Positions 1-64,000 of a stretch of 64,000 nt of DNA are shown here, piece after piece. The stretch spans positions 248,001 to 312,000 of the forward strand of contig NZ_BDIR01000001.1 of NCBI RefSeq assembly GCF_001895145.1, read 5' to 3'. Position numbers and translations under genes: made by a program. The notes under the pieces were generated by a model. That model made no database searches. It saw nothing but the letters and a program-made list of their open reading frames with translations, and was not told the origin of the DNA. Every line of letters starts with the position of its first letter. The first letter of the stretch is position 1. This DNA is from Arcobacter sp. LA11 (lineage in GTDB: Bacteria; Campylobacterota; Campylobacteria; Campylobacterales; Arcobacteraceae).

Positions 1-1
1 T

Positions 2-535
2 GGTTTTTGTGTTGGTATTGCGGAAAAAGCAGAGTTAAATAGGATTGAAAGAATTGAAGCTGGTGATACACTAATTGCACTTCCAAGTTCTGGTATCCAC
101 TCAAATGGTTTTTCACTTGTAAGAAAGCTTCTTTTAGAAAAATTAGGAATGTCTTTAGAAGATGAGTTTGATGGAAAACTATTAAAAGATGTATTATTAG
201 AACCAACAAGAATTTATGTAAAAGAATTCAAAGCAAACAAAGAACACATCAATGCCTTAGCACATATTACAGGTGGTGGTATTACAGAAAATTTACCAAG
301 AGTTTTACCTGATAATTTTAAAGCAGTTGTAAAAAGAGATGCTATTAAAGTATTACCAATTTTTGAATTTATGGGACAGTTTGTAGAAACAGAAGAGATG
401 TATAGAACATTTAATATGGGTGTTGGTATGGTTCTTGTTGTTAATCCTGCAAATGTAGATGCTGTACTTGCAAACACTGATGGATATGTTATTGGTGAGA
501 TTGCAAATGGTGAAAAAGGTGTAGAGTTTATTTAA
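2..535 (+). CDS. purM: Phosphoribosylformylglycinamidine cyclo-ligase (AIR synthetase), C-terminal part
   Basis: The reading frame is open from the left edge to a TAA at 533-535, so this is the 3' part of a longer gene; the internal ATG at 149 is not the real start. The family converts FGAM plus ATP to AIR, step five of purine synthesis, in the cytoplasm. Visible are the conserved GFCVG opening of this section, the ALPSSGIHSNGFSLVRK segment, and the later ITGGGITENLPRVLP motif of the PurM C-terminal domain. About 178 of the usual 330-350 residues are present. The last residues (GEKGVEFI) are a normal PurM ending. A hairpin with a T-run follows, so it ends its transcript. Identification is firm. 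Confidence 0.95.
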   Translation, partial: GFCVGIAEKAELNRIERIEAGDTLIALPSSGIHSNGFSLVRKLLLEKLGMSLEDEFDGKLLKDVLLEPTRIYVKEFKANKEHINALAHITGGGITENLPRVLPDNFKAVVKRDAIKVLPIFEFMGQFVETEEMYRTFNMGVGMVLVVNPANVDAVLANTDGYVIGEIANGEKGVEFI

Positions 536-558
536 TATAAAATCTTAAATAATTTATA

Positions 559-590
559 AAAAGGGTAGCCAAGATGGTTACCCTTTTTTT
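559..590 (+). terminator. Intrinsic terminator after purM
   Basis: Inverted repeat AAGGGTAGCC / GGTTACCCTT around a five-base loop (AAGAT), followed directly by a run of seven T. It lies 25 bases after the purM stop. Confidence 0.85.
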
Positions 591-677
591 ATGTCTAAAT
601 TTTTTTATGAGTATTAACTTATCATATCTTTTTCACATCCTTTAAGTATTCTTATACTTGAGACGAAGGAGAAAGTA

Positions 678-2957
678 ATGTTTAAAAATGTTAGTATAAA
701 AGTAAAAGTTTTAGCTATTGCGCTTTTAGGATTATTTCTATTAGCTAGTGTTGTAGGCTTTATTTCTGTAAATAAAGCAAGTGAAGCCTTAATGAAAAAA
801 AGTTATGGTTCCTTAACTTCCGCTAGGGATGGAAAAACTGAACAAATCAAAAACTTTTTTGCAGATAAAATAGCAAGTATAGATACTCTTGTAAAAACAA
901 AAGATGCAATAGAGTTAGCTTATGATATGGATAGTATTGAAGGTATGATGAATATCAATGCTGACGGAAAATTTCCCATTGAAGAGCAGCATGTAAAAAA
1001 TGTAACAGCCCCACATGAAAAGTTTTTTAATAATTATATGAAAGCAAATGGATATGCAAATATTTATATGGTAAATGTGCGAACAGCACAAGTTATGTAT
1101 GCTGCTGATAAGAAAAGTGATTATGGAGAAAATTTAAAAACTGGTGAATTAAAGAGTAGTGGTTTAGGTGAAGTTTTTGAAAAAACAATGAAAAATATGA
1201 AACCTACTTTTGTAGATATAAAACCCTATGGACCAAGTAACAATGTCCCAACAATGTTTTTAGGAGCTCCAATTCTTGAAGATGAAGAGCTAACTGGAAT
1301 TTTAGTTTTTCAAATTAGTGATAAAACTATAAATAGTGTAATGAAGTTTAGAAAAGGTTATGGTAAGACCCAAGAAGACTATTTAGTAGGAACTGATTTT
1401 CTTATGAGAAGTGATAGTTATTTAAATCCTAAAACCCATAGTACAAAAGCATCTTTTGCTAACCCTAAGAAAGGTAATGTAAAAACAGAAGCTTCTCTTT
1501 CTGCTTTAAAAGGTAAGTTAGAAACGAAAATTACTACAAATTATAATGGTACCTCGGTATTATCTGCATATGGATTGATTAAAATAGGAAAAGATTTAAA
1601 ATGGGCAATAATATCTGAGATAGATGAATCTGAAGTTTTGATGGCTTCTAAAAATATCAAAACTCAAAGTACTATTATTGCTCTTGTCTTCTTAGTTGTA
1701 ATTGCATTTATTGTTTATTTCGTAATAAATAAAGAGGTGATAAAACCTCTTAATGATTTTCAAAATGGTTTAGTAGAATTCTTTAAATATTTAAATAAAG
1801 AGACTGAAGCGGTTACCTTATTAGAAAATAAAACAAAAGATGAAATAGGGGTAATGTCCCAAATAGTAAATGAGAATATTGTAAAAACTAAATCTTTACT
1901 AGAGGAAGATGCTGCTTTAATTGAAGATGTAAAAAGAGTAGTTTCTTTAGTAAAGGAAGGGAAGATAAAACAAGAAGTTAAAAAAAGTACAAGTGACGAA
2001 AAACTTGAAGAGTTAAAAACTATGCTAAATGAAATGCTTGAAGTAATGGCAAAAGATGTAGCAGTTGATTTAAATAGAATAGAAAATGCTTTAGATAGTT
2101 ACCAAAGATTAGATTTTACCCATAGAATAGAAAATGCAAGTGGTAAGACTTCTTTAGGTCTAAATGCTTTAGCTGATATTATAAATGAAATGTTAATTGA
2201 AAATAAATCAAATGGTCTATCTCTTTCAAAAAGTAGTGAAGTACTACTTGAAAATGTAAATAATCTAAATAGAAATTCAAATGAATCAGCCGCAGCTTTA
2301 GAAGAAACAGCAGCTGCCTTAGAAGAGATAACAGGAAATATTGCAAACAATACTAACAATATTGTTCAGATGGCTAATTATGCTAAAGAACTTACAGGTT
2401 CTGCAAATGAAGGGAAAACTTTAGCAGAAGAGACAACAAGTGCAATGAATGACATAGATGAACAGGTTACATCTATTAATGAAGCTATTTCTGTTATTGA
2501 TCAAATTGCATTCCAAACAAATATTTTATCACTAAATGCAGCAGTTGAAGCTGCAACTGCAGGGGAAGCAGGGAAAGGGTTTGCAGTAGTTGCACAAGAA
2601 GTAAGAAATCTTGCAAGTAGAAGTGCCGAGGCTGCAAATGAAATTAAAACTTTAGTTGAGTCTGCTACTACAAAAGCAAATGATGGAAAGACAATTGCTT
2701 CAAGGATGATTGATGGATATAGTGGATTAAATGATAATATTTCAAAAACAATTGAACTTATATCTGATGTAGAAAGTGCTAGTAAAGAACAAAAAGCCGG
2801 AATAGAGCAGATTAATGATGCGATTAACTCTTTAGACCATAAAACTCAAGAAAATGCAAATATCTCAAATAGAACAAAAGATGTTGCTAATGAAACAGAT
2901 AATATTGCAAGAGTTATATTAAAAAGTGCAGATGAAAAAAAGTTTATTGAGAGTTAA
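678..2957 (+). CDS. Methyl-accepting chemotaxis protein, transmembrane, large periplasmic sensor
   Basis: A 759-residue chemoreceptor that relays ligand binding to CheA/CheW. Order seen: N-terminal membrane segment (about 10-30), a roughly 300-residue periplasmic region of dCache size, a second membrane segment (about 330-350, [15 protein letters not shown]), a HAMP-like linker, and a long cytoplasmic helical bundle. The signalling tip is clear near residue 615-650: [19 protein letters not shown] and [15 protein letters not shown]. It ends without the tethering pentapeptide found in some enterobacterial receptors. An AAGGAG-like ribosome site (GAAGGAGAAAGTAATG) supports the start. It stands alone, with terminators on both sides; I cannot predict the ligand. 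Confidence 0.93.
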
Positions 2958-2961
2958 ATAG

Positions 2962-2988
2962 AAAAGAAGAGTAATCACTCTTCTTTTT
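2962..2988. terminator. Bidirectional terminator between the chemoreceptor and pirin genes
   Basis: A perfect 11-bp inverted repeat AAAAGAAGAGT / ACTCTTCTTTT with loop AATC, rich in A on one side and T on the other. It sits between two convergent genes and touches the stop of the reverse-strand gene. Confidence 0.85.
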
Positions 2989-3692
2989 TAGGCTTCTTTC
3001 ATTTCAATAAAAAGGAAATGTGAAGAAGTGATTGCTTTTATATCAATCTTTGATTCTTTTGTAATTTCCATTGCATCACTTTCTTTTAATTCTAATCCAT
3101 TTATTGTAGAAATTCCTTCTATTTGTACAAAATAGATTTGTCTTTTTTCTTTTATATTAAATTCTAAATTTTTATGTTTTTTCAATCTAGATACATAAAA
3201 GTTCACATCTTGATAAATCTGTATCGAAGCATTTTCTTCTTTAGAAGAGACTATATTTAATAATTTATTTTCACTTTGTTCTTCTTTAAATTTATATGAA
3301 CCATAAAGTTTAGGAAGGTTATTTTTAGGCGGTAAAATCCAAATTTGTAAAAGTCTTAAGTCTTTATCTTTACTTTTATTATATTCACTATGATATATTC
3401 CATCTCCGGCACTTAGATATTGAACTTCACCACGTTTTAAAGTCTCACTATTACCCATTGAATCTTTATGAGTAATTTCACCATCTACAATATAAGAAAT
3501 AATCTCCATATTTTGATGTGGATGGGTATCAAAACCACCCTGAGGATGAACAATATCATCATTTAAAACTCTTAAAACTCCAAATTGTATATTATTTGGG
3601 TTTCTGTATTCTGCAAATGAAAAGTGAAATCTACTCTCTAACCATCCAAGGTTAGAGGTACCCATATTTTCTTTTTTTATTCTTTTCAACAT
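2988..3692 (-). CDS. Pirin family protein (bicupin, YhaK-like)
   Basis: A 234-residue pirin-like bicupin. The family binds a metal in the N-terminal cupin, and some members act as quercetin 2,3-dioxygenases. The metal-binding pattern is visible as THPHQNMEIISYIVDGEITHKD near residue 55 and as YLSAGDGIYHSEYN further on, giving the expected His-His-His-Glu set. It is the last gene of a reverse-strand operon: marR, doxX, FMN reductase, pirin, with an 11-base gap to its neighbour. Together with a flavin reductase and DoxX this suggests a role in handling quinones or aromatic electrophiles; that is inference from context. Confidence 0.88.
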   Translation of the reverse strand: MLKRIKKENMGTSNLGWLESRFHFSFAEYRNPNNIQFGVLRVLNDDIVHPQGGFDTHPHQNMEIISYIVDGEITHKDSMGNSETLKRGEVQYLSAGDGIYHSEYNKSKDKDLRLLQIWILPPKNNLPKLYGSYKFKEEQSENKLLNIVSSKEENASIQIYQDVNFYVSRLKKHKNLEFNIKEKRQIYFVQIEGISTINGLELKESDAMEITKESKIDIKAITSSHFLFIEMKEA

Positions 3693-3702
3693 CTTATATC
3701 CT

Positions 3703-4203
3703 TTATTTTAAAAGACCTACAAATTGAGTTAATATTTTTATTGAACTATCAGGTTTTAGTGGATTTTGGTATGTTGTAATAATTTCTCGTGGCATTACAA
3801 TACTCCCAAGCCTTACGAATTGGCTTCTCATGGCATTTACTACATCTGTACCTCCTGCTCCACTATGAGTAGATAGTTGAATAGTTTTAAGAGCAAAAAG
3901 CTTTCTAAAATCATCTCCTACTCTTGATACCCAAGCAATAGTATTTACTAATACAGGAGGTAATGAAAAGTTATATTCAGGTGTAACAAAAAGATAACCA
4001 CTGGCACCTTCCATTTTTTTAATTAAATCATCAACTTTAGTTGGAATTCCATCTTTTTCTTCTTTTAAACTATCATACATAGGAAGGTCTAAATCTACTA
4101 AGTTAATAATTTCAGATTCTTTCCCCAACTCTTCTAGTTGAGCATGTAAATTTTTTGCTAATTTCATATTTTCATTTAAACTTGATACAAAAATTAATAT
4201 CAT
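3703..4203 (-). CDS. NAD(P)H-dependent FMN reductase-type flavoprotein
   Basis: A 166-residue flavodoxin-fold oxidoreductase of the NADPH-dependent FMN reductase family. The diagnostic segment TPEYNFSLPPVLVNTIAWVSR-type sequence starts near residue 74; the PEYN and SLPP parts are the FMN-contacting loop and are intact. The N-terminal beta strand with SSLNENMKLAKNL is the phosphate-binding loop position. Family members reduce quinones, azo compounds or free flavin with NAD(P)H. It lies 12 bases after doxX and 11 before pirin in the same operon, which supports a quinone-reductase role; the exact substrate is not visible. Confidence 0.88.
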   Translation of the reverse strand: MILIFVSSLNENMKLAKNLHAQLEELGKESEIINLVDLDLPMYDSLKEEKDGIPTKVDDLIKKMEGASGYLFVTPEYNFSLPPVLVNTIAWVSRVGDDFRKLFALKTIQLSTHSGAGGTDVVNAMRSQFVRLGSIVMPREIITTYQNPLKPDSSIKILTQFVGLLK

Positions 4204-4215
4204 AATGTACTCCTT

Positions 4216-4632
4216 TTATTTTTTATCTAAACTATATTTTCCTGCACCTATAAAAGTAATTGCAACTGAAGCTAGTAAAAATAGTAAAGGTAACTCAATA
4301 ACTAAACCACCATTTTTACCTATTAGAAATAAATCTTTTGAATGGGCAAGAAAAATTGCAAATCCCATAGTTGCTGCTAAACCTAGCGATGCGAATCTTG
4401 TAAAAAGACCTAATATGATTAATATAGGTAATATTATCTCTCCAATATATACTCCATAAGCTAATATTTCAGGAAGACCATTATTTGTCACAAGATATTT
4501 AATTCCACCGATTCCTCCAGTAAGCTTTTTTATGCCGTGAAATAACATCAAAGTACCAATTGATAATCTTAATATTAGTTTTCCAATATTTTCACTTAGT
4601 AGAGTTGCTAAGAGTAGTTCTAATTTTTTCAT
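4216..4632 (-). CDS. DoxX family inner-membrane protein
   Basis: A 138-residue protein with four hydrophobic helices and the DoxX signature LRLSIGTLMLFHGIKKL near residue 22, followed by GLPEILAYGVYIGEIILPILIILG. DoxX-type proteins (including MhqP of Bacillus and MauE/YphA relatives) often travel with quinone or redox stress genes. It is the second gene of the marR operon, and a perfect palindromic operator sits 12 bases before its start codon, close to its ribosome site (AAGGA). That gives the possibility of a separate promoter or a roadblock inside the operon. Confidence 0.85.
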   Translation of the reverse strand: MKKLELLLATLLSENIGKLILRLSIGTLMLFHGIKKLTGGIGGIKYLVTNNGLPEILAYGVYIGEIILPILIILGLFTRFASLGLAATMGFAIFLAHSKDLFLIGKNGGLVIELPLLFLLASVAITFIGAGKYSLDKK

Positions 4633-4643
4633 GTGTGTCCTTT

Positions 4644-4661
4644 TAGTACTAATTAGTACTA
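4644..4661. promoter_or_regulatory. Perfect 18-bp palindrome, probable MarR operator (site 1)
   Basis: TAGTACTAATTAGTACTA is identical to its reverse complement. It lies in the 44-bp gap between marR and doxX. Its core TACTAATTAGTA recurs twice upstream of marR and nowhere else that I noticed in the window. Confidence 0.75.
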
Positions 4662-4676
4662 TATGTTTAAATTTTT

Positions 4677-5129
4677 TTAGTTAGCTTTATAAACTTTATT
4701 TAAAAGTTCATATAATGTATCTAACTCTTCATCACTTAATATTTCAAGTGATTTGTTTAAGTTTTTTGCGTGATTTGGAAATAGTTTTTCAATTACATCT
4801 TTTCCTTTTTTTGTAATACTCAAAATTGAAGCCCTTTTATCCTCTGGGTTGGCAACTGTTGTAATCCATTCATCTCTTTTTAGATTTTTAATTACAACTG
4901 TGATATTACCTGGTGTACTCATAGTAAGTTTTGTAATTGAACCAATATTTAAATCACCTCTATGATAAAGTACTTCAAGTACTCTAAATTGATTAAGCGT
5001 TAAGTCAAAGTCATTTAAATAATCAACTAATTGGGTATGAAATTTCTGTCTAACTCTTTCTATTCTAAGAATAGTTTTCATAGACTTGTCTGTTCTTTTC
5101 CCATAACTTTTAAGTGATTCTGTTCTCAT
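4677..5129 (-). CDS. MarR family transcriptional regulator
   Basis: A 150-residue MarR-type winged-helix repressor. The DNA-binding region spans about residues 45-115, with LTLNQFRVLEVLYHRGDLNIGSI leading into the recognition helix (MSTPGNITVVIKNLKRDEWI) and the wing (EDKRASILSITKKG). It has no cysteine, so it cannot be a thiol switch; a directly bound ligand is more likely, as in Bacillus MhqR (family knowledge). Three copies of the same palindrome flank it: two upstream and one before doxX. I infer autorepression and control of doxX, the flavin reductase and pirin. Confidence 0.9.
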   Translation of the reverse strand: MRTESLKSYGKRTDKSMKTILRIERVRQKFHTQLVDYLNDFDLTLNQFRVLEVLYHRGDLNIGSITKLTMSTPGNITVVIKNLKRDEWITTVANPEDKRASILSITKKGKDVIEKLFPNHAKNLNKSLEILSDEELDTLYELLNKVYKAN

Positions 5130-5152
5130 TTCTTTAACTCCTTGTGAAAGTA

Positions 5153-5170
5153 TATTACTAATTAGTAGTA
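5153..5170. promoter_or_regulatory. Probable MarR operator (site 2), imperfect palindrome
   Basis: TATTACTAATTAGTAGTA shares the 12-bp palindromic core TACTAATTAGTA with sites 1 and 3. It lies 24-41 bases upstream of the marR start codon, so bound protein would cover the promoter or the start of the transcript. Confidence 0.72.
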
Positions 5171-5196
5171 AATGTCAAGAAGAGAAATTGAATATA

Positions 5197-5214
5197 TACT
5201 ACTAATTAGTAATA
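5197..5214. promoter_or_regulatory. Probable MarR operator (site 3), imperfect palindrome
   Basis: TACTACTAATTAGTAATA carries the same core. Its centre is 44 bp from that of site 2, about four helical turns, so two dimers would bind the same face of the DNA. The consensus of the three sites is TANTACTAATTAGTANTA. Confidence 0.72.
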
Positions 5215-5264
5215 TATATTCATGAAAGAACGATTATTTAGGCTATCTCTAAATTTTGAAATTT

Positions 5265-5888
5265 CTAGGTTCTTTTTGCTGTAGACATAAAAAGTGCAGC
5301 TAAAATTAAAAAAGCACCTGTTATTCTGTTCTGAATTTTCATAGCTTTTACATCTTTTATAAGAAACTTTAGTTTTGCTGCCATAGATGAATATCCTGTC
5401 ATTACAAAAATATCTACAATACATAAGGTTATTACGATGATTGTAAATTGTAACCATAATGATTCATTTGGATTTAAAAACTGAGGAATGAAAGCTACTA
5501 AAAAAACAGTTGCTTTTGGATTTGTAAGGTTGATAAATGTTGCAGTTATAAATGCTTTTTTTGCACTATAGTTTTTTAGATGCTGACCTTCTTCTACTAA
5601 TTCTACTTTTTCAAATATTTTTGTAAGACCTAAATATATAAGATATAAAACACCAATCCATTTGATAATATTAAAAAGCATAACTGATTGCATGATTAAA
5701 GCACCAAGCCCTATAACTACAATAAAAGTTTGTGCAAAAAGACCAGCTTGTAATCCCATGATTGCAGCATATGATTTTTTTAATCCATATTTAATCCCAT
5801 AATTCATAGAAACAACTGCACCAGCACCTGGTGATATAGAGATAGCTAAAGAAGCTAAAAAAAGTGTTAACCAAACATCAAATTCCAT
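5265..5888 (-). CDS. LysE family amino-acid exporter
   Basis: A 207-residue membrane protein of the LysE/RhtB translocator family, with about six hydrophobic helices. The N-terminal family signature SISPGAGAVVSMNYGIKYG is at about residue 17 and FINLTNPKATVFLVAF near residue 118. Such proteins export amino acids or related metabolites across the inner membrane. It lies upstream of marR on the same strand, separated by the operator-bearing gap, so it is probably not part of that operon. The substrate cannot be read from the sequence. Confidence 0.9.
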   Translation of the reverse strand: MEFDVWLTLFLASLAISISPGAGAVVSMNYGIKYGLKKSYAAIMGLQAGLFAQTFIVVIGLGALIMQSVMLFNIIKWIGVLYLIYLGLTKIFEKVELVEEGQHLKNYSAKKAFITATFINLTNPKATVFLVAFIPQFLNPNESLWLQFTIIVITLCIVDIFVMTGYSSMAAKLKFLIKDVKAMKIQNRITGAFLILAALFMSTAKRT

Positions 5889-6012
5889 AATAATCCAATA
5901 AATATATTTTCTTGAATAATAGCATAGTTTGTTAAGAAATTTACTTAACCTTTTCGTAATAAAATTTTAGATAAAATATCACGTTTTACTAAAAGGTTAT
6001 GAAGGAATTTAT

Positions 6013-7121
6013 ATGTTATTAACACCAGGACCAACTCCTGTACCAGAATTTGTAAGAAAGGCTATGGCTGATGTTACAATTCATCATAGAACGCCAGAGT
6101 TCGAAGAAATATTTAAAGAAACAAGAGAATTATTATTAGAAATTTTTGATATGCCAGAAGCTGTGATGTTAGCTTCTAGTGGAACAGGAGCTATGGAAGC
6201 TTGTGTTACAAACTTAACTCATAAAAAAGCATTGACAATAAACTCAGGAAAATTTGGTGAAAGGTTTGGAAAACTTTGCCAAGCTTTTGATATAGAGTTT
6301 ACGGAAATAAAAAATGAATGGAATACACCAGTATCTGTTGATGCAGTTGTTGAAGCTGTAAAAGCAGACTCTGAAATAGATGCAATTTTTATTCAGCTTT
6401 GTGAAAGTGCTGGAGGATTAAGACATCCAGTTGAGCAAATTGCAGCTGAAGTTAAAAAAATAAACAAAGATATCATGATAGTTGCAGATGGAATTACTGC
6501 AATTGGTGTTGAAAAAGTTGATACTACAAATTTAGATGCAGTTATTACTGGAAGTCAAAAAGCTTTAATGCTTCCTCCTGGACTTTCAATGATTGGATTA
6601 TCAAATGCTGCAGTTGAAAAAATCAATACAAAACCTGCTGGATATTATTTAAATCTAGCAAGTGAAATTAAAAAACAAAAAACAAATACAACTGCATATA
6701 CAGCAGCTACAACTTTAATCATTGGACTTAGAGAAATTTTATCAAATATTAAAAACAATGGTGGATTTGAAGCTTTATATGAAAAAACTGCTTTAAGAGC
6801 AAGCTCTACAAGAGAAGCACTAAAAGCAATAGGTTGTGAAATTTACCCATCAAGTCCAGCAAATGCTATGACAACGATATACACAGAAAATGCACCAGCA
6901 ATTAGAAAGATTTTAAAAACAAAATACAATGTAAATATTGCAGGTGGACAAGATCATATCAAGACTTTAATTTTTAGAATTAATCATATGGGATTAGTTG
7001 AAGATTTTGAAGCTTCTTGGGTTGTAAATGCTGTTGAATTAGCTATGGATGAATTAGGTTTAAGAGAGTTTGACGGAACTGCAAATAAAGTTTTTGCATC
7101 AAATATGTTTAAAGGTAACTA

Positions 7122-7122
<1 letters not shown>
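6013..7122 (+). CDS. Class V PLP-dependent aminotransferase (alanine-glyoxylate/serine-pyruvate type)
   Basis: A 369-residue cytoplasmic aminotransferase. It opens with LLTPGPTPVPEFVRKAM and HHRTPEFEEIF, the usual start of this family, followed by LASSGTGAMEA, which contacts the PLP phosphate. The PLP-binding lysine lies in ITGSQKALMLPPGLSM at about residue 186. Homologues in this group were once called the small subunit of a soluble hydrogenase, which is misleading. It is the first gene of a forward operon with hisZ (one-base overlap TAATG), purA, DUF507 and carA. A GATAAAAT -10-like box lies about 40 bases upstream. The exact amino donor is unknown. Confidence 0.88.
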
Positions 7123-9225
<2,103 letters not shown>

Positions 9226-9229
9226 GCCC

Positions 9230-9781
9230 ATGAGAATGAAATTACATCATACACAATATATATCGAGAAGAGTCGCAAGAGATTTAGCTATCTGTGAAGT
9301 TGTGGAAGTTAGAAAAACTAAAGATGAAATAGCAGCAGAAATTGAAAAAATTTTAGATGCTGATATTGAAAAAGAGCATGACTTAGATGAAAAAGTTGCT
9401 GATATTTTAGATGGTCAAGAAGAAAATATAGAGTTCTATAATGCAGATTATAGACAATTGTTTTGGCTAACTAAAAAAAGAATGGCAAATGATTTTGGTG
9501 TTATTCTAAATAATGAAGATAGATTTTCTGATATGGCTCATAAGATTTTAGATTTCTTATGGGAAGAAGATTTCATTCATTATACTTGTTCAGATAACCA
9601 AGTTAAAAATGTAATTTTTACTTCAATTGATGAGTTCTTAAAAGGTTTTGAAGACTCAGATGAAGCAGTATTAGAGAAACTAAAACATTATAAAAGAAAA
9701 CTAATTCCAGGAACTGATGAGTATGATATTGTATATCATAGATTATATGAAGAAGAATTAATTAAGAGAGGGTTAATGTAA
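9230..9781 (+). CDS. DUF507 family protein
   Basis: A 183-residue, highly charged helical protein of the DUF507 family, conserved in Campylobacterota, often beside carA. It has no signal peptide or membrane segment. Near the start are LHHTQYISRRVARDL and repeated acidic stretches (about residues 40-70). Function is unknown. I chose the ATG at 9230 rather than the one at 9236 because GAGGA lies seven bases upstream of the first. It follows purA after four bases and ends one base before the carA start. Confidence 0.85.
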   Translation: MRMKLHHTQYISRRVARDLAICEVVEVRKTKDEIAAEIEKILDADIEKEHDLDEKVADILDGQEENIEFYNADYRQLFWLTKKRMANDFGVILNNEDRFSDMAHKILDFLWEEDFIHYTCSDNQVKNVIFTSIDEFLKGFEDSDEAVLEKLKHYKRKLIPGTDEYDIVYHRLYEEELIKRGLM

Positions 9782-9782
9782 G

Positions 9783-10904
9783 ATGCAAAAAGTATGGATT
9801 TATTTAGAAAATGGAACTTTTTTAGAAGCTAATTCATTTGGTGCTACAGGAACAAGTGTTGGGGAAATTGTTTTTAATACATCACTTACAGGATATCAAG
9901 AAATCATAACTGACCCTTCATACGCGGGGCAGTTTGTTACTTTTACAATGCCAGAAATTGGAAATGTTGGAGTAAACGAAGAAGACATGGAAAGTAAAAC
10001 TGCATACTGTAAAGGTGTACTAGTTAGAAATTATCACCATGAACACTCAAACTTTAGAGCACAAGGTGATTTAGATGCACTTTTAAAAGAGCACAATGTA
10101 CTTGGTATTTGTAATATTGATACAAGATATTTAACTAAAATGCTAAGAGATGAAGGTGCAATGATGATGATTGCATCTACTGAAGTTTCTTCAAAAGAAG
10201 AACTTGCAAAAAAACTATCTGAATCTCCAAGAATAGAAGATATTAATTACATCAAAGAAGTATCAACAAAAGAACCATATGTACATAAATTTGGAGCTTG
10301 GAATCATGAAGAATTAGCTTACAATAAAGCTATGATGAGTGATAAAAAAGTTGTAGTTGTGGACTTTGGGGTAAAAAGAAATATCTTAAATGAACTTGTA
10401 CAATCTGGACTTGAAGTAGAAGTAATTCCTTCAACTTTTAAAGCAGAAGATTTAATAGCTAGATTTGAAGCAAAAGAAATCGGTGGAATCTTCCTATCAA
10501 ATGGACCAGGTGACCCGCTTACACTAAGAGAAGAAAAAGAAGAAGTTCAAAAACTAATAGATGCAAATATCCCTATGTTTGCAATTTGTTTAGGACATCA
10601 AATGCTTTCAATCGCTCATGGATTTGATACATACAAACTGAAATTTGGACAGCATGGTGGTAATCATCCTGTTGCAAATCCAGACAATGTAGTAGAAATC
10701 ACTGCACAAAATCATAACTATAATGTTCCAGATAATATTATAGAAATAGCTGAGATTACACATCAAAATTTATTTGATAATACTATTGAAGGTGTTAAAT
10801 ATAAAAATAAAGAGATTTTCTCAGTACAGCATCATCCTGAGGCAAGTCCTGGACCACATGAGTCGAAATATATCTTCGACGAATTCGCTAAGATTGTAAA
10901 ATAA
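9783..10904 (+). CDS. carA: Carbamoyl-phosphate synthase small (glutaminase) subunit
   Basis: A 373-residue class I glutamine amidotransferase that supplies ammonia to the CarB subunit for arginine and pyrimidine synthesis. The N-terminal CPSase domain shows FNTSLTGYQEIITDPSYAGQ near residue 30. The glutaminase domain has SNGPGDP near 240, the nucleophilic cysteine in FAICLGHQML near 267, and the catalytic HHPEASPGP near 348. Length is normal. It ends the operon; the large composite hairpin at 10934-10990 probably terminates transcription. carB is not in the window. Confidence 0.96.
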   Translation: MQKVWIYLENGTFLEANSFGATGTSVGEIVFNTSLTGYQEIITDPSYAGQFVTFTMPEIGNVGVNEEDMESKTAYCKGVLVRNYHHEHSNFRAQGDLDALLKEHNVLGICNIDTRYLTKMLRDEGAMMMIASTEVSSKEELAKKLSESPRIEDINYIKEVSTKEPYVHKFGAWNHEELAYNKAMMSDKKVVVVDFGVKRNILNELVQSGLEVEVIPSTFKAEDLIARFEAKEIGGIFLSNGPGDPLTLREEKEEVQKLIDANIPMFAICLGHQMLSIAHGFDTYKLKFGQHGGNHPVANPDNVVEITAQNHNYNVPDNIIEIAEITHQNLFDNTIEGVKYKNKEIFSVQHHPEASPGPHESKYIFDEFAKIVK

Positions 10905-10933
10905 ATAATTTTATTTTCGCAATCTCTGCGTTG

Positions 10934-10990
10934 AAAAGCTAAAACTACTCCTCACTTACTTTAAGTAAGCTCCTCACAGTTTTAGCTTTT
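10934..10990. repeat. Composite hairpin after carA, probable terminator and possibly a dispersed repeat
   Basis: A perfect 13-bp inverted repeat, AAAAGCTAAAACT and AGTTTTAGCTTTT, encloses a second palindrome CTTACTTTAAGTAAG, and that inner palindrome is flanked by direct copies of CTCCTCA. A weaker outer pair (about 10905-10923 with 10994-11010) extends the fold. The 3' arm ends in T-rich sequence, so it can terminate carA. The ordered structure is more elaborate than a simple terminator. Confidence 0.6.
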
Positions 10991-11040
10991 ATATTGGAGA
11001 AAATAATTATTTTTTTATCTATAAAAACTTATAGTATCTG

Positions 11041-11056
11041 ATACTATTAATAGTAT
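11041..11056. promoter_or_regulatory. Perfect 16-bp palindrome upstream of a small secreted-protein gene
   Basis: ATACTATTAATAGTAT equals its reverse complement and lies 100 bases before the start at 11156. A second, shorter one (AGTATCTGATACT) abuts it. They could be an operator, but in A/T-rich spacer DNA chance cannot be excluded. Confidence 0.35.
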
Positions 11057-11155
11057 AAAAGTTAAAGAATTTTTTATTTTACATCATTTAGATAATAATC
11101 TATTTTAATAAAAGTTAATATTGATATTAGAATACTATGTTTTAAAAGGAATATT

Positions 11156-11518
11156 ATGAAAAAGTTTCAAATCATTATACTTACAGTGTTTTTTTGTCAG
11201 TTAGTTAATGCCGCTGGTCCAGAGTGTCAAACAGATGTACTTAAAACTAGAGTTTCAAATACAGGAGGTTTATATATATCGGGTAGTAATATTTCCGATG
11301 GGAGTTTTATCTTTTTATGTAACCTTAGCCATGAAATAAATAGTTTAAGTATTAATACTTGTAAATCTTGGTTAAGTATTTTACAAACAGCTCAAGTTTC
11401 TTCAAGGAAGGTAGATATTTCATATAAATATACTGATTTAAATGTTGTTTCATCTTGTTCATCGATTCCAAGTGGATCAAATGCACCTTCTCCATATTTT
11501 ATTCAATTGACAAATTAA
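11156..11518 (+). CDS. Small secreted protein of unknown function
   Basis: A 120-residue protein that I do not recognise. Residues 1-19 form a clear Sec signal peptide (KKFQIIILTVFFCQLVNA), with cleavage likely after VNA. The mature part of about 100 residues is Ser/Thr/Asn-rich and has four cysteines (near residues 23, 60, 73 and 103), consistent with two disulfides in the periplasm. AAAGGA precedes the ATG by six bases. It is monocistronic and convergent with the lsrK operon, with only nine bases between the two stops. Confidence 0.75.
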   Translation: MKKFQIIILTVFFCQLVNAAGPECQTDVLKTRVSNTGGLYISGSNISDGSFIFLCNLSHEINSLSINTCKSWLSILQTAQVSSRKVDISYKYTDLNVVSSCSSIPSGSNAPSPYFIQLTN

Positions 11519-11527
11519 ATATTTATT

Positions 11528-13093
11528 TTATAATACTCCAGGTGCTTTCCACATAGAACTTGCCAATCCTTGGTCTACAAGTTCTAATTGCTTTTTATAA
11601 ACTTCTTGCCATTTGATTTTTATTTCATCGTATAGTTTTTTATTTTCTAGATTTGGTATGTATTCTTTATCCCAAATTACCAGTTCTTTTGCAGCACTTG
11701 TAAGGTTTTCGTAAATGTTTGCTCCAACTCCTGCACTCATTGCAGCACCAAGTGCTGTGGCTTCTGTTACTTTTGGTATTTTAATTTTACAACCTGTTAC
11801 ATCGGCTAGTGTTTGACACCAAAGTTCACCTTTACTTGCTCCCCCTGCAAAAACTATTTCATCTATTTCTAGGTTTGTGAACTCTTTAATTTTATCTAGA
11901 TTTATCGAGCTAACTATACAGGCATTTTCTTGTAAGGATTTAAACATGCTTGCTTTGTTGCAAACTTCTGGATCTATTGATAGATTTAGGAAGCTTGGGC
12001 TTGCGTGGTACCATTTTCCATAGTTCATACTATCAGAAAAAATTGGAATAATTCCATATGAACCTACGGGCACCTTTTTTGCTTTTTCCTCTAAAATTGT
12101 ATATGGGTCTATTCCTAGTTCTTCTGCCTCAAACTTTTCCATATCACAAAAGGCATCTCTAAACCATCTCATGATTAGTCCACTAAAGAAAGTTATTCCT
12201 TCTGCTTGTGATTGGTTTTGTATTACGTGAGGATTTACTCTTAGACTCATGTTTTCTGGCAGTTTTGCATTTGATGATATATTTGTTATTTGTTGCCAAA
12301 AAGAACCACCTAGGATTGCAGTTTGTCCTAGTTCAACTAATCCAAGTCCAGCAGAACCTAATTGTACATCTCCTCCCCCTGTTACTACTTTTGTATTAGT
12401 TGAAAGTCCAGTTTCTAGAGAAGCTTCTTTTGTAACAGTCCCAATAACAGTTCCAACTTCATAACATGGACAGAAGATGTCATCTTTTATTCCAACTTTT
12501 GAAGCCATTGTTTTATCCCAAGTTCTTTCTTTGAGTGAGAAAATACCTGTTGTTCCACCATTACTAGGGTCAGTTGCAATTACTCCTGATAGTTTGGCTA
12601 AAATCCAATCTCCTATCATAGAGATATTGGCTACTTTTTCGTAAGTTTCTGGATGATTATTTTTAAGCCACATGATTCGTGGCAGTGCTCCTAGTGCAAA
12701 TGTTTGTCCTGAAGTTTCGTAAAACTTTTCTTCAATACCATCGAAAGATTCTTTAAGATATGCTACTTCTTTAGAAGCTCTTGCATCTACATTTGCAACA
12801 GCCCAAAGTTCTTTTCCTTCTTTATCATAAAGAACAATACCTTCTCTCATACTTGTAGCACTAAGAGCTAAAATATCATCAGGATTAACACCAGAATTTT
12901 TTATAACTTCTTTGATACAATTTTTAGTAAGAATCCAATTTGAATCAAAATCAAATGACATACTATTAGCAACTCCAGTTTCTTCCAGATGTGTCCATTC
13001 TTGCTGGCTAACTTCAATTTGATTACCTTGGGTATCAAATAAAACTGCTCTTACACTTCCTGTTCCTGCATCGATTGCTAATAAGTATTCCAT
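11528..13093 (-). CDS. lsrK: Autoinducer-2 kinase (FGGY family)
   Basis: A 521-residue FGGY sugar kinase that closely follows the LsrK pattern from end to end: LLAIDAGTGSVRAVLFD at the start, SATSMREGIVLYDKEG near residue 80, ANVDARASKEV, DPSNGGTTGIFSL, TGGGDVQLGSAGLG (with the catalytic-base Asp of the family), FSGLIMRWFRDAFC, and the ending SSMWKAPG. LsrK phosphorylates the quorum signal AI-2 (DPD) in the cytoplasm. It is the last gene of a three-gene operon with a class II aldolase and an LsrG-like protein. No lsrACDB transporter or lsrR is nearby, which is unusual. Confidence 0.9.
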   Translation of the reverse strand: MEYLLAIDAGTGSVRAVLFDTQGNQIEVSQQEWTHLEETGVANSMSFDFDSNWILTKNCIKEVIKNSGVNPDDILALSATSMREGIVLYDKEGKELWAVANVDARASKEVAYLKESFDGIEEKFYETSGQTFALGALPRIMWLKNNHPETYEKVANISMIGDWILAKLSGVIATDPSNGGTTGIFSLKERTWDKTMASKVGIKDDIFCPCYEVGTVIGTVTKEASLETGLSTNTKVVTGGGDVQLGSAGLGLVELGQTAILGGSFWQQITNISSNAKLPENMSLRVNPHVIQNQSQAEGITFFSGLIMRWFRDAFCDMEKFEAEELGIDPYTILEEKAKKVPVGSYGIIPIFSDSMNYGKWYHASPSFLNLSIDPEVCNKASMFKSLQENACIVSSINLDKIKEFTNLEIDEIVFAGGASKGELWCQTLADVTGCKIKIPKVTEATALGAAMSAGVGANIYENLTSAAKELVIWDKEYIPNLENKKLYDEIKIKWQEVYKKQLELVDQGLASSMWKAPGVL

Positions 13094-13102
13094 ATAATTC
13101 CC

Positions 13103-14269
13103 TTATTTCTTCAATTTAGCTTGCTCTAATTCCCAATATTCCATTTCAAAACTATCTGCAAGTGAGATACTTTCATATCCTCCAAGTTTGTCAGCTTTTA
13201 AAACTGCATTCATAGTATGTGAAATAACATCATCTAAAATATTTGCTTCTTTTTCATTTTTCCCAAAAGTAATAATTCCAAAATCTTTTACAACAGTATA
13301 GTTTGGAGCTGGATTTAACATGATTTCATCTTTTGAAAATTCATTAAAATAGTTTTCATATGAAGTTTTATATCTATCTATTGCATCTTGAATATTTTCA
13401 TCTTCAAGTACAAGTGGAACTCTTTTTGTTCTTATAATATGCTCAGGTGTTAAAACCCCTCTAGTAACAGTTTGTTTATCTAAAGATGAATAGTAAAGTG
13501 CTAGTGGAGTTTGATTTACTTTACAAACTATATCAACACCTTTTTCTTTTGATACTATTTCTAGTAGTGATTGAACATCAAAATCTTTTGCTTCTATATT
13601 TGGTAATTCATATGAAGCATTTTCTTCTAAAAAGTTTTCAGCAAGTGTAACTGCTTCAATCATCTTATCATAAGATTTTTTTGCATCATCATCAAAAGTA
13701 AAAATACCATGGTTGTGTAAGATTATACCTTCGCAAGTTTCCCAGTCTATATCTTTACTCATTTCATAAATTTTTTGAGCTAAAATAAAACCTGGCATCA
13801 CATAAGGAACTATTAAAAAGTTTGGAAATACTTTTTTAATATTTTCAATTCCTGATTTATTATTTGAGATTGTAACAACTGCATCAGCATGAGTATGGTC
13901 AACAAATTTAAAAGGAATGATAGCGTGTAATATAGCTTCTACAGATGGGTTAGGAGCACTTTTATCTATCATTGCAGCCTTTTGCTGTAAAACCATATCA
14001 GTATCGCTTAAAACGTCTAATTTGGCCATCTGTTTTAATACTTCAAGTTTTACAGGAGCAAAACCTTCTTCTTTGATAGAAACTAAATCCCAACCACTAC
14101 CTTTTACGTAAAGAATATCTTCACCATCTACACAACTTTTTACAGAAGTATTTCCTCCTCCATGCAAAACTAGTTCGTCACTTCTTCCTAGAAGATTTGA
14201 TGTATAAACTCTTAAAGCTAAATCACTTTTAAAAGATTTAGCTTCTTTGTCATTCCAAAGGTTATTCAT
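13103..14269 (-). CDS. Class II aldolase/adducin-type protein
   Basis: A 388-residue protein whose first 220 residues match the class II (zinc) aldolase fold: LVLHGGGNTSVK near residue 35, YVKGSGWDL near 55, the metal-binding DHTHADAV near 120 and LHNHGIFTF near 178. The C-terminal part contains RGVLTPEHIIRTK, typical of the aldolase half of the YuxG/RhaD-type bifunctional aldolase-dehydrogenases; the dehydrogenase half is absent here. Placed between lsrK and an LsrG-like gene, it may split phosphorylated AI-2 or a related deoxy-sugar phosphate, in the place LsrF holds in enteric bacteria. That role is inference. Confidence 0.85.
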   Translation of the reverse strand: MNNLWNDKEAKSFKSDLALRVYTSNLLGRSDELVLHGGGNTSVKSCVDGEDILYVKGSGWDLVSIKEEGFAPVKLEVLKQMAKLDVLSDTDMVLQQKAAMIDKSAPNPSVEAILHAIIPFKFVDHTHADAVVTISNNKSGIENIKKVFPNFLIVPYVMPGFILAQKIYEMSKDIDWETCEGIILHNHGIFTFDDDAKKSYDKMIEAVTLAENFLEENASYELPNIEAKDFDVQSLLEIVSKEKGVDIVCKVNQTPLALYYSSLDKQTVTRGVLTPEHIIRTKRVPLVLEDENIQDAIDRYKTSYENYFNEFSKDEIMLNPAPNYTVVKDFGIITFGKNEKEANILDDVISHTMNAVLKADKLGGYESISLADSFEMEYWELEQAKLKK

Positions 14270-14272
14270 CTT

Positions 14273-14560
14273 TTAACCTAAAATCTCTAAATGCTCTGTG
14301 TATTTTTTTTCACAGAATGGCTCATATGATGATTTATAAATTGCATAATGTTCTGTTTTTGCATGATTAGCTAATGCTTCTTCTTCCCAAGATTCTACTG
14401 CGTAAAACTTTCTTCTGTTTTCAGTACATTGAAAAATATCATAAAATATTACACCTGGTTCTGCTTTTGATGGTTCAACCATTGCAGTTAATAGTTCTTT
14501 CATTTTATCTTCACAACCCTCTTTAGCTATAAATGTTACTCTTTTAGTGATTGTCATTTT
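14273..14560 (-). CDS. Antibiotic biosynthesis monooxygenase-domain protein, LsrG-like
   Basis: A 95-residue ABM-fold protein (TKRVTFIAKEGCEDKMKELL at the start, then PGVIFYDIFQ and FYAVESWEEEALANHAKTEHY). The size and fold match LsrG, the isomerase acting on phospho-AI-2, and it heads the operon with the class II aldolase and lsrK, so an LsrG-like role is plausible. The ABM family is broad, so the symbol is withheld. I start it at 14560, because AAGGAT lies eight bases before that ATG; the in-frame codon 30 bases further upstream has no ribosome site. Confidence 0.75.
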   Translation of the reverse strand, partial: KMTITKRVTFIAKEGCEDKMKELLTAMVEPSKAEPGVIFYDIFQCTENRRKFYAVESWEEEALANHAKTEHYAIYKSSYEPFCEKKYTEHLEILG

Positions 14561-14677
14561 TATATCCTTGTTATTTTTAATTGAAGTCATATTATAAAAG
14601 AATTCATCTTATAATATATATGTTTTTTAAATACTATTTTTTGATTAGTTAAAATTAAGAGTTGTAGAGAGTAAGGT

Positions 14678-15148
14678 TTAAAGAACAAACCTTACTAATA
14701 GTTCATACGTTCCAGCTGCTGCAATACCACCTGCGATACCAGCAACAATATCATCACCCATAACTCCCCAGCCACCAGAAACTTTTTCATCTATTTTACC
14801 TATAATAGATGGTTTCCAGATATCAAAAAGTCTGAAGAAAACAAAAGCTAAAATTCCCATGATGATAAAATTTTCTTGAGTAATCCCAGAAATAGAAAGT
14901 GCTATCCACATCCCTGCAAGTTCATCTATTACGATTTCTTTACTATCATGCTCTCCCACTTCTTTTTCATAAATATCTATTTGTTTTACAGCAATTGCAG
15001 TAACAAGAAAAGCAAGTAAAAAAAGAGTTGATACATGTATATATTGAAGTAGGGCAAGTCCAAAAATAAGTGAAAGAAAACTTCCTACAGTTCCTGGTGC
15101 TTTTGGACTTAGTCCACTATAAAAAACAGTTAAAAAAAGCTTTCTCAT
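14678..15148 (-). CDS. pgpA: Phosphatidylglycerophosphatase A
   Basis: A membrane enzyme of about 156 residues that removes phosphate from phosphatidylglycerol phosphate to give phosphatidylglycerol. Family features: SGLSPKAPGTVGS near the N-terminus, the acidic EIVIDELAGMW motif in the middle, FFRLFDIWKP, and GGWGVMGDDIVAGI near the end. About four membrane segments are seen. I prefer the ATG at 15148, which gives the usual MRKLFLTVFYSG start, over a TTG 18 bases upstream inside the preceding gene. The ATG abuts the stop of the regulator gene. Confidence 0.92.
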   Translation of the reverse strand: MRKLFLTVFYSGLSPKAPGTVGSFLSLIFGLALLQYIHVSTLFLLAFLVTAIAVKQIDIYEKEVGEHDSKEIVIDELAGMWIALSISGITQENFIIMGILAFVFFRLFDIWKPSIIGKIDEKVSGGWGVMGDDIVAGIAGGIAAAGTYELLVRFVL

Positions 15149-15149
15149 A

Positions 15150-16034
15150 CTATTTTTTCTTCTCAATTCCTAGTTTCTTTCTCTTTTCCCAAAGAGATTT
15201 TCTAGAAATTCCAAGTTTTTTAGATAGTTCTGTATCTGGGTATTTTGACTGGTAAGATAGAACCATCATTTTTACATAATCATTGATTGTCATGATATTA
15301 TTTGTCATCATCATAGTTGATGATTTTTCAAATTCTATTTTATTAAAAGGAAAGTCTTCTTCTTTTTCAAGAGAAACAATGATACATTTTTTATCTTCAA
15401 TTAATTTATTTAAATTATCTTTTGAACTTTTTTTAAGAGAGTGGTAATCTGTAAGGTAAAGTATTCCATTAAATTTTTCATTTACTCTTTTTTGCCAGTT
15501 ATCTGAGTTTAAAGAGATAAATTTCATTTGTAAATCTAATTTTCTAGTTAATTCAAATGCAAGTTTATCCGCACTAATTTGAGAGTTTGTTTCAATAAGA
15601 ATTGGAAAAGACGTTGGTAAAACATAGCCAGTTGTATCAACTTCGTTAAATTGAAACTCTAGATATTCTCTTAAAGTATGAAGCTCTTTTCTCAATGACT
15701 TGCATTCTCTATAGTGATAGATTTTCCTTACAAGCTCATCCATGATAAATGGCTTCATAATATAATCTTTTGCACCTTCTTTGATTGGATCAGTTACAGT
15801 TTCATCGGAAATATAAGATACTAAAAGAAGAATAATAGAATCACTATATCTTCTAATAATTGTTTTGCATAAAGCAGCAGGTAATGATGTAGATAAAAGT
15901 ATAATATCGTAATCTTTTGTAAGATTATCAATATTAGGTGATTCTACAAAATCACAATTGTGTCCATCATCTAGTAATCTTGACACAACTTTTTGTGCAA
16001 GATAAATTTCACTCTCTATAATTAATATATTCAT
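15150..16034 (-). CDS. Atypical orphan response regulator of the HP1021 family
   Basis: A 294-residue regulator. Residues 1-120 resemble a receiver domain, but the usual phospho-acceptor Asp is replaced by Ser (DIILLSTSLP), so it should not be phosphorylated in the normal way. The last 45 residues form a Fis-like helix-turn-helix (ELSKKLGISRKSLWEKRKKLG). The middle is a reduced linker domain. Location directly after ispDF is the same as for HP1021 of Helicobacter and Cj1608 of Campylobacter, orphan regulators of metabolism and replication (established for those species). It has four cysteines, of interest because HP1021 is redox-responsive. It overlaps ispDF by four bases. Confidence 0.85.
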   Translation of the reverse strand: MNILIIESEIYLAQKVVSRLLDDGHNCDFVESPNIDNLTKDYDIILLSTSLPAALCKTIIRRYSDSIILLLVSYISDETVTDPIKEGAKDYIMKPFIMDELVRKIYHYRECKSLRKELHTLREYLEFQFNEVDTTGYVLPTSFPILIETNSQISADKLAFELTRKLDLQMKFISLNSDNWQKRVNEKFNGILYLTDYHSLKKSSKDNLNKLIEDKKCIIVSLEKEEDFPFNKIEFEKSSTMMMTNNIMTINDYVKMMVLSYQSKYPDTELSKKLGISRKSLWEKRKKLGIEKKK

Positions 16035-17155
16035 TGTCTTTCCCAGTCATAATATTTTAATGTAGCAATACTTTGTACTGCTACTCCCTCAGCTCTCCCT
16101 ACAAAGCCAAGTTTTTCTGCCGTAGTCGCTTTTATGTTTACAAATTGTTTTTCAATATTTAATAACTTTCCTATTGTTGATTTTATCTCTTGTTTATGAG
16201 GATTTATTTTTGGTTTTTGTGCAATAATAGTTAAATCAATATTTACAATTTCGTAACCTACATTGTAAATGAATTTAACAATATCTTCTAATAAAACTTT
16301 TGAATCTATTCCTTTATATTGGGCATCAGTATCTGGGAAAAATTCTCCAATATCTCCTGCTCCTGCTGCTCCTAATAAGGCATCAATTAGTGAATGAATA
16401 AGAACATCTCCATCACTATGAGCTTTAAATCCATAAGGTACATCAATATTTATTCCACCTAAATACATTTTTTTATTTTCTTCAAAAGGGTGAATATCAA
16501 AACCAGTACCTGAAAAGAAGTTTTTAGAAGGTGATTTTATACACTCAATAGCTTCTATATCTTCTCCAAAAGTTAATTTTTTACTTTTTATACTTCCTTG
16601 AATATATTTAATTTTTCCACCAATATTTTTTATTGCACTACTATCATCTGTAAATTCAGTATCTGTATCAAGTGCTTTATTAAGAATTTTTGTATTTGAT
16701 AATTGAGGTGTTTGGATAAGTTTTACTTCATCCCTGTTAATAGTTTCATTTTTATAAACAACTGTATCGCTAACATTTAGTGCTGGGACAATACAATCTG
16801 CTTCATTTTTATTTTCAATTAAATCTAATATAATATTTTTTGGTATGCAAGCTCTAGCTACATCTGTTACCATTACAAATTGGGTAGTTACTTTTTGTAA
16901 TGCATTTTTCATAGACTCTTGTCTATTCTCTCCACCTTCAACAAAAATAAAATCATCTGAAAAGTTTCTCATGTAATTTAGTTCATTTTTATGAGAAGTG
17001 ATTATGATATTTTTAAAATCTGAAAAGTTTTGAAGTCGGTTTGTAACAAATAACCACAATGGTAAGTTTCCAGTTCTAAGCCACTGTTTTTTAGGTTGCA
17101 GTCCAAATCTAGAGGAGTTACCTGCACATAATACTATTAATGTAACATTTGACAA
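16031..17155 (-). CDS. ispDF: Bifunctional IspD/IspF enzyme of the MEP isoprenoid pathway
   Basis: A 374-residue fusion. Residues 1-205 are the IspD cytidylyltransferase (LIVLCAGNSSRFG with the CTP-binding loop, later VTDVARACIP). Residues 215-374 are the IspF cyclodiphosphate synthase (GTGFDIHPF, AHSDGDVLIHSLIDALLGA, GDIGEFFPDTD, LGFVGRAEGVAV), with the zinc ligands present. The fusion is characteristic of Campylobacterota and Alphaproteobacteria. The start is a TTG at 17155 with AAAGGG nine bases upstream; no in-frame ATG fits. It opens the ispDF-regulator-pgpA operon. Confidence 0.96.
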   Translation of the reverse strand: MSNVTLIVLCAGNSSRFGLQPKKQWLRTGNLPLWLFVTNRLQNFSDFKNIIITSHKNELNYMRNFSDDFIFVEGGENRQESMKNALQKVTTQFVMVTDVARACIPKNIILDLIENKNEADCIVPALNVSDTVVYKNETINRDEVKLIQTPQLSNTKILNKALDTDTEFTDDSSAIKNIGGKIKYIQGSIKSKKLTFGEDIEAIECIKSPSKNFFSGTGFDIHPFEENKKMYLGGINIDVPYGFKAHSDGDVLIHSLIDALLGAAGAGDIGEFFPDTDAQYKGIDSKVLLEDIVKFIYNVGYEIVNIDLTIIAQKPKINPHKQEIKSTIGKLLNIEKQFVNIKATTAEKLGFVGRAEGVAVQSIATLKYYDWERQ

Positions 17156-17211
17156 AAAGACCCTTTGAGTAAAAAAGTTACATATTATACTTAATTGTAA
17201 CTTATGAAATC

Positions 17212-18033
17212 TTAAAAATCATTTTCTAGTTTAAATTTGATAGAGTCGATTGATTGAAGAAGTGGTTCTACATCAATATTATACTCTGTAGCTTTAGTTA
17301 AAGCTCTTTGAATATTTTGGTCTGATAATGGATTTCTAACATCACATAAAATCTTTATAATCTCAAGTATTTGTGCTTTTTTAATATAGTCTTTTGGACA
17401 ATGTTCCAAGTCTTCAACAAAACCAATTGAGAAGATTAGGTTATGACTTAAATTCCAATGTTTAAAAATATTTGCAGTAATTCTTGCACACGAGTATCCT
17501 AAAAATTCTTTTTCCACTGAAGATGTATTTTTATTCACTTCAAGTTGTTCTAAAAATGCTTCTGTTTCTCCATTTTCATTTAAAACTTCTGAAATTACAA
17601 ATTTTCCAGTTTCTTGTAAGAATGCAGGTAAAAGTAAATCTTCTTTTAAATCAAAACTAATTTTTGAAACCCAAGTATTAACTAAATTTGAAGCAAGATT
17701 TGATGAGAACATAAAATCATCTGTACCAACACCATATGCCGATAGATTTGATTGAATTAAATTTTGGATAACTGAACCTAAAGCTATAGAAATAGTAAAG
17801 TTTACTCCTAATAGAGAAATAGCACGACTTGGTGTTTCTACTTCACTTACAAAACCAAACATTGCAGAGTTTGCAACTCTTAAAACAGTCGTGATTATCA
17901 AGGGATCTTGTTCAATAATTTTTAAAAGATCCAAAGGCTCTTTATTAGACATTCTTCTAAATTCTTCTAACTCTAAAACACTTTTTGGTAATGGAGGAAG
18001 TGAATCTATTTTTTCTATAATAAGCTTTTTCAT
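17212..18033 (-). CDS. HDOD domain signalling protein
   Basis: A 273-residue cytoplasmic protein with an HDOD domain over most of its length: IDSLPPLPKSVLELEEFRR at the start, DPLIITTVLRVANSAMFG near 45, and AISLLGVNFTISIALG near 75, the usual HDOD sequence landmarks. HDOD proteins are catalytically inactive relatives of HD phosphohydrolases and often link to motility or c-di-GMP signalling. It follows an unknown helical protein gene on the same strand after a 24-base gap and probably shares its transcript. Confidence 0.85.
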   Translation of the reverse strand: MKKLIIEKIDSLPPLPKSVLELEEFRRMSNKEPLDLLKIIEQDPLIITTVLRVANSAMFGFVSEVETPSRAISLLGVNFTISIALGSVIQNLIQSNLSAYGVGTDDFMFSSNLASNLVNTWVSKISFDLKEDLLLPAFLQETGKFVISEVLNENGETEAFLEQLEVNKNTSSVEKEFLGYSCARITANIFKHWNLSHNLIFSIGFVEDLEHCPKDYIKKAQILEIIKILCDVRNPLSDQNIQRALTKATEYNIDVEPLLQSIDSIKFKLENDF

Positions 18034-18057
18034 CTATAGTTCCTATGTAAAATTCAA

Positions 18058-18987
18058 TTATTCTTTTAAGGATAGTATAATATCAATTAATTGTTTATAC
18101 TCATCTGTATTAAGTTGTAATAATTGAACTTTTTCTTTTTTCATATTATGATTTTTATGTTTTTTCAAATACTTTGTACTTTCTAGAAATTCGGAAGTTA
18201 AGGTCTTTTCAAATTGTTCTATCGTATTTGAATCAGACTCTTTATGGGATAATGAAATTTTATGAAAAAGAGATAAAACTTTTTTAAATTTATCATTTTC
18301 AAAAAATTTAATTTGCGGTTTATAATAATTTAATTTATGAATCATTTTTAATAATAAAAAAGATGAATTATTTATAAAAATCATATATTCAATATCTTTG
18401 TTATTTAATTCTTTATTTCCAAAATTTGTCGATAAAGATAGTTCATAACCATGAATTTGTCTCTCAAGATTTAAATAATACTCTTCAAATATATAGTCTA
18501 GTTCTTTATCTTTTGTGTGTATATACTGAATATGCGAGAAATAATATAACTGTTCTCCTATTAGATTATTTATAGTTTTTATATCTTTTTCTTCTAAAGG
18601 AATAAAAAATTTGAGTAAGTTTTTGGATTCTTTAAGAATCTGAAAAAAGCTATCTATATGTTTTCTTCTTTCTTTATTTGTAGCAAATGTAATACATAAT
18701 TCAGTAAAAGTTTTTATTAGTAGTATATAACATTTAAATTCTATTTTAAAAAGGTTTTTATCTTCAAAAAAGCTACTTTTTAACTCATCTTCATAAAATC
18801 TAAATAGATTAGAAACTTCATCAAAATTATAATTATTTTCTTGGAAAATAGCGAAGTTTTTAGAAAAATCAAGTTTTTTTATAATATTAAGTAAATCACC
18901 TTCAGTTTGCTCTTTAGTGTAGATTAAATCTTCAAATTGTTTTTTTGTAGAAAGATAGAGTTTTTCAGTACAAATATTATTTATCAT
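18058..18987 (-). CDS. Hypothetical protein, all-helical
   Basis: A 309-residue protein that I do not recognise. It is rich in Lys, Glu, Phe, Leu and Ile and looks alpha-helical throughout, with no signal peptide, membrane segment or cysteine cluster. It sits directly upstream of the HDOD gene and is probably co-transcribed, so a role in the same signalling process is a reasonable guess only. Very A/T-rich codon use, like its neighbours. Confidence 0.7.
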   Translation of the reverse strand: MINNICTEKLYLSTKKQFEDLIYTKEQTEGDLLNIIKKLDFSKNFAIFQENNYNFDEVSNLFRFYEDELKSSFFEDKNLFKIEFKCYILLIKTFTELCITFATNKERRKHIDSFFQILKESKNLLKFFIPLEEKDIKTINNLIGEQLYYFSHIQYIHTKDKELDYIFEEYYLNLERQIHGYELSLSTNFGNKELNNKDIEYMIFINNSSFLLLKMIHKLNYYKPQIKFFENDKFKKVLSLFHKISLSHKESDSNTIEQFEKTLTSEFLESTKYLKKHKNHNMKKEKVQLLQLNTDEYKQLIDIILSLKE

Positions 18988-19012
18988 TTATAACCTAGTG
19001 CTTTTATTTAAC

Positions 19013-19097
19013 AAGTATATAAAAACGAAACTTATATACTTAATAAATGAAAATTAACCTATTTAATTAAGTTTATATAAACAAAATTTGATATAAT
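19013..19097 (+). promoter_or_regulatory. thiC promoter region with an inverted repeat
   Basis: A 10-bp inverted repeat AAGTATATAA / TTATATACTT (19013-19022 and 19032-19041) lies upstream of a -10-like TATAAT at 19092-19097, 35 bases before the thiC start. No TPP riboswitch landmarks are visible here. Confidence 0.4.
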
Positions 19098-19122
19098 CAA
19101 CAAAAAAATATTAAATTAATAG

Positions 19123-20481
<1,359 letters not shown>

Positions 20482-20503
20482 TTAACAAGAATAAATAAAT
20501 CAA

Positions 20504-20533
20504 GAAAGGTCAAGTTTAACTTGGCCTTTTTTT
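20504..20533 (+). terminator. Intrinsic terminator after thiC
   Basis: AAAGGTCAAGTT pairs with AACTTGGCCTTT (one G-U) and is followed by a run of T. It lies 22 bases after the thiC stop. Confidence 0.85.
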
Positions 20534-20687
20534 ATAAACGAAATATTTTGGTAAATTATTTTTTACCAAAAGTTACAATTTAAAAAGAAAAAATCTTTTT
20601 TTACTTGTTAAATAGTTTAATTAAGACAAAAATTATCCTATTTAAATTATAATACAAAAAAATCTAATAAATATAAGGAAAAATAAT

Positions 20688-21863
20688 ATGGCAACTGTAG
20701 CTGATATTAAAGAAGAATTAGGAAAAGTTCTATATCCTGGTTTTCAAAAGTCTATTGTTGAATTTGGTTTTGTGAAGGATGTTGAGCTTATTGATGATGA
20801 AAGTTGTTTAATTACATTAGATATTACATCTAGTTCACCAGAAGTAGCATCTCAATTACAAAAAGATATCTCTTCAACATTGGAAAAAATTGGTATTTTT
20901 ACTGCAAAATTAAATCTAAAAAAACCAGAAGAACCAAAACAACAAAGTAATAGTGTAAGTGGAAGTAATATTGCTCCACAAATTAAAAACTTTGTAATGG
21001 TATCATCAGGAAAAGGTGGAGTTGGAAAATCAACTACAACTGTAAACTTAGCAATTGCAGCAGCAATGCAAGGTAAAAAAGTAGGTATCTTAGATGCTGA
21101 TATTTATGGTCCAAATATTCCTCGTATGATGGGATTACAAGGTCAAGAAGTAGCAGTAGTTGGAAATAAAGCTAAACCTTTTGATGCATATGGTGTTGCT
21201 GTTATGTCAATGGGTTCACTTATGGAAGAAGGTCAAGCTCTTATTTGGAGAGGTGCTATGATTATGAAAGCAATTCAACAATTACTAAGAGATATTTTAT
21301 GGGAAGAATTAGATATTCTATTTATTGATATGCCTCCAGGAACTGGTGATGCTCAATTAACTTTAGCACAAAGTGTACCTGTAACATGTGGTATTAATGT
21401 AACAACTCCACAACACGTAGCACTTGATGACTCAAGAAGATCTTTAGATATGTTTGCAAAACTTCATATTCCAATTGGTGGAATTGTAGAAAATATGAGT
21501 GGATTTATTTGTCCTTCATGTAATACAGAATCAGATATTTTTGGTATGGGAACATGTGAAGATTTAGCAGACCAATATAATACACAAGTATTAGGAAACT
21601 TACCAATTGAACCTGCTATTAGAGAAGGTGGAGATTCTGGTAAACCTATTGTTTATTGTGAACCTGAATCAGTATCTGCAAAAAGATATATGATGGCTGC
21701 AACTAAACTTTTAGCTTATGTAGATGAAGTAAGTGATAAAGCAGAAAATGCTTCTATTCAACCTACTACACCTCCTGGTGTATCAGCTTGTTCTACTTCA
21801 TCAGCTGCAGGTGCAGCACCACAAGAAAAGAAAAGCCATGATGGCTGTGGTTGTAACCACTAA
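20688..21863 (+). CDS. mrp: Mrp/NBP35-type iron-sulfur cluster carrier ATPase
   Basis: A 391-residue protein. Residues 1-85 form a MIP18/DUF59 domain; the ATPase core starts with SSGKGGVGKSTTTVN (Walker A, near 107), then DADIYGPNIPRMMG, FIDMPPGTGDAQLTLAQ and the cluster-binding CPSC motif (GFICPSC, near 270). The family holds and transfers 4Fe-4S clusters in the cytoplasm. The C-terminal tail is unusual: Ala/Ser/Pro-rich and ending in a DGCGCNH metal-binding-like cap. Monocistronic with a bidirectional terminator after it. Confidence 0.93.
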   Translation: MATVADIKEELGKVLYPGFQKSIVEFGFVKDVELIDDESCLITLDITSSSPEVASQLQKDISSTLEKIGIFTAKLNLKKPEEPKQQSNSVSGSNIAPQIKNFVMVSSGKGGVGKSTTTVNLAIAAAMQGKKVGILDADIYGPNIPRMMGLQGQEVAVVGNKAKPFDAYGVAVMSMGSLMEEGQALIWRGAMIMKAIQQLLRDILWEELDILFIDMPPGTGDAQLTLAQSVPVTCGINVTTPQHVALDDSRRSLDMFAKLHIPIGGIVENMSGFICPSCNTESDIFGMGTCEDLADQYNTQVLGNLPIEPAIREGGDSGKPIVYCEPESVSAKRYMMAATKLLAYVDEVSDKAENASIQPTTPPGVSACSTSSAAGAAPQEKKSHDGCGCNH

Positions 21864-21892
21864 ATAAAAAGAGGAACCCCTCTTTTTATTTA
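21863..21892. terminator. Bidirectional terminator after mrp
   Basis: AAATAAAAAGAGG and CCTCTTTTTATTT form a 13-bp perfect stem around a four-base loop (AACC), serving two convergent genes (mrp and the membrane protein at 21902-22411). Confidence 0.85.
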
Positions 21893-21901
21893 ATAAATTC
21901 T

Positions 21902-22411
21902 TTATATTCTACTGTAGATAAATTTACTTTCACTAGGTATCACTAGTAAAAAACCTATTGCTGTAATTACTATTAAAATTGCCATTGTAGAAAAGTCTAA
22001 GGTGGTTAAAAAAACAATCAATCCTATTACTGCAATGATTTCAAATATTGCAAGACATGTAAACATTATATTTAAATACTTTGATTTAAAATATTTGAAT
22101 TCTTCTTCAATATTTTGGAACTCTTTTTCTTGTGTATCATTTACTAGTTTTGAATAAGCTTTTTTATAATAAAGATATCCTCCAATTAATATTATTATTG
22201 AAAGTATATAAATGTTTGTATATAAATCAATATTCATATATAAAATAGTATTTTTTAGAATCTCTGGGCTATAAAGTGTTTTATATGATTTTTCATTCAA
22301 CATAAAATAACAAATAATTAAATAAACAAATTGCATAGAAAACATGGTAAACCAGACTTTTATTAATATATGGGTACTTTTTCTTGATTCTTTTGATACT
22401 GAATTTAACAT
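21902..22411 (-). CDS. Hypothetical four-helix membrane protein
   Basis: A protein of about 169 residues with four hydrophobic segments (near residues 20-40, 65-85, 110-135 and 145-162) and a charged cytoplasmic-type stretch between the second and third (KLVNDTQEKEFQNIEEEF). I do not recognise the family. I start it at 22411 because AAAGGG lies seven bases upstream of that ATG; a start 42 bases further out has no ribosome site. It stands alone on the reverse strand. Confidence 0.65.
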   Translation of the reverse strand: MLNSVSKESRKSTHILIKVWFTMFSMQFVYLIICYFMLNEKSYKTLYSPEILKNTILYMNIDLYTNIYILSIIILIGGYLYYKKAYSKLVNDTQEKEFQNIEEEFKYFKSKYLNIMFTCLAIFEIIAVIGLIVFLTTLDFSTMAILIVITAIGFLLVIPSESKFIYSRI

Positions 22412-22666
22412 AACTTTTCCCTTTATGTAAAACGTAATAATAAATTTTAACATTTATATAATAAATAAGCACTTTAATTATAAAAATATTATTTATTTTA
22501 AATTGATTTTTGCGCAAATATTTAATTTGTATCTATGAAATAACATAAGTAAAAGTTATTGAATTAATTTATAAATAATTAATTTTTGATTATAATTAGT
22601 ATGAATAAAAGTTCTATAATGTCAGCTTTAAGCTATATTACACAGATATAAAAAGAGGAGGATGTT

Positions 22667-22783
22667 ATGTTTTTAACAGAGATTTTTATATTTACAGTAG
22701 TGGGATTATTAGCGTTTATGGCCTTAAGTTATGTTGTTAAACATTATATTAGGGTAAAAGCAAAAAAAAGAGGTAGAGTATAA
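22667..22783 (+). CDS. Very small single-span membrane protein (38 residues)
   Basis: An ATG at 22667 opens a 38-codon frame ending with TAA at 22781-22783. AGAGGAGGAT, a near-perfect Shine-Dalgarno, lies just before it, and two TATAAT boxes lie upstream (22591 and 22615). The product has one membrane helix (about residues 5-23: FIFTVVGLLAFMALSYVV) followed by a basic tail (RVKAKKRGRV), so it would sit with its C-terminus in the cytoplasm. A strong intrinsic terminator overlaps its last codons, giving a complete little transcription unit. Function unknown; small subunits of membrane complexes look like this. Confidence 0.75.
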   Translation: MFLTEIFIFTVVGLLAFMALSYVVKHYIRVKAKKRGRV

Positions 22784-22800
22784 TCTCTGCCTCTTTCTTT
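22767..22800 (+). terminator. Intrinsic terminator overlapping the 38-codon gene
   Basis: AAAGAGGTAGAG pairs with CTCTGCCTCTTT (one G-U) around TATAAT, then a T-rich tail. It starts inside the coding end and also fits as a terminator for the porin gene on the other strand. Confidence 0.8.
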
Positions 22801-22809
22801 TGTTATTAA

Positions 22810-23934
22810 TTAGAAACTATATTGAATATGAAGTCTACCCATAGTAGCATCATCTTGATCATCAATTTCTAATTCACCGAATCTAACATATGTTAATAAG
22901 TTTGAACTCATTTTATATGAAGCTTGTAAATATAATTCATTTTTATCTACAGTTCCAGATTCATCACCTGCATCAAAATCACTATATTTAAGAGCTAAAT
23001 TAAGCTTTGGAGTAATTTGTACATCAACATCTGCAAATAACATAGATGAATCTGCATTATTACTTAAAGCTAATCTCCAGTGCTCATCAAATCCAGAAGT
23101 TGAAGAACCATCAATTCCTACACTTCCACCATCTTCATCTGTTTCACCATAAGCTACAAAAGCCCCAAAGATTCCTTTATTAACTTTAATCCCTGCTTTC
23201 CATAAGCTATTATCAATATCTGATACTTCTTCACTTAGAGAAGAATATCTTGCAAATGTTTTAAATTTGAAATCATTAATAGAGTTTGAATAATCAATTC
23301 CAACAGTATATGCATCAAGAACATCAGTTGCTTTTGCGTAATGTGCATCAATATTAAAGTTATTGAATGATAAATATGCCCCAACTGTCATAAAGTCTGC
23401 ACCTTCATATCCTACAAATAAAGATTGGATATTTCCTGATGAATCAAAGTTTGTCTGATTATAATATGCAGCACTTAAACTTAATGGACCAAATGATGTC
23501 ATTGCACTAATACCAGTACCTGTTTGTTCATCACCCATAGCATCTCTTGATTTAGTAAAAGGTGAAACAATACCTTGTTTACCAATTGTAATAGATGTGT
23601 TTTTAATACCTGTGTAACTAAAATTTGCTTCAGACAGTTCAACAGCAAGATTTGAATCTGCTTGAGTTGAAGTATTTAATACTGCTTGAGCTGTCTTATC
23701 TCCAATAAGGAACCTTGAGTTAAAAGTAACATCTTCATTAACTTTTGATTTAATAGAAGTAGCAACTTTATAGTTGTTTTGAGTAGAACTTGATGGTTCA
23801 TAGTCATTATATCTGTATGCGACTGTACCAGATATATCTACATTTTTGATTGCCTCAGTTAAATTCTGAGCACTTAAACTTGTAAACCCACAAACTGCCA
23901 TACTGGCAATTAAACCTAATTTTATAGTTTTCAT
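22810..23934 (-). CDS. Outer-membrane porin (Opr-like beta-barrel)
   Basis: A 374-residue protein with a signal peptide (KTIKLGLIASMAVCGFTSLSA, cleavage near 22) and alternating beta-strand composition rich in Asn, Asp, Ser and aromatic residues. It ends in LHIQYSF, the C-terminal phenylalanine signature needed for barrel insertion. It fits the porins typical of Arcobacter and relatives. Ribosome site AGGAG precedes the ATG. It is monocistronic. A second, similar porin lies at 34635-35813. Substrate is not deducible. Confidence 0.85.
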   Translation of the reverse strand: MKTIKLGLIASMAVCGFTSLSAQNLTEAIKNVDISGTVAYRYNDYEPSSSTQNNYKVATSIKSKVNEDVTFNSRFLIGDKTAQAVLNTSTQADSNLAVELSEANFSYTGIKNTSITIGKQGIVSPFTKSRDAMGDEQTGTGISAMTSFGPLSLSAAYYNQTNFDSSGNIQSLFVGYEGADFMTVGAYLSFNNFNIDAHYAKATDVLDAYTVGIDYSNSINDFKFKTFARYSSLSEEVSDIDNSLWKAGIKVNKGIFGAFVAYGETDEDGGSVGIDGSSTSGFDEHWRLALSNNADSSMLFADVDVQITPKLNLALKYSDFDAGDESGTVDKNELYLQASYKMSSNLLTYVRFGELEIDDQDDATMGRLHIQYSF

Positions 23935-24033
23935 TTGTATTCTCCTGTTAAAATATTACAAATAGTATAAAAAGATTTAATGAGAAAAAAAGATAGAAAA
24001 AATGTAGAAAAGATGTATTTTGAAAATAAATTA

Positions 24034-24065
24034 GAAGAAGAGGTGAGTAGGCTTACTCACTTCTA
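24034..24065 (-). terminator. Terminator after hisIE
   Basis: GTGAGTA / TACTCAC with loop GGCT (plus outer AGAAG/CTTCT pairs) overlaps the hisIE stop; on the reverse strand it runs into T-rich sequence. Confidence 0.7.
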
Positions 24066-24733
24066 GAATTTTTTTCTTCTATTCCTGAAAGTCCAAATCT
24101 TCTAGCTAATTCTTGTTTAACTCTATCTGGATTTATATTTTTTGAAGCCATTGCTACAAGCATATGATAAACAATATCTGCCGCTTCATAGATAATTTCT
24201 TCTTCGTCATTATCTTTTACTGCAAATGTAAATTCTCCTGCTTCTTCAACAATCTTTTTAAGCATAGAGTTTTCTTTGCCTTTTAATAGTTTTGCTGTAT
24301 ATGATTTTTCTGGATTATCATTTTTTCTTGATTCAATTATATGGTAAAGGTTATCAATAACTCCATATGCAGTATCTGTATTTACTTCTACATCAAGTTT
24401 TGTTTCATTGTTTTCTAAATCAGTAAAAAAACAAGATTTTCTACCTGTATGACATGCAACACCTAGTTGTTCCACTTTTAATAAAATTGTATCATTATCA
24501 CAGTCAACCATAATGTTTTTAACATGTTGAAGATGACCAGAACTTTCACCTTTTTTCCAGATACGTTGTTTACTTCTACTAAAATAGTGAGCTTGTTTTG
24601 TCCTAAGTGTTAAAGAAAGAGCTTCTTTATCCATATAAGCTAACATCAAAACTTCATTTGTAGTTACATCTTGAGTTATAACAGGTATTAAGCCTTCCAT
24701 TTTTTCCCAGTCGATATTGTTTATTTGATCCAT
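24053..24733 (-). CDS. hisIE: Bifunctional phosphoribosyl-AMP cyclohydrolase/phosphoribosyl-ATP pyrophosphatase
   Basis: A 226-residue fusion for steps two and three of histidine synthesis. The HisI part (about 1-115) shows VLMLAYMDKEAL, HYFSRSKQRIWKKGESSG, DCDNDTILLKV and GVACHTGRKSCF, with the zinc cysteines. The HisE part (about 130-226) shows YTAKLLKGKENSMLKKIVEEAGEF-type helices and the EEIIYEAADIVYHMLV metal site. It is the last gene of an ilvE-SPFH-small protein-hisIE run on the reverse strand, but a hairpin at 25056-25088 may uncouple it from the first two. Confidence 0.95.
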   Translation of the reverse strand: MDQINNIDWEKMEGLIPVITQDVTTNEVLMLAYMDKEALSLTLRTKQAHYFSRSKQRIWKKGESSGHLQHVKNIMVDCDNDTILLKVEQLGVACHTGRKSCFFTDLENNETKLDVEVNTDTAYGVIDNLYHIIESRKNDNPEKSYTAKLLKGKENSMLKKIVEEAGEFTFAVKDNDEEEIIYEAADIVYHMLVAMASKNINPDRVKQELARRFGLSGIEEKNSRSE

Positions 24734-24742
24734 TTTTTTACC

Positions 24743-25045
24743 TTAGAATTTTGTTCCTAAATTAAGCTTTACTCCGTCGACAGATTTTGTAGATTTGTCA
24801 AAATCTACATCACTATCAATTGTTATATCATCATCTTTTTTTACGGCTATAGTTTTTTCTTTTTGCACTGGTTCTAAAAGATTTGGTTTTTTTTCATAAT
24901 CTTTTTTAGTCTTATTTGACAATATATTTATATTTTCATCAACTACTTTAATATTATTATTTGATAAGTCAATTTTATTTTTTGTATTATTTGCTAATAA
25001 AGAAAGTGAGAAAAGAAGTGTTATTATTAAAGTTTTTTTTATCAT
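24743..25045 (-). CDS. Small exported protein of unknown function
   Basis: A 100-residue protein with a signal peptide (IKKTLIITLLFSLSLLAN). The mature part is short, hydrophilic and rich in Lys, Asp and Asn, with no cysteine, so it is probably periplasmic and partly disordered. It ends in VDGVKLNLGTKF. I do not recognise it. It lies nine bases before hisIE and after a terminator-like hairpin that follows the SPFH gene. Confidence 0.6.
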   Translation of the reverse strand: MIKKTLIITLLFSLSLLANNTKNKIDLSNNNIKVVDENINILSNKTKKDYEKKPNLLEPVQKEKTIAVKKDDDITIDSDVDFDKSTKSVDGVKLNLGTKF

Positions 25046-25055
25046 AATATTAAAA

Positions 25056-25088
25056 AAGAAAAGAGTAGAAAATCTACTCTTTTTTCTT
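25056..25088 (-). terminator. Intrinsic terminator after the SPFH-domain gene
   Basis: A perfect AAAAGAGTAGA / TCTACTCTTTT stem with loop AAA, followed on the reverse strand by CTTTTTTAAT. It separates the SPFH gene from the small exported protein and hisIE. Confidence 0.8.
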
Positions 25089-26180
25089 TTATTGATTTAT
25101 AGAGGCATCTCTAGTTTTATTTTTAGTATCAACCCAAATATTTGGAGTTGAACCACCAGGAGTTAAGAAAATTTTTGCATCTTTATTATCTTTAAGTGCT
25201 TCATTAAATTTACCTTGAACTTGAATTTGTTGCATTTGAAGTAATTTAGGTGTTAAAGAATCTGCAATTGCTCTATTTGCTTGTGCTTGTGCTTTTGCTT
25301 CAATTTCTACAGCATCTGCTCTACCTTGTGCTTCAATTCTATTTGCTTCTGCATCACCTGTTGCTTTTGCTGCTCTTTTTTCAGCTTCTTGTTTTGCTCT
25401 TAAAACTTCGTATCTAACTCTTTCAGATTCTTGGTTTGCAATTTGAACTCTCTCAATTTGATCTTTGATTTTTTGAGGTAGTACAATTTCTCTTAATTGA
25501 ACAGATTGTAAAATTACAGGCTTACTTTCTAATGCATCAATATCTTTTTGAATACCATCTTGAATTTTAACAGCAATTTCATTTCTCTTTGTTGGAAGTT
25601 CTTCTGCTGTGTAGTTACCTACAACGTTTCTTACGATATCTCTTACAACAGGGTTAATAATTTTATCTTCCCATGAAGGACCCCAGTTAGCAATTGTTGT
25701 TGGAGCTCCATCTGCAGTAAGTCTGTATTGAACAGTTAATTCAATAGAAACTGGTAAACCTCTAGCATCTAGAATATTAATTGCTGGATTACTTCTAATA
25801 CTTTGGTCAAATCCACCACTAGTTTCAACAGAAGCATAATTCATTAACCTTACTTTTGTATCAACTACAACTACTTTTTGATAACCAGGAATTACAAAGT
25901 GAAAACCAGGTCTAAGTGGTGTTTCATCATATTTTCCTAATGTCTGTTTAATTCCAACATTACCAGATTCAATTGTTAAAAATGGTTTTGTTACAAATAA
26001 AATAGCTATAACAATAATAGCTACATAAATAAAACCTGCTTTTTTACCTAGGTTTTTAAAAAATTCAGGTGGCTCAAAAGGTGGTTGATAATTTCCTCCA
26101 CCGCCGTTATTGTTATTTGAACCGCCACCGTTTTTGTTTTGTTGTTGCCTATTTTTAAAATAGTCATTATCTATTGGCAT
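25089..26180 (-). CDS. SPFH/prohibitin-type membrane protein
   Basis: A 363-residue protein. Residues 1-45 are a Gly/Asn/Gln-rich cytoplasmic tail, then one membrane helix (about 50-70, YVAIIVIAILFVTKPF). The SPFH domain follows (about 73-260; NVGIKQTLGKYDE, LRPGFHFVIPGYQKV, RDIVRNVVGNYTAEELPTKR), then a long Ala/Glu/Arg coiled coil (about 260-320). Such proteins form rings that organise membranes or modulate FtsH-type proteases. It follows ilvE after 20 bases. It resembles prohibitin-like proteins common to Campylobacterota more than HflK, since no hflC partner is present. Confidence 0.88.
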   Translation of the reverse strand: MPIDNDYFKNRQQQNKNGGGSNNNNGGGGNYQPPFEPPEFFKNLGKKAGFIYVAIIVIAILFVTKPFLTIESGNVGIKQTLGKYDETPLRPGFHFVIPGYQKVVVVDTKVRLMNYASVETSGGFDQSIRSNPAINILDARGLPVSIELTVQYRLTADGAPTTIANWGPSWEDKIINPVVRDIVRNVVGNYTAEELPTKRNEIAVKIQDGIQKDIDALESKPVILQSVQLREIVLPQKIKDQIERVQIANQESERVRYEVLRAKQEAEKRAAKATGDAEANRIEAQGRADAVEIEAKAQAQANRAIADSLTPKLLQMQQIQVQGKFNEALKDNKDAKIFLTPGGSTPNIWVDTKNKTRDASINQ

Positions 26181-26200
26181 TTTTTTTCCCTTAATTTGTT

Positions 26201-27121
26201 TTAGTTAATGTACGTTAAATCTTTTAAATATTTCTCGTTTTTTCCAGCTACTACGTCAAAGTAAGCTGATTGTAAAGCTTCTGTTATTGGACCTCTTTCA
26301 CCAGCTCCAATAATTCTAGCATCAATATCTCTAATAGGAGTTACTTCAACAGCAGTTCCTGTAAAGAATGCTTCATCTGCAATATAAACTTCTTCTCTTG
26401 TAAGTCTTCTTCTAATAACTGTATAACCTAAATCTTCAGCTAATTCAATAACCGTTGCTTGTGTAATAGATTCTAACGAGTTATCATTTGGAGGAGTGAT
26501 AATTATACCATCTCTAACAATGAAGAAACAAGCTCCAGATGCTTCTGCAATATAACCTTGGTCATCTCTTAATAAAGCTTCATCGTATCCACACTCTACA
26601 GCTTCACCTTTTGCCATTTGAGAGTTTAAGTAATTTGCAACTGCTTTTGCTTTTCCCATACCAGAAGTATTTGAGTTTCTAGTCATAGATGCAATTTTTA
26701 CTCTTACACCTTTTTTAAGACCTTCTTCTCCTAAATATGCTCCCCATTCCCATGCAGAAATAGAAACATTTACAGGAGCTTCTTTATGGTAAAGTCCCAT
26801 AACTCCATAACCTAAATAAACCAAAGGTCTAATATAAGCACCCTCAGTTAATTCATTTTTTTGTAATAAATCAATTTGAGCTGCGTTTAATTCATCTTCA
26901 GTAAATGGAACATCAATTAATGTCATTTTAGCTGAATTAATAAGTCTTTTTGTATGCTCTTTTAATTTGAAAATTGCACATCTTCCATCATGGGTTTTGT
27001 ATGCTTTAGTACCTTCGATTGCACCATTTCCATAGTGTAATGTATGGCTTAGCACGTGAACTTTTGCATCGTGCCAATCAACAAGTTTCCCATCCATCCA
27101 GATGTATTTTGCTTCAGTCAT
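26201..27121 (-). CDS. ilvE: Branched-chain amino-acid aminotransferase
   Basis: A 306-residue fold-type IV PLP enzyme for the last step of valine, leucine and isoleucine synthesis. It starts with KYIWMDGKLVDWHDAKVHVLSH, then THTLHYGNGAIEGTKAY-type sequence, SGMGKAKAVANYLNSQMAK with the PLP lysine near residue 155, YIAEASGACFF near 196 and ITQATVIELAEDLGY. Length is typical. First gene of the reverse-strand run ending in hisIE. Confidence 0.95.
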   Translation of the reverse strand: MTEAKYIWMDGKLVDWHDAKVHVLSHTLHYGNGAIEGTKAYKTHDGRCAIFKLKEHTKRLINSAKMTLIDVPFTEDELNAAQIDLLQKNELTEGAYIRPLVYLGYGVMGLYHKEAPVNVSISAWEWGAYLGEEGLKKGVRVKIASMTRNSNTSGMGKAKAVANYLNSQMAKGEAVECGYDEALLRDDQGYIAEASGACFFIVRDGIIITPPNDNSLESITQATVIELAEDLGYTVIRRRLTREEVYIADEAFFTGTAVEVTPIRDIDARIIGAGERGPITEALQSAYFDVVAGKNEKYLKDLTYIN

Positions 27122-27297
27122 CTAAATATCCTACATTAAATTTTTAGCTAATAGTGTATCGAAGCTTTTATTAAATTTAAGTGAGATGAAAATTTTAGAT
27201 TAAAATAGGCTAAGATTTTTTAATAAAACTTAAAATGCTATTTTAAACTTACTTTTTTTTTGTAGAATAGAAAAAGAAAAAATGAAGAGGTTATTAT

Positions 27298-27900
27298 ATG
27301 AGTCAACAAGAATTTTGGAATCAAAAATTTTTAAGAGATGGTTATCTATATGGAAGAAAACCAAATGCTTTTATTGAATCATGCTCTAGTAACTTTAAAA
27401 AAGCTCATAGGTTTTTATGTTTAGGTGAAGGTGAAGGAAGAAATGCAATATATTTTGCAAAAAGAGGTTTTGAAGTAGCCGCTCTTGATGCTTCAGATAT
27501 TGGATTAAAAAAACTAGAAGAGTTTGCAAAAGAAGAAGATGTTTATGTTAAAACAAGATGTATTGATTTAAATGAGTGGATACCAAAGAAAAAATATGGT
27601 TCTATAATTGCAACATATTTACATATGTATAAAGAAGATAGAGAAGCTCTTTTTGAAAAAATAGATTCTTGTCTAAAAGAAAATGGATTTTTTATAGGAG
27701 AATTTTTTTCAATAAATCAATTAAATTATGAAAGTGGTGGACCTAAAGATATAAATCTTTTATATACTGTAGATGATTTTAATAATAGTTTCCTAAATTG
27801 TACAAAACATAAAGTAGAAGAAGTAGAAGTAGAACTTGATGAAGGAAATGGACATCAAGGAAAAGCAAGTGTTATAAGGGTTATTATACAAAAAAACTAG
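27298..27900 (+). CDS. SAM-dependent methyltransferase (TehB-like)
   Basis: A 200-residue class I methyltransferase. Motif I is FLCLGEGEGRNAIYFAKRG (near residue 38-56), followed by AALDASDIGLKKLEEFA and IIATYLHMYKEDREALF. It starts with EFWNQKFLRDGYLYGRKPN, typical of the family containing tellurite-resistance methyltransferase TehB. Substrate unknown. GAGGTT precedes the ATG. It is followed after 91 bases by metH; a shared SAM-cycle role is possible but not shown. Confidence 0.85.
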   Translation: MSQQEFWNQKFLRDGYLYGRKPNAFIESCSSNFKKAHRFLCLGEGEGRNAIYFAKRGFEVAALDASDIGLKKLEEFAKEEDVYVKTRCIDLNEWIPKKKYGSIIATYLHMYKEDREALFEKIDSCLKENGFFIGEFFSINQLNYESGGPKDINLLYTVDDFNNSFLNCTKHKVEEVEVELDEGNGHQGKASVIRVIIQKN

Positions 27901-27991
27901 CTACTTTCCTTTACTAAATTTTAATCCATATTTGAATATACTCTTCTCTTAACTCAAAATAAAATATACTAAATTTATAAAGATTAGATAG

Positions 27992-30900
27992 ATGATTAAC
28001 CAAATAAATAAATTAATTGAAAACCAAGTACTAATAATAGATGGTGCTATGGGAACACAATTGCAACTTGCTGATATAAAGCAAGAAGAGTGGCAATATG
28101 AAGAGCAAGACTTAGAAGGATGTAATGAACTTTTAAATGAAACTGCACAACATGTTTTAAGAAAAATTCATGATGATTATGCTTCTTCTGGAGCAAATTT
28201 GATTACTACAAATACCTTTGGAACTATGCCTTGGGTTTTAGATGAATATGGAATTCCTGAAAAAGCTTATGAACTTTCAAAACTTGGAGCTCAGCTTGTA
28301 AAAGAGTCTTGTGAAAAGTTCCAAGATGAAAACAATCCAAAATTTGTATTAGGCTCAATTGGTCCAGGTACAAAACTTCCATCTCTTGGGCATATAAAAT
28401 ATGATGAAATGTATGAAGGTTATAAAGTTGTTGCAAATGGACTTGCAGATGGTGGAACAGATGTTTTTTTACTTGAAACTTGTCAAGATCCTTTACAAAT
28501 AAAAGCAGCACTTCATGCTTTAAATGATACTCATCCTGAAATACCTGTTATGGTTTCTGTGACAATTGAGATGTCAGGAACTATGTTAATTGGAACAGAT
28601 GCTTTAACTATTGCAGCTATTATGGAACCTTTTAATATTTTATCACTTGGATTTAACTGTGGTACTGGACCAAAGCAAGTATTTAAACATGTAAAAACAT
28701 TAAGTGAAGTTTGTAAATTCCCAATTTCAGTCCATGCAAATGCAGGGCTCCCTCAAAATAGAGGTGGAGTAACTTATTATCCAATGGGACCTGAAGAGTT
28801 CACTTCTTTACAAGAGACTTTTTTAGATATTAATGGAGTTGCTTTTTTAGGTGGTTGTTGTGGTACAACACCAGAACATATTGTAGCTTTATCAAATAAA
28901 GTAAAAGGAAGAGTTCCTAAAAAGCCTTGTGGGTTTTTAAAAGCTTCTTTAGCCTCTTTATTTAATACAGTTCCTTTAAAGCAAGACCCAGCACCATTAC
29001 TTATTGGTGAGCGTTCAAATGCAACTGGTTCTAAAGCTTTTAGAGAGTTACTTAAAGCAAATGATTATGAGGGAACTTTATCTGTTGGTCAACAACAAGT
29101 ACGTGCTGGAGCACATATTATTGATGTATCTGTTGGTTTTGCTGGACGTGATGAAAGAGAAGATATGGATAAGGTTGTTGAACTTTACTCTCAAAAAGTT
29201 TCACTTCCTTTAATGCCAGATTCTACTCAAATTTTAGCACTTGAAGCTGCACTAAAACAAATAGGTGGAAGACCTATAATTAACTCTGTTAATCTTGAAG
29301 ATGGAGAAGAAAAATTTGATGCTGTTTGTAAATTGGCTAAAAAATTTGGAGCGGCATTAGTTTGTCTTGTAATTGATGAAGTTGGTATGGCTAAAACTAA
29401 AGATGACAAGCTAAGAATTGCTGAGAGAATTTATGATTTATGTGTAAATAGACATGGATTTAAACCTGATGATTTAGTATTTGATATGCTTACGTTTACT
29501 ATTGGTTCTGGTGATGATGAGTATAGAACTGCTGGTGTTGAAACAATGGAAGCAATTAGAGAATTCCAAATAAGACATCCAGAAGTTGGAACTACGCTTG
29601 GATTATCAAATATATCTTTTGGACTTGATATAAAAGCAAGAGCATACCTAAATTCTATCTATTTAGACTATTGTGTAAAAGCTGGACTAACATCTGCTAT
29701 TGTAAATGTTAAACATATTTTACCTCTAAATAAAATCTCTGAAGAAGATAAAAAAGCTTGTGATGATTTAATTTTTGATAATCAAGAAGATGGTGACCCT
29801 TTATTTAAATTTATTGAGCATTTTTCAAATGTTGGTGATATTGAAGAGCAAAGTGATGAAGAGTATCAAAGTTTACCTCCTATAGAAAAAGTAAAAAAAC
29901 TTCTTTTAGATGGGGATAAAGATAGAATGCTTCCTTTAGTTGAAGAATTAAGACTACAAGTAAAACCAGAAGTTATCGTAAATGAATGGCTAATTGATGG
30001 TATGAAAATCATAGGTGAGTTATTTGGCTCAGGTCAAATGCAGTTACCATTTGTACTTCAAAGTGCTGAAACTATGAAAGCTACAGTTGATGCTTTAAAT
30101 CCGTATTTACCAAAAGAAGAGAAAGCTTCTGAAACAGTTTTAGTTCTTGGAACTGTAAAAGGTGATGTACATGATGTTGGTAAGAACCTAGTTGATATTA
30201 TTCTTTCAAATAATGGATTTAAGGTAATTAATATTGGTATTAAAGCTGATTTAAATGATTTTATTATTGCTGTTAAAGAGCATAAGGCAGATGCAATTGG
30301 TATGAGTGGATTACTTGTAAAATCAACTGCTGTTATGAAAGAAAATCTTGAAGAACTTCAAGCTCAAGGTATAGATATTCCTGTACTTCTTGGTGGTGCT
30401 GCTTTAACTAAATCGTTTATAAATGATTATTGTAGACCTTTATATGATGGACCAATATTTTATTGTAGAGATGCTTTTGATGGTGTTGTCTCTATGCAAA
30501 GAGTTGAATCAGGAGATAGTAATACTGCACTTGCAGCAGATTTAATAAATGATGAAGATAATCTTCCTAAAAAAGAAGTTGAAGAAGTTATTGTGAATGA
30601 AGAAGATGTAGAGCTTCCTGAAAATGGAAGTTTTACTTTTCCCCCATTATGGGGTAGGGTAGCACAAAATGGTAATGCTATAAATAAAGACTTAGTATTT
30701 AAATGGATTAACCATAGAGTATTATTTAGACAAAGATGGGGATACAAAAGAGGTAAACAAAAAAGTGAAGATTTTATCAAACATGAAGAAGAAGTTGTAA
30801 AACCTCTTTATGAAAAATTAAAAGAAGAGTTTATTGACAAAGAATTATTTGATCCTATTTCAATTTTAGCTTATTATCCTTGTATTTCAAAAGAGAATAA

Positions 30901-31462
30901 ACTTTATATTTTTAGTGAAGATTATGCTTTCCATAGTGAAGAGGAAGCAAAAAATGTTCCGTCTTTAGATAAAGCTATAAAAGTATTTGAATTTCCAAGA
31001 CAAAAGAAAAAGCCACATAGATGTATTGCTGATTTCTTTGCAAATGATAGATTAGATGTAGTTGCTTTTACTTTTGCAAGTGCGGGACATAAACTTAGTC
31101 CTTATGAAGCTGATTTATATAAAGAAAGTAAATTTACTGAGTATTATCAAGTTCATGGTCTTGGAGTTGAATTAGCAGAAGCACTAGCTGAGGTACTACA
31201 TAAACAAGTTAGACTTGATTTAGATATTGTTCCAAAAGAGGGACATACTTTAAATGATGTTCAGATGAAACAGTATGTTGGATGTAGATATTCACCTGGA
31301 TATGCAGCTTGTCCTGATTTAGAGATGAGTCGTGATATTTTTGATTTATTAAATCCAGAAGAGTTTGGAATAGAGCTTTCTGAAACTTTTCAAATTCATC
31401 CTGAGCAATCTACTTGTGCGATTGTAGTTCCTCATCATAAAGCGAACTATTACAATATTTAA
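27992..31462 (+). CDS. metH: Cobalamin-dependent methionine synthase
   Basis: A 1156-residue modular enzyme moving methyl from methyl-THF to homocysteine through cobalamin. Order: homocysteine domain (about 1-310; DGAMGTQLQ near 20, FNCGTG near 225 and GGCCGTTPEHI near 290 carrying the zinc cysteines), pterin-binding domain (about 325-600; GERSNATGSKAF), cobalamin domain (about 640-870; the base-off motif DVHDVGKNLV near 729), and reactivation domain (to the end; SPGYAACPD near 1105). All modules look intact. The gap before it (91 bases) is too small for a cobalamin riboswitch. A reverse-strand small-RNA candidate lies just downstream. Confidence 0.97.
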   Translation: MINQINKLIENQVLIIDGAMGTQLQLADIKQEEWQYEEQDLEGCNELLNETAQHVLRKIHDDYASSGANLITTNTFGTMPWVLDEYGIPEKAYELSKLGAQLVKESCEKFQDENNPKFVLGSIGPGTKLPSLGHIKYDEMYEGYKVVANGLADGGTDVFLLETCQDPLQIKAALHALNDTHPEIPVMVSVTIEMSGTMLIGTDALTIAAIMEPFNILSLGFNCGTGPKQVFKHVKTLSEVCKFPISVHANAGLPQNRGGVTYYPMGPEEFTSLQETFLDINGVAFLGGCCGTTPEHIVALSNKVKGRVPKKPCGFLKASLASLFNTVPLKQDPAPLLIGERSNATGSKAFRELLKANDYEGTLSVGQQQVRAGAHIIDVSVGFAGRDEREDMDKVVELYSQKVSLPLMPDSTQILALEAALKQIGGRPIINSVNLEDGEEKFDAVCKLAKKFGAALVCLVIDEVGMAKTKDDKLRIAERIYDLCVNRHGFKPDDLVFDMLTFTIGSGDDEYRTAGVETMEAIREFQIRHPEVGTTLGLSNISFGLDIKARAYLNSIYLDYCVKAGLTSAIVNVKHILPLNKISEEDKKACDDLIFDNQEDGDPLFKFIEHFSNVGDIEEQSDEEYQSLPPIEKVKKLLLDGDKDRMLPLVEELRLQVKPEVIVNEWLIDGMKIIGELFGSGQMQLPFVLQSAETMKATVDALNPYLPKEEKASETVLVLGTVKGDVHDVGKNLVDIILSNNGFKVINIGIKADLNDFIIAVKEHKADAIGMSGLLVKSTAVMKENLEELQAQGIDIPVLLGGAALTKSFINDYCRPLYDGPIFYCRDAFDGVVSMQRVESGDSNTALAADLINDEDNLPKKEVEEVIVNEEDVELPENGSFTFPPLWGRVAQNGNAINKDLVFKWINHRVLFRQRWGYKRGKQKSEDFIKHEEEVVKPLYEKLKEEFIDKELFDPISILAYYPCISKENKLYIFSEDYAFHSEEEAKNVPSLDKAIKVFEFPRQKKKPHRCIADFFANDRLDVVAFTFASAGHKLSPYEADLYKESKFTEYYQVHGLGVELAEALAEVLHKQVRLDLDIVPKEGHTLNDVQMKQYVGCRYSPGYAACPDLEMSRDIFDLLNPEEFGIELSETFQIHPEQSTCAIVVPHHKANYYNI

Positions 31463-31466
31463 AATA

Positions 31467-31553
31467 AATAAAAGTCATCACTCTTTCTAGGAAAAAAGTG
31501 ATGACCTCTACATTAAAATCAATAAGTCTCAAATAGGTATTTTCCTAAATTGA
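31467..31553 (-). ncRNA. Candidate small RNA, copy 1 of a sibling pair
   Basis: On the reverse strand a -10 box TATAAT (31560-31565) is followed by about 87 bases ending in a strong intrinsic terminator: GTCATCACT / AGTGATGAC (stem 31474-31482 with 31497-31505) and then TTTTATTTATT. Between lie a small stem-loop (TAGG / CCTA, about 31534-31547) and an unpaired TTTGAGACTTATTGATTTTA stretch. The same order, spacing and sequence recur at 32115-32202. On the forward strand the hairpin has no T-run, which is why I read it in reverse. No open frame lies in it. Ends are estimates. Confidence 0.62.
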
Positions 31554-31559
31554 AATGTT

Positions 31560-31581
31560 ATTATAATATATTAAAATGTAA
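31560..31581 (-). promoter_or_regulatory. Promoter of small-RNA candidate 1: TTACATT-N9-TATAAT
   Basis: Reading the reverse strand, TTACATT (31575-31581) and TATAAT (31560-31565) are separated by exactly nine bases. The identical pattern and spacing precede copy 2 and the hairpin at 34345-34438. The spacing is too short for a classical -35/-10 pair, so TTACATT may be an activator site or an extended element. Confidence 0.6.
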
Positions 31582-31725
31582 GAAATTAGGAATATTAACT
31601 CTAAAATTAAGTTTTTAAACTTATTATTTTTATTTTCTTGATTTTTACATTTTTTTTCGATTTTTTTTAAGTATATTTTATGATGAATTATTCTCTTTTG
31701 TGAAAAGTGGATAAAAGGCTAAGTT

Positions 31726-32118
31726 ATGATTAAAAATATACTACTAATAGAATATGATAAATTGGATGAGGGTTTAAAGTCTAGACTTATAAGATTAAAA
31801 AAGTATGTTTTAACAGTTGTTAATGATTATGATTCTTTTTTGGATGAATTTAATAAAAAAAATTTTGATTTATGCCTAATTAATATAAAGAACAAAAAAG
31901 AGAGAGGTTTTGTAATTTATTATATTTGTCATCAAGTCTCAAATCAAAAAATTTTAGCATGTGCAAAAAGTCTGAAAAAGTGCTATTTTAAAAAAAATTG
32001 CGAGCTTTGCAAGAAATATAAAATTAAAACTTTTAAATCTTATTCAAATACCAAGTATATAGAGTTTTGTATCGATAATTTTAATAGATATAGACGTAAA
32101 CCATGCAATAGTTTATAA
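31726..32118 (+). CDS. Degenerate receiver-like protein, cysteine-rich
   Basis: A 130-residue cytoplasmic protein. The first 80 residues follow the receiver fold (ILLIEYDKLDEGLKSRL, then FDLCLINIKNKKERG), but the phospho-acceptor position is Asn instead of Asp, so normal phosphorylation is excluded. It has eight cysteines, four of them in a C-x5-C-x5-C-x2-C array near residues 85-100, which could bind a metal or form disulfides. A T-tract/CGA promoter-like sequence (31650-31668) resembles that upstream of the reductase gene at 36030. It sits exactly between the two small-RNA candidates, the second overlapping its stop codon. Confidence 0.65.
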   Translation: MIKNILLIEYDKLDEGLKSRLIRLKKYVLTVVNDYDSFLDEFNKKNFDLCLINIKNKKERGFVIYYICHQVSNQKILACAKSLKKCYFKKNCELCKKYKIKTFKSYSNTKYIEFCIDNFNRYRRKPCNSL

Positions 32119-32202
32119 AAGTCATCAATCTTATTAGGGTAAGATGATGGCTTTTATATTAAAATCTGTAAGCTCAAAAAAGGGAGACTACTCCTTACTT
32201 GA
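32115..32202 (-). ncRNA. Candidate small RNA, copy 2 of a sibling pair
   Basis: Reverse-strand unit matching copy 1: -10 box TATAAT at 32209-32214, then a small stem-loop (AAGGAG / CTCCCTT), an unpaired TTTGAGCTTACAGATTTTAA stretch, and a long terminator stem (AAAGCCATC with GATGACTTT plus TAAGAT/ATCTTA-type pairs, 32118-32154), then TTTTATAA. Distance from -10 to terminator is 55 bases, against 54 in copy 1. The stem sequences differ between copies but pairing is kept. Its terminator end overlaps the stop of the forward gene at 31726-32118. Ends are estimates. Confidence 0.62.
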
Positions 32203-32208
32203 AAATAT

Positions 32209-32230
32209 ATTATAGAATAAAATAATGTAA
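32209..32230 (-). promoter_or_regulatory. Promoter of small-RNA candidate 2: TTACATT-N9-TATAAT
   Basis: TTACATT (32224-32230) and TATAAT (32209-32214) on the reverse strand, nine bases apart, exactly as for copy 1. The spacer itself is not conserved, so the two boxes and their distance appear to be what is kept. Confidence 0.6.
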
Positions 32231-32266
32231 GAAAAAAAGAATCTTCAAAAATAAGGTAAAAAATTT

Positions 32267-33121
32267 ATGATAAATACTTCAAAAGGTCTAATTATAACTT
32301 CTCTAGGTGTTTTAATTATGAGTTTAGAATCCTTATTTATAAAACTTAGTACAATATCTCCCATTACATTTTCTTTTTATCTTGGAATATTTATGTTTTT
32401 TTCTACATCTCTTACACTTTTTATAAAGGAAAGGGATAGTTTAAAAGATATTATAAAAGTTTCTTTTCCTATATTACTTTTATGTGGAACATTAGCAGGT
32501 ACTTCAAATATATTTTTTATTTCAGCAATTAAAACTACTACTGTTGCAAATGTTGTAATTATTTTTGGAACGGCTGCAATTTTTTCCACATTTTTTGCAT
32601 ATATTTTTTATAAAGAGAAGATTGGTAAGAATATTTTTTATGCGTCATTTTTTATGTTTATAGGACTTTTTATAATTTTTAATGATAAATTAGGTTTAGG
32701 AAATTTACAAGGAAATATATATGCTCTTTTTTGCACTATTTCGTTTTCTTTAGTTTTTGTTTTTTTAGCAAGATATAAAAAGATAAATCGTGTTGCAGTA
32801 ACTGCAGTAACAGGGTTAGTATTATCTCTAATCACTTTTATAATTGCAGATACAATAGAAATTGATTTATATAATCTAGCTGTTGTTGCAGGAATGGGTT
32901 TGCTAATAACTCCATTATCGAGAGTTTTATTAGGAGTAGGAACAAAGTATATAAGTGCTAGCGAAGTTAGTTTACTTATGATTATAGAAACTATAATGGC
33001 TCCAATCTGGGTATGGATGTTTTTAAAAGAAATACCAAGTTTAAACACTTTTATTGGAGGGACTATTATTCTTTTAACTTTGATAGTGAATTCAATTTAT
33101 ACTATGAAAAGAAATAGGTAG
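32267..33121 (+). CDS. EamA/DMT family transporter
   Basis: A 284-residue inner-membrane protein with about ten hydrophobic helices in two EamA repeats (roughly 5-135 and 145-280). Typical elements are the first-repeat end with ANVVIIFGTAAIFSTFFAYIFYKE and the second-repeat SEVSLLMIIETIMAPIWVWMFLKE. Drug/metabolite transporters of this type export or import small metabolites; the substrate is not visible. AAGG precedes the ATG. It is convergent with a HEPN-like gene, with only three bases between stops and a short AGGTA/TACCT hairpin there. Confidence 0.9.
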   Translation: MINTSKGLIITSLGVLIMSLESLFIKLSTISPITFSFYLGIFMFFSTSLTLFIKERDSLKDIIKVSFPILLLCGTLAGTSNIFFISAIKTTTVANVVIIFGTAAIFSTFFAYIFYKEKIGKNIFYASFFMFIGLFIIFNDKLGLGNLQGNIYALFCTISFSLVFVFLARYKKINRVAVTAVTGLVLSLITFIIADTIEIDLYNLAVVAGMGLLITPLSRVLLGVGTKYISASEVSLLMIIETIMAPIWVWMFLKEIPSLNTFIGGTIILLTLIVNSIYTMKRNR

Positions 33122-33124
33122 CTA

Positions 33125-33679
33125 TTACCTTTTTACTTGAAATGAACCTCCCCCTAAACTCCAGAGTTTAGATTTTGAAACTTTATTATTTGAATCTTCA
33201 TTTATCATTTCAATAATTGATTGAATGTCTTTATTAAATTTTTTGACTTTTTTTATTTTACAGTATCTTTCTATAGTTGATTCTACGTTACTTTGTGCTG
33301 CCTTTGAATTATTTGGAGGGTTTTTAATTTTTTTACTGATAATATATGTTCTACCATGAACTATTTCATCTCTAATTTTAAAAAGAATATTAATTGTTGA
33401 AAATGGTTTATCATTGAAATTTACATCTTTTGAATATATAGTATATAGTTTTTTAATTTTATTTTTTATTGATGGTTTCTGTTCTTTATCCCATTTCTCC
33501 CAATCAGTACATTCTTCATAACCTTTATGATTAATATATGATTCTAATGTTAATGCACTAAATAAAAGAGAAGAAAGGCGATTATAATATGCACCTTCTT
33601 TTGAAGTTTCTGCATTTTTTAGAAAAAAAGATGAAGCTTTGAAATTATATGCGAATGATTTGTATGTAAAATAATCCAT
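33125..33679 (-). CDS. HEPN-like hypothetical protein
   Basis: A 184-residue cytoplasmic protein, basic and helical. It carries IRDEIVHGRTYI near residue 107, fitting the R-x4-H motif of HEPN domains, and an upstream helix SALTLESYINHKGYE usual for the same fold. Some HEPN proteins are RNases in toxin-antitoxin or defence systems, while others are merely structural, so I do not claim a toxin. Its start immediately follows the stop of the DUF2238 gene (TAAATG), so the pair is co-translated. No antitoxin-like gene is adjacent. Confidence 0.6.
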   Translation of the reverse strand: MDYFTYKSFAYNFKASSFFLKNAETSKEGAYYNRLSSLLFSALTLESYINHKGYEECTDWEKWDKEQKPSIKNKIKKLYTIYSKDVNFNDKPFSTINILFKIRDEIVHGRTYIISKKIKNPPNNSKAAQSNVESTIERYCKIKKVKKFNKDIQSIIEMINEDSNNKVSKSKLWSLGGGSFQVKR

Positions 33680-34270
33680 TTATCTTCTTTCTATTTGCTT
33701 ATCATGATACTTACTTAAAAGTATTAACGCAACAATACTTCCAAGTAATGCAAGTCCCATATCACTTTGCGTATCCCAAACATATCCTTGAGTCCCTAAG
33801 AAAGCTTCAGCATCTTCTCCACTTAGAAGTGCAACCCACCATTCTATAAGTTCATAGAAGGCTGAAAATCCTAAACAAAAACATACTATAAAAAAGTTTC
33901 GCCATTTTGCAAGTGGAATGATATTTTTTCTAATTAAAATCTCACGTGCTATTATAGCTGGGATAAAGCCTTGAGCAAAGTGTCCAACTTTATCATAGTT
34001 ATTTCTATCTTGACTTAGTAATTCTTTAATGGTATCAAATAGTGGAACTTCTGCATATGTATAATGCCCTCCAACCATTAGAATAATACAATGTATTAAT
34101 ATTAGAGAATAAACTAAAGTTGTAAGTCTAAAACTTTTATATGTAAAGATGATTACTATTAGACCAATTATTGCTGGTAAAACTTCTAAAAACCATGTGA
34201 ATTGGTCTTTTGGATTGATTCCTGACCATACTAAAACTGCAAAAAAAATGATTAACCATAATTGTTTCAA
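33680..34270 (-). CDS. DUF2238 (YjdF-like) membrane protein
   Basis: A 196-residue inner-membrane protein with about five or six helices and the family markers MVGGHYTYAEVPLFD near residue 65, NNYDKVGHFAQGFIPAI near 90, and GTQGYVWDTQSDM near 160. The family is of unknown function. It is the first gene of a two-gene operon with the HEPN-like protein. The long hairpin at 34345-34438 and a TTACATT-N9-TATAAT promoter lie upstream in the right orientation, so the hairpin would be in its 5' leader. Confidence 0.85.
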   Translation of the reverse strand: MKQLWLIIFFAVLVWSGINPKDQFTWFLEVLPAIIGLIVIIFTYKSFRLTTLVYSLILIHCIILMVGGHYTYAEVPLFDTIKELLSQDRNNYDKVGHFAQGFIPAIIAREILIRKNIIPLAKWRNFFIVCFCLGFSAFYELIEWWVALLSGEDAEAFLGTQGYVWDTQSDMGLALLGSIVALILLSKYHDKQIERR

Positions 34271-34344
34271 GATATAACCTATTAATATATTTATAGAAGT
34301 GTACTATTATTTAATTAAAAAAGTGAGATTGATATTTATTAAGA

Positions 34345-34438
34345 AGGTGACTTATAAGACTGTCTCAAGGAGAAGAAAGGATTAAAATTCGCAAAAATTT
34401 TCCTATAATTGATGTTGAGACAGTTTTATAAATCACCT
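34345..34438. repeat. Long-armed hairpin A (94 bp)
   Basis: Arms of 24 bases (34345-34368 and 34415-34438) pair with two departures, one of them a G-U. The inner end of the arms is CTGTCTCAA / TTGAGACAG. The 46-base middle holds AAGGATTAAAATTCGC, AAAAATTTTCC in the same orientation as the matching part of hairpin B. It could be an RNA structure in the leader of the DUF2238 operon, or a small non-autonomous mobile element. Confidence 0.7.
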
Positions 34439-34456
34439 ATATTTTTTTACTTTTAG

Positions 34457-34478
34457 ATTATAAAAAATAAAAATGTAA
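34457..34478 (-). promoter_or_regulatory. Reverse-strand promoter TTACATT-N9-TATAAT upstream of hairpin A
   Basis: TTACATT (34472-34478) and TATAAT (34457-34462) are nine bases apart, exactly as before the two small-RNA candidates. Transcription would start near 34450 and run through hairpin A toward the DUF2238 gene. Confidence 0.55.
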
Positions 34479-34511
34479 AAAAAGTTTTGAAATAATGTAA
34501 AAAAAATAGAA

Positions 34512-34604
34512 TATACAAACCTGTCTCTAGATTCAAGGAGTGAAATTCGCAAAAATTCCTTAAAGTTGGCACTTTACATTATTTTCTAGAGACAGGTTTA
34601 TATA
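34512..34604. repeat. Long-armed hairpin B (93 bp)
   Basis: Arms of 20 bases (34512-34531 and 34585-34604) pair with one mismatch; the conserved inner part is CTGTCTCTAGA / TCTAGAGACAG. The middle includes AAGGAGTGAAATTCGC and AAAAATTCC, matching hairpin A in sequence and direction. Total length is one base shorter than A. Confidence 0.7.
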
Positions 34605-34605
34605 C

Positions 34606-34636
34606 AATTAAACCCCTCAAAGAGAGGGATTTAATT
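34606..34636 (-). terminator. Terminator of the second porin gene
   Basis: AATTAAACCCCTC and GAGGGATTTAATT form a 13-bp stem with one mismatch; it overlaps the porin stop codon and is T-rich on the reverse-strand 3' side. Confidence 0.7.
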
Positions 34637-35813
34637 AGAAAGAATAAGTAAGCGTTACATTTAATTGATTTAAATCAGTTTCATCTGCGTCTGAATCATC
34701 TGCATCAACATACGTATAACCTAAGTTTCCTTTTAAATTTTTTGTAATTGGATAACCTAACCATAAAGTAGTTTCTTTATGTGAATAATCATTAACTGTT
34801 CCATCATCATAGTCTGTAATTCCAGAAATAAGTGTACTACTTAAGTCTCCGAATTTTTTGTTAATTTTAATGTATGTAGTCTTTGCATCGTGAGTATAGA
34901 TTTTATCTCCCTCTTCCATTGCATTTGTTGTACCCATACCGAAATGTTTAAAAGTATCTGAAGTGATTAAATGTCCTAGAGTTGCTGTATATCCAGCAAT
35001 TTTATAAAATGCTTTTAACTCTGTGTGTGAACCATCTTCTAAAGAAGAATCATCTGGTTTATAAGCTGTATATTGTGCAGATGCTCCAAAAGTTCCATTG
35101 TCATATGCAACTTGACCACCAATTAAATCTCTATCATCAGGAGCAGTTAAATAAAATCCCATTAAATCAACTTCACCAAAATCATGAGTTATTCCTACTT
35201 TATATACACCTTTACTTGGATCTACTTTATTTAAAAATACGCCATCTGATGCACTTAATGGTCTATAGTCTCTAGATGTAACTCTTCCCATTCTTCTTGT
35301 CCAAATTGCTTCAATATTAGTTGCTCCAAATTTAAAATTGGCATTTAGGGCATCATGAGTTTTATTTAACCATTTAGTATTTAAAGCTTGACGACCTGCT
35401 TTAATTGAGATATTTTGAGTTCCATATTCAAGAAAAAGTGATTCAAAATCAACGTCATCATTGTCTCCTGTTTCCCAGAATCTTTCTGCTGAATCTCCTG
35501 TCCCTTTGTAATGTGTTTCACCTTTCCCACCTTCAAAAAGAGTAGTATATGCTCTAAATTTTGATGTAATACTTAAATTATTCCAAACACCAGTTTTATA
35601 TCCAAGTGCAAATGAACCAACAGAATATGAAGTATCATTATAATAATTATTCCATTTAGTTAATTCCTCATCCATTTTTCTGTTTTCATAAGTTACGGTG
35701 AATTCTGCGCTTACTTTACCACTTGTTAAAGCTTCTTCTAAAGAAGATGCATTTGAAACAGTACATAGTCCAATTGCTAAAGAAGCAATTATACTTAATT
35801 TTAAGTTTTTCAT
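34635..35813 (-). CDS. Outer-membrane porin (Opr-like), divergent from the reductase operon
   Basis: A 392-residue beta-barrel protein with signal peptide (KNLKLSIIASLAIGLCTVSNA) and C-terminal NVTLTYSF. The strand pattern and Asp/Asn/Gly-rich loops fit the Opr/OprD-like porins of Campylobacterota; AGRQALNTKWLN near residue 138 is a familiar segment in this group. It is transcribed away from the molybdoenzyme gene. The shared promoter region has two mirrored repeat boxes, so porin and reductase may be co-regulated, for example for uptake of the reductase's substrate (inference). Confidence 0.85.
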   Translation of the reverse strand: MKNLKLSIIASLAIGLCTVSNASSLEEALTSGKVSAEFTVTYENRKMDEELTKWNNYYNDTSYSVGSFALGYKTGVWNNLSITSKFRAYTTLFEGGKGETHYKGTGDSAERFWETGDNDDVDFESLFLEYGTQNISIKAGRQALNTKWLNKTHDALNANFKFGATNIEAIWTRRMGRVTSRDYRPLSASDGVFLNKVDPSKGVYKVGITHDFGEVDLMGFYLTAPDDRDLIGGQVAYDNGTFGASAQYTAYKPDDSSLEDGSHTELKAFYKIAGYTATLGHLITSDTFKHFGMGTTNAMEEGDKIYTHDAKTTYIKINKKFGDLSSTLISGITDYDDGTVNDYSHKETTLWLGYPITKNLKGNLGYTYVDADDSDADETDLNQLNVTLTYSF

Positions 35814-35883
35814 TTGTTATCCTTTGTTGTGATTATCTGGTCTTTGAACAGATATTCATTATTGAGTTTTGAAATCTTAAATT

Positions 35884-35907
35884 AAAAAAATCGAAAAAAA
35901 ATCGATT
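35884..35907. promoter_or_regulatory. Tandem AAAAAAATCG box, porin side
   Basis: AAAAAAATCGAAAAAAAATCG: two copies of the half-site with TCG spaced exactly 11 bases, the arrangement bound by OmpR-type dimers. It is the mirror image of the box at 35966-35988. Confidence 0.5.
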
Positions 35908-35965
35908 AATAAAAAAATATAAGAAAAAATTAAATATTGTCTCATTTTTGATATTTTATGAGATT

Positions 35966-35988
35966 ATTCGATTTTTTTTCGATTTTTT
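35966..35988. promoter_or_regulatory. Tandem TCGATTTTTTT box, reductase side
   Basis: ATTCGATTTTTTTTCGATTT: the same 11-base spaced half-sites in opposite orientation, 42-64 bases upstream of the reductase ATG and just before TACAAT/TATAAA -10-like boxes, a place suited to an activator. Confidence 0.5.
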
Positions 35989-36029
35989 CTTAATACAATT
36001 TCACTATAAAGATTGAAAAAGGATAGAAA

Positions 36030-38420
36030 ATGAAAATCACTAGAAGAAACTTTTTAAAAGGTAGTGCAGCTACTGCAACAGTTGTTGGAGCATCTGCTTT
36101 AAATGCAAATCCTCTTGGTAGTTTAGATATTACTAAAAAGATTCCACATGCAACTCACTTTGGTGCATTTTATGCAAAAGTAAAAGATGGAAAAGTATAT
36201 GATTTAGAACCACAAGAATCAGATGCAGGTCCTACTGTTCTTACAAAAGCTCTTATAGATAGAGTATATTCTCCAAGTAGAATTAAGTATCCAGTAGTAA
36301 GAAAGTCATTTTTAGAAGGAAAAGCTAATAATAAAGAGTTAAGAGGTGCTGATGAGTTTGTTCGAGTATCTTGGGATGAAGCTTTAGATTTAGTTGCTAA
36401 AAAATTAAAAGATACACCAAATAAAAATATTTATAATGGTTCATATGGTGGATGGGGACATCCAGGTCGTGTATCTAGATCAAATGTATTAACAGGAAGA
36501 TTTTTTAACTCAATTGGTGGAGCTGTTAGAACAAATGGTGAATACTCAAATGGTGCAGCAGGGCAAGTAAATCCATATATTGTTGGAGATATGGAAGTTT
36601 ATTCTTTACAAACTGCACATGAGCAATTTTTAGAAAATTCAGAAGTAATAGTACTTTGGGGATGTGATTGGCTAAAAGACAATAAAATTGATTTTGCAGT
36701 TGCAAATAGAAAAAATGATGATTACTTTAAAAAGTATAAAAAATCAGGAATTAAATTTATCTCAATTGACCCAATTTCAACACAATCTTCAAAATTCTTT
36801 GGAGCTGAAGAGATTAAAATTAGACCAAATACTGATATTGCTTTAATGTTAGCTATGATGAATCACTTATATAAAACAAATAAATATGATAAAAAGTTTG
36901 TAGAGAAATATACTGATGGTTTTGATAAATTCTTACCTTATTTATTAGGTAAAAAAGATGGTATAGATAAAACTCCTGAGTGGGCAGCTAAGATTACTGA
37001 AATTCCTGCTAAGAAAATCAAAGAATTAGCAGAGTTATTTGTAAGTAAAAAAACATTCCTTTCTGGAAACTGGGCAAATCAAAGAGCACATCATGGTGAA
37101 CAAGCTGACTGGGGTATTATTACTTTAGCTTCAATGCTTGGAAAAATTGGATTACCAGGACAAGGTTTTGGATTCTCTATGCATTATGCTGGTGGTGGAC
37201 AAGCAAGATCTGGTAAAAAAATTGTTCCAGGTTTATCTCAAGGAAAAGGGAAAGTAAAAGATTTTGTTCCTGCATCTAGAATTTCTGATATGTTATTAAA
37301 TCCTGGAAAGACTATTGAGTATAAAGGTAATCCAGTTACATATAACAAAATTGATGTGATGTATGTTTGTGGATCAAATGTAGTTGGTCATCATCCTGAT
37401 ACAAATGAATTAGTAGAAGCTATGAGAAAACCTGATATGGTAGTTGTTCATGAACCATGGTGGACATCAACTGCTAGAATGGCAGATGTTGTATTCCCTT
37501 CAACAACTACTTTTGAGAGAGATGATTTAACATTTGGTGGTTCTTATTCTCAAGATTACGTATATGCAATGAGAAAAGTTATTGAACCATTATATGAATC
37601 AAGAGATGATTTTGAAATTTTTGCAGACATTGCAAAAAGAATTGGTAAAAAAGAGCATAAAAAATTTACTAAAAAAAGATCTCAAATGGATTGGATTAAA
37701 TATTTATATGGAAAAACTGATGCTTCTAAAACTGTCTCATTTGAAGATTTTTGGGCAAAAGGTTATGTGAAATATGAAATTCCTGAAGAGGCTTATAAAT
37801 TTGTAAGACACTCAGCATTTAGAAAAGATCCAGTTAAAAATGCACTTAAAACAGAATCTGGAAAAATTCAAATATATTTAGATAAGTTTGAAAAATTTGG
37901 ATATAAAGATTTTAAAGGGCATGTAACTTGGTTTGAACCAGCAGAATATTTAGGAAGTAAAGAATCTAAAGAGTTCCCATTACACTTAGTATCTCCTCAT
38001 CCTACTTATAGAATTCACTCACAGTTAGATAATACTTGGGTAAGTAGATTCCATAAAGTAAATGGAAGAGAGCCAATTAGAATTAATCCAGCTGATGCTA
38101 AAAAATATAGTATTACAGATGGTGAGTTAGTTGAAGTTTATAATAACAGAGGAAGAATTTTAGCTGGTGCTGTTGTAACTAATGACATTAGAGCAGGTGT
38201 TGCTGCAATTGAAGAGGGTGCTTGGTATATGCCAGTCAATCCAAAAGAAAACAAATCTTTATGTAATAATGGTCAAGTAAATGTATTAACATCTTCTAGA
38301 CCAACATCAACAATGGCACAAGCAACGTCGGTAAATACTACACTTGTTGCAGTTAAACCATATAAAGGTGAAGTAAAACCAAATGATGTGGCAATTTCAC
38401 CAAAGATTATTCTATCTTAA
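36030..38420 (+). CDS. Tat-exported molybdopterin oxidoreductase (TorA/BisC type)
   Basis: A 796-residue periplasmic reductase of the DMSO reductase family. The N-terminus has a twin-arginine signal (TRRNFLKGSAATATVVGASA). There is no N-terminal iron-sulfur CX2C motif, as in TorA/DorA/BisC enzymes; the likely Mo-ligating serine is in GEYSNGAAGQVNP near residue 180. Other family parts: GSYGGWGHPGR, VFPSTTTFERDD near 490, and the MGD-binding C-terminal domain. Such enzymes reduce TMAO, DMSO or biotin sulfoxide at the end of respiration. The next gene encodes a monohaem cytochrome c, a pairing known from Campylobacter. The exact substrate is uncertain. Confidence 0.92.
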   Translation: MKITRRNFLKGSAATATVVGASALNANPLGSLDITKKIPHATHFGAFYAKVKDGKVYDLEPQESDAGPTVLTKALIDRVYSPSRIKYPVVRKSFLEGKANNKELRGADEFVRVSWDEALDLVAKKLKDTPNKNIYNGSYGGWGHPGRVSRSNVLTGRFFNSIGGAVRTNGEYSNGAAGQVNPYIVGDMEVYSLQTAHEQFLENSEVIVLWGCDWLKDNKIDFAVANRKNDDYFKKYKKSGIKFISIDPISTQSSKFFGAEEIKIRPNTDIALMLAMMNHLYKTNKYDKKFVEKYTDGFDKFLPYLLGKKDGIDKTPEWAAKITEIPAKKIKELAELFVSKKTFLSGNWANQRAHHGEQADWGIITLASMLGKIGLPGQGFGFSMHYAGGGQARSGKKIVPGLSQGKGKVKDFVPASRISDMLLNPGKTIEYKGNPVTYNKIDVMYVCGSNVVGHHPDTNELVEAMRKPDMVVVHEPWWTSTARMADVVFPSTTTFERDDLTFGGSYSQDYVYAMRKVIEPLYESRDDFEIFADIAKRIGKKEHKKFTKKRSQMDWIKYLYGKTDASKTVSFEDFWAKGYVKYEIPEEAYKFVRHSAFRKDPVKNALKTESGKIQIYLDKFEKFGYKDFKGHVTWFEPAEYLGSKESKEFPLHLVSPHPTYRIHSQLDNTWVSRFHKVNGREPIRINPADAKKYSITDGELVEVYNNRGRILAGAVVTNDIRAGVAAIEEGAWYMPVNPKENKSLCNNGQVNVLTSSRPTSTMAQATSVNTTLVAVKPYKGEVKPNDVAISPKIILS

Positions 38421-38427
38421 AGGATAA

Positions 38428-38976
38428 ATGATGAGAGTAAATATTAAAAAAATAATTGCTCTTTTAAGTATCTATGCAGTGGGAACACTTAGTTTAAGTG
38501 CTTCTACTGTTTACTTAACAGAGGACTTGAAATTAAGTGAAGCAGATGTTCAATCTGGAATTGTTTTAGAAAAAAAAGATGCAGTTTCTAGCTTAAAAGG
38601 TTTTAGAAAAGTAGATTCTACAGAAATTTATGCAACAAAGAACTTGTCTTTAAAAATTGCAGATGTAAAAGATTCTAAGATTGTAAAAGTATCTAAAAAA
38701 GGTGATATTGAAGAGGTTGTTTTATCTTTAAATATTAAAGAAGATAAATTATCTGAAGATTACTATGATGCATGGGAAGAAAGAGAAGAAATTTTCTTAG
38801 AAAAATGTTCACAATGTCATGCTTCACCAGAAATTGGAAGCCATACAATGCTTGAGTGGGAAGGGCTTTATTTAAGTATGAAAGGTTTTGCTCAACCAAC
38901 ACCTGAAGAAGAGATTGCAATATTAAGATATTTAAAGACTTTTGCTAAAGATGGTATTATTAAAGAAGAAGAGTAA
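38428..38976 (+). CDS. Monohaem c-type cytochrome, electron donor to the reductase
   Basis: A 182-residue exported protein with signal peptide (about 1-25, IIALLSIYAVGTLSLSA) and a single haem site CSQCH near residue 130. The likely sixth ligand is a methionine, in HTMLEW or LSMKGF. The N-terminal 100 residues are a non-haem beta-rich region. It begins seven bases after the reductase stop, so it is in the same operon and is the probable electron donor, taking the place of the pentahaem TorC of E. coli (inference from context and from the Campylobacter arrangement). Confidence 0.88.
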   Translation: MMRVNIKKIIALLSIYAVGTLSLSASTVYLTEDLKLSEADVQSGIVLEKKDAVSSLKGFRKVDSTEIYATKNLSLKIADVKDSKIVKVSKKGDIEEVVLSLNIKEDKLSEDYYDAWEEREEIFLEKCSQCHASPEIGSHTMLEWEGLYLSMKGFAQPTPEEEIAILRYLKTFAKDGIIKEEE

Positions 38977-39012
38977 TATTGATATTATTAGATAACAAAT
39001 AAGGAGTATGTC

Positions 39013-39699
39013 GTGAATAAAGATTTTTTTGATAAATTAAAAAGCATGACAGTTCTTTATGCTGAGGATGAGGTTGGTATTAGAGAAAATATTGCTGATT
39101 CTTTAAGTTATTATGTAAAAGATGTTTTTGAAGCCGCTAATGGTCAAGAAGCATATGATATATATATAGAAAAAAAGCCAGATATAATTTTAAGTGATAT
39201 TCATATGCCAATAGTTGATGGTATAGAATTCATAAAAAAAATTAGAAAAGAAAATAGAACTGTTCCTGTAATAATGATAACAGCACATACTGATAAGAAA
39301 TATTTATTAGAAGCTGTAGAACTACATATGGAAAAATATATTATAAAACCTGTAGATATAGATGAACTTTTTGAAACTTTAGATAAATGTGTAGAGATAT
39401 TAGATTCAAATAAAAAAGTTTCCCTAAAAGTTGATGAAAACTATATCTATGATTATGATAGAAAAGAACTAAAGTATAAAAATGAACATGTTATTTTAAA
39501 TAAAAAAGAGTTGCTTTTTTTAGAGGTTTTAATATCATATCAAAATAGGGTAGTTACATATGAAGAGCTTCAAGATAAGGTATGGGGTGATGATATTATG
39601 ACTGATAGTGCCTTACGTTCTTTGGTTAGAAACCTTAGAAAAAAACTTCCTACTGATTTGATATTCAATCTATCCGGAGTGGGGTATCGTCTTGTGTAG
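39013..39699 (+). CDS. OmpR-type response regulator of a three-component system
   Basis: A 228-residue regulator: receiver (1-120) with the acidic pocket YAEDE, phospho-acceptor Asp in IILSDIHMP near 57, and the switch Thr/Lys in MITAHT and KYIIKP; then a winged-helix trans_reg_C domain (about 135-228; LNKKELLFLEVL, RNLRKKLP, LSGVGYRLV). It starts with GTG at 39013, preceded by AAGGAG; a nearer ATG is followed by a stop. Its end overlaps the binding-protein gene by eight bases. It follows the cytochrome gene after 36 bases and probably controls the reductase and porin. Confidence 0.92.
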   Translation: MNKDFFDKLKSMTVLYAEDEVGIRENIADSLSYYVKDVFEAANGQEAYDIYIEKKPDIILSDIHMPIVDGIEFIKKIRKENRTVPVIMITAHTDKKYLLEAVELHMEKYIIKPVDIDELFETLDKCVEILDSNKKVSLKVDENYIYDYDRKELKYKNEHVILNKKELLFLEVLISYQNRVVTYEELQDKVWGDDIMTDSALRSLVRNLRKKLPTDLIFNLSGVGYRLV

Positions 39700-41338
39700 A
39701 ATCTTATTAATTATATATTTCTTTTTTTCAGTTTTAAATGCAGATACAGTATTTAGAGTCGATTATTCTAAATCTAATACTGCAGTGAAAATGAATCCAA
39801 ATTCTCACATAAAAGTATTTCTTCCTTCTATCCCTTATTCATATATTTCAAAAAATACAAACTCAGGCTTATTACGTTCTTTTGATAATAAAAGAGGTTG
39901 GGAGTATGATTTAGCAAAATCACATAAAAGAGTTGATGATTTTACTTATATATTTGAAATCAGAAAGAATTTAAAATTTCAAGATGGTACAGATTTTACT
40001 ATTGATAATGTGATTAGAAATTTAGAAAATTTTATAAAGTATCCAATTTTATATACAAATATTGATAAGGTTGGGTTTTCAATTAAAAAAATTGATGAGT
40101 ACAAAGTTCAACTTCGTTTGAATAAAAAATATGAAATGTTTTTATATGATCTTGCGAGGGTATATTTTTATACTGATGAATATCTAGAAAAGTTTAGTCC
40201 AAAAGGTGCCCAAACAGGTAGTGCAAATAAAGTCCCAGGTCCTTATGGAATGGGTCCATATATTCTTAAAAGTGGTTATGCTTTAGGTGAAAAGCAAACA
40301 GATAAGTTAGAGCTGGTTGCAAATCCATATTATTGGGATAAAAGGTTTCCTAAAATAAAAAATGTAACAGTATACACGCAGTTAAATATGAATAATGCTT
40401 TAGATAGTATCGTAAACTATGAAGGTGTATTAGATATCTCACCGATTCCTTTTAATAAAAAAATAAATGTGGTCATGTCTAAATATTCAAAGCTTGTGAT
40501 AAAAGAATCTACAAACAATTTTTTAATATTTTTCAATCTAATAAATGGAAATGAAAAGTTAAAAAATATAGAGGTTAGACAGGCTCTTAATCAAGCCCTT
40601 AATCAAGAAAATTTATTGAATTTTGTATACAAAAAAGAGGGAAAGATTTCTCCTTTTTCAACTTCAATAAATTATAAAGTTGTAAAGAAAATTGCAAATA
40701 AAAAAAAATATACCAAAAAAGAGTTTAGCGAAGAGAAAAAGAACAGATTATTAGATAATTTAGTTTTAAATATTTTTACCCAAGATAGGTTTATGTTTTT
40801 ATGGAAAGGTATTGAATTTCAATTAAAACAGTATGGTGTAAAATTAAATTATATAATAACAAATAGTGAAAAAGATATTTATGAACAATTATTAACAACA
40901 AGGGCAAATAAGAACTCAAAAGAGTGGGATTTGCTTATTTGGGGTGATGATGACTGGTATTACCAAAATCCTTGGACAGTATTTTTTATCTATGAGAATA
41001 ACTCTCCGTGGTCTACAATTAAAAATGATTTTGTTATGAATAAGTATATCAATAAATATTTTGAAACAAAAGTAAATACAAAAGAGTATGAATCTATAGT
41101 TGAAAAAATACTTTATAGAGCACGTGATATGGCATATACTCTACGAGTGCCTTCTCACAATAAAGTAGTAGCTGTAAATAAAGAAGTTGTTTATGAACCT
41201 TATGAGGGCGGTATGATTCCTTTATGGAAAATTGAGCTTACAAAAAATCACTGGTCATTAAGAAAACAAAAAGAGTATCCTGAAAAATTTCATACTCCAG
41301 TAAAACCACAAAGAATTAAAAATGAAGTCAATAAATAG
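39692..41338 (+). CDS. Periplasmic solute-binding protein, SBP family 5, as sensor partner
   Basis: A 548-residue exported protein with a signal peptide (CRILLIIYFFFSVLNA). The family-5 binding-protein pattern is visible: FEIRKNLKFQDGTDFTIDNVIRNLE near residue 90, GMGPYILKSG near 182, ANPYYWDKRFPKIKNV near 208, and VRQALNQALNQENLL near 292. No ABC permease or ATPase is nearby. It overlaps the response regulator gene in front and the histidine kinase gene behind, so its likely job is to present a ligand to the kinase, as TorT does for TorS. The start is TTG at 39692. Confidence 0.85.
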   Translation: MCRILLIIYFFFSVLNADTVFRVDYSKSNTAVKMNPNSHIKVFLPSIPYSYISKNTNSGLLRSFDNKRGWEYDLAKSHKRVDDFTYIFEIRKNLKFQDGTDFTIDNVIRNLENFIKYPILYTNIDKVGFSIKKIDEYKVQLRLNKKYEMFLYDLARVYFYTDEYLEKFSPKGAQTGSANKVPGPYGMGPYILKSGYALGEKQTDKLELVANPYYWDKRFPKIKNVTVYTQLNMNNALDSIVNYEGVLDISPIPFNKKINVVMSKYSKLVIKESTNNFLIFFNLINGNEKLKNIEVRQALNQALNQENLLNFVYKKEGKISPFSTSINYKVVKKIANKKKYTKKEFSEEKKNRLLDNLVLNIFTQDRFMFLWKGIEFQLKQYGVKLNYIITNSEKDIYEQLLTTRANKNSKEWDLLIWGDDDWYYQNPWTVFFIYENNSPWSTIKNDFVMNKYINKYFETKVNTKEYESIVEKILYRARDMAYTLRVPSHNKVVAVNKEVVYEPYEGGMIPLWKIELTKNHWSLRKQKEYPEKFHTPVKPQRIKNEVNK

Positions 41339-42992
41339 AATAAATATCAAGTTTAAGTTGGGAGTTCTTTTTTTAATATTATGTATCTCAATATCAGTTT
41401 TAGCATATAAATCAATCAATCTTAGTGAAGATAGTAAAGAGACTTTAAAAGTAGTACATAGTAAGTCTCAAGCAGTTTTATCTTTACAAAATAGAGTAAT
41501 AACTCCTTTATATAGATTAAGAGAGTTAACTCAGTCTTTAGTAATGGCACCAAATAGTCAAATACGAGAATCCATACAAAGAGATTTAGATATTCTTCTT
41601 TTTCAGCTTCAAAAAGAGTTTGATAGTTTAATTATTGAAAACAAAAACATAAAAAGTGGTTGGGTAGAGTATAAAAGACTAATAGGTGATACTAAACAAT
41701 ATTTAAAAGAAGAGTTTGAAGAAGGTGCTTATATAAATGTAACTACTTCTAGTAGAAAACAGTTTCATCTGTTGGTTGAAGAGTTGCTTGAAATACAAAG
41801 TAAATTTTTAAATAATTCAACAATTGCGTATACAAAAGCTTCTAAAGAAGCAAAAGATGTTAGATTTGAGATTCTTATGGTAATTGTAATTGTTCTTATT
41901 TTAGCAACTATAACAGGTTGGCTTATTTCAAGTAATATTATCAACTCAATTCATAGGGTTCAAAAAGGTTTATCAAACTTTTTTGAGTATTTAAATCATA
42001 GAAAAACTGCAGTTGAAAAAATAGAAATAAACTCGAAAGATGAATTTTATCAAATGGCAAAAATGATTAATCAAAATGTTTCAAATGTTCAAAATAATAT
42101 AGAACAAAATGAAGCTCTAATTAAAAATGCAACAAGAGTTTTAGAAAATATTAAAGGTGGAAATCTAGGAACTAGACTTAGTGAAAAAACAAATAACTCT
42201 GCTTTACATGAATTAAAAAATATGATTAATGATATGATTGATAATTTTGAATTTAAGATACAAGAAGAGATTAATAAAAGACTTGAACAAGAACAAATTT
42301 TAATTCAACAGTCAAAGTTAGCATCAATGGGTGAAATGATTGGAAATATAGCCCATCAATGGAGACAACCTTTAGCTCAGATATCTGCAATTCATATGAA
42401 TATGAAAGTAACTTACGATTTTAAAAAATTTACGAAAGAGTATTTAGATAGTAAAATAAAAGAAGCAAATACTTTAACTTCATACATGTCAAGTACAATT
42501 TCAGACTTTCAAAACTTTTTTAATCCTCAAGGAGATAAAGAGAATTTTTCTATAGAAAAAGCTTGTAAAGATGCCCATTTTATACTTGCCTCTTCTTTAA
42601 AATATCATGGAATATCACTAACTTTTGATGTCCTTGAAGATTCAAATGTATTTGGATATAGAAACGAATATTCTCAAGTTATCTTGAACATAATAAGTAA
42701 TGCAAAAGATATATTACTAGAACGAAATATTCAAGAACCTGTTATAAATATTGAAATAAAAAATGGTGAAAATTATGCAATTGTAAAAATTCAAGATAAT
42801 GGTGGAGGAGTAGATGAGGATATAATAGAGAAAATATTCGAACCATATTTTACTACTAGACATAAAACACAAGGTACAGGAATAGGTTTATATATGTCTA
42901 AAAATATTATTGAACGAAATATGAATGGTTTTATAAATGTAAGAAATGAAGACGATGGAGCCCTATTTACAATAAAAGTTCATAAGAATTAA
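41322..42992 (+). CDS. Sensor histidine kinase of a three-component system
   Basis: A 556-residue membrane kinase: membrane helix (about 8-27), a helical periplasmic sensor of about 155 residues (four-helix-bundle look, SLQNRVITPLYRLRELTQSL), second membrane helix (about 188-208), HAMP region, phospho-acceptor His in GNIAHQWRQPLAQ near 345, N-box NEYSQVILNIISNAKDIL, G-boxes DNGGGVDEDI and GTGIGLYMSKNI. The all-helical sensor suits docking of a binding protein, as in TorS. It overlaps the binding-protein gene by 17 bases, ensuring coupled translation. Confidence 0.92.
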   Translation: MKSINRINIKFKLGVLFLILCISISVLAYKSINLSEDSKETLKVVHSKSQAVLSLQNRVITPLYRLRELTQSLVMAPNSQIRESIQRDLDILLFQLQKEFDSLIIENKNIKSGWVEYKRLIGDTKQYLKEEFEEGAYINVTTSSRKQFHLLVEELLEIQSKFLNNSTIAYTKASKEAKDVRFEILMVIVIVLILATITGWLISSNIINSIHRVQKGLSNFFEYLNHRKTAVEKIEINSKDEFYQMAKMINQNVSNVQNNIEQNEALIKNATRVLENIKGGNLGTRLSEKTNNSALHELKNMINDMIDNFEFKIQEEINKRLEQEQILIQQSKLASMGEMIGNIAHQWRQPLAQISAIHMNMKVTYDFKKFTKEYLDSKIKEANTLTSYMSSTISDFQNFFNPQGDKENFSIEKACKDAHFILASSLKYHGISLTFDVLEDSNVFGYRNEYSQVILNIISNAKDILLERNIQEPVINIEIKNGENYAIVKIQDNGGGVDEDIIEKIFEPYFTTRHKTQGTGIGLYMSKNIIERNMNGFINVRNEDDGALFTIKVHKN

Positions 42993-43073
42993 ACTTTTCA
43001 AATATAAAAATTAACACATTATTATCTTAATTTAGATAAAATAGCCGTAATTAATTTTATGGGAAAAATAAAA

Positions 43074-43571
43074 ATGCCTCAAGAAAAAACTTATAAAGAT
43101 AAAATTCTAGATTATGTTTATACTTTATCAAAACAGCCATTGTTATTAAAAGATTTATTAGATGCAAATAGGCAATACAATGAAGGTATGCATGTTGATC
43201 CATCAAGACTTGGTTTTAGATTAAAGCTTGGTCGTGCTTATCAAGTATATGTATTAATAGTATTAGCTATTGTAATTCCTATTTCAGCTATAACACATAC
43301 TCCTCTTGCAAAAATAAATTCACATATTTCTATATTAGGTGCTATGCTTATTACAGCTGCAATTTTTATTGGATTTAATTTTTTTAGAGCTAGATTAAGA
43401 GATGAAATTACATTAAGACAGATTAAAAAATCTTGGAGGTTAAGGTTTCCATACTTTTCTTATGAAGATTATAGATATAAAGTTGAAGAAATTTATCAAA
43501 AAGCTATGAAAGAAGAAGTTTCAAAAAAAGATTTAGAAAAATATATTTTAGATAATTTAGTTGAAGAGTAG
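43074..43571 (+). CDS. Hypothetical two-helix membrane protein
   Basis: A protein of about 165 residues with two adjacent hydrophobic helices (near 65-85 and 92-112) flanked by hydrophilic parts, so both ends probably face the cytoplasm. I do not recognise the family. I favour the ATG at 43074, with GGGA about ten bases upstream, over that at 43059, which would leave almost no leader after a GATAAAAT -10-like box at 43035-43042. It is convergent with the Kunitz lipoprotein gene and shares an end hairpin. Confidence 0.65.
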   Translation: MPQEKTYKDKILDYVYTLSKQPLLLKDLLDANRQYNEGMHVDPSRLGFRLKLGRAYQVYVLIVLAIVIPISAITHTPLAKINSHISILGAMLITAAIFIGFNFFRARLRDEITLRQIKKSWRLRFPYFSYEDYRYKVEEIYQKAMKEEVSKKDLEKYILDNLVEE

Positions 43572-43581
43572 TTTACTCTTC
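43563..43581. terminator. Hairpin across the ends of two convergent genes
   Basis: GAAGAGTA / TACTCTTC with loop GTT covers both stop codons (43571 and 43573). It lacks a long T-run, so it may be a weak terminator or mRNA end stabiliser. Confidence 0.5.
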
Positions 43582-43821
43582 ACAACTTTTTTTACATTCA
43601 TCTAAAGTATTAAATGGAATATTACCACCACATCCACCATATACAAAGTGCTGACATTTCTTTGTTTTTTCGTTGTACTCATATTTAATAAAATAGCCTC
43701 TACACATTCCAGTCACGCCTTTTTTATAACACTTTTTAGAAAGTTTTATACTATTTGAGCTAGTAGAACAAGCAGTAAAAGAAAACAATGGTAACAAGAG
43801 AATAATAATTCTTAAATACAT
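43573..43821 (-). CDS. Lipoprotein with a Kunitz (BPTI)-type protease-inhibitor domain
   Basis: An 82-residue protein. Residues 1-18 are a lipoprotein-like signal (IIILLLPLFSFTAC; the lipobox FTAC is slightly unusual). Residues 31-80 fit the Kunitz/BPTI family: six cysteines at the BPTI spacing, CYKKGVTGMCRGY with the same nine-residue step as BPTI Cys5-Cys14, then CQHFVYGGCGGN and CKKSC. The P1 residue after the second cysteine is Arg, predicting inhibition of trypsin-like proteases. Kunitz domains are mostly from animals and rare in bacteria. It is monocistronic. Fold assignment is strong; inhibitory activity is inference. Confidence 0.88.
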   Translation of the reverse strand: MYLRIIILLLPLFSFTACSTSSNSIKLSKKCYKKGVTGMCRGYFIKYEYNEKTKKCQHFVYGGCGGNIPFNTLDECKKSCEE

Positions 43822-43891
43822 AAATAGTTCCTAAAAAATATAAGTTATAAAATAGTACAATAAATAACATTAGCATAAAAATTGGATTGAT

Positions 43892-44968
43892 ATGAAATTT
43901 GAGAAGTTTGATGATGGTAACCATTTCACAATTGGTGTTGAGTTAGAGTTAAGAATATTAGATAAATATAAGTTATCGCTTCAAAATGAATATGATTATA
44001 TTTTTTCAAATATTAATGATAAATATAAAAAAAATTTAGCTTCTGAATTTTTAGGTTCAATGGTAGAAATAAATACTCCTATTTTTCATTATGAAAAAGA
44101 TTTAATAGATTTTCTAAAAGAGATTATTTCTGATATGAATGGGGTTGTTAAAAAAAAGAATCTGAACCTTCAAACAAGTGGTACCTATGCACAAGAAAAT
44201 AGTAATACGAAAGTAAATTCATGTGATAGATATGAGAAACTTTATAATGAACATCAAATATTGCTTGATAACTTTTCTATATGCGGTACACATGTTCATG
44301 TAGGTTTTGAAGATTTTGATAAAGCTTTAAAAGCTTATAATTATTCACTCTATTATTTACCATTATTTGTGGCTTTGAGTGCATCTTCTGTATTTTTCAA
44401 TAATACTGATTCTGGTATCCATTCTTATAGAACGAAAATATTTGATAGGTTACCAAAAGCTTCTATTCCTGATTATTTTGATAGTTATGATGAAATGAAA
44501 GCTGTATATGATTTGCTTTATGAGAATAAAGTAATAAATAGTACAAAAGATATTTGGTGGGATGTGAGAATTCAACCTCATTTTAGGACTTTGGAATTTA
44601 GAGTTTGTGATGCTGTAAATGATTTTGATAGATTGGAAGTGATAATTGCTTTATTTAAGGCTATTTGCCAATTATCACAGATAGAAGAACTTACAAAAAT
44701 GCCAATGCAAGTTTTAAAACAAAATATGTGGAGTGCAACAAGGTACTCGATGAGTGGTTCAATGATAACAAAAGATGGACTGATTTCAATAAGAGAATTG
44801 TTAAATAATTTGATTGATAAAGCTTATGAAAAATCATTTTTAAGTAAAGAGATGTCTCATAGGGCAAAAAAAATAGTATTAGAAAAGAGTATTTCAGAAC
44901 AGATGATAGAAGTATATAATAGAACAGAAAGTTTAAAAGAAGTAGAAAGATTAGGAGTATTTGAATGA
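43892..44968 (+). CDS. Glutamate-cysteine ligase-like carboxylate-amine ligase (GCS2/YbdK family)
   Basis: A 358-residue enzyme with FTIGVELELRILDK near residue 10 (metal and glutamate binding), LGSMVEINTPIF near 52, ICGTHVHVGF near 130 and DVRIQPHFRTLEFRVCDAV near 225, all typical of GCS2/YbdK. YbdK-type enzymes join glutamate and cysteine weakly; other members ligate other amines. It overlaps the gamma-glutamyltransferase gene by four bases (ATGA), so the two act together on gamma-glutamyl compounds. Whether the product is gamma-glutamylcysteine cannot be told from the sequence. Confidence 0.9.
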   Translation: MKFEKFDDGNHFTIGVELELRILDKYKLSLQNEYDYIFSNINDKYKKNLASEFLGSMVEINTPIFHYEKDLIDFLKEIISDMNGVVKKKNLNLQTSGTYAQENSNTKVNSCDRYEKLYNEHQILLDNFSICGTHVHVGFEDFDKALKAYNYSLYYLPLFVALSASSVFFNNTDSGIHSYRTKIFDRLPKASIPDYFDSYDEMKAVYDLLYENKVINSTKDIWWDVRIQPHFRTLEFRVCDAVNDFDRLEVIIALFKAICQLSQIEELTKMPMQVLKQNMWSATRYSMSGSMITKDGLISIRELLNNLIDKAYEKSFLSKEMSHRAKKIVLEKSISEQMIEVYNRTESLKEVERLGVFE

Positions 44969-46497
44969 AAGGTGTAGTTGCCGCTGGTGATACAAACTCT
45001 GCACAAGCAGGAGCAGATATTTTAAAAGAGGGTGGAAATGCTTATGATGCTGCATTAGCTGTTATGCTTGCAGCTCCTATTTGCGAACCTCTTTTTACAA
45101 GTCTTGGAGGAGGAGGTTTTCTTTTAGGTCTTGAAAAAGGTAAAAAGCCAGAATTATATGATTTTTTTGTTGAAGTACCTAAAAAAAGAATTGATGAACC
45201 TGAATTTTATCCCATATACGTAGACTTTGGAGCAGCTATCCAAGAGTTTCATATAGGAGCTGGTTCTATTGCAATACCAGGACTAGTTGAGGGTATATCA
45301 CAAGTATATAAAGATAAATGTACTCTTCCTATGAGTAAGATTATTGAGCCTGCTGTAAAATATGCAAGAGAAGGTGTATATTTATCTAAAATGCAAGCAA
45401 GTTTTGTGAAACTTCTTGAACCAATTTTTACATCAACAAAAAGTAGTTTAGATGTTTATGGTATGCATGATGAAGATAATCCAAATAAATTAATTGATGA
45501 AACACACCTTTTTAAAAACCCTAATTATGCAGACTTTTTAGAAGAGTTTGCAAAAGAGGGTGCAAAGCTTTTCTATGAAGGTCATGTTGCAGATGAAATT
45601 GAAAAAATCACAAAAGAACATGATGGATTAATTTTAAAAGAAGATTTAAAAAATTATAAATGTATTAAGCGTGAACCAATTGATTTTAATTATAAAGGGT
45701 ATGAAATAGTTACAAATCCTCCTCCAAGTGGTGGTGGAATTTTAATTGCTTTTACGATGAAGTTACTTGAAAAATATGATTTAAAAGATTTTAGATCTTA
45801 TGAATATGTAAAAGGTTTAATTGAAGCTTTTAAGACTACAAGTGATTTTAGAAAGGAACATGTAGATGAATTCTTGCATGATCCAAAACTAAAAGAGATT
45901 TTATCAAATGATAGACTTATTAAAAACTATTGTACAACTATGCATAGTAGATTAAATCTATGGGGAAACACAACTCATCTTTCAGTTATAGATGAAGAAG
46001 GAAATGCAGTATCTGTTACAACTACAAATGGTGAAGGTTGTGGTCATGTAGTATCTAGTTCTGGAATTATGTTAAATAATATGATGGGAGAAGAGGATTT
46101 AAATCCCCATGGCTGGTTCTCTTGGCCTGAAGGAATTAGGTTACCATCTATGATGGCACCAACAGCTGTTTTAAAAGATGGACATCCTGAGCTTATCTTA
46201 GGTAGTGCAGGAAGTAATAGAATACGTTCTGCAATTACTCAAACAATGATAAATAACCTTGAATATGGTATGAATTTAGATGATAGTATAAATTCTCCTA
46301 GAATTCATTTTGAAAAAGGTTCAGTATGTATGGAACCTGAATGTACACATTTTATAAGAGATGAACTGAAAAAACATTATGAATTACAATATTTTGATGA
46401 CTTAAATGTCTTTTTTGGTGGGGTACAAGCTGTAAATGGCAACTTAGAAGGTGGCTGTGATTCACGACGTGGAGCAGCTGTGATAAAAGTAGATTGA
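44965..46497 (+). CDS. ggt: Gamma-glutamyltransferase, apparently cytoplasmic
   Basis: A 510-residue Ntn-hydrolase precursor. It begins directly with the enzyme (GVVAAGDTNSAQAGADILKEGGNAYDAA) and has no signal peptide, unlike classical periplasmic GGT. The autocleavage/catalytic Thr lies in NTTHLSVIDEEGNAVSVTTT near residue 335, and the oxyanion and lid regions follow (SSGIMLNNMMGE, GSAGSNRI). Coupled translation with the GCS2-like ligase suggests an internal gamma-glutamyl cycle or a biosynthetic transfer rather than scavenging of outside glutathione. Confidence 0.9.
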   Translation: MKGVVAAGDTNSAQAGADILKEGGNAYDAALAVMLAAPICEPLFTSLGGGGFLLGLEKGKKPELYDFFVEVPKKRIDEPEFYPIYVDFGAAIQEFHIGAGSIAIPGLVEGISQVYKDKCTLPMSKIIEPAVKYAREGVYLSKMQASFVKLLEPIFTSTKSSLDVYGMHDEDNPNKLIDETHLFKNPNYADFLEEFAKEGAKLFYEGHVADEIEKITKEHDGLILKEDLKNYKCIKREPIDFNYKGYEIVTNPPPSGGGILIAFTMKLLEKYDLKDFRSYEYVKGLIEAFKTTSDFRKEHVDEFLHDPKLKEILSNDRLIKNYCTTMHSRLNLWGNTTHLSVIDEEGNAVSVTTTNGEGCGHVVSSSGIMLNNMMGEEDLNPHGWFSWPEGIRLPSMMAPTAVLKDGHPELILGSAGSNRIRSAITQTMINNLEYGMNLDDSINSPRIHFEKGSVCMEPECTHFIRDELKKHYELQYFDDLNVFFGGVQAVNGNLEGGCDSRRGAAVIKVD

Positions 46498-46573
46498 TAG
46501 TAAAAATAATCTTAATATATATAAAATAAAGCTAAGTTGGTTATAATTTTGATATCTATATAAAAGGTTTATA

Positions 46574-47389
46574 ATGAATGCAAAGCTAGTTGGTTGTGCA
46601 GTTACCGCTTGGGATGATGCGTATGCTATTGGACATGAAAAAATTGATAGTGAACACAAACGTCTTTTTGATATTGCAGCAGAAATTTATGAACATTCGA
46701 ATGATTCAGAAAAGATTATAAAAATAGTTAAAGAGCTAGTTTTATATACAAAATTTCATTTTAAAAATGAAGAAGATTTTATGAAATCTATAAATTTTAT
46801 AGATTTAGATAATCATAAAAAACTACATAAAAAAGTAATAGATGAATTAAATATTATAATTAAAAATATCAATTCTCAACCTATAGAAGAAAGTGTAGTT
46901 AAATTAAATACTCTTGTTAATAAAAATATTTTACAACATATTTTAATTGAAGATAAAAAAGTACATCATGCAATTAGAACTAGAGATGAACTAAAAGAAA
47001 ATTTTAAATGGAAAATAGATTACAAATTAGGCAATGAACTTTTAGATGATGAGCATCAACAACTTTTTGATATTGCAGAGAATGCTTTAAACTACAATAA
47101 TACAGATATAAAATCACATATAAAAATTACTATATGTGAACTATATGATTATATGAGAGTGCACTTTGAAGATGAAGAAAAATATATGGAAGAAATAGCT
47201 TATCCAGAGCTAGAAGAACATAAAATTCTTCATGAGTCTATAATTCATCAAATGAATGACTTTGTAAAACAATTATCAACTTTGAGTATCATAGAGTTTG
47301 AAAAAAAACTAATAGAATACATGGATATTTGGTTGATTAATCATATTTTATATGAAGATAGAAAAATCATAAAGTTTGTTAAGGAGTAA
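46574..47389 (+). CDS. Tandem bacteriohemerythrin protein
   Basis: A 271-residue cytoplasmic protein of two hemerythrin domains (about 10-135 and 142-271). Each has the full ligand set: DSEHKRLF and DDEHQQLF; HFKNEEDFM and HFEDEEKYM; DNHKKLH and EEHKILH; LQHILIED and INHILYED. Hemerythrins bind oxygen at a di-iron site and serve in oxygen supply, sensing or scavenging in microaerophiles. A double-domain form without a signalling domain suggests a carrier or scavenger. It is convergent with an amidohydrolase gene, overlapping it by 11 bases at the 3' ends. Confidence 0.92.
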   Translation: MNAKLVGCAVTAWDDAYAIGHEKIDSEHKRLFDIAAEIYEHSNDSEKIIKIVKELVLYTKFHFKNEEDFMKSINFIDLDNHKKLHKKVIDELNIIIKNINSQPIEESVVKLNTLVNKNILQHILIEDKKVHHAIRTRDELKENFKWKIDYKLGNELLDDEHQQLFDIAENALNYNNTDIKSHIKITICELYDYMRVHFEDEEKYMEEIAYPELEEHKILHESIIHQMNDFVKQLSTLSIIEFEKKLIEYMDIWLINHILYEDRKIIKFVKE

Positions 47390-48197
47390 TCTTTTTTAAA
47401 TCTAATTGAAAATGTATTATCATAAATTTTAAAATAGAATCTACAAAGGCTTTGGCACATTGTTTTCTATTTTCTTTTGTATCTCTACATCCTAAATAAG
47501 GGAATTCAATCTGAATACCACTTATATTTCCTCCATTTAACGAACCATATCTAATTGTGTCATAGGCTCCTTCAAAATAGTTACCGTCACTTGCATATGG
47601 AAGTTTGACAGAAGGAATTGAATCGAATCCATGATTACACATTAAACTTCCTAGAGAGTGAGGTCCTCTTAATTGGTCGATAAAACCTTCTTGTGAAAAA
47701 TTGTTAAGTGTTCTAATACTAGATTTATCCTGATTTTCTTTAAGTTCTGTTTCATGAAGTTTTAATATATCATTATCTAAAAGGTAACCAAATTCTAAAT
47801 ATCCTTTTGGATGAGATTGTCCATGAATATCAATATAAAGGCCTTTCCCAAATCTTTTTTCTATTGATTCTTTTGAACTTTTAATTAAATGATGAAATTG
47901 ATTGTATGGAATACTTGCTTTTTCATCTTCATATGCTTCATAAATTTCTCTATTTATATCAACTTTTTTTCTTGAGATTGTTGCAATTATTCCATATGGT
48001 GTGAAACCTGTTTTATTATAAAACTCTTCTATAATATCTTTTGTTAGTTCTAAAGTAAAATCATCTTTGTCAAATACTCCACTAGTTCTTGTTTTTATCT
48101 CTGAAGGCATTTCTTCTCCACCATGAGGAGCAGAGAGTATTATTGGTAAATTACCATCAAAAAATTCAATATAGTGCTTAGTAGTTGATCGTATCAT
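47379..48197 (-). CDS. N-formylglutamate amidohydrolase family protein
   Basis: A 272-residue zinc-type hydrolase of the N-formylglutamate deformylase family. Landmarks: LPIILSAPHGGEEMP near residue 15, the zinc-binding LYIDIHGQSH near 120, and the C-terminal ISGIQIEFPYLGCRD near 225. The classic enzyme completes histidine breakdown, but no hut genes are near, so another N-acyl or cyclic-peptide substrate is possible. It overlaps the MnmC-like gene upstream by 20 bases and the hemerythrin gene (opposite strand) at its end. Confidence 0.8.
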   Translation of the reverse strand: MIRSTTKHYIEFFDGNLPIILSAPHGGEEMPSEIKTRTSGVFDKDDFTLELTKDIIEEFYNKTGFTPYGIIATISRKKVDINREIYEAYEDEKASIPYNQFHHLIKSSKESIEKRFGKGLYIDIHGQSHPKGYLEFGYLLDNDILKLHETELKENQDKSSIRTLNNFSQEGFIDQLRGPHSLGSLMCNHGFDSIPSVKLPYASDGNYFEGAYDTIRYGSLNGGNISGIQIEFPYLGCRDTKENRKQCAKAFVDSILKFMIIHFQLDLKKITP

Positions 48198-48918
48198 ATA
48201 GTGCTTTTGCCTCTTTATTTCTTTGTTTTTTTAAATCCATATCAATATATTTTGCGTCAATATCTTGTTTTGTTTTAAATGCAATAGTCTGTTTCTTTTT
48301 TACAGGGATAATTTGATATATTTCAAATCCTGCTTCATATAGAGATAATCGTATATTTGTAGATACTGCATATGTAGTTAAAATTGCATCTTCGTTACAT
48401 AATTTAAAAATATCTTTAAAGTACTCAACTGTCCAAAGTTCTTTGTTTACTTCTGCACTAAAAGCATCTTGATAAACTATATCGATATTATCTAAAGTTT
48501 TTATATATTTTCTTGCATTACTTATACAAATTGTTATACTTAATCTATCATTTTTATATTTTAAATCTTTTGATAAAGTTTTTATAATAGGTAATATTTC
48601 ATCAAATTCGTTTGGATATTTAAAATCATTAAGGGATTTAACTAAATCTAAATCAAACTCAGGAGAGAAAATTTCAATACTAATATTTAAATTATTTTTT
48701 ATAATATAGTAGATAGTACTTAATGTGTTATATCCAATACCAAAACAGATATCTAATATTCTAAGATGTTTCTTTTTTTTATGGAAGTCAAAGGCAGGGA
48801 TTACATGTTTTGTTAGAGATTCTTTAATCGCGCCAGTTTTTAAGTCATGAAATGGCTGCTTGTACTTTTCAGAAAAAAGTGTATTCGAACCATCTTCTGT
48901 AGTGAGTAATTTATCCAA
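48178..48918 (-). CDS. MnmC-type tRNA U34 methyltransferase (MnmD domain only)
   Basis: A 246-residue SAM-dependent methyltransferase corresponding to the N-terminal half of MnmC; the FAD oxidase half is absent. Typical: TEDGSNTLFSEKYKQPFHD at the start, LRILDICFGIGYNTL (motif I near residue 53), DIVYQDAFSAEVNKELWTVEYF near 143 and TTYAVSTNIRLSLYEAGF. It methylates 5-aminomethyl-2-thiouridine at the wobble base of tRNA. Stand-alone MnmD proteins are known in other bacteria, so the truncation is functional. Confidence 0.85.
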   Translation of the reverse strand: MDKLLTTEDGSNTLFSEKYKQPFHDLKTGAIKESLTKHVIPAFDFHKKKKHLRILDICFGIGYNTLSTIYYIIKNNLNISIEIFSPEFDLDLVKSLNDFKYPNEFDEILPIIKTLSKDLKYKNDRLSITICISNARKYIKTLDNIDIVYQDAFSAEVNKELWTVEYFKDIFKLCNEDAILTTYAVSTNIRLSLYEAGFEIYQIIPVKKKQTIAFKTKQDIDAKYIDMDLKKQRNKEAKALYDTINY

Positions 48919-49118
48919 TATAAATTATTACCTTTGTTTAAAATTAAAATTTTTTGTTATTTTTAGTATTTTATTGATATTATTATATCTAAATATGTTA
49001 AAATTTTTTAAGCAATAATTCTTAAGATATTCTTTATTACATTCTGTAACCTAAAAATGTTTGAAGTATTAAGAGCTAAAAGATTAATATATAATAATTT
49101 AAGATAAGTGGTAATATT

Positions 49119-51101
49119 ATGAAAACTATGGAGCTTAACAACTTGTATGAGTTCACAAAAAAACTAACTCTTCTTTATATTGAAGAGGATTTTACTACAA
49201 TTAAATCAAATCTAACGTTGTTTCAAAAATATTTTAATGAAATTATTACTGTAAAAAACCCAATGGAAGCCCTTGAAAAAGTTAATAATCATAATATAGA
49301 TGTAGTGATTTCTGAAATGAATTTTACAAACTTTAGTGGTGTGAAACTACTTAAAGAGCTAAAAGATTTAAATAAAAATATAATTAAAATCATACTTACA
49401 AATGAAAAAAATAGTCATATTTTTGTAGAAACAATAAGCTTAGGAATAAATGGTTACATGATAAAACCATTTGATGAAGAGCAGTTTAAAAAAATATTAG
49501 ATAAATTTATTGGTGAATATATAGTAAATAAAAAAGATAAATCTAATTTAAAACTTCTAAAACAATATCAAGAAATAGTAGATAAAAGTACAATCGTATC
49601 AAAAACTGATCCAAATGGTATTATCACATATGCAAATGAGAATTTTTGTAAAATTGCTGAATATACAGAAGAAGAATTAATTGGAAAAAATCATAATATT
49701 GTAAGACATCCTGATAACCCAAAAGAGATATTTGAGGATATGTGGGAAACAATTAAGGATAGGAAAGAAGAGTGGACGGGAATAATTAAAAACAAGTCTA
49801 AATCTGGAAATTCTTATTATGTTAAATCAACTATAACCCCAGTATTTGATGAAGATGGAAATATTGTTGAATATATAGGAGTTCGAAATGCTATTAGTTC
49901 AATAATGAGTGATAAAAGACATCTAATTGATAAAATTGCAGCTAGTAATTTATCTCTACTTGTACTAATTCAAATAGAAGAATTTGAGATATTAGATAAG
50001 TTTTATAATACTAAAACATTAAATGAAATTGAAAATGTATTTGGTCTTGAACTTTTAAATCATCTTCCAAATGGATATATTTTTGAAAGTATTTTTAATA
50101 TTGGAAATGGTAAGTTTGCACTTCTAACTGACTTTTTTAATTATTTAAATTCTGAACAAAATATTATTGATTATTTAAATGATTTTGTGAAAAGAGTTAA
50201 AAAATCTGTTTTAACTATTGATGAAATAGAGTATGATTTAAATGTAATAGTTAGCTATTCTTTTGGAAAAGAGAGTTTGTATGAAGATGCAAAATGTGGT
50301 CTTGATGAGGTTATTGCAAAAAAAGATTTGATTAAATATGCTAATGATTCTTCAATCAAAGAACATCAAGTAGCAAAAAACAATTTAGAAGTTATTAAGA
50401 TTGTTAAAATTGCACTTGAAAATTATAATATAGTCTCATATTTCCAACCTATTATAAATAATAAAACTCAAGAAATAGAAAAATATGAATCTTTAGTGAG
50501 ATTAATCGATGAAAATGGAAAAGTATTAACTCCTTATCATTTCCTTGATATTTCAAAAAAAGGTAACTACTATAATAAAATTACTATGAGAGTTCTTGAA
50601 AATTCCTTTAAAATTCTCAATAAGATTAATACTAAATTATCTATAAATATCTCTTCTGCTGATATTGAAAAAGAAGAAACAAGAAATAAAATTTTTGAAC
50701 TCATTACAACATACTCTAAAGATAGTAATCGTATAGTTTTTGAACTACTAGAAGATGAAAATGTAAAAGATTTTCAAGTTATAAAAGATTTTATTAGAAA
50801 AGTAAAAAAGCAAGGTGTTCAAATAGCTATTGATGATTTTGGTGCTGGATATTCTAACTTTGAAAGATTATTTGATTTTGAACCAGATATATTAAAAATA
50901 GATGGAAGTCTTATTAAAAATATTGCAACAAATGCATATAGCCGGAATATAGTTGAGACAATAGTTGCCTTTGCAAAAAAACAGAAGATTGAAACTATAG
51001 CTGAGTTTGTAGAAAACAAAGAGATATTTGATATTCTAAATGTAATTGGTGTTGATTATTCACAAGGTTACTATTTTGGAAAACCTGAAAATTTAGATTA
51101 A
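49119..51101 (+). CDS. Receiver-PAS-degenerate GGDEF-EAL protein (probable c-di-GMP phosphodiesterase)
   Basis: A 660-residue cytoplasmic protein. The receiver (about 10-130) has Glu where the phospho-acceptor Asp should be (DVVISEMNF), mimicking constant phosphorylation. The PAS (about 160-270) is strikingly like that of the redox receptor Aer (ITYANENFCKIAEY, HNIVRHPDNPKEIF, DMWETI). The GGDEF-like part is dead (GNGKFALL). The EAL domain (about 420-660) keeps the catalytic set: ESLVRL in place of EAL, INISS, FELLED, IAIDDFGAGYSNF, LKIDGS. So it should degrade c-di-GMP under redox or oxygen control (inference). Confidence 0.9.
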   Translation: MKTMELNNLYEFTKKLTLLYIEEDFTTIKSNLTLFQKYFNEIITVKNPMEALEKVNNHNIDVVISEMNFTNFSGVKLLKELKDLNKNIIKIILTNEKNSHIFVETISLGINGYMIKPFDEEQFKKILDKFIGEYIVNKKDKSNLKLLKQYQEIVDKSTIVSKTDPNGIITYANENFCKIAEYTEEELIGKNHNIVRHPDNPKEIFEDMWETIKDRKEEWTGIIKNKSKSGNSYYVKSTITPVFDEDGNIVEYIGVRNAISSIMSDKRHLIDKIAASNLSLLVLIQIEEFEILDKFYNTKTLNEIENVFGLELLNHLPNGYIFESIFNIGNGKFALLTDFFNYLNSEQNIIDYLNDFVKRVKKSVLTIDEIEYDLNVIVSYSFGKESLYEDAKCGLDEVIAKKDLIKYANDSSIKEHQVAKNNLEVIKIVKIALENYNIVSYFQPIINNKTQEIEKYESLVRLIDENGKVLTPYHFLDISKKGNYYNKITMRVLENSFKILNKINTKLSINISSADIEKEETRNKIFELITTYSKDSNRIVFELLEDENVKDFQVIKDFIRKVKKQGVQIAIDDFGAGYSNFERLFDFEPDILKIDGSLIKNIATNAYSRNIVETIVAFAKKQKIETIAEFVENKEIFDILNVIGVDYSQGYYFGKPENLD

Positions 51102-51105
51102 AATA

Positions 51106-51549
51106 CTATAATCCACTCCCCCACATATGAAGCTTTTTAGCTGTGATTAAATGATATTCTTCAAATAAATCAATATTATTGATTGCTACAAAAGAAGTTT
51201 TATCAAGTAGTTCTTTTATCTCTTCTAGGTTGTTATTTGATTTTTTTTCTAAGATTATTATATTTGCAGAGTTTTCTAAGGCTTTATATATGATTTTCAA
51301 TATTTTATCCTTATTGGGACAGTAAGATAAAATATCTGAAAGAATAATGTATTCAAACTCTCTAGCACTTGCTCTTAGTTTTGCAGAGTTTTCATCTACA
51401 AATTTTATGAAATTTAAATTACCTTCTAATTCATTAACTACTTCTTCAATAACAGGATTTAAAAAATCAATCCCATTATTGATATGAAGTATTGAGATAT
51501 TTGGGAAGGGTTGAAAAAGATCTTTAAAAAGATTTAATTCTTTTTGCAA
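51106..51549 (-). CDS. Short methyltransferase-like protein linked to luxS
   Basis: A 147-residue cytoplasmic protein starting with TTG immediately after the luxS stop. The sequence resembles the later half of a class I methyltransferase fold (EFEYIILSDILSYCPNKDKILKI, then ENSANIIILEKK), but no convincing SAM-binding glycine motif is present (only ISILHINNGIDFL in its place). It may be a reduced or inactive methyltransferase relative. Tight coupling with luxS suggests a role in the activated methyl cycle or a partner function. Not recognised with certainty. Confidence 0.55.
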   Translation of the reverse strand: MQKELNLFKDLFQPFPNISILHINNGIDFLNPVIEEVVNELEGNLNFIKFVDENSAKLRASAREFEYIILSDILSYCPNKDKILKIIYKALENSANIIILEKKSNNNLEEIKELLDKTSFVAINNIDLFEEYHLITAKKLHMWGSGL

Positions 51550-52065
51550 TTAGTTTCCTAATGAGCTTAATTTTTCTTCTGATAAATATAACTCTTTATT
51601 TGACATTACACCAATTTCTTGGCTTAAAATATCTTTTGCAATATCTTTCGCTTCATCAAGTGAGTGCATTGCACATGTACCACATTGGTATATGTTTAAT
51701 TCTGGGATATCATTTTGAGTTGGTACGTTTAAAACATCTTCCATTGCTTTTTTCCAAGCAATACCTACTGTTTTTTCATCTGGATTTCCAAGTAAACTCA
51801 TATAAAAACCAGTTCTACAACCCATAGGTGAAACATCTATGATTTCTACAGTATCAGAGTTTAAATGTTCTCTAATAAATCCTGCGAATAGATGTTCTAA
51901 TGTATGAATACCTTTTTCACTTAACATTTTCTCATTTGGTACACAAAATCTTAAATCAAATACTGTAATAATATCACCAGATGGAGATTTCATAGTCTTT
52001 GCAATTCTTACTGCTGGTGCTGGCATAATTGTATGATCTACTCTAAATGAATCTAATAATGGCAT
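51550..52065 (-). CDS. luxS: S-ribosylhomocysteine lyase
   Basis: A 171-residue metalloenzyme that splits S-ribosylhomocysteine into homocysteine and DPD, the precursor of AI-2. The metal site HTLEHLFAG (HxxEH, near residue 54) and the third ligand in CGTCAMHS (near 127) are intact, as is the catalytic Cys in [10 protein letters not shown] near 84. It starts with [19 protein letters not shown], the usual LuxS N-terminus. It is followed without a gap by a methyltransferase-like gene. Notably an AI-2 kinase gene lies at 11528-13093. Confidence 0.97.
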
Positions 52066-52133
52066 TTTATAATTCCTAATTTTTTATTTATAGAATTCTA
52101 CCAACTTCTATTATATAGTTAGATTAATATTTT

Positions 52134-52781
52134 TTAATACTCTTCATATTCAAAGATATCTTTAAAAGTATTATCTTTTTTATCGTAAAATTCAATAGAC
52201 CCATCTTCTAAACTATAATACCATCCATGAATTTTCATAGTTTTATTTTCTATTTTTTTGTTTATATATGGATAAGTCAAAAGATTTTCTACTTGGCAAA
52301 TAACAGAGTTTTTTTCTGTAGCTTTGTAAAGTTCTTCTTTTGTAGAGTATGTTTTTTCTAAAGTGATATTTTTAGCTTTTTCTCCTAGTTTTAACCATTT
52401 TCTAATATTAATAAAATCATCATTTTTTGGAATATCTTGATAGAGACTTTGACAAGCTCCACAATTAGAATGTCCACAGACAATTATATTTGAAATATTT
52501 AAAACTGATACGGCATATTCAATTGCAGATGCAGTTCCATGAAAGTCCCCTGTGGCACTAAAAGGAGGCACAAAGTTACCTATATTTCTAAGAACAAATA
52601 AATCTCCAGGTTTACTTCCTACCATAAAATCAGGAGTAATTCTACTATCACAGCAACTGATAAATAAAATACTTGGTTTTTGACCATTTTTAACTAATTC
52701 TTTTAGTTCTTGTTTAAAGTCAGGATAATGATATTTTCTAAAGAGTTTATTCCCTCTTATTAAGTGTTTAATTGGATTCAT
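52134..52781 (-). CDS. Beta-class carbonic anhydrase
   Basis: A 215-residue zinc enzyme interconverting CO2 and bicarbonate. The zinc ligands are visible in ISCCDSRITPDF near residue 42 (Cys, with the Asp-Arg dyad) and CGHSNCGACQSL near 105 (His and Cys). It has no signal peptide, so it is cytoplasmic. No Shine-Dalgarno is visible; a TTACATT-N9-TAAAAT pattern lies so close to the ATG that the mRNA may be nearly leaderless. Separated from luxS by 68 bases. Confidence 0.93.
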   Translation of the reverse strand: MNPIKHLIRGNKLFRKYHYPDFKQELKELVKNGQKPSILFISCCDSRITPDFMVGSKPGDLFVLRNIGNFVPPFSATGDFHGTASAIEYAVSVLNISNIIVCGHSNCGACQSLYQDIPKNDDFINIRKWLKLGEKAKNITLEKTYSTKEELYKATEKNSVICQVENLLTYPYINKKIENKTMKIHGWYYSLEDGSIEFYDKKDNTFKDIFEYEEY

Positions 52782-52787
52782 AAATAT

Positions 52788-52809
52788 ATTTTAGAATTAA
52801 AAAATGTAA
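52788..52809 (-). promoter_or_regulatory. TTACATT-N9-TAAAAT pattern before carbonic anhydrase
   Basis: TTACATT (52803-52809) and TAAAAT (52788-52793) on the reverse strand with the same nine-base spacing as three other sites in the window. The -10 box ends only six bases before the start codon. Confidence 0.4.
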
Positions 52810-52831
52810 TAAAAATCAAATTTATACTCTT

Positions 52832-55018
52832 CTAAACTTTTATTGAGAATATTGCTCCATCTTTTGAGTTTTTAACATTGATTGTACCATTCATCTTTTC
52901 TTCTATGATTAATTTTGTCATATAAAGTCCAATACCTGTACCATAGTCATATTTAGTAGTAAAATAAGGATCGAAGATTTTGTCAATAATTTCTTTATCA
53001 ACACCACCTGCATTATCTTCAATACATAGTTTTATATCTTCCTTTGTATCTAAATAGATTTTTATTTTAGGGTTTGAAACTTTTCTATCAATTAATATAT
53101 CTTTTGCATTTGAAATGATATTAACTATTGCTTGGGAGTACTCATTTTTAAAACCATTAATTTTATAATCTAAATCAACAGATGTAGAAATTTCTATTTT
53201 ATGATAACTAAGTGTTGGTTTTACAATATTTATAGCACTAGTAACTGCTTCAATTACTATAAAGTCCTCTTTTTTTGAATTAGGGCTAAAGAAATTTCTA
53301 AAATCATCAATAGTTTTAGACATATATTCAAGTAAATCATTTGCTTCATTTACTCTATTTGAAAGATATTTTTTATCTAGTTCTTTATAGTCATATGCAG
53401 ATTCTATATCAAAAAATAGTCCAGAAACTTGAGATAAAGGCTGTCTCCATTGGTGGGCAATATTTCCTATCATTTCACCCATTGCAGCCATTTTCGATTT
53501 TTGAATAAGTATTTTCTCTTGTTTTAATTTTTCTTCTTTTAATAAAGTTCTTTCTGTTATATCTCGTAAAGATGCAAAAAGTAAATCTTGATTTTCATAT
53601 GAGTAAATAATTACATTTAATTCAATAGTTCTTATTTCATTTTTTTTTGTAAATAGTTTTATAGTTTTAAATAAAGATTTTGATTCTAAAATCTCTTCCA
53701 AACTTAGGTCTTTAAATAACATGAAAAAATCTTGATATAAAATCTCTTTTGAAGTATATCCTGTTGTTTTAAGTGCAGTATTATTTAGACTTAAAATACT
53801 TGCTTTTTTTTCTTTAATTTCTGAAATTATAAATCCGTCATTACTATAATTAAAAAGTAAAGCATATTTTTCTTCATTCTGTTTTACAATTTTTCTATAT
53901 TGATTAAAAAGTCTTTCAATTTTTCTTGTAAAAGCTAATGAAAAAATAAAAAATATTATTGTCATAGCAAGCATAATAATAAAGAGTTTGAATAGTTTAT
54001 TATATAAATTTTCTAAAGATATTTCACGTTCATGTTCAATGATATTATAGATGTTTGATAGATTAACTCCAACAGCAATGAAGTATCTTAAGTTTTCAAG
54101 AAATGTACCATAAAGTACTTTTTGATTATTTTCATAAAAAATATACTTATTACCTTTATAGTTTGTATCTATCATTAACTTTTTAATTGATTCTAACTCA
54201 GAATATGAGGAAGATATTTGCTTTTGAGTAAGCATTTCACTTTTTGTATCTATTGCATTTAAGCTTCTTATATTATACATTAGAACAAATTGTTCTTTAT
54301 TGTAATTTTCGATTAATATCTTTTGTATAATATTTCTTTTTAATTTATCTCTTTCAACTTTTAAAAATGTCCCTGAACCAATTATAATATCGAGTTCTTT
54401 TAAATGTCTAAAAAAAGATATTTTCTTTGAACTTATATTACTTTTTGGTTTGTACCAAAAATATTCTATGAAATTTTGTTCATCTTTTGGAGAGTCAATC
54501 ATTTTATTAATAAATTTAAAATTATTAATATCAGCAAATTCTAAAAAATTCTCACCTTCATCTTCATTATTCTCACTATTAAGAATAAGAGTACCTTTTG
54601 TATCTAAAATAAAATAGTTAATATCATTTTTGATATTTGCTATTTGTTTAAGAGAAGACTTTATAAGTTTTATTTGATTCTCTTTTGATTGATTTTTTGT
54701 TTTATTATATAAAGAGTATGCTAAGTTGTAGGCGATTAATGATTGATTTTTTATTCTGTCTTTTTTATTCTCAAATATAGATCGTTCTTCAAATTCAATA
54801 TCTTGGCGTAAATTCTCAACGGCCGTTTTAATATAGAATTTTTCTCTTTCAATAAGAGTATTCTTAAAACTTTTTATATGATTTGTAAAATTATCATATT
54901 CGGTTTTAATTAATATAGAACCAATAACTGTAGCAACAATAATAATGATAATTGTAGAACTAAGTAAGGTGGTTTTTTTTACACCTTGTTCGATATTTCT
55001 TTTATAATTAATCTTCAA
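52832..55018 (-). CDS. Sensor histidine kinase with Cache and PAS domains
   Basis: A 728-residue membrane kinase: membrane helix (about 18-38), periplasmic Cache-type sensor of nearly 300 residues (about 40-335; NYFILDTKGTLILNS, FYFWKP-like and YFIAVGVNLSNIY parts), second membrane helix (about 340-360), PAS (about 375-490; YSNDGFIISEI), then His in GNIAHQWRQPLSQ near 537, N-box NEYSQAIVNIISNAKDIL and G-boxes DNAGGVDKEI, GTGIGLYMTKLI. It overlaps its response regulator gene by 11 bases and lies downstream of tctCBA, so it probably senses a carboxylate (inference). Confidence 0.92.
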   Translation of the reverse strand: MKINYKRNIEQGVKKTTLLSSTIIIIIVATVIGSILIKTEYDNFTNHIKSFKNTLIEREKFYIKTAVENLRQDIEFEERSIFENKKDRIKNQSLIAYNLAYSLYNKTKNQSKENQIKLIKSSLKQIANIKNDINYFILDTKGTLILNSENNEDEGENFLEFADINNFKFINKMIDSPKDEQNFIEYFWYKPKSNISSKKISFFRHLKELDIIIGSGTFLKVERDKLKRNIIQKILIENYNKEQFVLMYNIRSLNAIDTKSEMLTQKQISSSYSELESIKKLMIDTNYKGNKYIFYENNQKVLYGTFLENLRYFIAVGVNLSNIYNIIEHEREISLENLYNKLFKLFIIMLAMTIIFFIFSLAFTRKIERLFNQYRKIVKQNEEKYALLFNYSNDGFIISEIKEKKASILSLNNTALKTTGYTSKEILYQDFFMLFKDLSLEEILESKSLFKTIKLFTKKNEIRTIELNVIIYSYENQDLLFASLRDITERTLLKEEKLKQEKILIQKSKMAAMGEMIGNIAHQWRQPLSQVSGLFFDIESAYDYKELDKKYLSNRVNEANDLLEYMSKTIDDFRNFFSPNSKKEDFIVIEAVTSAINIVKPTLSYHKIEISTSVDLDYKINGFKNEYSQAIVNIISNAKDILIDRKVSNPKIKIYLDTKEDIKLCIEDNAGGVDKEIIDKIFDPYFTTKYDYGTGIGLYMTKLIIEEKMNGTINVKNSKDGAIFSIKV

Positions 55019-55688
55019 GTTTTAATTTATACCCCATATTTGAAATATTCTTTATACAATTAAACGGAATTTTTTTTCGTAGAAATCCAATTGTTGTTCG
55101 TAAAGAATTTAGACTCATATATTCATCTTCCCAGACAAACTGTTCAATCTCTTCATAACTTACTACTCTATTTTTATTTAAAACTAAAAGCTTTAAAAAT
55201 AGTAACTCTTTTTTGTTTAATTCTAAAACTTTCTCATCTAAATAAAAAAGTGAAGTACTATTATCAAAATAGAAATTTTCACTCAATACTATTTTAACAT
55301 CTTTTTCTTTTTCTAAATCCTCAACAGCTTTTGTAAGTGCTGGGATTAAATTTCTACTAGTAAGAGGTTTAATAATATATTTTTCTAATCTTAACTCAAT
55401 CGCATCAAGAAGATAATTTTTGTCACTAAAAGCTGTTGAAATTATAATTTTTGTATTTTTATCATTTTGTCTTATTTTTTTAGAAAGAGATATCCCATCA
55501 AGTCTAGGCATATTGATATCTGTTAATATGATATCAGGATGATATTTTTTATAAAGTTCATATCCTTCTTGTCCATCTTTTGCTTCATATAATTCATTAA
55601 ACATACGGGATAAAAATCTTGAGTTTATTGTTCTAACACCTTCATCATCTTCAATATAAAGAATAGTATAATCTTTGAACTTTTCCAT
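55008..55688 (-). CDS. OmpR-type response regulator linked to the Tct transporter
   Basis: A 226-residue regulator. Receiver (1-120): acidic pocket YIEDDE, phospho-acceptor Asp in IILTDINMP near 54, Thr/Lys switch residues in IISTAFS and KYIIKP. A winged-helix output domain follows (about 135-226; LNKKELLFLKLL, GFLRKKIP, ISNMGYKL). It is a close relative of the regulator at 39013-39699 in layout. It follows tctA after 27 bases, so a TctDE-like feedback loop on the transporter is likely. Confidence 0.92.
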   Translation of the reverse strand: MEKFKDYTILYIEDDEGVRTINSRFLSRMFNELYEAKDGQEGYELYKKYHPDIILTDINMPRLDGISLSKKIRQNDKNTKIIISTAFSDKNYLLDAIELRLEKYIIKPLTSRNLIPALTKAVEDLEKEKDVKIVLSENFYFDNSTSLFYLDEKVLELNKKELLFLKLLVLNKNRVVSYEEIEQFVWEDEYMSLNSLRTTIGFLRKKIPFNCIKNISNMGYKLKLED

Positions 55689-55715
55689 TATTACCTCTTT
55701 TGAGGTAAGAAGGCA

Positions 55716-57233
55716 TTATGCCTCTTTACCTTTTTTCATTTTAGCTAAAAACTCACTAATTAGTGGCATTAAAAGCAGAATAATTGTTATTATAAGAATA
55801 CTTAGAGTAATAGGTCTTTCCCAAAGAAAAGAAAGCTCTCCATCACTAATTGTTAATGCTCGTCTCAAATTATCTTCCATCATTCCACCTAAAATAAATC
55901 CTAAAATCATAGGAGCCATAGGAAAATCAATAATTCTTAAAAATAGTGCAACAACTGCAAACAATGTCATCATATAAATATCAAAGTTATTAAATGTAAC
56001 TAAATATACTCCAATTAATGAAAAGAATATAATCAGTGGCAACAACACCTGTTGTGGCATAGTTAATAATCTTGCTATATATGGAATTAATGGTAAATTT
56101 AAAATTAAAAGTACAATATTCCCAATATACATAGAAATAATTACTGACCAAAATAGTGCAGGGTTATCAACATACATTGTAGGTCCTGGTTGAATACCAT
56201 AAGATACTAATGCTCCTAAAATAACAGCAGTTGTCCCTGAACCTGGAATACCAAGAGTTAATAAAGGTACAAAAGAACCTGAACATGCTGCATTATTTGC
56301 ACTTTCTGGTGCGGCTAAACCTTTTACACTTCCTTTTCCAAATTTAAGTTTTTCTTTTACATTAGCAAAAGATCTTTCCATACCATAAGCTAAAAATGAT
56401 GCAATCGTTGCTCCAGCACCTGGTAGTACTCCAACAAAAAATCCTAAAACAGATGAACGCCCAACAACAGGAACCATCTCTTTTACTTCTTCTTTTGTTA
56501 GTTTTAAAGAACCAATATCTTTTTTAAGCGCTTCTTGTTCTTCTTTTGAACTCTCTTTTTTATCTAAAATATTCATCATAGCTTCAGATAAAGCAAAGGC
56601 TGCCATTGCTAAAAGTAAAAATGAAATACCATCAATTAAGTCCATTCTTCCAAAAGTAAACCTTGCAATTCCTGAATCTGAATCTGTTCCAACTGTTGCT
56701 AACATAAGACCAAAAATTGTCATAATAGCAGCTTTTAAAAACTTACCTTTTCCGGCAAAGGCTGCTACTGCTGTAAGTCCTAATACCATTAAAGCAAAAT
56801 AATCAGATGATTGAAAACTTAAACTCACTTTTGCTAAAGCTGGTGCCGCAAACAATAGAAAAATTGCTGCAATAGTACCACCTGAAAATGATGCATATGC
56901 TGCAATTGCTAACGCTTTTCCAGCTTGTCCTTTTCTAGCCATTGGATAACCATCAAAAGATGAAGCAACAGTTCCAGCAACACCTGGAGCATTAATTAAA
57001 ATCGATGATGTAGACCCTCCAAAAACAGCTCCATAATAAACACCTGCAATTAAAATCAGTCCTGAAGATGGTTCCATACCATAAGTAATTGGAATCATAA
57101 GTGCAATTGCAGAAATTGGTCCAAGTCCAGGAAGCATTCCAATAAATGTACCAGCAAAACATCCAATTGCCACCATAAAGATGTTATACATTGAAAGGGC
57201 AGTTACTACACCTGCTACAATACCATCCATCAT
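55716..57233 (-). CDS. tctA: Tripartite tricarboxylate transporter, large membrane subunit
   Basis: A 505-residue inner-membrane protein of the TctA family with about eleven helices. The signature GTFIGMLPGLGPISAIALMIP is near residue 27, followed by SSILINAPGVAGTVASSFDGYPMARKGQ-type sequence near 75 and a second repeat FFVGVLPGAGATIASFLAYGMER near 260. It moves tricarboxylates or related acids using an ion gradient together with TctB and the binding protein TctC. It overlaps tctB by four bases. Confidence 0.95.
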   Translation of the reverse strand: MMDGIVAGVVTALSMYNIFMVAIGCFAGTFIGMLPGLGPISAIALMIPITYGMEPSSGLILIAGVYYGAVFGGSTSSILINAPGVAGTVASSFDGYPMARKGQAGKALAIAAYASFSGGTIAAIFLLFAAPALAKVSLSFQSSDYFALMVLGLTAVAAFAGKGKFLKAAIMTIFGLMLATVGTDSDSGIARFTFGRMDLIDGISFLLLAMAAFALSEAMMNILDKKESSKEEQEALKKDIGSLKLTKEEVKEMVPVVGRSSVLGFFVGVLPGAGATIASFLAYGMERSFANVKEKLKFGKGSVKGLAAPESANNAACSGSFVPLLTLGIPGSGTTAVILGALVSYGIQPGPTMYVDNPALFWSVIISMYIGNIVLLILNLPLIPYIARLLTMPQQVLLPLIIFFSLIGVYLVTFNNFDIYMMTLFAVVALFLRIIDFPMAPMILGFILGGMMEDNLRRALTISDGELSFLWERPITLSILIITIILLLMPLISEFLAKMKKGKEA

Positions 57234-57727
57234 GACTCACCTCCTGTAAAATAACTTACTATAAATCCTGGGTCAATATATACTCCAAGTAAATTATTTA
57301 ATATTAAATAAAATCCTACAGATACACCAACTGAGACTAGAAATATTCTTTTTAAATTTCTTTCCTTTAATAAAAGAAAGCCTAAAGCTAGAAAAATAAT
57401 TGTTGATAAAATAAAACCTAAACTTCTTATTGTAAATCCATAAAAAATCATTACGGCAATAAAATAACTTGTAGTTTTAAAGTCTAATGTTTTTAAGTAT
57501 GACATTGTTATTACATCTGATACTTCTTCTTTGTTTTTTAAAATAATAGGAAGAACTATCATTAAAATAGAAATAAGAATACCGGTAATTCCTACATAAA
57601 AAGGAAATGTTGCAGCTGTCATTGTTTCAAATTCTGCACCAGGCATCTTTTTAATATCAAATACACTAATAAAATAAAAGATAGAGAAAACTAAAAAGAA
57701 TATTGAACCTATTGTATTTTTAGACAT
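57230..57727 (-). CDS. tctB: Tripartite tricarboxylate transporter, small membrane subunit
   Basis: A 165-residue inner-membrane protein with four helices, fitting TctB in size and in the FPFYVGITGILISILMIVLP segment near residue 45. It lies between tctC and tctA, overlapping tctA (ATGA). TctB sequences vary widely, so position is as important as sequence for this call. Confidence 0.9.
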   Translation of the reverse strand: MSKNTIGSIFFLVFSIFYFISVFDIKKMPGAEFETMTAATFPFYVGITGILISILMIVLPIILKNKEEVSDVITMSYLKTLDFKTTSYFIAVMIFYGFTIRSLGFILSTIIFLALGFLLLKERNLKRIFLVSVGVSVGFYLILNNLLGVYIDPGFIVSYFTGGES

Positions 57728-57770
57728 TTTATACTCCTTGTATAAGAAGCAGAGCTAAGCTCTACTTTTC

Positions 57771-58742
57771 TTATAAAAATCCCATTTCTTTCATTAAAGA
57801 ACCAATTACTTTTTCTTGATTAACTAAAAATGATTCAAATTTTTCTTTTGGTTGATATAGGTTACCCCAACCATTTCTTTTTCTTACCACTTCCCATTCA
57901 GGTGTGTTATACATATCTCCTAAAACTTTAGCAAATGCATCAACTTTTGCTTTATCTAAATTAGGTGCTCCAAAGAAACCTCTCCAGTTTGCAAAATATG
58001 CGTCAACACCCATACCTTTGAAACTTGGAATTCCTTCTACATCTTCATTTGATGTTACACCAATGATTTTTAATTCACCTTTTTTATGTTTTTCTAAAAC
58101 TTCACCAAGACCAGTTGATAACACATCAACTTCACCAGTTAATAAACCAGCAATTGCTTTACCTCCTGCGTTATAAGGAACATATCTAACTGCTTTAGGA
58201 TTTGCTCCAGCTGCTTTAAAAATTTGAGCTGCAACTAAATGATCCATAGAACCTCTTGAAGAACCACCTGCAACTTTCATTTTTCTTGGATTCTTATCAA
58301 ACTGTGCTTTTACTTCTTTCCAATTATTATATTTCCCATCATTTCTTACAACCAATACACCATAGTCAGCAACAACAGAAGATACTAAAGTTAAGTCTCT
58401 AAATGATTGAGGGAATACACCTTGTAATGATCTAATTACAATTGGAGTTGAATTTACCATTAAAGTATTTTTTTGCTTTTTTGCTGTTTCAATTAAATAA
58501 GCAATGGCTTTACCACCACCTCCACCAGACATATTCTCAAACGAAGTCTCTTTTACAAGATTTGATTTTTTAAGTGCTTCACCCACACCTCTAGCAGTTC
58601 CATCCCAACCGCCACCTGCACCACCAGGAATTAAGAAATGTACTTTTTCTACACCTGATGCTACAGAAGAAGTAGCTAAACCTGCAACTAAACATCCTGC
58701 AAAAGCAAGATTTCTATAAACTTTTGTCATTGAATTTCTCAT
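57771..58742 (-). CDS. tctC: Tripartite tricarboxylate transporter, periplasmic binding protein
   Basis: A 323-residue exported binding protein (signal peptide about 1-28, LAFAGCLVAGLATSSVAS). Mature features fit the TctC/Bug family: KVHFLIPGGAGGGWDGTARG near residue 34 (ligand-binding loop), GSSRGSMDHLVAAQIFKAAG near 160, and VRYVPYNAGGKAIAGLLTGEVDV near 185. It is the first gene of the tctCBA-RR-HK operon. Ligand is probably citrate or another carboxylate; not proven. Confidence 0.94.
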   Translation of the reverse strand: MRNSMTKVYRNLAFAGCLVAGLATSSVASGVEKVHFLIPGGAGGGWDGTARGVGEALKKSNLVKETSFENMSGGGGGKAIAYLIETAKKQKNTLMVNSTPIVIRSLQGVFPQSFRDLTLVSSVVADYGVLVVRNDGKYNNWKEVKAQFDKNPRKMKVAGGSSRGSMDHLVAAQIFKAAGANPKAVRYVPYNAGGKAIAGLLTGEVDVLSTGLGEVLEKHKKGELKIIGVTSNEDVEGIPSFKGMGVDAYFANWRGFFGAPNLDKAKVDAFAKVLGDMYNTPEWEVVRKRNGWGNLYQPKEKFESFLVNQEKVIGSLMKEMGFL

Positions 58743-58837
58743 AATTGTCCCTTTTTTTAAATTATAAAAGCAGTTTAAAGGAAAAAAATGTAAGAAAAAT
58801 AAAAAAATATTTAGATATTAGAAATTTAGTCTAAATA

Positions 58838-58863
58838 AAACAATTTAAGTAAATAAATTGTTT
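58838..58863 (-). terminator. Terminator after the DUF1439 lipoprotein gene
   Basis: AAACAATTTA and TAAATTGTTT form a perfect 10-bp stem with a six-base loop directly after the stop codon, with TTTATTTAG following on the reverse strand. Confidence 0.65.
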
Positions 58864-58864
58864 A

Positions 58865-59413
58865 TTATAGACCGTAAGTAACTAAAAGTTGAGAATCTTT
58901 TATTTGAATGTCTTTTACAAAACTACCTTGAAAAGATTCTTTAGGGATTTTATATATGGGATATTTTCTAAATAATTGATTTACCATAGGGTTTAAAGAT
59001 TTTAAAAAAGTTTTTGTAAATTCATTTCCAAGTTTAAGTTCTGCAAATTTAAAATTATCTATTTTTACATTTTGAAGATAAACAGAAGACTCTTTCTTAT
59101 CAAAAAGTGGTTTTCCTGAAATTGAAAAGTTACCATACTGAATTTCTGTAAACATAGTTGCAAAAGCTAGGTTTATATCAGCATTAATTCTTTTAGAGTT
59201 TTTAGGAATCTCAATTGTTGGATTATCAATTTTAATATTTCCAAAAATAAAGTCTTTATTTATAGGAAAAGAATCATCAAATGATTGAGTTAATTCATTT
59301 GGAGTGATACTTACTGTTAATCCTTGTTTATCAATTTTATGAACACAACCTGTTAAGAAAAATAGAAAAAGAATAGAAGAAAGCAGATATTGCAGTTTTT
59401 TATGGAAATTCAT
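58865..59413 (-). CDS. DUF1439-type lipoprotein
   Basis: A 182-residue lipoprotein: signal with a good lipobox LTGC (Cys near residue 22). The mature part is beta-rich and resembles the DUF1439/YceB family, proteins of unknown role with a lipid-binding-like fold (NGLTVSITPNELTQSF-like start, KINADINLAF-like middle, ending QIKDSQLLVTYGL). It is monocistronic with a perfect stem-loop after it. Outer-membrane placement is probable. Family call is moderate. Confidence 0.75.
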   Translation of the reverse strand: MNFHKKLQYLLSSILFLFFLTGCVHKIDKQGLTVSITPNELTQSFDDSFPINKDFIFGNIKIDNPTIEIPKNSKRINADINLAFATMFTEIQYGNFSISGKPLFDKKESSVYLQNVKIDNFKFAELKLGNEFTKTFLKSLNPMVNQLFRKYPIYKIPKESFQGSFVKDIQIKDSQLLVTYGL

Positions 59414-59588
59414 TATATCCCTTGAAAATAAAGTAGTGCATTTTATCTATATATACATTAGAGGTCAAAATTCATAATAACATGAAATTTAATTTGTAGA
59501 AATTGGCATATAATTTATAAAAATACCTATTCAAAAAATTTATATCATGATTTATAATACTAGTAATAAAAAATTTAAAGGAAAAATT

Positions 59589-60731
59589 ATGAGTTTAACA
59601 TACGATTTTTATAACCCAACAACTATTCATTTTGGAAAAGGACAAGTTTCTTCTCTAGTAAAGCATTTATCAAAAGATAATAAAATATTAGTGGTTTATG
59701 GTGGAGGCTCTATTAAAAAAAATGGTGTATATGATGAAGTATCAAAAGTTTTAGAAGGTTTTAACTGGACAGAGTTTAGTGGAGTAGAAGCTAATCCAAG
59801 TTATGAAACTATGAATAAAGCTGTAGAAATTGTAAAAAATGAAGGTATAGATTTTATTTTAGCTGTTGGTGGAGGTTCTGTTATTGATGGATGTAAATAT
59901 CTTGCAGCAGCATCTTTATACGATGGAGATGGATGGGATTTCTTAGATGGAAAAGCAGAGGTAGAAAAAGCATTACCTTTAGGTGTTGTTTTAACACTTC
60001 CTGCAACAGGAAGTGAATCAAACATGGCATCGGTACTTTCAAGAAAGAAGACAGATGAAAAAAGATTTTTTTATTCACCTTTTGTATTTCCTCAGTTTGC
60101 AATATTAGATTCAAGTTTTATGAATACATTAAGTGATAGACAATTAGCAAATGGTTTAGTTGATGCTTTTGTACATATTTGTGAACAATATTTAACAAAA
60201 ATAAATACTTCATTAGTCCATGATGGGTATAGTGAAACATTGTTAAAAGGATTAGTAAAACTTGCAAAAGATTGGGAGAATAGAAGTGATGCTTTATGGC
60301 AAGAAAATCTTATGCTTTTAGCAAACCAAGCTTTAAATGGATTTATTGGTTCAGGTGTTGTTCAGGATTGGGCTACTCATTTTATAGGACATGAATTGAC
60401 AGCATTTTATGGACTTGACCATGCTCAAAGTTTAGCAGTAGTTCAACCCCAACTTTTAAGAGTTATGAAAGAAGATAAAAATGAAAAAATTCTTCAACTA
60501 GGAACAAATGTATTTGGTCAAAAAGGAAGTGTAGAAGAGATAATTGTAATGCTTGAAAAATTATATGAAAGTGTAGGAATATCTACAAATTTAAATGATT
60601 ATAATATAGATGATAAAGTTATTGAAAATGTAATTCCTGCTTTAAAGTCTCATGGAATGAGTTCTATGGGTGAGAATGAAAACATTACCTTAGATGTAAG
60701 TGAAAAAATTCTAAAAATGACAATGAAATAA
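59589..60731 (+). CDS. yqhD: YqhD-like iron-containing alcohol dehydrogenase/aldehyde reductase
   Basis: About 380 residues. It follows E. coli YqhD closely: YDFYNPTTIHFGKGQ at the start, YGGGSIKKNGVYDEV near 40, AVGGGSVIDGCKYLAAA near 93, LTLPATGSESNMASVLSRK near 135, and metal-binding DAFVHICEQYLTK, GHELTAFYGLDHAQSLAV. YqhD reduces aldehydes with NADPH and protects against lipid-peroxide products. I start it at 59589 (AAAGGA nine bases upstream); an ATG 42 bases earlier lacks a ribosome site. It meets an AraC regulator gene tail to tail. Confidence 0.92.
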   Translation: MSLTYDFYNPTTIHFGKGQVSSLVKHLSKDNKILVVYGGGSIKKNGVYDEVSKVLEGFNWTEFSGVEANPSYETMNKAVEIVKNEGIDFILAVGGGSVIDGCKYLAAASLYDGDGWDFLDGKAEVEKALPLGVVLTLPATGSESNMASVLSRKKTDEKRFFYSPFVFPQFAILDSSFMNTLSDRQLANGLVDAFVHICEQYLTKINTSLVHDGYSETLLKGLVKLAKDWENRSDALWQENLMLLANQALNGFIGSGVVQDWATHFIGHELTAFYGLDHAQSLAVVQPQLLRVMKEDKNEKILQLGTNVFGQKGSVEEIIVMLEKLYESVGISTNLNDYNIDDKVIENVIPALKSHGMSSMGENENITLDVSEKILKMTMK

Positions 60732-61622
60732 TTAAACTATCAAATATTCTTCAAAAGAAGGTTTTGCTTCTTTTGGAGGATAACCAAAGAAACTTTTAAA
60801 ATCTCTACTAAATTGTGAACTACTTTCATATCCTATTGCAAATGCTGTATCATTTACTTGGAAACTTTGTTGTGCTAATAGTTCATGTGCTTTATTTAAA
60901 CGTATTTTTTTAATATATTGAAGAGGAGTAAGCGTAGTGATTTTTTTAAAATGAGTATGGAATGATGAGGTACTCATATCTTCTTCTCGTGCAAGTGTAG
61001 GAATATCTAAGTGCTGGTTATAATTTTCGTGCATAGTTCTTAAGCTTCTTGCAATCTTTGCTTCTATTTTCGTATTTAAGAACATTTTATGTAAAAAATA
61101 AGAGTTTTCTCCAGAAGCAATTCTATAATAAAGCTCTTTTAATAATGATTCACCTAAAATTCTTGATTCTTCTTTTGAAGAAAGAGTTTGTAAAACTCTT
61201 AAAATAGTATCTTCAACTTGTGATGTCACATTATCTGAAAATACTCCAAGTTTACTTGTTTGACATTTAGAATTTAGAGCATCTTTATTTGCTATTAAAT
61301 CAATGATTTCATACATAATCTTTTTATCAATTGTAATTAATAAACAGATAAAAGGTTCTTCCTTTGAAGCAATAGTCTCACATTCAAAAGGTATAGTAGT
61401 TGGAACAACTAAATAATTATGTGAATTGTAATTAAAAACATTTTCTCCTAAATAGCCTACCTTTTCCCCTTGTAAAACAATGATTAGGCAAAGGTCATAA
61501 ATAAGTGGAGCTCTTGGAACAGCTTTTGTAGTTTTGTATATAGCAATATTTTTTATAAATGTTTGATGTAGTCCATCTTTTTTGATGAGTATATTTGTAT
61601 GTTTAATTATCTGATTGTTCAT
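60732..61622 (-). CDS. AraC family regulator with AraC_N cupin domain (YqhC-like)
   Basis: A 296-residue regulator: an N-terminal AraC_N-type sensor (about 20-175; AVPRAPLIYDLCLIIVLQGEK, YLVVPTTIPFECETIA) and a C-terminal double helix-turn-helix (about 195-290; LDIPTLAREEDMSTSSFHTHFKKITTLTPLQYIKKIRL, and AFAIGYESSSQFSRDFKSFFG). In E. coli the same type (YqhC) activates yqhD in response to aldehydes. Here it is convergent with yqhD, one base apart, rather than divergent, so control is likely but the geometry differs. Confidence 0.9.
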   Translation of the reverse strand: MNNQIIKHTNILIKKDGLHQTFIKNIAIYKTTKAVPRAPLIYDLCLIIVLQGEKVGYLGENVFNYNSHNYLVVPTTIPFECETIASKEEPFICLLITIDKKIMYEIIDLIANKDALNSKCQTSKLGVFSDNVTSQVEDTILRVLQTLSSKEESRILGESLLKELYYRIASGENSYFLHKMFLNTKIEAKIARSLRTMHENYNQHLDIPTLAREEDMSTSSFHTHFKKITTLTPLQYIKKIRLNKAHELLAQQSFQVNDTAFAIGYESSSQFSRDFKSFFGYPPKEAKPSFEEYLIV

Positions 61623-61753
61623 AATATTTTCCTATTTTATAGAAGTATTATATCTTTTTTAAAAAACTAATGTATGAATGATTTTACAAAAAGTATGTCA
61701 GATTCTTTAAATTTTTAAAAAGACTTGACAAAAATTTACTATAAAATGAAAAA

Positions 61754-61906
61754 GATAGTTATACCAAGCATATAAAACTTGCTCAGAAGGTTTTAAATGG
61801 TAAATCTATATCAGTAGACAAGATTTTAAAAAAACTTCTTGAAAGAGCTTATATTGATTTTACAGAGAAAGTAAAATTTTTAAATTTTTTGAATAAAAGA
61901 ATTTAG
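61754..61906 (+). pseudogene. Possible gene remnant without a start codon
   Basis: A 50-codon frame with gene-like composition (reading YTKHIKLAQKVLNGKSISVDK and then KILKKLLERAYIDFTEKVKF) ends in TAG at 61904-61906, but has an upstream in-frame stop at about 61742 and no ATG, GTG or TTG start before it. It could be the tail of a decayed small helical protein. It overlaps the end of the reverse-strand gene at 61880. Chance cannot be excluded. Confidence 0.3.
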
Positions 61907-62260
61907 AACTTTTGAAGTAGAACTTTTTTGTAAGTATGCAAACGCAACAACAAAAATAACTCCAATACCAAAAGTGAATAAAATACTCAAGATAATTAAA
62001 GCAACTAAAATTAATACATAAAATTGTTGAAGTTCACCATCTATAGATAAATCAAAATCTTTATTTGACTTGTTTAAATTTATTGATAAGTTATACTTTA
62101 ATATAGAATATTTAAAGTTATTTAAAATGATAGTTCCATTTTCAATATTTGATGTTTCTTGTGAATATTCTTCAATACTATTTTTAATTGATTGTAAAAC
62201 TTCTTCTTTATTTTTTTGTGAAGATATTTCTTTTCTTATTCCAACGTCAAATAATCCCAT
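61880..62260 (-). CDS. Hypothetical membrane protein
   Basis: A 126-residue protein with a hydrophilic N-terminal part (about 1-75) and one or two hydrophobic helices near the C-terminus (about 78-112, FYVLILVALIILSILFTFGIGVIF-like), ending in a short basic tail. The N-terminal part could be a small lipid- or nucleotide-binding domain of the SHOCT/DUF type (LFDVGIRKEISSQ), but I do not recognise it. It is monocistronic, between the AraC gene and nifJ. Confidence 0.6.
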   Translation of the reverse strand: MGLFDVGIRKEISSQKNKEEVLQSIKNSIEEYSQETSNIENGTIILNNFKYSILKYNLSINLNKSNKDFDLSIDGELQQFYVLILVALIILSILFTFGIGVIFVVAFAYLQKSSTSKVLNSFIQKI

Positions 62261-62347
62261 GTTAATCCTTATAATATTTTATTTAGTATATCAGGATTGC
62301 TTATGATGTTTTTAGTTTTAGTGGATGAAAAATATACAGTTGTATAT

Positions 62348-62384
62348 AAAAAGGCTTTATAGCAGACAAGAGCCTGCTATAAAG
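62348..62384 (-). terminator. Intrinsic terminator after nifJ
   Basis: A perfect 11-bp stem CTTTATAGCAG / CTGCTATAAAG (62355-62365 with 62374-62384); on the reverse strand it is followed by CCTTTTTATA. Confidence 0.85.
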
Positions 62385-62403
62385 TTTGTTTATTGCTTAA
62401 TAA

Positions 62404-64000
62404 TTAAGCGTTTGGACCTTCTAACTCATCAGAGTAATCTGCAGCTGCCATTCTAACAAGCTGTCTGTATCTGTATTGAGCATCAGATTTATTTTTAGCT
62501 AGAAGTTCTTCTGCATATGTTGGATTTAATTTCTTTAGAGAAATATATCTATTTTCTTGCATTAAGAATTCTTCATATCTATCCCAGTTTGGTTTCTTTC
62601 CAGAAATTTTAATTGGGTTTTTACCTTCATCAATTTTTCTTGGATCGAAGATATAAATTGGCCAGTAACCACAATCAGTTGCTAATTGTCCTTGGTCAAC
62701 AGATTTCATTAATCCCCCTTTGATACCATGTGCAATACAAGGAGAGTAAGCAATTACTACTGAAGGACCATTATATGCTTCTGCTTCTTTAATAGCTTGA
62801 GCAGTTTGTTTTTGACTTGCTCTAGAATTAATTTGTGCAACATAAATATTTCCATAAGTCATAGAGATATATCCAAGATCTTTTTTAGCACTTGCTTTTC
62901 CATCATTTGTAAAGTCTGCAATAGAACCAGCACGCGCTGCTTTAGATGATTGTCCACCAGTATTTGAGTAAACTTCTGTATCAACAACAAGTACATTTAC
63001 ATTGTCTCCTGTTGCTAGTACGTGGTCAAGTCCACCATAACCAATATCATATGCCCATCCATCACCACCGATGATCCATTGAGATTTTCTTACAATGTAT
63101 TTTTTAAGACTAAATAAGTCTGCAACACCTGGTAAATCTTGGTTTTGCTCTAATTGAGGTACTAATTTATCTCTAATCTCTTGAGTTTTCTTACCATCAT
63201 TTCTATTTTCAATCCATTCTTTGTATAGTACTTTAAGAGGATTAGAAACTTCTTCCATAGTTGCTTCCATAGTTGCTTGCATTCTATTTCTGATAGTCTC
63301 ATTTGCATGATGCATACCAAACCCGAACTCAGCAGTATCTTCAAATAATGAGTTAGCCCAAGCAGGACCTTCACCTTTTTCATTTTTAGTATATGGAGTT
63401 GATGGAGCAGATGCACTATAAATAGAAGAACATCCAGTAGCATTTGCAATCATCATTCTATCACCAAACATTTGAGTAGCAAGTTTGATATATGGTGTTT
63501 CACCACATCCTGGACAAGCTGAATGGAATTCGAATAATGGCTTAGCAAATTGCGAACCTTTTAATGAGTCTTTTGATACAAGATAATCTTTGTATGTTAC
63601 ATCATTAAATAAGTAGTCAGCATTTTCTTGCTCACCTTTTTTCTCTTCATCTTCAAACGGAACCATTTTAAGAGATTTTTCTGATGTAGGACAAATATCA
63701 ACACAAACATTACATCCTGTACAGTCTAAAATTGATACTTGAATTTTATATTTTAAATTTTGGTCTTTTAACCCTTTACCTGTTGCATCAATAGAGTATT
63801 TTTTAACACCTTCTGGAGAGTTTGCAAACTCTTCTTTATCAAGTAAGAATGGTCTAATTACTGCATGAGGACACTCAAATGCACATTGGTTACATTGGAT
63901 ACATGTCTCTTCATTCCACTCAGGAACAATAGTTGTAATACCTCTTTTTTCATATTTAGTTGAACCACCTTCAAGAGTTCCATCTTCTCTATTAGTAAAA
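62404..64000 (-). CDS. nifJ: Pyruvate:ferredoxin (flavodoxin) oxidoreductase, C-terminal part
   Basis: The frame runs from its stop at 62404 to the right edge without interruption; the Met at 63666 is internal. The part present has two 4Fe-4S sets (CIQCNQCAFECPH and CTGCNVCVDICP, near 63.9 and 63.7 kb), then the TPP-binding domain (HSACPGCGETPYIKL, MMIANATGCSSIYSASAPSTPY, GGDGWAYDIGYGGLDHVLA, VDTEVYSNTGGQSSKA). It converts pyruvate to acetyl-CoA with reduction of ferredoxin or flavodoxin, the normal route in oxygen-limited Campylobacterota. About 530 of the usual 1180 residues are in view. Confidence 0.96.
   Translation of the reverse strand, partial: FTNREDGTLEGGSTKYEKRGITTIVPEWNEETCIQCNQCAFECPHAVIRPFLLDKEEFANSPEGVKKYSIDATGKGLKDQNLKYKIQVSILDCTGCNVCVDICPTSEKSLKMVPFEDEEKKGEQENADYLFNDVTYKDYLVSKDSLKGSQFAKPLFEFHSACPGCGETPYIKLATQMFGDRMMIANATGCSSIYSASAPSTPYTKNEKGEGPAWANSLFEDTAEFGFGMHHANETIRNRMQATMEATMEEVSNPLKVLYKEWIENRNDGKKTQEIRDKLVPQLEQNQDLPGVADLFSLKKYIVRKSQWIIGGDGWAYDIGYGGLDHVLATGDNVNVLVVDTEVYSNTGGQSSKAARAGSIADFTNDGKASAKKDLGYISMTYGNIYVAQINSRASQKQTAQAIKEAEAYNGPSVVIAYSPCIAHGIKGGLMKSVDQGQLATDCGYWPIYIFDPRKIDEGKNPIKISGKKPNWDRYEEFLMQENRYISLKKLNPTYAEELLAKNKSDAQYRYRQLVRMAAADYSDELEGPNA

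Follow-up and report, generated by a model that had tools for sequence, protein, structure and literature searches.

Sibling small RNAs (sRNAs) have been described in the Rhizobiales, where AbcR1 and AbcR2 are encoded by neighboring genes; in Sinorhizobium the members of such pairs are more than 80% identical and are arranged in tandem (PMC4211561). In Campylobacter, the CJnc sRNAs are intergenic and start from housekeeping promoters that carry a periodic A/T signal; some of these RNAs are found in a single strain, and Hfq is absent from the studied members of the phylum to which this genus belongs (PMC3656092).

The window analyzed here comprises 64,000 nucleotides of Arcobacter sp. LA11 (contig NZ_BDIR01000001.1, positions 248,001 to 312,000) and contains two related units, A and B, on the reverse strand. 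Like AbcR1/AbcR2 they are two related neighboring candidate sRNA genes that do not share a promoter or a terminator; unlike these, they are separated by a gene, are only 73% identical, belong to a genome in which Hfq was undetected and are predicted from DNA sequence, and no sequence relationship with the AbcR RNAs is claimed. With the CJnc series they share the intergenic position, the housekeeping-type promoter, the undetected Hfq and the narrow distribution; the CJnc RNAs were detected experimentally, whereas the units are predicted. Bidirectional intrinsic terminators offer a third comparison: unit B likewise has a gene-end hairpin with T-rich sequence on both sides, whereas in unit A such sequence is on one side only, and the units further include a conserved promoter, a 5' hairpin and a linker. 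On balance, units A and B are probably diverged copies of one small-RNA gene.

Architecture of the two units

The features of the locus are as follows (positions are those of the window).

27992-31462, + strand: metH, the upstream gene of the locus
31464-31511, - strand: unit A terminator hairpin (31468-31511), with the first bases of the T-rich tail (terminator scan, 20 pairs)
31512-31527, - strand: unit A open A/U-rich linker (predicted unpaired)
31528-31554, - strand: unit A 5' hairpin, with TTTGA as its 3' arm (predicted fold)
31560-31581, - strand: unit A promoter, TTACATT at 31575-31581, nine bases, TATAAT at 31560-31565 (sequence and pattern search)
31726-32118, + strand: ORF130, a small orphan gene of 130 codons between units A and B, weakly response-regulator receiver-like
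32112-32158, - strand: unit B terminator hairpin (32114-32158), overlapping the ORF130 stop codon (predicted fold, both-strand energies)
32159-32172, - strand: unit B open A/U-rich linker (predicted unpaired)
32173-32203, - strand: unit B 5' hairpin (predicted fold)
32209-32230, - strand: unit B promoter, TTACATT at 32224-32230, nine bases, TATAAT at 32209-32214 (sequence and pattern search)
32267-33121, + strand: EamA transporter gene, the downstream gene of the locus

Each copy is a cassette of about 135 bases (promoter, RNA, terminator), and the two diverged copies flank ORF130, antisense between the co-oriented genes of the metH-ORF130-EamA stretch. The order is the same in both, namely TTACATT, nine bases, TATAAT, the 5' hairpin, the A/U-rich linker and a strong hairpin followed by a T-rich tail, so that, as sequence features, a promoter and a terminator of its own are present in each copy. 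Units A and B align at 73% identity over 133 bases (local search, E 3e-13), fold on the minus strand more stably than shuffled sequences (z -5.8 for A and -4.0 for B; -5.7 for the counterpart in the sister species, G007), and are the only sites in the window with CTTACATT-N(6-10)-TATAAT, a pattern expected 0.05 times. Together, these results argue that the units are real and related rather than chance look-alikes. A simple scan for promoter-plus-terminator units in the non-coding DNA of 464 kb of the same genome (G000), the sample also used for the promoter register, returned about five, the longest stem being that of unit A.

A preliminary description of this DNA had placed two reverse-strand units here, with nine bases between TTACATT and TATAAT and with no coding frame to explain them; the position and strand of both units and the promoter pairs were confirmed, and a frame common to both copies was absent on either strand. 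Several of its structural arguments fared less well. TTTGAG, described as unpaired, is predicted in all three folds to lie at the base of the 5' hairpin, where UUUGA of the 3' arm pairs with UUCAA. The compensatory change proposed for the stems is not borne out: the terminator core CATCA/TGATG is invariant, and on the proposed strand the adjacent T-A is replaced by a mismatched C.A; among three sequences, changes on both sides affect one of 28 pairs, and 166 of 500 shuffles do as well. The distances of 54 and 55 bases from the -10 box to the terminator stem rest on stem positions that do not correspond between the copies; counted to the homologous G they become 54 and 57, owing to a net difference of 3 bases in the 5' hairpin region. 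The greater conservation attributed to the unpaired part holds marginally between A and B, where 14 of 17 bases of the aligned linker block are identical, but not between unit B and G007, where the terminator is identical at 43 of 43 positions and the linker at 14 of 17. Thus the arguments from covariation and from a conserved unpaired seed fail, while the idea of sibling reverse-strand sRNA genes stands as the best single reading, since the locus presents a duplicated, constrained block from promoter to terminator and a promoter in the register of the genome, without a conserved peptide.

Putative promoters, hairpins and strand preference

In 464 kb of the genome, intergenic TTAA occurs 25 times at 12 bases before TA[CGT]AAT, against a mean of 8.8 at other spacings, and nine of the 15 TTACATT-TATAAT pairs in the whole genome have a spacing of nine. 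Both units carry TTAC in the TTA(A/C)-N12-TANAAT register. This register appears to be that of the housekeeping promoter in G000 and may be used for the annotation of start sites. In Campylobacter promoters a periodic A/T signal replaces the -35 box (PMC3656092, PMC3847290), and this precedent, together with the register of the genome, places the promoter claim on firmer ground than was available to the preliminary description. Judged by sequence, the promoters of the units look like the ordinary housekeeping type; unit B and the G007 unit keep the promoter of unit A apart from one base.

The two hairpins differ in their preferred strand. Hairpin A is much more stable on the minus strand (-29.2 vs -17.8 kcal/mol) and has no T-run on the plus strand, while hairpin B is better on the plus strand (-28.4 vs -22.7 kcal/mol), because the C.A mismatch of the minus strand becomes U.G there. 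T-rich sequence flanks hairpin B on both sides, and hairpin B and its G007 counterpart sit at the stop codons of plus-strand genes; a plus-strand stop codon directly precedes every unit, that of G007 included. Hairpin B therefore probably serves as the ORF130 terminator as well, and its perfect conservation in G007 is best explained by function in both directions.

These observations bear on the main rival explanation, in which the hairpins would be mainly bidirectional terminators of metH and ORF130 and the reverse promoter would yield at most a by-product or a short insulating countertranscript. The position of the units after stop codons, the better plus-strand fold of hairpin B with its T-rich flanks and the fact that the hairpin is the best-kept part between species speak for such terminators. 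Yet hairpin A points to the minus strand, and a terminator alone explains neither the conserved promoter, 5' hairpin and linker nor the drop in conservation past the promoter described below; as a full account of the locus we regard it as rather unlikely.

Distribution and comparison with the sister species

The covariance-model search proposed in the preliminary description was run in 104 genomes of the family and matched only G000, which carries exactly two copies, and G007, which carries one; no unit was found in the others. Likewise, blastn across 16 members of the genus found the unit only in these two. The sole outside match of a pattern search in 41 relatives (L002) had no unit around it, and among the matches listed in a pattern search of GTDB contigs nearly all were in unrelated phyla, the only recognized one being L115, a contig of G007. 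No relevant match was obtained in viral contigs and plasmids. In other members of the genus the unit is missing after metH, where the EamA gene or some other gene comes next. This distribution indicates that, in one branch, the unit either arose in this intergenic region or was brought into it.

In G007 the single unit lies directly after metH but has the EamA-side flank of unit B, and downstream of it a remnant of the EamA start is followed by an ORF130 relative. The one-copy state may reflect either a single-copy ancestor or a deletion. The ORF130 relative appears to span two contig ends, L005 1-50 and L041 1790-1815, where an adapter sequence was recognized that we take to be Nextera; such adapter sequence at these ends would represent assembly contamination that splits the gene.

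Unit B and the G007 unit are 89% identical over 126 columns, with metH DNA at about 86-87%; the spacer beyond the promoter falls to 53%, against 46 +/- 6% for shuffled sequence. The boundary of conservation lies just upstream of the reverse-strand promoter, as judged from one species pair and a short spacer, and this edge speaks for the transcription unit being kept as a whole. Within that same scope, the comparison suggests that the whole cassette is under constraint. The alignment of homologs, named in the preliminary description as a way to refute the reading, gave a divided answer, with a promoter kept but for the one base and stem covariation that is not significant.

That the copies flank an orphan gene, and that unit and gene are both patchy in distribution, would also fit a small mobile or repeated element, itself without function, whose copies are decaying. 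This is very improbable, as the genome holds two copies only, long terminal inverted repeats do not frame the unit, viral contigs and plasmids gave nothing relevant and conservation is higher in the unit than in its flank. The diverged pair looks young and lineage-restricted, its members being candidate sibling sRNAs of an already known kind.

Other structured elements were also observed. After metH in three other members of the genus (L025 at about 1868-2000, L028 and L036 at about 1860-2000) there are other large imperfect palindromes with, by eye, CGTT and CCTTGAA motifs, possibly one repeat or RNA family in the genus. In the window, two tandem, strongly structured elements (34345-34440 and 34515-34602, - strand; z -8.0 and -7.0) occupy the DNA that separates a porin gene from a 196-codon gene; they have long outer stems with a common CTGTCTC/GAGACAG and a common core AATTTTTGCGAATTT...TCCTT, and TTACATT-N9-TATAAT stands ahead of the second, at 34457-34478. 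The region shows 88% conservation in G007 and has no Rfam match, and the two elements are folded more strongly than units A and B.

Candidate function of the units

No Rfam family was found in the window at the gathering score, and at permissive E-values the locus gave a sub-threshold chance match alone. Hfq was not detected in the genome (no match to PF17209, which matched five control genomes), and an Hfq-dependent trans-acting sRNA was rejected for this reason; a CsrA-titrating sRNA was likewise discarded since CsrA was not detected either (no match to PF02599, which matched three control genomes). A type I toxin-antitoxin antisense RNA of the AapA/IsoA kind was also rejected, given that the plus-strand mini-frames, 12-23 codons long, are interrupted by stops or out of register when the copies and G007 are compared.

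The gene enclosed by the units resembles a degenerate response-regulator receiver with Asn at the would-be phospho-Asp position, although its match to the receiver family PF00072 (E 0.03) is below the cut-off, and it has a C-x6-C-x2-C motif in common with distant relatives in G007 and G008. Relatives of ORF130 were found in four of 100 other genomes of the family, and none by a protein scan of GTDB contigs.

Target prediction against the 5' ends of mRNAs, as the preliminary description had advised, singled out no candidate among 435 gene starts (464 kb): no target was common to the three copies, and the starts of metH, ORF130 and the EamA gene were unremarkable. Inside ORF130, ATTTGAGACTTATTGA of unit A matches the complement of positions 31929-31944 at 14 of 16 bases, with a duplex of -17.2 kcal/mol that 11 of 810 genomic pieces reach. 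The RNAs might thus act as cis antisense, pairing with metH-ORF130 or ORF130-EamA read-through messages, between whose co-oriented genes the units lie antisense, or, in the case of A, inside the ORF130 message. We consider this unlikely: for unit B, 295 of 810 genomic pieces pair as well as ORF130, the site of unit A is by inspection not kept in the G007 relative, and a 1.4% event is weak given several comparisons. The pairing of unit A inside ORF130 is a weak, unconserved lead.

Returning to the two putative diverged sRNA genes, each copy would have a housekeeping promoter of its own and be transcribed on the reverse strand into a predicted RNA of about 90 nt, which would begin with a 5' hairpin, continue through a short open A/U-rich stretch as linker and end in an intrinsic terminator. 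We infer that this RNA is produced and that its open stretch may pair with mRNAs encoded elsewhere, without Hfq. Action in trans of this sort is the likeliest mechanism, although overall we propose it tentatively, at perhaps less than an even chance. Hairpin B would most likely also end transcription of ORF130 on the other strand, and the gene would be of recent origin within a single branch of the genus and would have been duplicated around ORF130. The parts that the sequence itself supports are the homology of the copies, the putative promoter, the predicted hairpins, the lack of a common frame and the apparent constraint that the sister species shows over the full cassette. A bolder version, in which a newborn, self-contained sRNA pair bounds and regulates the receiver-like orphan, A as an RNA and B also as the ORF130 terminator, is distinctly improbable; if true, it would provide a datable example of the birth and duplication of an sRNA in bacteria without Hfq.

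As a sequence feature the pair of units is otherwise ordinary, and its interest is modest unless transcription and a target are shown. If transcribed, it would add a duplicated sRNA family in the Arcobacter group, which is sparsely covered for sRNAs in the literature searched and in which Hfq-free sRNA action is poorly understood, and the sister species with one copy would serve as a comparison for the duplication and divergence of sRNA genes.
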